From a virus: DNA of 23,112 bases. Below are positions 1-23,112 of the stretch, in pieces. Made by a program: the position numbers and the translations under genes. The stretch is from positions 1-23,112 of the IMG/VR virus record IMGVR_UViG_3300025120_000591; one strand, 5' to 3'. Position 1 is the stretch's first letter, and every line of letters starts with the position of its first letter. Below the pieces are notes generated by a model. That model was not told where the DNA came from and searched no databases. It worked only from the letters and a program-made list of their open reading frames with translations.

Positions 1-2132
1 TTTCTCAAGATAATGCTACAGGCACAAGTCCTGTTGTTTACCCTATAACTTCTTATGGAGACTTTAACCCTACAGGAATAATAAAAACAATACAGCTTTT
101 AAAAACAGCTTTTGATGCAGGTCAAGCAGGAACAACTGCTTCCTCTGTAGGTTATGTAGGTTCAGTTACAAATGCAAATAGATATGACACTCCTGAACCT
201 GTGGTAGATTGGAGACCTTGTTTATGGGTTTATGATGTTTTTAAAGAAATTTTTACTCAAGCAGGGTATGTGGTTTCTTCAGTTTTTGTTGAAAGTGATA
301 TGTTTAAAAGATTATTGTTTGCTTTGCCAAATTTTAAATATAATAATGCCTCTCAAAGATATGATTCAAACTCTTTAGAGGGTACTTTTAGGAAAACTAA
401 AGACGATAGCACTAATACAGGAGGATTAATAAAAACTTTTAATTTTTCACAAACTGATACAGTAACAAAAAACCAAGGATTTTTATTTAATGTAGGTCAG
501 GGAGAAACTTTTCTTCCTACTTTAAACACATCTAGTTTTACTTCAGGTGGAGTTTATACTATACCTGAATTTGGATTTTATAATATTAATTTATTAAGAA
601 TAGGTTTTATATATAAAAACCCTGTGTTTACAAATGCTAGCAAAATAGAAATAATACAAACTAATTTAAGAATTTTAGTTAAAACTGTTGGAGAAAATCA
701 TTTTAGAATATTAGCTCAAACAGACAACACTCCATCTGTTGAAATGTTAGAAAGTGATACAACAACGCATACAGGTAGGTATTATTTTGCTAATAATATT
801 AATGACGAAACTAGATATTTTTTAAATAAAGGAGATATTGTAAGAACACAACTAAGAGTAAAATATACTACTTCTAGAAAATCAGCAAGCTCTTTTTCTT
901 CTTCTTTTGATGTTGATTTATATGGCTCTCAAGAAATTACAGTCAATAGTCCTACAGACAACATAACTAACGGAAGGTATGATATAAAACTTCAACCTGA
1001 ATTTGTTGCTTACGGTCAAACGTATGACATAAAAGAAGTTATTAATGAAGAGTATAAACAAATAGATTTTATAAAAGGCGTTGCTCATTCTTTTAATTTA
1101 CAATTTACAACTAATGAAGATAGCAGGACAATATTTATTGAGCCTTTTGATAGTTTTTATAAGCCTTTAGCAGATTCTGATGATTGGACTTATAAAGTAG
1201 ACAGAAGTAAAGAATATACAGATAATTGGATTAAATCTTCTTTAAGCAGAGATATAGTTTTTAAATACAAATCTGACAATAAAGATTATAAGGTAAATCA
1301 AAGAGGGGTTAGTTATTTCAAAGAAATAGAAGACGAATATCCTTATTGGGAAACTTTGCCTAATACTTTTGAAAAAGGAACTACTACTTTTGAAAATCCT
1401 TTTTTTGCAGGAACTTTTAATGCAGGAGACAAAGACATTACAAGCAGTTCTAGCGCCCCACCTTATATTGCTTGTTTATGGGAAGAATTACAAAATGGAG
1501 GCTTTATATCTCCTAATGATTTAGCTCGTCCAAGCAAAGGAAATGATTTTCTACCAAGATTATTATATTGGAAAAAATATAGCCCTGATTTATCTTCTAA
1601 TCCTCAAGCTGTATGTCAAAAATTTGCTGTAGTACAAACTTGGGAAACTGATACGACAGGTATTTTTGCAGACCAAAATGCTTCAGGTGTTATATCTACT
1701 TCTTTTCCTCAAGCAACATCTATAAATAGAGATGATACCTTATCTCCTGTATTGTCTTACGGTAATGTTTGGGTTAGAGACTATGATGATGCACAAAATT
1801 CATATAGCGCTTATAGTGTAGGCACAGGTCTTTACGATACATACTATAAGTCAATGGTTAGTATGATTAAAGAAAATCCAAGAGTAAGAAATATTTTTAT
1901 AAATCTTAAAACAAAAGATATTATTAATTTAGATTTAAGAAGATTAATATATATTGATGGTGCTTATTGGAGAATTAATAAAATAAATAATTTTTCTCCT
2001 CTTAATAACGAAGCAACTAAAGTAGAGCTTGTTAAATGGGTAGAATATGCAGGGTTTGTTCCTGATGTGCCTGTTTTAAATTCTAGTGATGGTAGTTGGA
2101 ATAATTCTACATCAATTTACACAACTTTATAA
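1..2132 (+). CDS. Large tail/baseplate-type structural protein, 5'-truncated by window edge
   Basis: The reading frame is open from base 3, so the gene starts upstream of the window and at least 710 residues are visible. The GTG at 201 is an internal Val codon (Pro-Val-Val-Asp-Trp), not the start. The protein is rich in Phe, Tyr, Asn and Ser, has no membrane segment, and looks like a beta-rich virion protein. A segment near the C-terminus, around 'DLRRLIYIDGAYWRINKI' followed by a Val-Glu-Leu stretch, resembles what I recall of tail-tip or baseplate-associated proteins of Bacteroidota phages; that resemblance is from memory only. The gene overlaps the next one by one base (TAATG) and lies three genes upstream of the tape measure. 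Structural role likely; exact function unknown. Confidence 0.7.
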   Translation, partial: SQDNATGTSPVVYPITSYGDFNPTGIIKTIQLLKTAFDAGQAGTTASSVGYVGSVTNANRYDTPEPVVDWRPCLWVYDVFKEIFTQAGYVVSSVFVESDMFKRLLFALPNFKYNNASQRYDSNSLEGTFRKTKDDSTNTGGLIKTFNFSQTDTVTKNQGFLFNVGQGETFLPTLNTSSFTSGGVYTIPEFGFYNINLLRIGFIYKNPVFTNASKIEIIQTNLRILVKTVGENHFRILAQTDNTPSVEMLESDTTTHTGRYYFANNINDETRYFLNKGDIVRTQLRVKYTTSRKSASSFSSSFDVDLYGSQEITVNSPTDNITNGRYDIKLQPEFVAYGQTYDIKEVINEEYKQIDFIKGVAHSFNLQFTTNEDSRTIFIEPFDSFYKPLADSDDWTYKVDRSKEYTDNWIKSSLSRDIVFKYKSDNKDYKVNQRGVSYFKEIEDEYPYWETLPNTFEKGTTTFENPFFAGTFNAGDKDITSSSSAPPYIACLWEELQNGGFISPNDLARPSKGNDFLPRLLYWKKYSPDLSSNPQAVCQKFAVVQTWETDTTGIFADQNASGVISTSFPQATSINRDDTLSPVLSYGNVWVRDYDDAQNSYSAYSVGTGLYDTYYKSMVSMIKENPRVRNIFINLKTKDIINLDLRRLIYIDGAYWRINKINNFSPLNNEATKVELVKWVEYAGFVPDVPVLNSSDGSWNNSTSIYTTL

Positions 2133-2317
2133 TGGCAGAACAAAACAATCAAATAAGTAACGGCGGAGTAGCAAATGTAAGCGGGCTAACTGTATATATG
2201 ACAATTACAATAGGAACTGATGAGTTTTTAATTCCTATAACTGCAGAAGACGTATATGGAAACTCGCATGAAGTTTTAAGGAGAAGCGTAAACAACATAA
2301 TACCTGACGACGAATAA
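2132..2317 (+). CDS. Small hypothetical protein between tail genes (61 aa)
   Basis: This 61-residue ORF starts at the ATG that shares its first base with the preceding stop, and its own stop shares a base with the next ATG at 2317. Such a double TAATG junction indicates translational coupling inside the tail operon. The sequence starts with a polar 'MAEQNNQISNGG' segment, has a short hydrophobic strand-like middle (VYMTITIGTDEFLIPI), and ends acidic (PDDE). No membrane segment or known motif is visible. Position beside the tail genes suggests a small tail or assembly protein. I do not recognise the family. Confidence 0.65.
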   Translation: MAEQNNQISNGGVANVSGLTVYMTITIGTDEFLIPITAEDVYGNSHEVLRRSVNNIIPDDE

Positions 2318-2829
2318 TGAACATATCAAAAAAAATAATTAAAGGTTTAAAGTCTTTAGGCAATAGATATATAGTAGCTTTGCAGAAAGAATTAACATTT
2401 CAAAGGCATGTAGCCACTGCTAGTTTACGAGATTCTTTTAAGTCTAAAATAAGTGAAATTTCAGGTAATGTATATTTAGAAATAGTTTCTAGTTCTTCTT
2501 ATATGTGGACTGTTAATGATGGCGCTACTATGGGTGTTAATGTTACTCCTGCTCAAATAGAAAAATGGGCTATACAAAAAGGTATAGATGTCGGAGATTC
2601 AGATGCTTTAAATAGATTTAGTTTAAATGTTGCTAATGAATTACAAGGTAGATATCCAACTGATGGAGGACTATTAGTTGCCCCTAGAAGATTAAAATTT
2701 ATAGATTTTGCTTTTGCTTCAGTTAATGAGTCTGATGTTATTAGTAATATTGAAAATGACATAATAAAAACTATAGAAGCAGATATTGCTTCAGGGTTAT
2801 CTAATAGTGCAATAGAGGTTAAAATATAA
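2317..2829 (+). CDS. Putative tail-completion / HK97-gp10-like protein
   Basis: A 170-residue protein coupled to the preceding gene by TAATG. The N-terminus is basic and helical, followed by an alternating strand region ('GNVYLEIVSSSSYMW') and the segment 'VTPAQIEKWAIQKGI'. Size, the basic N-terminal helix, the helix containing 'IEKWA..KGI', and position directly before the tape measure fit tail-completion or neck proteins of the HK97 gp10 type, which trim or join the tail to the head. This assignment rests on context and general pattern, not on a diagnostic motif; an unrelated tail assembly protein is possible. Only 4 bases separate it from the tape measure gene. Confidence 0.45.
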   Translation: MNISKKIIKGLKSLGNRYIVALQKELTFQRHVATASLRDSFKSKISEISGNVYLEIVSSSSYMWTVNDGATMGVNVTPAQIEKWAIQKGIDVGDSDALNRFSLNVANELQGRYPTDGGLLVAPRRLKFIDFAFASVNESDVISNIENDIIKTIEADIASGLSNSAIEVKI

Positions 2830-2833
2830 AAAT

Positions 2834-5689
2834 ATGACAAAAAAAATAGCAATAGAAGTAGAAATCAAAAATATTAAAAAAATTGCTGATTTAAAACAAG
2901 AACTAAAAGAATTAAGAAAAGAACAAAAACAACAAGAAGCAAGTTCTAAAACAGGTCAATTTCAGTCTAAAAAAAATGCAAAAGCTTATAAAGAAAGAGC
3001 TATAGCAATTAGAAAAACTTCAAAAGAGTTAAGAGATTTAAATAAAAATATGGCAGGTACTAATAGTGCTACCAAAAAAGTTACAAAATCTAGCAACTCA
3101 ATGGCTAAACAATTTGTAAAAGGTGCTGCTGCTATTGGTATTATTGTTACTGCTTTTAGAACTGTTAGTAGGGTTGTTTCTTCTATTGTAGGTACTTTTA
3201 CTGAGTTTGAATTTGTTATGGCTAAAGTAAATGCTATTTCAGGAGCTACAGAAAAAGAATTTGCTGCTTTAACAGCTTCAGCAGAAGAATTAGGTAGAAC
3301 AACTTTCTTTACCGCTGAACAAGTTGGACAATTACAATTAAACTTTTCTAAATTAGGGTTTAGTGCAGACGAAATAATGCAGGCACAAAAAGCTACTCTT
3401 GATTTAGCAACTGCAACAGGTAGTGATTTAGCTAGAAGCGCTACAGTAGCCGCTTCTGCTATTAGAGGTTTTGGTTTAGATGCAAGCGAAACACAAAGAG
3501 TTGTAGATGTTATGGCTGTAGCTTTTTCTACTTCTGCTCTTGATATAGAAAAGTTTCAAACATCTATGACAAAGGTTGCTCCTATTGCTAAAGCGGCAGG
3601 GTTTTCTATAGAAGATACTACAACAATAATGGCAAAATTATCTGACGCAGGTATTGAAGCTTCTATTGCGGGTACATCTTTAAGAAATATTTTGCTAAAA
3701 ATGCAAGACCCTTCTTCTGATTTATCTAAATCATTTGGTATGACCATACATTCTTTAGATGAGCTTATTCCTGCTATGAGAAACTTTAGCAAGGAAGGTG
3801 GTAGCATGGCTGATGTTTTGGGGGTTGTAGATTTAAGACAAGCTGCAGCTTTTGAACTTATGTTAGCTAATGTAGATATATTAAAAGATTATAGAAATAG
3901 TTTAAAAGAATCAGGAGGCGAAGCAGCTAGAATGGCTGCAATCGTTGGAGACACTTTACAAGGTTCTTTTTTAAGGTTAAAATCTGCAACTGAAGGTCTT
4001 GCAATTGCTATAATGAAAGATTTTAATGAGGGATTACAAAAAACTACTGAAACACTAGCAAAATTTGGTAATTTTTTATCTGAAAATAGTAAAACGATTA
4101 CAAGATTAATAAGTCTTGTTTCGCTTCTTACAAAAGGTTTTCTTGTGGGTTTGGCGGCTTTAAAACTTACTACAGTAGCAACTAAAATACAAAGTTTAGC
4201 AACCTTGGCTCTTGCTTTAGCTACAGGCAAGGCAGATTTTGCAACAAAAAGACTTATTGTTAGTATGAAAACTTTAAGAGGCGCAATAGCTAGAACAGGA
4301 TTAGGAGTTTTTGTGGTTTTGTTAGGAGATGTTCTTATGAATTTATTAGATAATACAGAGGCTACTGACGATTTAACTGAATCTACAAAAAAACTATCAA
4401 AAGAAAAAAGTAAAATAAACGAATTATTAAGCAGAGAGATAGCAGACACTAAATTAGTTTCTGATTTAAACATAAAAGCTTATCAAGATGAGTTAATAAG
4501 AAGTAAGCTTAGAAAAGAAAAAGCTGAAGATGAGATTAAGACTAGCAATAAAAGATTTTATGCAAATCAAAACACAATAAATCAAGAAAAAAAATTACAA
4601 GACAGATTATTAGAAGGAATTAGACTAGAAAAAAAATATCAAGGAGATAGAAAAAAATCTATTGACCAACAAAAAGCTTTAGAATCAGATTTATTATATC
4701 AATTAGAGCAAGAATTAAAACTAATTAGAGAAAGACCTGCAGCTTCAAAGCAAGACCAAAAAGATAAAAATATTGAAATTAAACAAATTGAAGATAAAAT
4801 AAGAGTTTTACAAAATCTTGGAATAGAAGAAGAAAAAGCAAGAAAATTATCTGATAAGTATTTGCCTATGGGCGAAGATGAAGCGACAAAAAAACAATTA
4901 GAGCAGCAAGAATTGTTAGAAAAAAATCAATTAGAACTTAGTGAGAAATATTTTTCTTTACAAGAAGAAAAAGCAAAGCAACGTCTTGAAATGTTTAAAG
5001 CTTTTTCTGATAGTATTTTTTCTATTATTGGTAATAATGCACAAAAAAGAGCCGAAAGAGAAGCTAAAGAGTTAGAAGAAAGAAAAGAGTCTGGAGTAAT
5101 AACTCAAGAACAATATGAAGCTCAATTATTACAAGTTCAAAAGAAAGCTTTTGAAAGAAAAAAAAGAATGGATATTGCGCAAGCTATAGTAAATGGCGCT
5201 TTAGCTATGACTAAAACTGCAGCTAATGTAGGTTTTCCTTTAGTGTTTTCTTTTTCTCCTTTTATTGCCGCTATGACAGCAGCACAGATTGCAGTAATTG
5301 CATCACAAAAATTTGCCAAAGGAGGTATGATAGAAAAGTTTGCTAATGGAGGCATGGTGGTTGGTAAATCACACGCACAAGGTGGAGAGAAGTTTGCGGT
5401 AGGAGGCAGAGTTGCAGAGTTAGAAGGTGGAGAGGCTGTAATTAATAAACGAAGTACAGCTATGTTTAAAGGTCAATTATCAGCTATGAACGCAGCAGGA
5501 GGTGGAGTTAAGTTTGCTGATGGTGGATTAATGAATATGCCTTCTTTTGCTCAATCACAATTTAGTGCAATAGGTCAACAAAATATGATGGGTGCTGTAA
5601 ATCAAAATAGTAAAGTAGTAGTGGTTGAGGCTGACATAACAAACAGTCAAAATACTGTAAATTTAATAGAGGCGGAAGCCACATTTTAA
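2834..5689 (+). CDS. Phage tail tape measure protein (TP901 type)
   Basis: At 951 residues this is the longest gene in the window. Residues 1-75 are a basic coiled coil. Residues about 123-385 match the TP901 tape-measure core: 'AISGATEKEFAALTASAEEL', a Thr/Phe-Thr-Ala-Glu-Gln segment, then 'AGIEASIAGTSLRNILLKM'. Hydrophobic stretches follow at about 425-465 and 482-506, then a long charged coiled coil to about residue 780, another hydrophobic stretch near 790-830, and a Gly-rich C-terminus with repeated Phe-Ala-x-Gly-Gly units and 'ELEGGEAVINKRST', a common tape-measure ending. The protein sets tail length and may help DNA cross the host envelope. The length implies a tail of moderate size. 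Confident call. Confidence 0.93.
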   Translation: MTKKIAIEVEIKNIKKIADLKQELKELRKEQKQQEASSKTGQFQSKKNAKAYKERAIAIRKTSKELRDLNKNMAGTNSATKKVTKSSNSMAKQFVKGAAAIGIIVTAFRTVSRVVSSIVGTFTEFEFVMAKVNAISGATEKEFAALTASAEELGRTTFFTAEQVGQLQLNFSKLGFSADEIMQAQKATLDLATATGSDLARSATVAASAIRGFGLDASETQRVVDVMAVAFSTSALDIEKFQTSMTKVAPIAKAAGFSIEDTTTIMAKLSDAGIEASIAGTSLRNILLKMQDPSSDLSKSFGMTIHSLDELIPAMRNFSKEGGSMADVLGVVDLRQAAAFELMLANVDILKDYRNSLKESGGEAARMAAIVGDTLQGSFLRLKSATEGLAIAIMKDFNEGLQKTTETLAKFGNFLSENSKTITRLISLVSLLTKGFLVGLAALKLTTVATKIQSLATLALALATGKADFATKRLIVSMKTLRGAIARTGLGVFVVLLGDVLMNLLDNTEATDDLTESTKKLSKEKSKINELLSREIADTKLVSDLNIKAYQDELIRSKLRKEKAEDEIKTSNKRFYANQNTINQEKKLQDRLLEGIRLEKKYQGDRKKSIDQQKALESDLLYQLEQELKLIRERPAASKQDQKDKNIEIKQIEDKIRVLQNLGIEEEKARKLSDKYLPMGEDEATKKQLEQQELLEKNQLELSEKYFSLQEEKAKQRLEMFKAFSDSIFSIIGNNAQKRAEREAKELEERKESGVITQEQYEAQLLQVQKKAFERKKRMDIAQAIVNGALAMTKTAANVGFPLVFSFSPFIAAMTAAQIAVIASQKFAKGGMIEKFANGGMVVGKSHAQGGEKFAVGGRVAELEGGEAVINKRSTAMFKGQLSAMNAAGGGVKFADGGLMNMPSFAQSQFSAIGQQNMMGAVNQNSKVVVVEADITNSQNTVNLIEAEATF

Positions 5690-5701
5690 AAATATAAACA
5701 T

Positions 5702-5902
5702 ATGTTTGTTAGTAAAAAAGTAAAACAAGATAGGTTAGATACCTGTAAAAAATGCGATTTTTATAGAAACTTTGCAATGCTTAGATTTCCTAGATGGAGT
5801 AAAGGAGCAAGATGTGGTAAGTGTACTTGCTTTATAGATGCGAAAGCTACTTTGTCTAAAGAGTATTTAGGTGTTTGCCCTTTAAATAAATGGGAAGAAT
5901 GA
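5702..5902 (+). CDS. Small Cys-rich, probably zinc-binding protein
   Basis: A 66-residue protein that begins 12 bases after the tape measure stop. Cysteines at 15 and 18 (CKKC), 38, 41 and 43 (CGKCTC) and 59 form pairs typical of a small zinc-binding fold. The rest is basic, with a Trp-containing link between the pairs. It overlaps the next gene by four bases (ATGA), so the two are coupled. Small Cys-cluster proteins beside tail genes are frequent in phages of this host group, but their role is unknown. It could be a tail component or a regulator; I cannot choose from sequence. Confidence 0.7.
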   Translation: MFVSKKVKQDRLDTCKKCDFYRNFAMLRFPRWSKGARCGKCTCFIDAKATLSKEYLGVCPLNKWEE

Positions 5903-6147
5903 CAATACAAATAATAGCTGATAAAGTTACTGAAGAAAACAAAGTAAAAATTATTGAAGCAATAAAGCAAAATAATATTTCAATAGAACAAAATGGTAAA
6001 TATAGTTCCAATGGCTTACAAATTTTATTTAATGAATGGCACAGACATTTTCCTCACATAAAACAACAACTAGGCTGTATAGGTTGCAGAAAAGCTGTAA
6101 CTAAATTTTGGAATAACGTAAATAACATTTGGAAGTCTAACAACTAA
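5899..6147 (+). CDS. Small hypothetical protein with CxxC motif (82 aa)
   Basis: I take the ATG at 5899, which forms an ATGA overlap with the preceding stop, over the in-frame ATG at 5890, which would give an 85-residue form; either is possible. The protein begins with a strand/helix segment (MTIQIIADKV...KVKIIEAI), then 'FNEWHRHFPHIKQQLGCIGC', where Cys-Ile-Gly-Cys is followed by a basic helix 'RKAVTKFWNNV'. The Trp/His/Phe-rich segment before a CxxC resembles small orphan proteins of other large phages, from memory. No function is assignable. It sits between the tape measure and an HTH-like gene in the same operon. Confidence 0.65.
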   Translation: MTIQIIADKVTEENKVKIIEAIKQNNISIEQNGKYSSNGLQILFNEWHRHFPHIKQQLGCIGCRKAVTKFWNNVNNIWKSNN

Positions 6148-6148
6148 T

Positions 6149-6469
6149 ATGGCGTCAAGACAAAATAAAGTAGATGTTGTTTTAGAATATATAGATATTG
6201 CCGAAGTTGAAATTTTAAAAAGATGGCACGACCCTACTGTAAAAGATATTTTAAGACATCTTATAGAAAAAGGAATAGTTGAGCCAAAACGCTTAAGAAA
6301 TTATATGATTATATATGATTTTGATTGTATGTTAAGAAAAAACGAAGGCAACAGAACTTATACTTTTATGGATTTGTCTATAAAATATGACATTTCTGAA
6401 AGACAAGCTCAAAGCATTGTTTACAAAGAAAGAAACAAAGAGGTTGTTACTAAAAACATACTCATCTAA
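6149..6469 (+). CDS. Putative HTH protein (106 aa)
   Basis: Starts one base after the preceding stop region. The C-terminal third, 'TYTFMDLSIKYDISERQAQS' followed by IVYKER, has the pattern of a helix-turn-helix in which a short hydrophobic helix, a turn (YDIS) and a recognition helix (ERQAQSIVY) follow one another; this is the arrangement seen in Mor-type activators and some sigma-like HTHs. The N-terminal part is helical and acidic/basic mixed. It is the last gene before a promoter-bearing gap, so it could regulate the head operon downstream. A small terminase subunit is another possibility, since those also carry HTH domains, but no large subunit is adjacent. Confidence 0.5.
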   Translation: MASRQNKVDVVLEYIDIAEVEILKRWHDPTVKDILRHLIEKGIVEPKRLRNYMIIYDFDCMLRKNEGNRTYTFMDLSIKYDISERQAQSIVYKERNKEVVTKNILI

Positions 6470-6488
6470 ATTTATTCCTGAAACTGCG

Positions 6489-6518
6489 TAACTTTGTCAT
6501 AACATAAAAATAATTTTG
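6489..6518 (+). promoter_or_regulatory. Two tandem TAnnTTTG -7 elements before the head operon
   Basis: TAACTTTG lies at 6489-6496 and TAATTTTG at 6511-6518; both match the Bacteroidota -7 consensus TAnnTTTG exactly. The first has only a poor -33 match; for the second, TTG at 6494-6496 stands 14 bases upstream, shorter than the usual 17-19. A transcript from the second would begin about 5 bases later, at the ATG at 6524, giving a leaderless message; one from the first would have a leader of roughly 20 bases. This 54-base gap separates tail and head modules. Confidence 0.5.
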
Positions 6519-6523
6519 TGTTT

Positions 6524-7519
6524 ATGAATAAAAATTGGTTTAACATTAAGGCAGAGTCTTCTAACAAGATTGCTGACATATATATATTTGATGAAATAGG
6601 CGCATATGGAGTAACGGCTCAAGGATTTATTGAAGAAATAAAAGCCTTTAAAGATGTTCCAATGAACCTTCATATAAATTGTGTAGGAGGCGATGTATTT
6701 GAGGGAATGGCTATCTATAATGTTCTACGAAAAAGAACAGCAAAAACTACAATATACATAGAAGGAATAGCTGCAAGCATGGGAAGTGTAATTGCACTAG
6801 CAGGAGATGAGGTTATAATGGCTGAAAACTCTTTGTTTATGATACACAATGCTTGGGGTGGTGCAATGGGAGAAGCTAGTGAAATGAGAAAGACTGCAGC
6901 TCTATTAGAAAAAATTAGTGGAGAAATTGCTGATATTTACATAAAAAAAACAAGATTACCTTATAATAAGGTACAAGAAATGATGGACGAAGAAACTTGG
7001 TTAAGTGCTGATGAAGCTTTTAATTTAGGATTTATTGACTCTATCTCTGACGCTATAAAAGTAGCGGCTAAATATGACGTTTCTAAGTTTAAAAATATAA
7101 CAGACAAGGAAATTCAAAATAAACTAAGTGTTAATTTAAAAAGTAAAAAAATGACTGAAGAATTGAAAAGTTGGTTTAACGCTAAAGTTGACGAAATCAT
7201 TGCTAAAGTAAAAAATAGTAATGAGTCTGAAACTGCTGACGTTAAAGAGGTAGAGGTAATGATGGCTGATGACAAAGAAGTTTCTGAGAAACTTTCTGCA
7301 TTTGAAGCTAAAGTTACTGAGCTTGATAGTTTTGTTGCTGAATTGGGTGGAGAAAAAGAAACTCTTACTCAAGAAGTAGAAAGACTAAATGCTTTATTAA
7401 GTAAAGCTGATGCAAAGGGTACAGAAATTTCTACTGACGGAGACCCTGCAGTAATAGAAAACAAAGTAGAAAGCAAAGAAAATAAATTTTTCTCTGCATT
7501 AGCAAATAAATTAAAATAA
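6524..7519 (+). CDS. Head maturation protease, ClpP/S14-like, with C-terminal scaffold-like region
   Basis: The N-terminal ~190 residues form a ClpP-fold serine protease: 'INCVGGDVFEGMAIYNVL' (the Gly-Gly turn and helix), then 'GIAASMGSVIALAGDEV' with nucleophile Ser near residue 86, and 'MIHNAWGG' with catalytic His near 108. Residues beyond 200 are charged and coiled-coil-like with no protease motifs, fitting a fused scaffold or delta domain. In the family this enzyme cleaves scaffold and capsid precursors inside the prohead. I choose ATG 6524 rather than the GTG at 6518, because that GTG falls inside a promoter element. The major capsid gene follows 24 bases later. High confidence. Confidence 0.9.
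   Translation: MNKNWFNIKAESSNKIADIYIFDEIGAYGVTAQGFIEEIKAFKDVPMNLHINCVGGDVFEGMAIYNVLRKRTAKTTIYIEGIAASMGSVIALAGDEVIMAENSLFMIHNAWGGAMGEASEMRKTAALLEKISGEIADIYIKKTRLPYNKVQEMMDEETWLSADEAFNLGFIDSISDAIKVAAKYDVSKFKNITDKEIQNKLSVNLKSKKMTEELKSWFNAKVDEIIAKVKNSNESETADVKEVEVMMADDKEVSEKLSAFEAKVTELDSFVAELGGEKETLTQEVERLNALLSKADAKGTEISTDGDPAVIENKVESKENKFFSALANKLK
7151..7519 (+). CDS. Possible nested scaffold protein from internal start (in frame with protease)
   Basis: An in-frame ATG at 7151 begins 'MTEELKSWFNAKVDEIIAKV', exactly where the protease fold ends and the acidic coiled-coil part starts. The bases just before it are A-rich (GTAAAAAAATG), like the leaders of genuine starts here, for example that of the capsid gene (AAAAAAAAATG). 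The product would be 122 residues, highly charged, and scaffold-like. Internal starts giving separate scaffold proteins are established in lambda (C/Nu3). This is an inference from position and leader only. Confidence 0.35.
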   Translation: MTEELKSWFNAKVDEIIAKVKNSNESETADVKEVEVMMADDKEVSEKLSAFEAKVTELDSFVAELGGEKETLTQEVERLNALLSKADAKGTEISTDGDPAVIENKVESKENKFFSALANKLK

Positions 7520-7543
7520 TTATAAATTAAAAAATAAAAAAAA

Positions 7544-8641
7544 ATGGCAGTAGGAGATATAGCTTTAGACGGCTTAGGAGCAACTTACCAAGGTACTTAT
7601 GCTTCAAAAATTTTATTAGAACCAATGTTTCGTTCTGATGATATTATGAGAAATTACACAGTTTACCCTAATGTAAAATATAAACAAAATTTAATGTTAG
7701 CACCTAAATTATCAGGTATAACTGCATTAAACACAGGTTGTTCAGCAACAAATACTTGCGACCCTGCAGGATTTACTGTAGCACCAAAAGTAATTACAGT
7801 ATCTAATGTATCGGTTAAACAACAACAATGTTGGGACGAGTTTAAAGACCAATTTATTGTTGAGTCTTATAAGAATGGATTAAATATGCCTGACTTAACA
7901 GGAACTCAGTTAGCAGATGTAATTATTAACAGAGTAAGACACGGAATCCAATCAGATGTTGTAAGAAATATGTGGGCAGGAAATACTGCTGCAGCAGTAG
8001 CTGATTGTACTTACACTTGGGCAGATGGATTATGGAAAACTATGTCAGCAGGTGGAGCAATTAATGGAACACAAATGAATGAGGTTACTGCAGCTACTAC
8101 AGCAGCAGCAAACTTAATTGCAGTTGGTGCTGTTATATCTTCTTCAGATGCAGTTACTCTTTTAACTAATGTATTTGATGGTGCTTCAGCAGAATTACAA
8201 CAAATTCCTGCATCAGAAAAAAGAATGTTTGTAACTCCAAACATCTATAACGCTTACTATGGTGCTTTAACAGCAGTTGCAGTAGCGGGTGCAGTTGACT
8301 ATGGACATTCAGAAGCTCAATCAGGTGTTAATTATGCAAGATTAAGTTTTAGAGGTGTTGAATTAGTACCTATGTATGAGTGGGACGTAGCTTTAACAGC
8401 TTTAACAGGCGCTGATTTACCTGCACTATTTACTTGTGCTACAGCAGGAATTCAAGCAACTCAAGGTTGTATCTATGCTGCTAAAGACAATTTAATTATT
8501 GGCTCTAATGTAACTGACCCTGATACACAGCTAAAAATGTTTTATGATGAAGTTTCTGACAATATGTATATCCGTTCTAACTTTACAATGGGTTATCAAT
8601 ATGGATTTAACTCTCTAGTAAATGGAGCTTGTTTAGTATAA
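7544..8641 (+). CDS. Major capsid protein
   Basis: This 365-residue protein directly follows the protease/scaffold gene, which is the usual place of the major capsid gene. It begins 'MAVGDIALDGLGATYQGTYA' and has few charged clusters, many Ala, Thr, Val and Gly residues, and several Cys (including GCSATNTC near residue 65), with a long helical segment around 'DVIINRVRHGIQSDVVRNMW' that fits the spine helix of an HK97-like fold. An abundance-type leader (A-rich, no competing start) and the codon bias toward GCA/GCT also fit a highly expressed gene. The fold is inferred. No obvious cleaved N-terminal delta domain is visible, which fits scaffold being supplied by the upstream gene. Confidence 0.8.
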   Translation: MAVGDIALDGLGATYQGTYASKILLEPMFRSDDIMRNYTVYPNVKYKQNLMLAPKLSGITALNTGCSATNTCDPAGFTVAPKVITVSNVSVKQQQCWDEFKDQFIVESYKNGLNMPDLTGTQLADVIINRVRHGIQSDVVRNMWAGNTAAAVADCTYTWADGLWKTMSAGGAINGTQMNEVTAATTAAANLIAVGAVISSSDAVTLLTNVFDGASAELQQIPASEKRMFVTPNIYNAYYGALTAVAVAGAVDYGHSEAQSGVNYARLSFRGVELVPMYEWDVALTALTGADLPALFTCATAGIQATQGCIYAAKDNLIIGSNVTDPDTQLKMFYDEVSDNMYIRSNFTMGYQYGFNSLVNGACLV

Positions 8642-8666
8642 TTATTAACTTTAAAAATAAAACAAA

Positions 8667-9242
8667 ATGGCAATAGATTCAGGATTAATAGTAGACTGTG
8701 CTGATTTACAAGCGGTAGGTGGGATAAAACAAATAGTTATATCTGACATTGCAAATGTATCTGCAATTTTACCCGCAACATCAAATAATCATACTATAAC
8801 AAGTTTAGTATCAAGTGCTTGGGCAAGGTTTGAGTTTAAAGACCAAACTGCAGCTTTAGCAATTAATGCTACAAAAGAAAACGGCACTACCTCTTATGAG
8901 TGTGGTTTAAGTTTTCATGTTCCTAACATTGATGCAGCTCGTATGACTGCTTTAACTACTCTATCAACAGGGTGTCCTGTTGCTGTAGTCCAAATGAATA
9001 GTGGTAAAATGCTTGTAGTAGGCTTTACTTATTTATATCAAAATACGGCGGCAGGAGCAACTTTTTGGAAAAGAAACCAAACTACAGCTAACCTTACAGC
9101 AATGGAAGGTGGAACAGGTGCGGCTTACCAAGATGAAAATGGTATTACTGTTACTTTAACAGCAGTTCAATATGAGCTGCCTTATGAGTATAGTGGTGCT
9201 ATAACAGTAGCTGCTGATGGTTTATCAGCAACTTTAATTTAA
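8667..9242 (+). CDS. Putative major tail tube or head-associated structural protein
   Basis: A 191-residue protein beginning 'MAIDSGLIVDCADLQAVGGI', rich in Ala, Thr, Val and Ile with alternating hydrophobic residues, typical of a beta-rich virion subunit. A long middle strand region includes 'NSGKMLVVGFTYLYQ', and a later segment 'AYQDENGITVTLTAVQYELP' leads to Tyr-Ser-Gly near the end. From memory, similar 'VDCADL..GGIK' proteins of Bacteroidota phages are tail tube-like. It sits after the capsid gene and just before a strong terminator, as expected for an abundant structural subunit. A head decoration protein is the alternative. Confidence 0.55.
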   Translation: MAIDSGLIVDCADLQAVGGIKQIVISDIANVSAILPATSNNHTITSLVSSAWARFEFKDQTAALAINATKENGTTSYECGLSFHVPNIDAARMTALTTLSTGCPVAVVQMNSGKMLVVGFTYLYQNTAAGATFWKRNQTTANLTAMEGGTGAAYQDENGITVTLTAVQYELPYEYSGAITVAADGLSATLI

Positions 9243-9259
9243 ACAAGTAATTTAGATAA

Positions 9260-9297
9260 AGCAGGGAGTTATTAAAGACTCCCTGCTAATATCTTTT
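9260..9297 (+). terminator. Intrinsic terminator after head genes
   Basis: AGCAGGGAGT at 9260-9269 pairs perfectly with ACTCCCTGCT at 9278-9287 (10 bp, 8-base loop), followed by a T-rich run (ATCTTTTTAATT). It lies 18 bases after the stop of the 191-residue structural protein and before a new promoter. Confidence 0.88.
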
Positions 9298-9310
9298 TAA
9301 TTATGTGTGA

Positions 9311-9338
9311 TTGTGATAAAATAAATATATTATCTTTA
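9311..9338 (+). promoter_or_regulatory. Bacteroidota-type promoter for the portal operon
   Basis: TTG at 9311-9313 is followed after 17 bases by TATCTTTA at 9331-9338, matching TTG-N17-TAnnTTTG except for the last base. Placed directly after the terminator at 9260-9297, it would start transcription near 9343. That excludes the ATG at 9303 as a start and favours the ATG at 9366. Confidence 0.55.
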
Positions 9339-9365
9339 CCTTCACATTTAAAAATATATACTATT

Positions 9366-9569
9366 ATGGCAAAATATAAAATAAAAAAAGAATACGAAGA
9401 ATTAAGCTCTGAAGTAGGAAATTTTGGTAAAGTTTTGTGGAGTGAAGCAACTCAAGAAGTTTTGTCTTATCTCTATGAAGAAAGAGAAATGAAGTCTATA
9501 ATTACTAAAATATCGTCTAATGAAGAAAGCAGCGCAAAAAAAACAAAGTCAATTAAGAAAGACGACTAA
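9366..9569 (+). CDS. Small charged protein upstream of portal (67 aa)
   Basis: I use the ATG at 9366; the in-frame ATG at 9303 lies upstream of the promoter elements and would add an unlikely N-terminus. The protein is highly charged: 'MAKYKIKKEYEELSSEVGNF' at the N-terminus, a helix with 'SEATQEVLSYLYEEREMKSI', and a Ser/Lys-rich end. It overlaps the start of the portal gene by 50 bases in another frame. No family recognised. The acid/base helical character would fit a small assembly or chaperone-type protein, but this is a guess. Confidence 0.6.
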   Translation: MAKYKIKKEYEELSSEVGNFGKVLWSEATQEVLSYLYEEREMKSIITKISSNEESSAKKTKSIKKDD

Positions 9570-10833
9570 AAAAAGTAATACATTTGAGTTTGGAGTTTTT
9601 GATTTAGCTATTCCACCAAATATTACTGAACCAAAAAACTTAAATAATATCTCTACTAAATGGGTTCCATTTGGTACTGATAATTTATTTCCTCAATATT
9701 TAGCAGAATTAAAAAGAAAATCTTCAACGCATAGAAGCGTTTTAGCGCAAAAAACTGTATTTACAAGTGGGGCAAAATTTGTTTGTTCTAACGATTCTTT
9801 AAGAGAGTTTATAGAAGATGTAAATGCAGACCAAGAATCATTAAGAGATATATTTAAAAAATTAGCAGACGATTATTATACGTTTGGTAATGCTTACATG
9901 GAGTGTGTAAAATATGATGGTGGTGTAAACTTATATCATTTAGACGCTACAACAGTACGAATGTCTAAAAGCAAGAAAGAAGTTTATGTAAATTCTGATT
10001 GGTGTAAGTATTGGAACAATGAAGACAAAATGTATAGGCTTCCTATATATCCTAGAGTTGCTCACAATAAATTTGTTATACATTTTAAAGATTATGAGCC
10101 TACATTTAATTTTTATGGCTTACCTGATTACGTTGCTGCATTAGAACATATTGCTGTAGATTACGAAATTGGTAAATGGAATCATACTAAGTTTTTAAAT
10201 GGCTTTCAACCTTCAGCCATTGTAGAAATAAATGGAGATATGGGCGAAGAAGAAGCTCAAAAAATGGTTAAAGAAGCACAAAAGAAATTTGTAGGAGAAG
10301 GAAATAATGGTAAAATATTATTTATAGTAAAAAATGGAGATACATCTCCTGCTAATGTTCAGATTATAAAAGACGACCAAGAAGGTAGTTGGATAGATTT
10401 ACAACAAATTACAGACCAAAACATCATTACGGCTAACAGATGGCAACCGTCTCTTTCAGGTATTGTTAGCTCGGGTAAAATGAATAACACAGGTAGTGAA
10501 ATTAGAATAGCTTATGACCTTGTAATGACTACTGTAATTAGAGATACATCAGAACTTATTTTAAATGGAATTAGAACGGTACTTTATAATGAAATGGGGT
10601 ATGACCCTAAAGATTTAAAAATTCATTATGAGCCGCCAATATCTTACGCAAATGATGTAGACATCAGAGAGGTACTAACTATTAACGAGCAAAGAATGTT
10701 AATAGATGAAGATTTGCCTATGCTAGAAGATGGCGATATGTTTGTTGCAGATAGAGAAGTTATAGTTGTTGAAAAAGATGAAGACGGAGATGGTAAAATA
10801 GATGAGTCAAAAGAAATAACAGTAAAGCAATAA
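9520..10833 (+). CDS. Phage portal protein
   Basis: A 437-residue protein. After a basic N-terminal 20 residues comes 'WVPFGTDNLFPQYLAELKRK', then 'THRSVLAQKTVFTSGAKF', an arrangement typical of portal proteins of this host group. Further landmarks are 'YYTFGNAYMECVKYDGG', 'YGLPDYVAALEHIAVDYEI', and a C-terminal helical region followed by an acidic tail (VEKDEDGDGKIDES). Portal proteins form the dodecameric DNA channel at one capsid vertex. The start at 9520 overlaps the previous gene by 50 bases; no other in-frame ATG exists before the conserved region. The gene is followed one base later by the connector gene. Its place after the capsid gene is unusual. Confidence 0.85.
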   Translation: MKKAAQKKQSQLRKTTKKSNTFEFGVFDLAIPPNITEPKNLNNISTKWVPFGTDNLFPQYLAELKRKSSTHRSVLAQKTVFTSGAKFVCSNDSLREFIEDVNADQESLRDIFKKLADDYYTFGNAYMECVKYDGGVNLYHLDATTVRMSKSKKEVYVNSDWCKYWNNEDKMYRLPIYPRVAHNKFVIHFKDYEPTFNFYGLPDYVAALEHIAVDYEIGKWNHTKFLNGFQPSAIVEINGDMGEEEAQKMVKEAQKKFVGEGNNGKILFIVKNGDTSPANVQIIKDDQEGSWIDLQQITDQNIITANRWQPSLSGIVSSGKMNNTGSEIRIAYDLVMTTVIRDTSELILNGIRTVLYNEMGYDPKDLKIHYEPPISYANDVDIREVLTINEQRMLIDEDLPMLEDGDMFVADREVIVVEKDEDGDGKIDESKEITVKQ

Positions 10834-10834
10834 A

Positions 10835-11449
10835 ATGGGAAATACTAAACAATATACTACATTAGTTTCAGCAGGAGAAGTAATTGAAAAAACATTTACT
10901 AATAAAAATACAGACCCTGTTTTAGTTTCTGAAAATACTATTGTTCTTTCAGAGCTTGCTCATTTAAGACCATTGCTTGGAGAAAAATTTTATGCAGAAT
11001 TAAAATTACAACACGATAACGGAACTTTAACTGCTGCTAATCAAACTTTTATGACTTATTATCTTGAAGATACTCTTTGTTGGTATGTTAGATTTGAGGT
11101 TGTAAACGATATTATGAGCAATATCACTTCTAGTGGCGTAGTTCACAATGTAGATGAGTTTTCAAGAATTATAACTCCTAACGATTATAATACTTTTAAG
11201 CAAGACACATATAGAAAGGCAGAGATATTTGCTAATGATATGATGGATTTTTTAAAAGGAGCAGACCAAGCGGGTCTATACCCTACGTTTAATTCTAACA
11301 AGCCTAAAAGTTTAAGCAATACATATAAAAATCACGGAATGATATTTTATGACAGTATATATGGCTATAATGGAATAGAAGGCTGTATGAGTTGCGGAAC
11401 TTCATATGTTAATGGAAATGAATGTAATTGTGGTTGTACTGAATGTTAA
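10835..11449 (+). CDS. Head-tail connector-like protein with Cys-rich C-terminus
   Basis: This 204-residue protein follows the portal with one base between. Helical segments such as 'ELAHLRPLLGEKFYAELKLQ' and 'FMTYYLEDTLCWYVRFEVV' resemble the small all-helical adaptor proteins (gp6/DUF6712 type) that attach beneath the portal, as I recall from Bacteroidota phages. Unusually, it ends in a cluster of six cysteines at positions 184, 187, 197, 199, 201 and 204, spaced CxxC then CxCxCxxC, which could bind a metal or form disulfides. The connector role is inferred from position and helix content. Confidence 0.6.
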   Translation: MGNTKQYTTLVSAGEVIEKTFTNKNTDPVLVSENTIVLSELAHLRPLLGEKFYAELKLQHDNGTLTAANQTFMTYYLEDTLCWYVRFEVVNDIMSNITSSGVVHNVDEFSRIITPNDYNTFKQDTYRKAEIFANDMMDFLKGADQAGLYPTFNSNKPKSLSNTYKNHGMIFYDSIYGYNGIEGCMSCGTSYVNGNECNCGCTEC

Positions 11450-11462
11450 AAATAAATAAATT

Positions 11463-12101
11463 ATGGCAGCAAACGAACATAAAAATTTAACTGATGTTAA
11501 CAGACATAATCCAAAAGGGTTTGAAACTGCTAATAATGATACCGTTTGTAGTAAAAGTGTAGGCTCTTCTACAACAGGAACTGATGGCAGTTTAGAGTGG
11601 ATAGAAAAAAGTGTTTTAAAAATAGACAATTATAACATACAAGGTTATGTTACTTCGTCTAATGCTAATTATTATTATGGAGCTAATATGACTGATGGTC
11701 AATCTCCAAATGAATACAATCAAGCTTTTGGTGCATCTACAATAGGCAATCAAACAATAGATGGTGGAGATTTTTTTAAAGTTAGTTCTTTAACTATGAC
11801 AAATACTTGTACTGTAAAAAAAATATTTTTGTCAGGGAATTGCACTACAGGAGCTGTAGTTTCTGTTGCAATATGTAAATTAAGTTTGTCTGACACTTCT
11901 GCACCTGACGCAATAACCCCTATACTTTTAAATGAAATTACATATACGGGTTTATCAAGCTTAGACAAGGTTATTAAAACTGCTGATTTAGCGCCTGAAA
12001 CTACTTTGACAAGAGGGGATTTATTATTTGCAATGGTCAAAACATCAACGGCAGCAACAGCTTTTTTTAAATTAGGAATAGAGGTCGGTTACGACAATTA
12101 A
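11463..12101 (+). CDS. Putative virion structural protein (212 aa)
   Basis: The protein starts 'MAANEHKNLTDVNRHNPKGF' and then reads as a beta-rich, Thr/Ser/Asn-rich chain with repeated strand-like segments ('KVSSLTMTNTCTVKKIFLSG', 'GAVVSVAICKLSLSDTSAPD'). The N-terminal 'NRHNPKGFE' element resembles, from memory, the capsid-binding N-terminus of head fibre or decoration proteins in Bacteroidota phages, joined to a carbohydrate-module-like beta domain. Its location just after portal and connector agrees with a head-attached role. Function remains inferred; a neck fibre would look similar. Confidence 0.5.
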   Translation: MAANEHKNLTDVNRHNPKGFETANNDTVCSKSVGSSTTGTDGSLEWIEKSVLKIDNYNIQGYVTSSNANYYYGANMTDGQSPNEYNQAFGASTIGNQTIDGGDFFKVSSLTMTNTCTVKKIFLSGNCTTGAVVSVAICKLSLSDTSAPDAITPILLNEITYTGLSSLDKVIKTADLAPETTLTRGDLLFAMVKTSTAATAFFKLGIEVGYDN

Positions 12102-12102
12102 A

Positions 12103-12270
12103 ATGAAAACAGAAATGAGAGATACAATTGAAGATACGGTACAAGTAGGGATAGCAAATGCAGGAGCAATAGGAATTTCATTAGCACACATTAACGAAGT
12201 TCTTACAACTGTTTCTCTTTTAATAGCAATAGCTTTCTCAATTTATAAATTTACAAAAACAAAAAAATAA
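12103..12270 (+). CDS. Small one-span membrane protein, possible holin component (55 aa)
   Basis: ATG at 12103 follows the previous stop by one base; the 55-residue ORF ends one base before the next gene. The N-terminal half is acidic, with 'MKTEMRDTIEDTVQVG', the middle is mildly hydrophobic, and the C-terminal 'VLTTVSLLIAIAFSIY' forms one clear membrane span ending in a basic 'KFTKTKK' tail. Tight packing on both sides supports it being a gene despite its length. Lying near DUF5675 and a two-span holin-like gene, it may belong to the lysis set, or it may be a small virion membrane-interacting protein. Confidence 0.6.
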   Translation: MKTEMRDTIEDTVQVGIANAGAIGISLAHINEVLTTVSLLIAIAFSIYKFTKTKK

Positions 12271-12271
12271 T

Positions 12272-12721
12272 ATGGCAAGTACAGTAACAGCAGCAGACTT
12301 AACAGTAACAATTACAGAATCATATACTCTAAACAGTGTAGTTTACGGAAATACAGTAAACAAAATATTTTCATCAAAAGGTCAGGTAGACCAAAGAATA
12401 ATGAGTGTTTCAACAACAACCGAAAGAACTTTATTTAATTTTGGTTCGGTAGATAGTGCAGGTACAGGTGTAGCGTCAAATTATGTTTATTTTAGAGTAA
12501 CCAATTTAGATGATACTAATTTTGTTAGCCTTAGACTATATAATGGCGATGATAGTTTTTGGATTAAATTAGCTGCAGGAGAGTCTTTGTTGTTAATGAA
12601 CAATGAAATAGACGCTATTGCTGATAGCTCTACTTTTGGTTCATTTGAAGATATTACTTCTATTTTAGGTACTGCAAATGCAGCAGCTTGTGATGTAGAA
12701 TTTATGTGTGTTACAGCGTAA
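12272..12721 (+). CDS. Putative virion structural protein (149 aa)
   Basis: A 149-residue beta-rich protein, rich in Thr, Ser, Val and Asp: it begins 'MASTVTAADLTVTITESYTL' and has a later 'YVYFRVTNLDDTNFVSLRLY' segment followed by 'LAAGESLLLMN', a pattern like small jelly-roll or decoration proteins in which strand pairs alternate with short loops. No signal peptide or membrane span. Its stop shares a base with the next ATG (TAATG). Position among head/neck genes suggests a virion component; specific role unknown. Confidence 0.5.
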   Translation: MASTVTAADLTVTITESYTLNSVVYGNTVNKIFSSKGQVDQRIMSVSTTTERTLFNFGSVDSAGTGVASNYVYFRVTNLDDTNFVSLRLYNGDDSFWIKLAAGESLLLMNNEIDAIADSSTFGSFEDITSILGTANAAACDVEFMCVTA

Positions 12722-12849
12722 TGGCTAAAAAAAGAAAACTTAACTCTACTAATCCAAAATATCTTGGAAAAGTTGTTGAAATAAAAAACAACAAAAAGTT
12801 AATTAGAGAAATAAAAGGAGTAAAAATTTACGCAGTATATAGTGAATAG
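12721..12849 (+). CDS. Tiny basic protein (42 aa)
   Basis: A 42-residue ORF starting inside a TAATG overlap with the preceding stop. It is strongly basic (MAKKRKLNSTNPKYLGKVV, then repeated Lys) and ends 'VKIYAVYSE'. The next gene starts 8 bases before its stop in another frame. Coupled overlaps on both sides support translation. No family is recognised. Confidence 0.5.
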   Translation: MAKKRKLNSTNPKYLGKVVEIKNNKKLIREIKGVKIYAVYSE

Positions 12850-13255
12850 TTGCAATCTTCTTATAGTAAGAGAAACTTATACTGATGAATCTGTTATTGG
12901 TAAGTTATATCTTAATGGAGAATTTGTTTCATATACTTTAGAACTTGCGTGGAATAACAACCAAAAAAGCATATCTTGCGTCCCAAGAGGCGTGTATGAT
13001 TGCAAAGTTAGATTAGCAAAAGATAGTGCAAGCAGAAACTACGACCATTTGATATTAGAAGATGTGCCTAATAGAAGCTATATATTGTTTCATAGGGGTA
13101 ACACAGCTAAAGATAGCAGAGGTTGTATTTTGACAGGAATGATGAAGGGAGATAACGTAATCTATCAAAGCAAAACAGCCCATTCTCTTTTAATGGATAA
13201 AATATTTAAAGAGAAATTAGATAGAAAAATTGAATTAGTAATTAAAAATAGATAA
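12842..13255 (+). CDS. DUF5675-family protein, probable lysis-associated
   Basis: This 137-residue protein uses a GTG start that overlaps the preceding gene by 8 bases; no in-frame ATG precedes the conserved region. Order of landmarks: 'LYLNGEFVSYTLELAWNNN', 'CVPRGVYDCKVRLA', 'YILFHRGN' near residue 80, and 'DSRGCILTG' just after, which fits the DUF5675 family of phages. The His-x(8)-Ser-Arg-Gly-Cys arrangement recalls the His...Ser-His-Gly-Cys signature of YkuD L,D-transpeptidases, so an action on peptidoglycan is conceivable but unproven. It stands directly before a holin-like gene, where an endolysin is expected, and no other endolysin is seen in the window. Confidence 0.7.
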   Translation: MNSCNLLIVRETYTDESVIGKLYLNGEFVSYTLELAWNNNQKSISCVPRGVYDCKVRLAKDSASRNYDHLILEDVPNRSYILFHRGNTAKDSRGCILTGMMKGDNVIYQSKTAHSLLMDKIFKEKLDRKIELVIKNR

Positions 13256-13256
13256 A

Positions 13257-13454
13257 ATGAACAAATTTTTAGAGAAGTTTTTATTAGGTACAATGCTTAA
13301 AAGTAAAAAGTTTTGGTACACAGTAGTTGGTATTATTACAACATTTTTAAGCGATACTTTTGGGTTAAATCCTGAAGAAGTAAATAATATTTTAATGAGT
13401 ATTGCTGCACTTGTTTTAGGACAAGGAATTGCTGATACGAAAGTTAAGAAATAA
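13257..13454 (+). CDS. Holin-like two-span membrane protein
   Basis: A 65-residue protein with a short amphipathic basic N-terminus (MNKFLEKFLLGTMLKSKK), a span at about residues 20-35 (WYTVVGIITTFLS), a short loop with acidic residues, and a second hydrophobic stretch 'ILMSIAALVLGQGIADT' before a Lys-rich end. The 'KSKKFWYTVVG ... LVLGQGIAD' pattern is common in small phage holins as I remember them. It would permeabilise the inner membrane at the end of infection. It is the last gene before a promoter and terminator gap, one base after the DUF5675 gene. Confidence 0.68.
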   Translation: MNKFLEKFLLGTMLKSKKFWYTVVGIITTFLSDTFGLNPEEVNNILMSIAALVLGQGIADTKVKK

Positions 13455-13456
13455 TT

Positions 13457-13486
13457 TGCACATTAAATAAAAATAATTAACTTTGC
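13457..13486 (+). promoter_or_regulatory. Promoter TTG-N19-TAACTTTG just after the holin gene
   Basis: TTG at 13457-13459 and TAACTTTG at 13479-13486 are separated by 19 bases, a full match to the Bacteroidota consensus. Expected start near 13491. Because a terminator follows within 70 bases, the promoter would make a short RNA unless read through into the gene at 13612. Confidence 0.65.
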
Positions 13487-13490
13487 TCTA

Positions 13491-13566
13491 TTGAGTGTTT
13501 TCAATAGTGTTTTAGTTATAGTAATTAAGAGTGAGGGGTTAATAACTTCTCACTCTTTCTTTTTAT
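13491..13566 (+). ncRNA. Candidate small RNA of about 75 nt
   Basis: Between a consensus promoter and an intrinsic terminator there is no ORF. The predicted transcript opens with or within a 7-bp hairpin (CTATTGA 13489-13495 / TCAATAG 13501-13507, 5-base loop), has an unpaired stretch of about 19 bases (13508-13526), and ends with the 9-bp terminator stem. Boundaries are inferred from motifs, not measured. It may be a regulatory RNA or simply an attenuated leader of the gene at 13612. Confidence 0.45.
13527..13566 (+). terminator. Intrinsic terminator
   Basis: AAGAGTGAG at 13527-13535 pairs perfectly with CTCACTCTT at 13549-13557, with a 13-base loop, followed by TCTTTTTATT. It separates the structural/lysis genes from the early genes. 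Confidence 0.85.
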
Positions 13567-13611
13567 TAAGTTTTTTTTATTATATTTTTACACAAACCAA
13601 TATAATATAAT

Positions 13612-14703
13612 ATGTCAGAAGACTTAAAAGGAAAGAGAATGAGACTTTCTGCTGAAGAAGTTGAAGTGATTAACGAGTTCAGAGGCAACGATTTAGATAA
13701 TATAAATGGAAATACTGCATTAGAAATACATCTTAAAGATAGGGGTATAGAAAAAAAAGATGTTGTATCTGTAAAGCATTGGCAAAGTATGAGTGGAGAA
13801 TTACGTTTCTCTATCGTTACCAAGGAAGATTATGGTTTGGACGAAAATCAAATCTTTAAAAAAATAAATAACTACATAGAAGAATATTCTCCTACTTATA
13901 CTACAATAAAAAGAACTAAAGGAAATCATCTTTTAGTTGTAAATCCCGCAGACATTCATATTGGTAAGTATGCTAGTGAAATAGAAACAGGAGAATCTTA
14001 TGATTGTGAAACTGCTGTAGATAGGGTTTTAGAGGGCGTAGAAGGCTTAATAGCAAAGTCTAAAGGATTTAACATAGATAAAGTATTATTTTGTATTGGA
14101 AACGATATATTACATATTGACAATGTATATGGACAAACAACTAAAGGCACACATCAAGATACTGATGGTAAGTGGTGGGAGCATTACGAAATAGCTTTAA
14201 TGCTATATGTTAAATGCGTAGAGATGTTAAGAGAAATAGCTTCTGTAGATGTAGTTCATAGTATGAGTAATCACGACTATCAAAGCGGTTTTCATTTAGC
14301 ACATACTTTAAAAAGTTGGTTTAGAAAAGCTGATGATGTTAGGTTTGATATAAGTGTGGCTCATAGAAAATATTATGTTTATGGCGAAAACTTTATAGGA
14401 TTAGAACACGGAGACGGAGCTAAAATGGATAACTTACCATTATTAATGGCTCAAGAACAACCTGCAATGTGGGCTAAAACTAAATATAGATACTTTTATT
14501 TACATCATATTCATCACAAAGTAAAACACAAATGGCTTGACGCTAAAGATTATATTGGCGTTACTGTAGAATATATGCGTAGCCCCTCTTCTGCTGATAG
14601 TTGGCACTCAAGAAAAGGATTTAAAGGCGCACCAAAAGCTTGCGAAGCATTTATACACGATAAAAAAAGCGGTCAAGTAGCAAGACTAACTCACTATTTT
14701 TAA
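13612..14703 (+). CDS. Calcineurin-like metallophosphoesterase
   Basis: The 363-residue protein carries the five metal-binding blocks of the calcineurin-like family in order: 'ADIHIGK' (Asp-x-His, near residue 113), 'GNDILHID' (near 163), 'SNHDY' (near 219, the GNHD block with Gly replaced by Ser), 'LEHGDGAK' (near 264) and 'HHIHHK' (near 298). Residues 1-90 form a separate helical region that may bind DNA or protein. Related phage enzymes act as nucleases (SbcD/Mre11-like) or nucleotide phosphatases. A weak -7 element, TATATTTT at 13581-13588, precedes it. Being at the head of the early region fits DNA processing or recombination. Confidence 0.8.
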   Translation: MSEDLKGKRMRLSAEEVEVINEFRGNDLDNINGNTALEIHLKDRGIEKKDVVSVKHWQSMSGELRFSIVTKEDYGLDENQIFKKINNYIEEYSPTYTTIKRTKGNHLLVVNPADIHIGKYASEIETGESYDCETAVDRVLEGVEGLIAKSKGFNIDKVLFCIGNDILHIDNVYGQTTKGTHQDTDGKWWEHYEIALMLYVKCVEMLREIASVDVVHSMSNHDYQSGFHLAHTLKSWFRKADDVRFDISVAHRKYYVYGENFIGLEHGDGAKMDNLPLLMAQEQPAMWAKTKYRYFYLHHIHHKVKHKWLDAKDYIGVTVEYMRSPSSADSWHSRKGFKGAPKACEAFIHDKKSGQVARLTHYF

Positions 14704-14725
14704 ACCCTTAACTAACTCTTTGCTT

Positions 14726-14742
14726 AGGGTATTTAATACCCT
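14726..14742. other. Short palindrome after the phosphoesterase gene
   Basis: AGGGTAT (14726-14732) and ATACCCT (14736-14742) form a 7-bp inverted repeat with a 3-base centre. A second CCCTTAA copy at 14705-14711 could pair with the same AGGG, giving two alternative hairpins. No U-tract follows immediately, so this is either a weak terminator or a protein-binding site. Confidence 0.4.
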
Positions 14743-14748
14743 TAATAT

Positions 14749-14790
14749 ATAAAGATAAAGATAAAGTTAAATATAAAGTTAAAGATAAAT
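14749..14790. repeat. Hexamer array (A/T)TAAA(G/T), seven units
   Basis: Seven consecutive hexamers read ATAAAG three times, then TTAAAT, ATAAAG, TTAAAG and ATAAAT. They lie between the palindrome at 14726 and the promoter at 14834. The array could be an A-rich upstream activating element or a replicated low-complexity tract. Confidence 0.6.
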
Positions 14791-14833
14791 ACTAGGTTAA
14801 ATCCTTTTTTTTTACAAAATTCTTCTAAATTAT

Positions 14834-14863
14834 TTGGCAACTTCATAAATTATTGTAAATTTG
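14834..14863 (+). promoter_or_regulatory. Promoter TTG-N19-TAAATTTG for the early operon
   Basis: TTG at 14834-14836 and TAAATTTG at 14856-14863 with 19 bases between, a full match to the Bacteroidota consensus. Expected transcript start near 14868 gives a leader of about 23 bases for the gene at 14891. All following genes up to 20674 could be transcribed from here. Confidence 0.65.
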
Positions 14864-14890
14864 CAGTAATATTAATTTAAATAAATAATT

Positions 14891-15100
14891 ATGGGATATC
14901 AAGTAAGTAGGTGCTGCGGAGCAGATTATGATGAGTGCGGAGATGAAGATAGATTTAACTTTTATGTTTGTGTTTCTTGTAATCAAGAATTTGATGACCC
15001 TATTATGAATTATGATTATAACAGTTTAGCAAAAATGGATAGAGACGAAATGATAGATGACGAGTACAGAAATAAAATGGCTAGTATTCCATTTGGATAA
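14891..15100 (+). CDS. Small zinc-ribbon-like protein (69 aa)
   Basis: First gene behind the promoter at 14834. The N-terminal half holds Cys8, Cys9, Cys16, Cys27 and Cys30 ('SRCCGADYDECGDED', then 'YVCVSCNQEF'), a pattern of a compact zinc ribbon with a long acidic insertion. The C-terminal half is acidic and helical (KMDRDEMIDDEYRNKM). Small zinc-ribbon proteins of this type, with an opening CCGA motif, recur in phages of this host group; a 29-residue relative occurs at 15752. Function unknown; nucleic-acid or protein binding is plausible. Confidence 0.72.
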   Translation: MGYQVSRCCGADYDECGDEDRFNFYVCVSCNQEFDDPIMNYDYNSLAKMDRDEMIDDEYRNKMASIPFG

Positions 15101-15158
15101 AATAAAAATGAATAAAAATTAGCAATAAATTAACTATTAACTAAAAAAAAACACAATT

Positions 15159-15752
15159 ATGGGAAGAATGAAAGAAGAATTTATGAGCATAAGAGAGCAA
15201 CAAGATGAGTTAGAACAGGCTTATAACCAAGAACTGTATTATCAAGAACAAGAACAATTACAATCGAGTATTAATCAAAACAATAATAAAGTGAAAAAAG
15301 TAAATGTACAAGAAGCAATTATGGTAAAAGAAACTAGAGAAGAAAAATTAAAAAGATTATTCTTAAACAATGGCTTAGTCAAAGGCGATGTTTATAAAGA
15401 CCCTAGAGGTTTTGCTACTATCAAAAGGGAAGGAATTGATAAGATTGTTGCTAAACAAAACATACAAGTAGCATACGAGCCTATAAAAATGATAAGAGAA
15501 AAAGACCCTGAAACTAAAAAAATAACAGTTTGGGTAGTTGTAAGGGTTACTGCTAGTATGAAAACGGGAACAGGAGAGAACGATGTTAGAAATATAATGA
15601 CTTTTGGAGAGGCAAGTGATGACAATTTAATTGGAGGAGGTAAGAAATTTCCTGTAGCTATGGCAGAAAAAAGAGGTATGAGTAGAGCTGTTCTAAAAAT
15701 TTGTGGACTGTATGCAGAAGGAATCAAGGGCGAAGATGAAATGGAAAACTAA
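15159..15752 (+). CDS. Putative single-strand annealing / recombination-type protein
   Basis: A 197-residue protein: residues 1-55 are Gln/Glu-rich and helical, and the rest is a globular domain. The end of that domain reads 'PVAMAEKRGMSRAVLKICGL' and then a short acidic tail (KGEDEMEN). The Ala-Met-Ala-Glu-Lys-Arg...Arg-Ala-(V/I)-Leu-Lys...Gly-Leu pattern resembles the conserved helix of Rad52/Erf/Sak-type annealing proteins, where an 'AEKRAKxRAIxKLxG' segment is typical. The middle has strands ('KKITVWVVVRVTASMKT', then 'NIMTFGEA') consistent with that fold. Neighbouring replication genes support the idea, but the match is from memory. An uncharacterised replication accessory protein is the alternative. 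Confidence 0.45.
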   Translation: MGRMKEEFMSIREQQDELEQAYNQELYYQEQEQLQSSINQNNNKVKKVNVQEAIMVKETREEKLKRLFLNNGLVKGDVYKDPRGFATIKREGIDKIVAKQNIQVAYEPIKMIREKDPETKKITVWVVVRVTASMKTGTGENDVRNIMTFGEASDDNLIGGGKKFPVAMAEKRGMSRAVLKICGLYAEGIKGEDEMEN

Positions 15753-15841
15753 TGGAAAGCGAATGTTGTGGAGCTATCCTTTTAGAAGGAACTGATTTGT
15801 GTAGTGATTGTTTAGAACACACAGGACAGGAGGTGGAATAA
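15752..15841 (+). CDS. 29-residue Cys microprotein (zinc-knuckle-like)
   Basis: ATG at 15752 overlaps the previous stop by one base (TAATG) and its own stop overlaps the next ATG in the same way. The sequence has Cys5, Cys6, Cys17, Cys20 and His23 in the order CCGA...LCSDCLEH, echoing the larger zinc-ribbon protein at 14891. Conserved metal-ligand spacing and two coupled junctions argue that this very short frame is translated. Function unknown. Confidence 0.6.
   Translation: MESECCGAILLEGTDLCSDCLEHTGQEVE
15828..15836 (+). promoter_or_regulatory. Canonical Shine-Dalgarno sequence AGGAGGTGG before the gene at 15841
   Basis: AGGAGGT ends 6 bases before the ATG at 15841, an ideal spacing. Nearly all other genes here have only A-rich leaders, as is usual for Bacteroidota, so this one stands out. 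It lies inside the codons of the 29-residue upstream gene, so chance codon choice (Gln-Glu-Val-Glu) is also possible. Confidence 0.5.
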
Positions 15842-16101
15842 TGAATAACGATTGGATGGATGAGGTTCTTGATGGCAAACCTAAAGATGCTGAATATTGG
15901 CAAATAGACTACATTGACAGCCTCGTACACCGAACTTCTTTGTCTAACACAAGTAAAGAAGAAATATCTTATAAAATTTTTGAAAAAGGATTTACAGAAT
16001 TAGAAGCAGATGAAATAATAAAACATCTAAAAGAAAATGAAGTTTATTCAGACCCAAAAGACCAATACAAACAGTTTGCTAATAATGGAATGTTTAAATA
16101 A
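15841..16101 (+). CDS. Hypothetical early protein (86 aa)
   Basis: I take the ATG at 15841 (TAATG overlap, SD upstream) instead of an upstream in-frame start at 15808 that would lie inside the 29-residue gene. The protein begins 'MNNDWMDEVLDGKPKDAEYW' and is acidic and helical, with 'SKEEISYKIFEKGFTELEAD' and 'EIIKHLKENEVYSDPKDQYK'. The helix pairs around 'LTELEADEIIKHL' suggest a compact all-helical domain. The C-terminal 'SDPKDQYKQFANNGMF' is recurrent in small phage replication-region proteins as I recall, but no function can be assigned. Confidence 0.6.
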   Translation: MNNDWMDEVLDGKPKDAEYWQIDYIDSLVHRTSLSNTSKEEISYKIFEKGFTELEADEIIKHLKENEVYSDPKDQYKQFANNGMFK

Positions 16102-16116
16102 ATAAAATAAAAATAT

Positions 16117-16422
16117 ATGAATAATAATTATGAAAAAGTTAGGAGTTCAAGAAATGAACTAGAAGCTATACTTAGAATCAGAGGAATATCTAAGCAAAAA
16201 TTTGGTAGAATATTAAATATAAAAGGCTCTACTATAGAGAAGTATGTAGAGAACCCATATTATATGAGGTATTATCAAATGCAAAGATTTGCAAACTTTT
16301 TAAATATAGAAGTTAAAGATATTATAGATATAATAGAAGTTGATTTAGAAACAAATTCTATTATAGTAGAGGGAGAAGAAAACTTTACAGGTATAGAATC
16401 TTTAGTTACTCATAATGAGTAG
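16117..16422 (+). CDS. Cro/XRE-type helix-turn-helix regulator
   Basis: Residues about 12-65 follow the five-helix XRE pattern: 'ELEAILRIRGISKQKFGRIL' (helices 1-2), 'NIKGSTIEKYVENP' (recognition helix), 'QMQRFANFLNIEVKDIIDII' (helices 4-5). The last 30 residues are acidic and may be a dimerisation or interaction tail. Such proteins act as Cro-like or CI-like repressors. It lies inside the early operon on the same strand as its neighbours; no divergent partner or integrase is seen in the window, so lysogeny control cannot be concluded. Its targets may include the palindromes at 20851-20920 or 14726-14742, which is a guess. Confidence 0.7.
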   Translation: MNNNYEKVRSSRNELEAILRIRGISKQKFGRILNIKGSTIEKYVENPYYMRYYQMQRFANFLNIEVKDIIDIIEVDLETNSIIVEGEENFTGIESLVTHNE

Positions 16423-16428
16423 CAACTT

Positions 16429-16659
16429 ATGACAGAAGAAGCAAGAAATGCTGTTAATTGTTTTACAGAACTAATAGAAGAAAAAAAAAACATAAAAAAA
16501 AATATAATTGAAATGAATAACTATTTTGCATATAGTGGTAAACAAGAGCTTAATGACACACTAGTTTCTTTAATGCCTTCTTATAGAAACACAAAAGATG
16601 TTTCTATAAATAATGATATGACAAAATATATTTTAAAAGATTATAGAAAATTAAATTAA
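16429..16659 (+). CDS. Hypothetical early protein (76 aa)
   Basis: Starts 6 bases after the preceding stop. The first 28 residues are a charged helix, 'MTEEARNAVNCFTELIEEKK', followed by 'NIKKNIIEMNNYFAYSGKQE'. The remainder is polar with a basic end (KYILKDYRKLN). No membrane span, Cys pairs or recognised motif. Its position just upstream of the SSB-tailed gene suggests a replication accessory role, but I do not recognise the family. Confidence 0.6.
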   Translation: MTEEARNAVNCFTELIEEKKNIKKNIIEMNNYFAYSGKQELNDTLVSLMPSYRNTKDVSINNDMTKYILKDYRKLN

Positions 16660-16674
16660 ATAAATAAATAAATT

Positions 16675-16926
16675 ATGGCTGAAAAAAATTATGTAGCAAG
16701 TAGTATAAAAAAAGTTACTACACAATATGGGGACTTGTTCAATGCAAGTTTTAAATTAGAAGACTTGCAAAAGATTGCAAAGAGAGGTTGGTTAAATATT
16801 ACTATAGCAGAAAGAAGAGAGCCATCAGAAAAAGGAGCTACTCATTATGCTTATGAAAACACATATGAGCCACCAAAAGAAGTTACATCTGATAAAGCAC
16901 AAGAAGCAGACGACTTACCATTTTAA
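16675..16926 (+). CDS. Small ssDNA-binding-like protein with SSB-type acidic tail
   Basis: An 83-residue protein. Residues about 4-55 alternate hydrophobic and polar residues as in a small beta-barrel ('QYGDLFNASFKLEDLQKIAK', then 'GWLNITIAERREPS'). Residues 60-76 are a flexible, acidic/Pro-containing linker, and the C-terminus is Glu-Ala-Asp-Asp-Leu-Pro-Phe, very close to the Asp-Asp-(I/L)-Pro-Phe tip by which SSB proteins recruit partner enzymes. That tip and the placement just before the replication-protein gene point to an SSB-type role. The fold itself is not proven. The stop is followed by the structured RNA-like element at 16933. Confidence 0.6.
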   Translation: MAEKNYVASSIKKVTTQYGDLFNASFKLEDLQKIAKRGWLNITIAERREPSEKGATHYAYENTYEPPKEVTSDKAQEADDLPF

Positions 16927-16932
16927 CAATAT

Positions 16933-17023
16933 AAGGGGTAGATGAAGGCAACTTGCCAACCAAACCTAATCGGGAGTTTAAGAGCTTCCTGTTTTTAATT
17001 AAATTTATATCTACCCCTTTTTT
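16933..17023 (+). ncRNA. Candidate structured RNA R1 in the leader of the replication gene
   Basis: AAGGGGTAGAT (16933-16943) pairs perfectly with ATCTACCCCTT (17009-17019), an 11-bp closing stem that runs into TTTTTT. Inside it lie a small hairpin, GGCA/TGCC (16947-16950 with 16954-16957), and a second one, GGGAG/CTTCC (16972-16976 with 16985-16989, one G-U pair). The whole fills the gap between the SSB-tailed gene and the gene at 17046. The stem followed by a U-tract could act as a terminator, the inner part as a regulatory or protein-binding domain. No ORF of note inside. Confidence 0.55.
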
Positions 17024-17045
17024 ATAACACTAAAAATAAAACACT

Positions 17046-17696
17046 ATGGCTAAAAGATTTACTGATACAGATAAATGGAAGAAAGGTTTTATGAAAAGTC
17101 TTTCTACTAAATACAAATTATTATGGTTATACATTGTTGATGATTGTAATCACGCAGGAGTTTGGGAAACTGATTTTGAAGTTGCTTCTATAAGAATAGG
17201 CAGCAAGATAAGTGAGAATGAAGCTATTAAGCATTTTGCAGAACACATAAGAATTTTTGATAATGGAGATAAATGGTTTATTCCTAAATTTATAGACTTT
17301 CAATATGGTCAACTTAATTCTAACTCTAGACCACATCAAGCAGTTATAAAGCTTATTGAAAAATATGACCTTTACAGCATTAAAGGCGTAGACAATATAC
17401 ACACTACAGATTCTCCTAAAACCTCTTTAAAACGCTTTAAAAAGCCTACCACAGAGGAAATACAATCATATTGTACAGAAAGAAAAAACAATGTAGACTG
17501 TATGAAGTTTTTTAATTTTTACGAAAGCAATGGTTGGAAGGTAGGTAAAAATGCTATGAAAGATTGGAAGGCATCAATAAGAACTTGGGAGTCAAATTCT
17601 ATAAACAAATCTAATTCGGATAGTAAAATAGGAAGTCAATTAGATTCTTGGAAAGGGGCAAGAGATATAATAATAAAACAGCAATTAAATAAATAA
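17046..17696 (+). CDS. DnaD/DnaT-like replication protein
   Basis: A 216-residue protein. The N-terminus 'MAKRFTDTDKWKKGFMKSLS' and following 'LWLYIVDDCNHAGVWETDF' resemble the winged-helix domain of phage replisome organisers. The C-terminal third contains a 'KFFNFYESNGWKVGKNAMKD' segment leading to WKASIRTW, the DnaT/DnaD-like element common in phage replication-initiator proteins that load helicase at an origin. The middle is basic (SLKRFKKP). It is bracketed by the two structured RNA-like elements, and it follows the SSB-tailed gene, so this is the core of the replication module. No helicase or polymerase is visible in the window. Confidence 0.72.
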   Translation: MAKRFTDTDKWKKGFMKSLSTKYKLLWLYIVDDCNHAGVWETDFEVASIRIGSKISENEAIKHFAEHIRIFDNGDKWFIPKFIDFQYGQLNSNSRPHQAVIKLIEKYDLYSIKGVDNIHTTDSPKTSLKRFKKPTTEEIQSYCTERKNNVDCMKFFNFYESNGWKVGKNAMKDWKASIRTWESNSINKSNSDSKIGSQLDSWKGARDIIIKQQLNK

Positions 17697-17704
17697 TATA
17701 ATTT

Positions 17705-17768
17705 ATTACGAGGGGGGGCATAAAGGCATAAGCCATAACAAGTTAATACACTTGCTCTCCCAAGTAAT
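17705..17768 (+). ncRNA. Candidate structured RNA R2, downstream of the replication gene
   Basis: ATTAC (17705-17709) pairs with GTAAT (17764-17768); next, seven G (17712-17718) pair with CTCTCCC (17755-17761) with two G-U pairs. Between them are hairpin GGC-ATAA-GCC (17725-17734) and hairpin CAAGT/ACTTG (17739-17743 with 17750-17754, 6-base loop). The result is a closing stem with two side hairpins, like R1. AAGGCA...GCCA occurs at the first hairpin in both. It fills the 87-base gap before the gene at 17784. Confidence 0.5.
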
Positions 17769-17783
17769 ATTTAAAATAATAAT

Positions 17784-18053
17784 ATGAAAGGACAAATAAT
17801 TAAAACAAACGGAAGAGTTAAAAGTGTTAAACCTACTAACAATAAAAATTTTAACATAAAAGAATTACAATCTATTGTTGATGGTTTTATAGAAATTGTT
17901 AAAACAAGAGATAATAGAATAATGGTTGTTAATGATAAAGCTAAAAACATTAAACTTCCTTATAATGAAATTGCTACTAATTTATATGTATATGGTAAAC
18001 ACCAAACAATATGTGGAGATGTAATTGTTATGGATAAAGCAATGATGCAATGA
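17784..18053 (+). CDS. DUF3846-family protein
   Basis: The 89-residue protein matches the DUF3846 outline: 'KSVKPTNNKNFNIKELQSIV', then 'VDGFIEIVKTRDNRIMVVND', 'KLPYNEIATNLYVYG' and a final 'CGDVIVMDKA'. In the family these blocks (a G-Y-I-E-I strand, MVVNE, LPxNExAT, GDVIV) are conserved, and members occur in phages and mobile elements; their function is not established. The ATGA overlap at 18050-18053 couples it to the next gene. It directly follows RNA element R2. Confidence 0.75.
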   Translation: MKGQIIKTNGRVKSVKPTNNKNFNIKELQSIVDGFIEIVKTRDNRIMVVNDKAKNIKLPYNEIATNLYVYGKHQTICGDVIVMDKAMMQ

Positions 18054-18415
18054 TTTTTATTAGTCAAGAAAATAAAGACCAATTAACGTTAAAGTGTGCT
18101 GACCTAATAAGTAAAACACTTGTTGAGCTTGGTCAGATTAAGTCTGATAAAGATATTGCTATTCTTTCTAATTCCCTTTCTGATGATATAAAAAGAGATT
18201 TTAGTAATATTATGTTTATAGATATACAAAACGCTTTTAGCAATGGAGTTCGCAATAGTGATTTATTTTCTTTAAATGTAAAGACATATTATAAATGGAT
18301 TTATGCTTGGAGACAAATTATATGGGACGCAAGAGATGAGGTTGAAAACAAATCAGCAGACCCTAGAAGAGTATTACATTACAGACCTGAACCAAAATTA
18401 ATTAGAAATAAATAA
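18050..18415 (+). CDS. Hypothetical replication-region protein (121 aa)
   Basis: Begins at the ATGA overlap with the DUF3846 gene. A mostly helical, Asp/Lys-rich N-terminal half (LISKTLVELGQIKSDKDIAI) is followed by 'IDIQNAFSNGVRNSDLFSLN' and then 'VKTYYKWIYAWRQIIWDARD', a Trp-rich helix near residue 90. The C-terminus is basic. From memory, similar proteins with an 'A(F)xxGVRxS..FSLN..T..KW' pattern occur beside replication genes in Bacteroidota phages. No enzymatic motif is visible, so I leave the function open. Confidence 0.62.
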   Translation: MIFISQENKDQLTLKCADLISKTLVELGQIKSDKDIAILSNSLSDDIKRDFSNIMFIDIQNAFSNGVRNSDLFSLNVKTYYKWIYAWRQIIWDARDEVENKSADPRRVLHYRPEPKLIRNK

Positions 18416-18416
18416 A

Positions 18417-18611
18417 ATGACATATTTAAATATTATAGAACCATTAAGCGTAATTTTTGTATCATTTACATTAGGAATGTTTTTTGCTGCATTGTTTTTT
18501 ATATACATATCTTCTACTGAAAAAAGTAATTTAGAAAAAAATATGCAAGAATTTGACAAAAAAATTAATAAATTTGAAAAACAAAAGAAATCTTATGACA
18601 GAACACAATAA
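18417..18611 (+). CDS. Small membrane protein with coiled-coil tail (64 aa)
   Basis: Starts one base after the preceding stop. Residues about 8-32 form one membrane span ('LSVIFVSFTLGMFFAALFFI'), followed by a charged, Lys/Glu-rich helix (KSNLEKNMQEFDKKINKFEK) likely to be a coiled coil in the cytoplasm. It overlaps the next gene by 17 bases. First of four membrane-associated proteins in the 18.4-20.2 kb stretch; function unknown. Confidence 0.65.
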   Translation: MTYLNIIEPLSVIFVSFTLGMFFAALFFIYISSTEKSNLEKNMQEFDKKINKFEKQKKSYDRTQ

Positions 18612-18978
18612 ATATTATTACGAATTAAATAGGAATACAACTTCTACATCTACTGTAAATCCAAAAATGAAAATGAGCAAAGAAGAGTTAGGTATTAAAA
18701 AACAAAAACACGAAACTTTAACAGGAGGACTATACCCTGTAGGAGCTAGGTCAATGGACGTAAAGCCTAAAAACGATAAGATACCTCATTACTATATAGG
18801 TAAGCATCATAAATATGAAGCAAGAAAAGTAATAGAAGATTTTGAGTTATCATATAACATTGGAACTGCCACGACATACCTGCTTAGAAGTGCAAACAAA
18901 CATAAGTCTCCTGTTGAGTGCATTGAAAAAGCTATTGCTCATTTACAATTTGAATTAGATAAGCTTAAGCTTAAGTGA
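18595..18978 (+). CDS. DUF3310-like protein (SaV-type)
   Basis: I use the ATG at 18595 (127 residues), not the in-frame start at 18553, which would overlap the preceding gene by 59 bases. The C-terminal half reads 'HYYIGKHHKYEARKVIEDFE', then 'LSYNIGTATTYLLRSANKHK', 'PVECIEKAIAHLQFELDKLK'. This corresponds to the DUF3310 pattern of many phages (HYYxG...EAxKVIEDF.L.fnlG.a..YllRag.K....ec..KA..yL..el). The N-terminal half contains 'MKMSKEELGIKKQKHETLTG' and Pro/Gly-rich links. The family is sometimes called nucleotide-kinase-like but its activity is unproven. It overlaps the next gene by 4 bases. Confidence 0.7.
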   Translation: MTEHNKYYYELNRNTTSTSTVNPKMKMSKEELGIKKQKHETLTGGLYPVGARSMDVKPKNDKIPHYYIGKHHKYEARKVIEDFELSYNIGTATTYLLRSANKHKSPVECIEKAIAHLQFELDKLKLK

Positions 18979-19388
18979 AATACATACAAAACATAAAAAA
19001 TATTTTAGTTTATTATGATGTACAGCCATTGTTATTGTGGTGGTGCGTATCTGATGTGTTTAACAATCAGGTATTGTGGACAACTTATGATTATTGGTTA
19101 GAGCTAGGACAGCCTAATACTTATTGGCTGTATATGACTTACCTTGTTTTAAGTTTAACAATAGTTATTAACCTCAACAATTTAAAATTTCTTATAAAAT
19201 CTATTGGATTGTATTTAATATTGTATTTATTTAGCACTATAAGATATTTAGTCAGTATTTATACTGAGGACGAAGGTTTTTTATTAATTGATTTTAAAAA
19301 TATATTTATCACTTTGTGGTATTCTAGTATGTGGTTGTGGATATATTTTAAATTAAAAAAAGAAAAACTACACAAGAGTTTAATATGA
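18975..19388 (+). CDS. Polytopic membrane protein (137 aa)
   Basis: GTG start inside a GTGA overlap with the preceding stop; no in-frame ATG precedes the first hydrophobic part. Hydrophobic segments at about residues 16-28 (QPLLLWWCVSDVF), 53-68 ('LYMTYLVLSLTIVINL'), 72-94 ('LKFLIKSIGLYLILYLF') and 112-125 (ITLWYSSMWLWIYF) predict three or four spans; the end is Lys-rich. Trp, Tyr and Leu are abundant. Within the early operon such a protein could modify the host envelope, for example in superinfection exclusion, but no family is recognised. Confidence 0.65.
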   Translation: MKYIQNIKNILVYYDVQPLLLWWCVSDVFNNQVLWTTYDYWLELGQPNTYWLYMTYLVLSLTIVINLNNLKFLIKSIGLYLILYLFSTIRYLVSIYTEDEGFLLIDFKNIFITLWYSSMWLWIYFKLKKEKLHKSLI

Positions 19389-19681
19389 GTGATAACTTAA
19401 CAACGATAATAATAACAGCCATCAGCGTCATTTTTGGGGCAGGTGGTTGGAAGTTTTATGAGTTTCTAATACGAAGTAAGAGAGAGAAGCAAAAAGAGCT
19501 TAAAAGCGAGGAAACGATATATAGAGATGATTTAAAGAGTAGGGTAGATAGATTAGAACACTATAAAGACGATTGTGTTGAGTCTGTTTTACATTTAAAC
19601 ACAGAGGTAGCAGCATTAAGAGTTAAGGTAGAATTTTTGGAGAAAGAAAATAACACATTAAAAATTAAACTGCAAAGATGA
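19385..19681 (+). CDS. Membrane-anchored coiled-coil protein (98 aa)
   Basis: ATGA overlap with the preceding stop. A short N-terminus precedes one span at about residues 6-26 ('TTIIITAISVIFGAGGWKFY'), then basic 'SKREKQKELKS' and two heptad-bearing helices ('DDLKSRVDRLEHYKDDCVES' and 'EVAALRVKVEFLEKENNTLK'). One span plus a coiled coil is the layout of spanin- or Rz-like and of many small phage anchor proteins, but no spanin partner lies beside it. It is far from the lysis genes, which argues against Rz. Role unknown. Confidence 0.65.
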   Translation: MSDNLTTIIITAISVIFGAGGWKFYEFLIRSKREKQKELKSEETIYRDDLKSRVDRLEHYKDDCVESVLHLNTEVAALRVKVEFLEKENNTLKIKLQR

Positions 19682-19682
19682 T

Positions 19683-19922
19683 ATGCCTAACCCTATCTAT
19701 AGAGTTATCATAGAGTATGGATACCGCAAAAAAGGTAGCGCAAGACACTATCAATTCAAATTAATTGATACTTTTGCTTTAACAAATGATGTAAAAATGA
19801 TACAAAATAGTGAAGAAATAAGAAGAAAACTAATAAGAAATGCAAAAACTAAGCATAAAGACTTAGATATTACATTTAAGAATATTTACATTGAAGGGCA
19901 ATATGGAGAAACAGTATATTAA
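19683..19922 (+). CDS. Hypothetical basic protein (79 aa)
   Basis: Begins one base after the previous stop. It starts 'MPNPIYRVIIEYGYRKKGSA' and has alternating strands (VIIEYGY, YQFKLIDTFAL) and a basic helix ('EEIRRKLIRNAKTKHKDLDI'), ending with a strand 'TFKNIYIEGQYGE'. A small alpha/beta fold is likely; no catalytic motif or family is recognised. It lies between two membrane protein genes in the early operon. Confidence 0.6.
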   Translation: MPNPIYRVIIEYGYRKKGSARHYQFKLIDTFALTNDVKMIQNSEEIRRKLIRNAKTKHKDLDITFKNIYIEGQYGETVY

Positions 19923-19930
19923 ATAAAATT

Positions 19931-20173
19931 ATGACAGCAATAATAATATCAGCACTTGTAGTATATAACATTTTTTTAACTTTAAGAATAAGAGAGGTTG
20001 AAGATTATATAGACCATCAAACAGAAATTCTAGAGTTTACTATTATAAACAATAATAAAAAACTTTACAATAAGATGATGGAGTGGAGAAAAGAAATGAA
20101 AGATGAGAAACCAAGAAGAAGAAGTACAAAAAGCAGTAGTAAAGTATCTAAAACTAAGGTATCCAAAAGTTAG
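19931..20173 (+). CDS. Small membrane protein with strongly basic tail (80 aa)
   Basis: Residues 1-20 form one membrane span ('MTAIIISALVVYNIFLTLRI'), then an acidic helix 'EVEDYIDHQTEILEF' and a long Lys/Arg/Ser-rich end ('RRRSTKSSSKVSKTKVSKS') that could bind nucleic acid or membrane lipids. Its last 71 bases are shared with the start of the nuclease gene in another frame; the basic tail may therefore be partly dictated by the overlapping gene. Last of the four membrane proteins of this stretch. Confidence 0.6.
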   Translation: MTAIIISALVVYNIFLTLRIREVEDYIDHQTEILEFTIINNNKKLYNKMMEWRKEMKDEKPRRRSTKSSSKVSKTKVSKS

Positions 20174-20477
20174 GTACTGCGCTTCATTAGGAGGTATTAG
20201 AACATCTTTTAAGCAGGCTGTAAAAGCCAAAGCCACGGGCTACATCAAGGGTTTCCCTGATTTACAGGTATGTATGCCTACTACCGAGGGGGGTATAGGA
20301 GGGGGGGGGTATCATGGATTATTCTTAGAAATAAAGAAAGACAAGAAATCTTACCCAACTAAAGAACAGAAAGAATGGATTGCATATCTAAACAGCGTAG
20401 GATATTATGCAAAAGTTACAAAAGGAATAGATGAATGTATAGAAACTATAGATGATTACTTAAACAACAAATTATGA
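20103..20477 (+). CDS. VRR-NUC domain nuclease
   Basis: The 124-residue protein fits VRR-NUC, a PD-(D/E)xK-type nuclease: the N-terminal Glu-rich helix 'NQEEEVQKAVVKYLKLRYPK', 'GYIKGFPDLQV' with Asp53, 'GLFLEIKKDKKS' with Glu76 and Lys78, then Gln-x-x-Trp (QKEWIAYLNSVGYYAKV) and a C-terminal helix. These occupy the catalytic Asp and Glu-x-Lys positions. VRR-NUC enzymes cut branched DNA and are often near recombination genes. Nine G at 20301-20309 encode part of a Gly run between Asp53 and Glu76. The start overlaps the previous gene by 71 bases; the ATG is the only one that keeps the first helix. ATGA links it to the next gene. Confidence 0.85.
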   Translation: MRNQEEEVQKAVVKYLKLRYPKVRYCASLGGIRTSFKQAVKAKATGYIKGFPDLQVCMPTTEGGIGGGGYHGLFLEIKKDKKSYPTKEQKEWIAYLNSVGYYAKVTKGIDECIETIDDYLNNKL

Positions 20478-20674
20478 GTATAAACATATACGAAAGAAAA
20501 GATAGAAGAGGTGGTGGCTTTGCTAAAAGAAAATTTACTTTTGAAGTTGCTCAACAAATAAGAATAGATTATGAAAGTGGAGTATATACTCAAGAACAGA
20601 TAGCAGTAAAGTATGAAGTAAGCCAATCCCTTATAAACAAAATACTTAGATACAAGACTTATATAAAGAAATAA
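20474..20674 (+). CDS. Small HTH protein (66 aa)
   Basis: Starts in an ATGA overlap with the nuclease gene. Residues about 22-60 form a trihelical HTH like those of resolvases and small sigma-like regulators: 'TFEVAQQIRIDYESGVYTQE', 'QIAVKYEVSQSLINKILRYK', where YEVSQSLINKIL is the turn and recognition helix. The N-terminus is basic (RKDRRGGGFAKRKF), helping DNA contact. It may act as a late or early regulator or as terminase-small-like DNA binder. It is the last gene before the terminator at 20707. Confidence 0.68.
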   Translation: MSINIYERKDRRGGGFAKRKFTFEVAQQIRIDYESGVYTQEQIAVKYEVSQSLINKILRYKTYIKK

Positions 20675-20706
20675 AAATTGTTTTGTGGTTGATTGTAAGA
20701 AAAGTC

Positions 20707-20737
20707 AAGAGCTAAAAAAGTTTTTGGCTTTTTTTAT
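20707..20737 (+). terminator. Intrinsic terminator ending the early operon
   Basis: GCTAAAA (20711-20717) pairs with TTTTGGC (20722-20728) with one G-U pair and loop AAGT; flanking AAGA pairs partly with the following T-run, and TTTTTTTATTTT follows. Stop codon of the HTH gene is 32 bases upstream. Confidence 0.75.
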
Positions 20738-20766
20738 TTTATTTTATTTTTTTATTTTTTTTATTT

Positions 20767-20816
20767 CTGAAACTGCCCTGAAATTGCCCTGAAACTGCCA
20801 AGCCGTTGAAACTGCT
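20767..20816. repeat. 11-mer direct repeats CTGAAACTGCC
   Basis: CTGAAACTGCC (20767-20777), CTGAAATTGCC (20778-20788) and CTGAAACTGCC (20789-20799) follow one another without spacer; a fourth copy, TTGAAACTGCT, is at 20806-20816. An 11-bp period places copies on one DNA face, as for iterons or regulator sites. Confidence 0.75.
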
Positions 20817-20850
20817 AGGTATGTACATATAGCTATTGTGAAATTTATTT

Positions 20851-20920
20851 ACTATGCGTGCATAATATATGCGTGCATAATATATGCGTGCATAGTATTT
20901 TTTACTATGCGTGCATAGTA
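20851..20920. repeat. Iteron-like near-palindromes ATGCGTGCAT, four copies
   Basis: ATGCGTGCAT occurs at 20854-20863, 20869-20878, 20884-20893 and 20907-20916. The first three are spaced exactly 15 bases apart (unit ATGCGTGCATAATAT); the fourth follows 23 bases after the third. Each is ATGC-GT-GCAT, and the last extends to the 16-base element ACTATGCGTGCATAGT, a 7+7 inverted repeat around GT. Likely dimer binding sites. Confidence 0.82.
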
Positions 20921-21087
20921 CTTTTATATATATAGCTTTTTTAAAAATATATTATACAAAAATATAATATTGATTTTAAGCCTTTTTAAGCTGTTTTAGA
21001 CCCTTTTGGGTATATTGGTATTAAAAAAGCTTGTAAGTTCCTTAAAATAAAATTACTAGATAAGGACAAAATATTTATTGTTTTTGC

Positions 21088-21117
21088 TTGTTTATATAAA
21101 TTATTTATATATATTTG
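21088..21117 (+). promoter_or_regulatory. Promoter TTG-N19-TATATTTG for the right-hand module
   Basis: TTG at 21088-21090 and TATATTTG at 21110-21117, 19 bases apart, match the Bacteroidota consensus fully. Expected start near 21122 places in-frame starts at 21078 and 21120 upstream of the transcript and selects ATG 21153. Confidence 0.65.
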
Positions 21118-21152
21118 CAATGTCAATTAGACACAAAACAAAAATTTATAAA

Positions 21153-21407
21153 ATGAAAATAACAAGCACACAGATAAAAAATTTAATAACGTTGACAAAT
21201 AACGAAATTAAAAAACTAGAGGAAAGCCGAAACACTTCGACACTTTCAGACGTTGCAATTGATAAAAAAATTGACGAATTAAACGCTCTTTTTTCGCTTT
21301 TATCGTTAGAATATTTTGATACAATTGCGACAGATTTAAAAGTATCAACGGATTATTTAAAGGGCATTTCGGATATATTAACAGATGTAAAAGAAAATAA
21401 GTTATAA
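21153..21407 (+). CDS. Helical hypothetical protein (84 aa)
   Basis: Start chosen at 21153 because the promoter's expected start site is about 21122. The product begins 'MKITSTQIKNLITLTNNEIK', continues with charged helices ('KIDELNALFSLLSLEYFDTI') and ends 'ISDILTDVKENKL'. It is all-helical and acidic/basic mixed, without known motif. First gene of the CpG-richer right module, so probably expressed immediately on infection. Function unknown. Confidence 0.6.
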   Translation: MKITSTQIKNLITLTNNEIKKLEESRNTSTLSDVAIDKKIDELNALFSLLSLEYFDTIATDLKVSTDYLKGISDILTDVKENKL

Positions 21408-21413
21408 ATAATC

Positions 21414-21593
21414 ATGCAAAAAATAGAAAACATATATAATAATTTAAACACTACAATAGACAATTTATTAGAGTGTCATTCAAAATTAAAAAATACAGAT
21501 GTGCAAAAGAATTTAATTTTTTTACAGATTTGCGAACTAGAAAAACAATTAACAGAAATTAATATAATTAGAATTGATAACCTTAAAAAATAA
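21414..21593 (+). CDS. Helical hypothetical protein (59 aa)
   Basis: A 59-residue ORF starting 6 bases after the preceding stop. It reads 'MQKIENIYNNLNTTIDNLLE', then a Cys/His pair and further helix ('IFLQICELEKQLTEINIIRI'), a likely helical hairpin or coiled coil. Tight spacing, good leader and stop five bases before the next ATG support it. No family recognised. Confidence 0.55.
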   Translation: MQKIENIYNNLNTTIDNLLECHSKLKNTDVQKNLIFLQICELEKQLTEINIIRIDNLKK

Positions 21594-21597
21594 TAAA

Positions 21598-21780
21598 ATG
21601 ATATATAAAAACAATATTAAAAAAGCTTATAACGTAATAGAAAAAAGAAATATTAGATTTCCACAAACAGAAAGCAAAGAAAGACTTTTAAATAATATCG
21701 CCGCTTTATGTTGTTGGGTGTTGGTTTCATTTGTTGCGGTTGGTTTGTGTTTCTTAGGTTCCGCACTTGATAAAATATAA
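21598..21780 (+). CDS. Small one-span membrane protein (60 aa)
   Basis: I choose ATG 21598, 4 bases after the preceding stop; an in-frame alternative start at 21574 would overlap that gene. A basic N-terminal half ('MIYKNNIKKAYNVIEKRNIR') precedes one span at about residues 32-56 ('NIAALCCWVLVSFVAVGLCF'). The pattern basic-in, span, short outside end fits a small phage envelope protein. Function unknown. Confidence 0.55.
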   Translation: MIYKNNIKKAYNVIEKRNIRFPQTESKERLLNNIAALCCWVLVSFVAVGLCFLGSALDKI

Positions 21781-21809
21781 TATAAATTAATAACTAAATA
21801 AAAAATACT

Positions 21810-22013
21810 ATGTCAAAAGAAGATTTCAAAGATTACGATTTAAACGATTTAAGCAACTCATATATTAACGTTGAACATATAATAGGAAGCGCCATAGATG
21901 GGGCATTTGAAGAGCTTAATAATCAAATAGACGATATAGAAGGACTACCACAAAGCCGAAAAGATGAGCTTTTTGATTTTGTTAATACACTTTTTGCAAT
22001 TAAACACACATAA
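21810..22013 (+). CDS. Acidic hypothetical protein (67 aa)
   Basis: The protein is strongly acidic: 'MSKEDFKDYDLNDLSNSYIN', then 'AIDGAFEELNNQIDDIEGLP' and a hydrophobic C-terminal helix (DELFDFVNTLFAIKHT). Small acidic proteins in early phage modules often mimic DNA or bind host enzymes, but there is no specific evidence here. It lies 29 bases after the membrane protein gene, with an A-rich leader. Confidence 0.55.
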   Translation: MSKEDFKDYDLNDLSNSYINVEHIIGSAIDGAFEELNNQIDDIEGLPQSRKDELFDFVNTLFAIKHT

Positions 22014-22015
22014 AA

Positions 22016-22273
22016 ATGAAAACATTTAATGATATAAAATGGAAAACCCACCAACTAGGCAAAGGATATATACAGGGATTAATTTCCTTAGATAGTGGGG
22101 CTGAGTTGTCAATTGTTGCGGGTAAAGGTCTTTATAGCTTACCACGGGAGGCGGGGAACTCTCACGAGGATTTTAATAAGTTTGAAGTCCTTATATTTAA
22201 TGAAAAAGAAAATGAGCCTCTAGGATGGCAATCTAGAAAAGATATAGACAATTTAATAAAATTACATAATTAA
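22016..22273 (+). CDS. Hypothetical protein (85 aa)
   Basis: Starts 2 bases after the preceding stop. It begins 'MKTFNDIKWKTHQLGKGYIQ' and forms alternating strands ('GLISLDSGAELSIVAGKGLY') leading to 'FEVLIFNEKENEPLGWQSRK', then a terminal helix. An alpha/beta fold with conserved-looking Gly and Trp is likely. The layout resembles small phage proteins of unknown function that often precede Gp88-like genes, but I cannot name a family. Confidence 0.6.
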   Translation: MKTFNDIKWKTHQLGKGYIQGLISLDSGAELSIVAGKGLYSLPREAGNSHEDFNKFEVLIFNEKENEPLGWQSRKDIDNLIKLHN

Positions 22274-22286
22274 AAAACACTTAAAA

Positions 22287-22892
22287 ATGATAAATCTATT
22301 AACACAAAATAGCAAATTAAAAAAGACCTCAAAAGAAAATAATAAAAGGATTTTTAATTTTAGTATACCAGCGCACAAAACAAAAAGCGGGCAAGTTGTT
22401 TGTCCATTTGCAAAAGCTTGTCTTAAATATTGTTACGCTCAAAAAGGTAATTACACTAGATTTCCAATAGTTCAAGAATTAATGGAACAGAAATATAAGA
22501 TAACAAAACAAGATAATTTTCCCGATTTAATGAGTCAAGAAATTAAAGACAAACGGGCGGACGTTGTACGCTTACACGATAGCGGCGATTTTTATAGCGT
22601 TAAATATCTTAAAAAGTGGGTAGAGATAGCACAAGAAAATAAAGATATTGTTTTTTATGCTTATACTAAAAGCGTGCCTTTCTTTAAAAAAGGAATTGAA
22701 ATACCTAAAAATTTAAAGGTTATATTTTCTGAAGGCTCTAAAAAAGATTATTTAATTGACACTAAAAAAGATAGACACGCACGCATTTTTAACAGCTTAG
22801 AAGAGCTAACAGCAGGCGGATATATAGACGCAAGCACAAACGACCTCAACGCCCTTACATCTAATAAAAAGGTTGGCCTAGTAATACACTAA
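22287..22892 (+). CDS. Gp88-family protein with Cys cluster
   Basis: A 201-residue protein with the Gp88 pattern: 'RIFNFSIPAHKTKSGQVVCP', Cys39-x5-Cys45-x3-Cys49 (CPFAKACLKYCYAQKG), then 'VVRLHDSGDFYSVKYLKKWV' near residue 95 and 'IVFYAYTKSVP' near 120. In family members the Cys set and the Arg-(L/I)-His-Asp-Ser-Gly-Asp-Phe block are conserved, which suggests a bound metal or Fe-S cluster, but no activity is established. Members occur in many phages of unrelated hosts. The end at 201 residues is shorter than some members that I recall, and C-terminal variation is likely. Confidence 0.75.
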   Translation: MINLLTQNSKLKKTSKENNKRIFNFSIPAHKTKSGQVVCPFAKACLKYCYAQKGNYTRFPIVQELMEQKYKITKQDNFPDLMSQEIKDKRADVVRLHDSGDFYSVKYLKKWVEIAQENKDIVFYAYTKSVPFFKKGIEIPKNLKVIFSEGSKKDYLIDTKKDRHARIFNSLEELTAGGYIDASTNDLNALTSNKKVGLVIH

Positions 22893-22918
22893 AATAAACA
22901 CTAATTAAAAACAAAAAA

Positions 22919-23077
22919 ATGAATAAAGAAAATTTAAAAGATGATTTAATAAAATTAGATTATCATATTAATGAGATAATAGACAACTTAATATGTTCTG
23001 GTAGGGACAAAGAATTTAAAAAAGACATTGAGCAAATAGAACTTTTTCTCAATTATTGGCACGCTTACACAAAATAA
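22919..23077 (+). CDS. Small hypothetical protein (52 aa)
   Basis: A 52-residue ORF with an A-rich leader: 'MNKENLKDDLIKLDYHINEI', a Cys-Ser-Gly-Arg turn, then 'KKDIEQIELFLNYWHAYTK'. Two charged helices joined by a turn are likely. It resembles in size and character the helical 59-residue protein at 21414. Spacing of 26 bases after the Gp88 gene agrees with the local pattern. Family unknown. Confidence 0.5.
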   Translation: MNKENLKDDLIKLDYHINEIIDNLICSGRDKEFKKDIEQIELFLNYWHAYTK

Positions 23078-23103
23078 AAACTAACTAAAAACAATAATAC
23101 AAA

Positions 23104-23112
23104 ATGCAATTA
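23104..23112 (+). CDS. Possible start of the next gene, cut by the window edge
   Basis: An ATG at 23104 follows an A-rich leader 26 bases after the previous stop, as for other genes of this module. Only Met-Gln-Leu is visible. Confidence 0.3.

Follow-up and report, generated by a model that had tools for sequence, protein, structure and literature searches.

Evidence for a new family of three-helix RNAs from marine Bacteroidota-type phages, with a divergent member in an uncultured viral contig

Our homologue searches and covariation analysis strongly support the existence of a new family of three-helix RNAs, here called R1, in marine phages of Bacteroidota-type bacteria; the R1 element in the window is a divergent member. 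The window is the whole stretch of viral DNA analysed, 23,112 nucleotides in length (IMG/VR record IMGVR_UViG_3300025120_000591, positions 1 to 23,112). The structured RNAs of uncultured marine phages have hardly been catalogued, and what is new here are covariance-supported RNA families with a clear anatomy that are absent from Rfam. If discrete RNAs are made from them, the question of what Bacteroidota phages use RNA for in early infection becomes a testable one. The features of the window are as follows.

16675 to 16926, + strand: upstream gene of 83 amino acids, putatively SSB-like by its acidic tip EADDLPF; no profile match
16933 to 17023, + strand: R1 from end to end, a divergent RNA of the new R1 family (fold z-score, model match and shuffle test)
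16933 to 16943, + strand: 5′ arm of closing stem P1, AAGGGGTAGAT; in the family, P1 covaries at all nine modelled pairs
16947 to 16957, + strand: hairpin P2, GGCA-ACT-TGCC (in RNA, GGCA-ACU-UGCC); family P2 is GGCAATTTTGCC / GGGAATAATCCC
16972 to 16989, + strand: hairpin P3, GGGAGTTTAAGAGCTTCC, with the AAGA loop of the family (fold and alignment to the family)
16995 to 17008, + strand: TTAATTAAATTTAT, a diverged version of the conserved block that precedes P1′ and reads TTAATATTAAATGTTT in the family (alignment)
17009 to 17019, + strand: 3′ arm of P1, ATCTACCCCTT (complementarity to the 5′ arm)
17018 to 17023, + strand: T6 run, a terminator-like feature of the window lineage (sequence)
17046 to 17696, + strand: downstream gene of 216 amino acids, uncharacterised protein family phrog_15768 (PHROGs)
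17704 to 17769, + strand: F2, member of a second new structured RNA family (model match, fold z-score and P1 covariation)

Anatomy and gene context of R1 in the window

The two arms of P1 (16933-16943 and 17009-17019) are complementary at 11 of 11 positions, with a twelfth, G-U pair possible, and enclose 65 nucleotides. P1, P2, and P3 are all present in order; a three-nucleotide GAA spacer separates P1 from P2, and P3 can be written as GGGAGUUUAAGAGCUUCC at 16972-16989. With its flanks the element has a predicted energy of -27.9 kcal/mol, against a mean of -17.1 kcal/mol for shuffled sequences (z -3.41; none of 200 dinucleotide shuffles was as good), and the fold z-score of R1 alone, without flanks, is -3.72. 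The sequence-only reading had described a perfect 11-bp closing stem around some 65 bases with two inner hairpins, all of which is seen in the sequence and in the fold. It had also placed a U6 tract after the stem; a T6 run is indeed present, but its first two T residues pair with the 5′ AA of P1 and only four lie free beyond the stem. The G+C-rich stem followed by a U run is a feature that the window copy shares with intrinsic (rho-independent) terminators.

R1 lies 26 nucleotides before the ATG at 17046. On the + strand, its gene block is preceded by a single match to the promoter-like pattern TTG-N17..23-TAnnTTTG, which ends at 14863; the following match does not end until 21117. R1 therefore lies inside an apparent operon, and its earlier placement in mid-operon, 26 bases before the next gene, agrees with these measurements. 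In the window lineage the stem and U run may cause partial termination before the 17046 gene, in which case the genes after R1 would depend on read-through, since no further promoter is predicted. The DnaD/DnaT-like label first given to the 17046 gene found no confirmation: its product has no Pfam or NCBIfam match and no meaningful PDB match, and matches only PHROGs of unassigned function.

Two further features of the window were recorded. A small protein family with the motifs YF.YSG and NDM[ST]KY is encoded at 16429-16659 and has homologues near R1 in many contigs; NCBIfam gave no match for two of its members, and Pfam and PHROG gave none for the window member. Near the end of the gene block, a 403-nucleotide AT-rich intergenic region (20675-21077) with inverted repeats containing GCGTGCATA could be a replication or regulatory site.

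Discovery and consensus of the R1 family

Relatives of both genes flanking R1 served as the starting point for the family, those of the 83-residue SSB-like gene marking the equivalent position in other phages. In phages related to the window this gene is often followed by a G-rich/C-rich hairpin, the contents of which differ from phage to phage: plain small loops in some and a P2-P3-AUUAAAUGUUU core in others. The same core is also found in L008, at a quite different place and with an unrelated closing stem. Pattern scans of IMG/VR, the contigs of which are uncultured and may be fragments, gave more than 80 homologues of R1, with 57 distinct members in the model alignment. A covariance model built from a 16-member set gave 84 matches; the E-values from this and the other models built in this analysis are approximate only.

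The family RNA is about 70-90 nucleotides long and has the order P1 - P2 - A-rich joint - P3 - UUAAUAUUAAAUGUUU - P1′. P1 may be of any sequence and spans 9-24 bp; P2 is GGGAAUAAUCCC, GGCAAUUUUGCC or GGUUAAUAAUGCC; and P3, for example AGGUGUAAGAUACCU or GGGUGUAUAAGAGCAUCC, has the loop AAGA and is followed by UUAAUAUUAAAUGUUU. The carriers are marine viruses of Bacteroidota-type bacteria.

Covariation supports a conserved RNA fold

RNAalifold, applied to an unguided MAFFT alignment of 16 members, recovered P1, P2, and P3 unaided, and for 12 of the 19 pairs at least one sequence had both partners altered. When the structure was written out explicitly, pairing held in 90.6% of cells; the corresponding figures were 80.3% for shuffles and 40-54% when the partners were slid. 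Across the 57 distinct rows, two-sided compensatory changes were found at nine of nine modelled pairs in P1, six of six in upper P3, and three of four in P2, a total of 308 such changes against a shuffled mean of 89, with none of 500 shuffles reaching 308; this alignment was fitted to the structure, so that the unguided result is the less biased witness. The P1 seed sequences, moreover, were picked for having a stem. The arms of P1 at different loci are not related by point changes, and the pairs of this helix therefore reflect repeated selection for pairing rather than the history of substitution. The sequence-only reading had named covariation in the closing stem as a check on its proposal, and the homologues with compensating changes in P1 favor an RNA.

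On the sense strand, G-U pairs outnumber A-C mismatches by 113 to 16 (58 to 2 in P1 alone), which points to the RNA of the gene-sense strand as the selected molecule. This bears directly on the idea that R1 acts at the level of DNA, for example as a hairpin origin or packaging site. R1 is usually present in a single copy and often adjoins DNA-replication genes, including those for DNA polymerase A and a DnaA C-terminal-domain protein, as such an element might; however, the G-U/A-C asymmetry is that of one-strand selection as RNA, and at every site examined the element is oriented like the genes around it. We reject a DNA origin on the asymmetry, and consider a DNA-level element of any kind scarcely credible.

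The window copy is a divergent member

A narrow first model missed the window copy (9.2 bits, E=7.2). With a broader model, built afterwards and with the window copy left out, the best match within the window falls at the exact place, 16935-17017, yet is weak (18.4 bits, E=0.2). The 65 nucleotides between the arms of P1 align to the family better than 1000 of 1000 dinucleotide shuffles, and the nearest relatives of this enclosed sequence are in L062, L196, and L171. Other hairpin types from the SSB site do no better than shuffles against the family; the type B, C, and D hairpins found there and the L060 hairpin were ruled out as members by this test. The window copy carries, in order, GGCAA..UUGCC, CCUAAUC, GUUUAAGAG, and UUAA..UUAAAU, and has AAAUUUAU in place of the conserved AAAUGUUU strand before P1′. 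Comparison of its P3 with GGGTGTATAAGAGCATCC in L062 shows a compensatory A-U against U-A change. Its site, just after the SSB-like gene, is common to L017/L059, L062, L171, L230, and L137, and a pattern search for intermediates between the window and the family gave only the near-identical L002 among the matches listed. Taken together, these results identify R1 of the window as a divergent member of the R1 family.

The sequence-only reading knew of no RNA family that R1 matches, and we likewise found none in Rfam or the open-access literature. Searches of the window and seven loci holding other members against Rfam 15 (4227 models) gave no relevant match, even at E<=1. The mir-929 match (E=0.24) lies elsewhere in the window, away from R1, and the Termite-leu and Plastid-psbM matches on L274 (4478-4551) lie outside its R1 element. 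A text search of the open-access literature with the conserved 14-mer found no paper. A blastn search of INPHARED with a family member returned chance matches only, and tblastn searches with the SSB-like and NDMSKYK proteins found no isolate. The family model found no R1 member in the Cellulophaga phages phi14:2, phiST, phi40:1, and phi17:1, the Flavobacterium phages lillamy and mymlan, or the crAss-like cr108_1; weak matches in phi40:1 (E=0.33) and phi17:1 (E=0.53) both have no conserved block, and the latter lies inside a coding gene. Pattern matches in bacterial genomes came from many phyla without order, and the 37 that were scored with the family model all gave E-values of 1.6 or more.

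Genomic sites of R1

The 26 large viral contigs each have one match at E<0.01, and a second match (E=0.012) is present in just one of them. In the SSB group there are four further contigs without R1, and four of 21 more contigs of this group carry it. Carriers comprise large polymerase-bearing contigs and smaller ones such as the window; the DNA polymerase A of one R1-carrying contig is closest to those of crAss-like phages.

The start of P1 lies no more than about 18 nucleotides after a stop codon, or overlaps it, in about two thirds of distinct members. The genes 5′ of R1 are unrelated: besides the SSB-like gene and several small genes of unassigned function, they include one for a family A DNA polymerase (L259; Pfam E=3e-66) and one for a second polymerase-like protein, of 664 residues and with tblastn matches to phage DNA polymerases (L229). 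Runs of five or more U follow P1 in at least 14 of 61 distinct members, about a quarter.

These placements would suit an elaborate terminator or 3′-end stability structure, the core of which would have no function beyond folding. The usual position right after a stop codon, the 9-24 bp of P1, the U runs, and the plain small-loop hairpins of related phages at the SSB site are all consistent with this. In contrast to an intrinsic terminator, however, R1 has a 65-nucleotide interior that is structured and conserved in sequence; strict conservation of the core is more than a terminator loop requires, a U run is missing from about three quarters of members, and contigs usually have a single copy despite the many operon ends of a phage. 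A bare terminator is therefore unlikely, since the core is conserved and most copies are without the U run, and we regard the terminator or stability reading as a whole as improbable. That R1 recurs at changing positions in the genome, usually as a single copy and with a stalk of free sequence, suggests selection for an RNA function and not an incidental terminator.

In another group of contigs R1 lies downstream of a promoter-like TTG-N-TAnnTTTG sequence (6 of 58 upstream regions, against a background of 1.2%, in about three independent groups), and there it precedes an NDMSKYK small gene or a gene for a DnaA C-terminal domain. A layout of promoter, leader, element and gene is seen in L138, L240, L245, L292, and L318. 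In some lineages a Bacteroidota-type promoter stands before R1, and a U tract may come after it. The protein directly downstream of R1 in L292 and L318 has 102 residues and carries the DnaA C-terminal (domain IV) helix-turn-helix (PF08299, E=1.3e-7).

A cis-acting intercistronic regulator, with the fold itself or a bound protein or ligand controlling the passage of transcription or translation into the next gene, would account for this layout. It would also suit the window, where R1 stands in mid-operon 26 nucleotides before an ATG and P1 with its U tract would be an attenuator terminator ahead of the 17046 gene, and it would suit the NDMSKYK small gene, which in roughly half of distinct loci follows R1 directly or closely. 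However, this small gene is upstream in the window, the U tract is absent in most members, and the genes downstream are inconsistent (HTH, UDG, DnaA-C, DUF932, and small proteins). In L231, L254, and L196, which share neighboring genes and so count as one lineage, R1 fills the gap between convergent genes and has no sense gene downstream; R1 is therefore not simply the leader of one downstream gene. Because the genes downstream differ and one lineage has none in sense, family-wide control of a single downstream gene is unlikely, and we consider a cis regulator an unlikely, if serious, alternative. In the window lineage by itself, where the stem carries a U tract in mid-operon, R1 may act as an attenuator of the gene that follows.

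Comparison with known RNAs

The putRNA elements of phage HK022, putL and putR, are phage RNA elements of about 70 nucleotides with hairpins, present in few copies per genome and transcribed early (PMC9378689), and R1 resembles them in size, hairpins, and copy number. By analogy, R1 might remain on RNA polymerase as nascent RNA and let terminators of the early region be read through. Early promoters stand upstream of both putL and putR (PMC9378689), and several members of R1 lie just downstream of promoters. However, putRNA consists of two side-by-side stem-loops that act in cis on RNA polymerase, whereas R1 is a three-helix RNA closed by P1, with a conserved 3′ strand; many members lie at the 3′ ends of genes or between convergent genes, where antitermination would make little sense, and some end in a U tract of their own. 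We consider antitermination of this kind distinctly improbable.

PreS (LPR1) of phage lambda is an RNA of about 88 nucleotides from between early genes that targets the host replication gene dnaN, and is an example of a phage small RNA tuning host replication through that gene (PMC12197685). It is Hfq-dependent and described from lambda, whereas R1 is a covarying three-helix family found across many phages. Among the structured RNAs of marine or Bacteroidota origin, some of which occur in phages, are manA, wcaG, PhotoRC-II, Ocean-V, 6S-Flavo, and Flavo-1 (PMC2864571); R1 and the seven member loci match none of these in the Rfam comparison. Conserved structured RNAs in bacterial 3′ UTRs are reported to be highly unusual (PMC2864571). 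The L17 downstream element is one such RNA (PMC2864571), and is like R1 in its place at the 3′ end of a gene; it is tied to one ribosomal-protein gene of Firmicutes, whereas R1 follows many different phage genes.

A possible small stable RNA

Among the roles first suggested for R1, the processed small RNA fits best, whereas a riboswitch-like or protein-controlled attenuator fits the family poorly, given the varied downstream genes, the many members without a U tract, and the three contigs without a sense gene. Precursor stems frame stable RNAs. We put at about even the chance that R1 is a discrete small stable phage RNA, borne on early mRNA and released at P1, with a trans-acting core; the parts that we infer are that the RNA is set free as a discrete molecule and that it works in trans. 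R1 would be transcribed within the mRNA of early genes, and P1, being free in sequence, would serve as a stalk for excising the core from the transcript. In copies with a U tract after the stem, such as that of the window, the RNA might instead be ended by leaky intrinsic termination at P1. A protein or a second RNA, at a distance from the parent mRNA, would be the target of the conserved core, which comprises P2, P3 with the AAGA loop, and the AAAUGUUU strand. The weak score of the window copy weighs against the small-RNA reading, as does the NDMSKYK gene downstream in roughly half of the distinct loci, which would suit a role in cis there. Among the family loci we found no conserved protein partner for R1.

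F2 and other hairpins at the SSB site

F2, at 17704-17769 in the window, has the anatomy P1 - AUAAA - GGC..GCC - joint - GUUAAUACU - P1′. The window copy is matched at E=4.6e-9 by a model built without it, and its fold z-score is -5.2. In P1 of F2, covariation is seen at 11 of 13 pairs, with 98.6% paired. In many polymerase-A-type contigs F2 comes in tandem with R1, directly on its 3′ side; in SSB-type phages, including the window, it follows the 17046-type gene. It is present in 16 of the 36 contigs searched, nearly always as a single copy and in some with weak scores; examples outside the window are in L336, L266, L010, L012, and others. We propose, tentatively and at somewhat less than even confidence, that R1 and F2 are two new stable RNAs, each usually present once per genome in the phages that carry it, that are cut by their variable stalks from early mRNAs and act in trans, their target being some conserved component of the host or the phage. 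Candidate targets under this reading are a ribonucleoprotein, RNA polymerase, a defence factor, or the replication machinery.

Hairpins other than R1 also recur after the SSB-like gene. Those of L065-L068, L072, L102, L108, L113, L123, and L125 have the conserved contents TTAGTAAT..CAGCAGTTATACTTTGTG..ATTACAATT, while in L076, L077, L104, and L106 the hairpin is tRNA-like, with GTGAGTTCAAGTCTCAC enclosed by a closing stem and a resemblance to a T-arm. Other recurrent loop contents at this site are GATAACAGACCATTG.. (L080, L112, L115, L131), GGTTCGGTGTCTACTTG.. (L063, L096, L101), and AACAAAGGTCAGGTTAATTCTTGAGCC (L089, L129). Several hairpins of the GATAACAGACCATTG, GGTTCGGTGTCTACTTG, and AACAAAGGTCAGGTTAATTCTTGAGCC types stand behind a TTTG/TATCTTTG promoter-like sequence.
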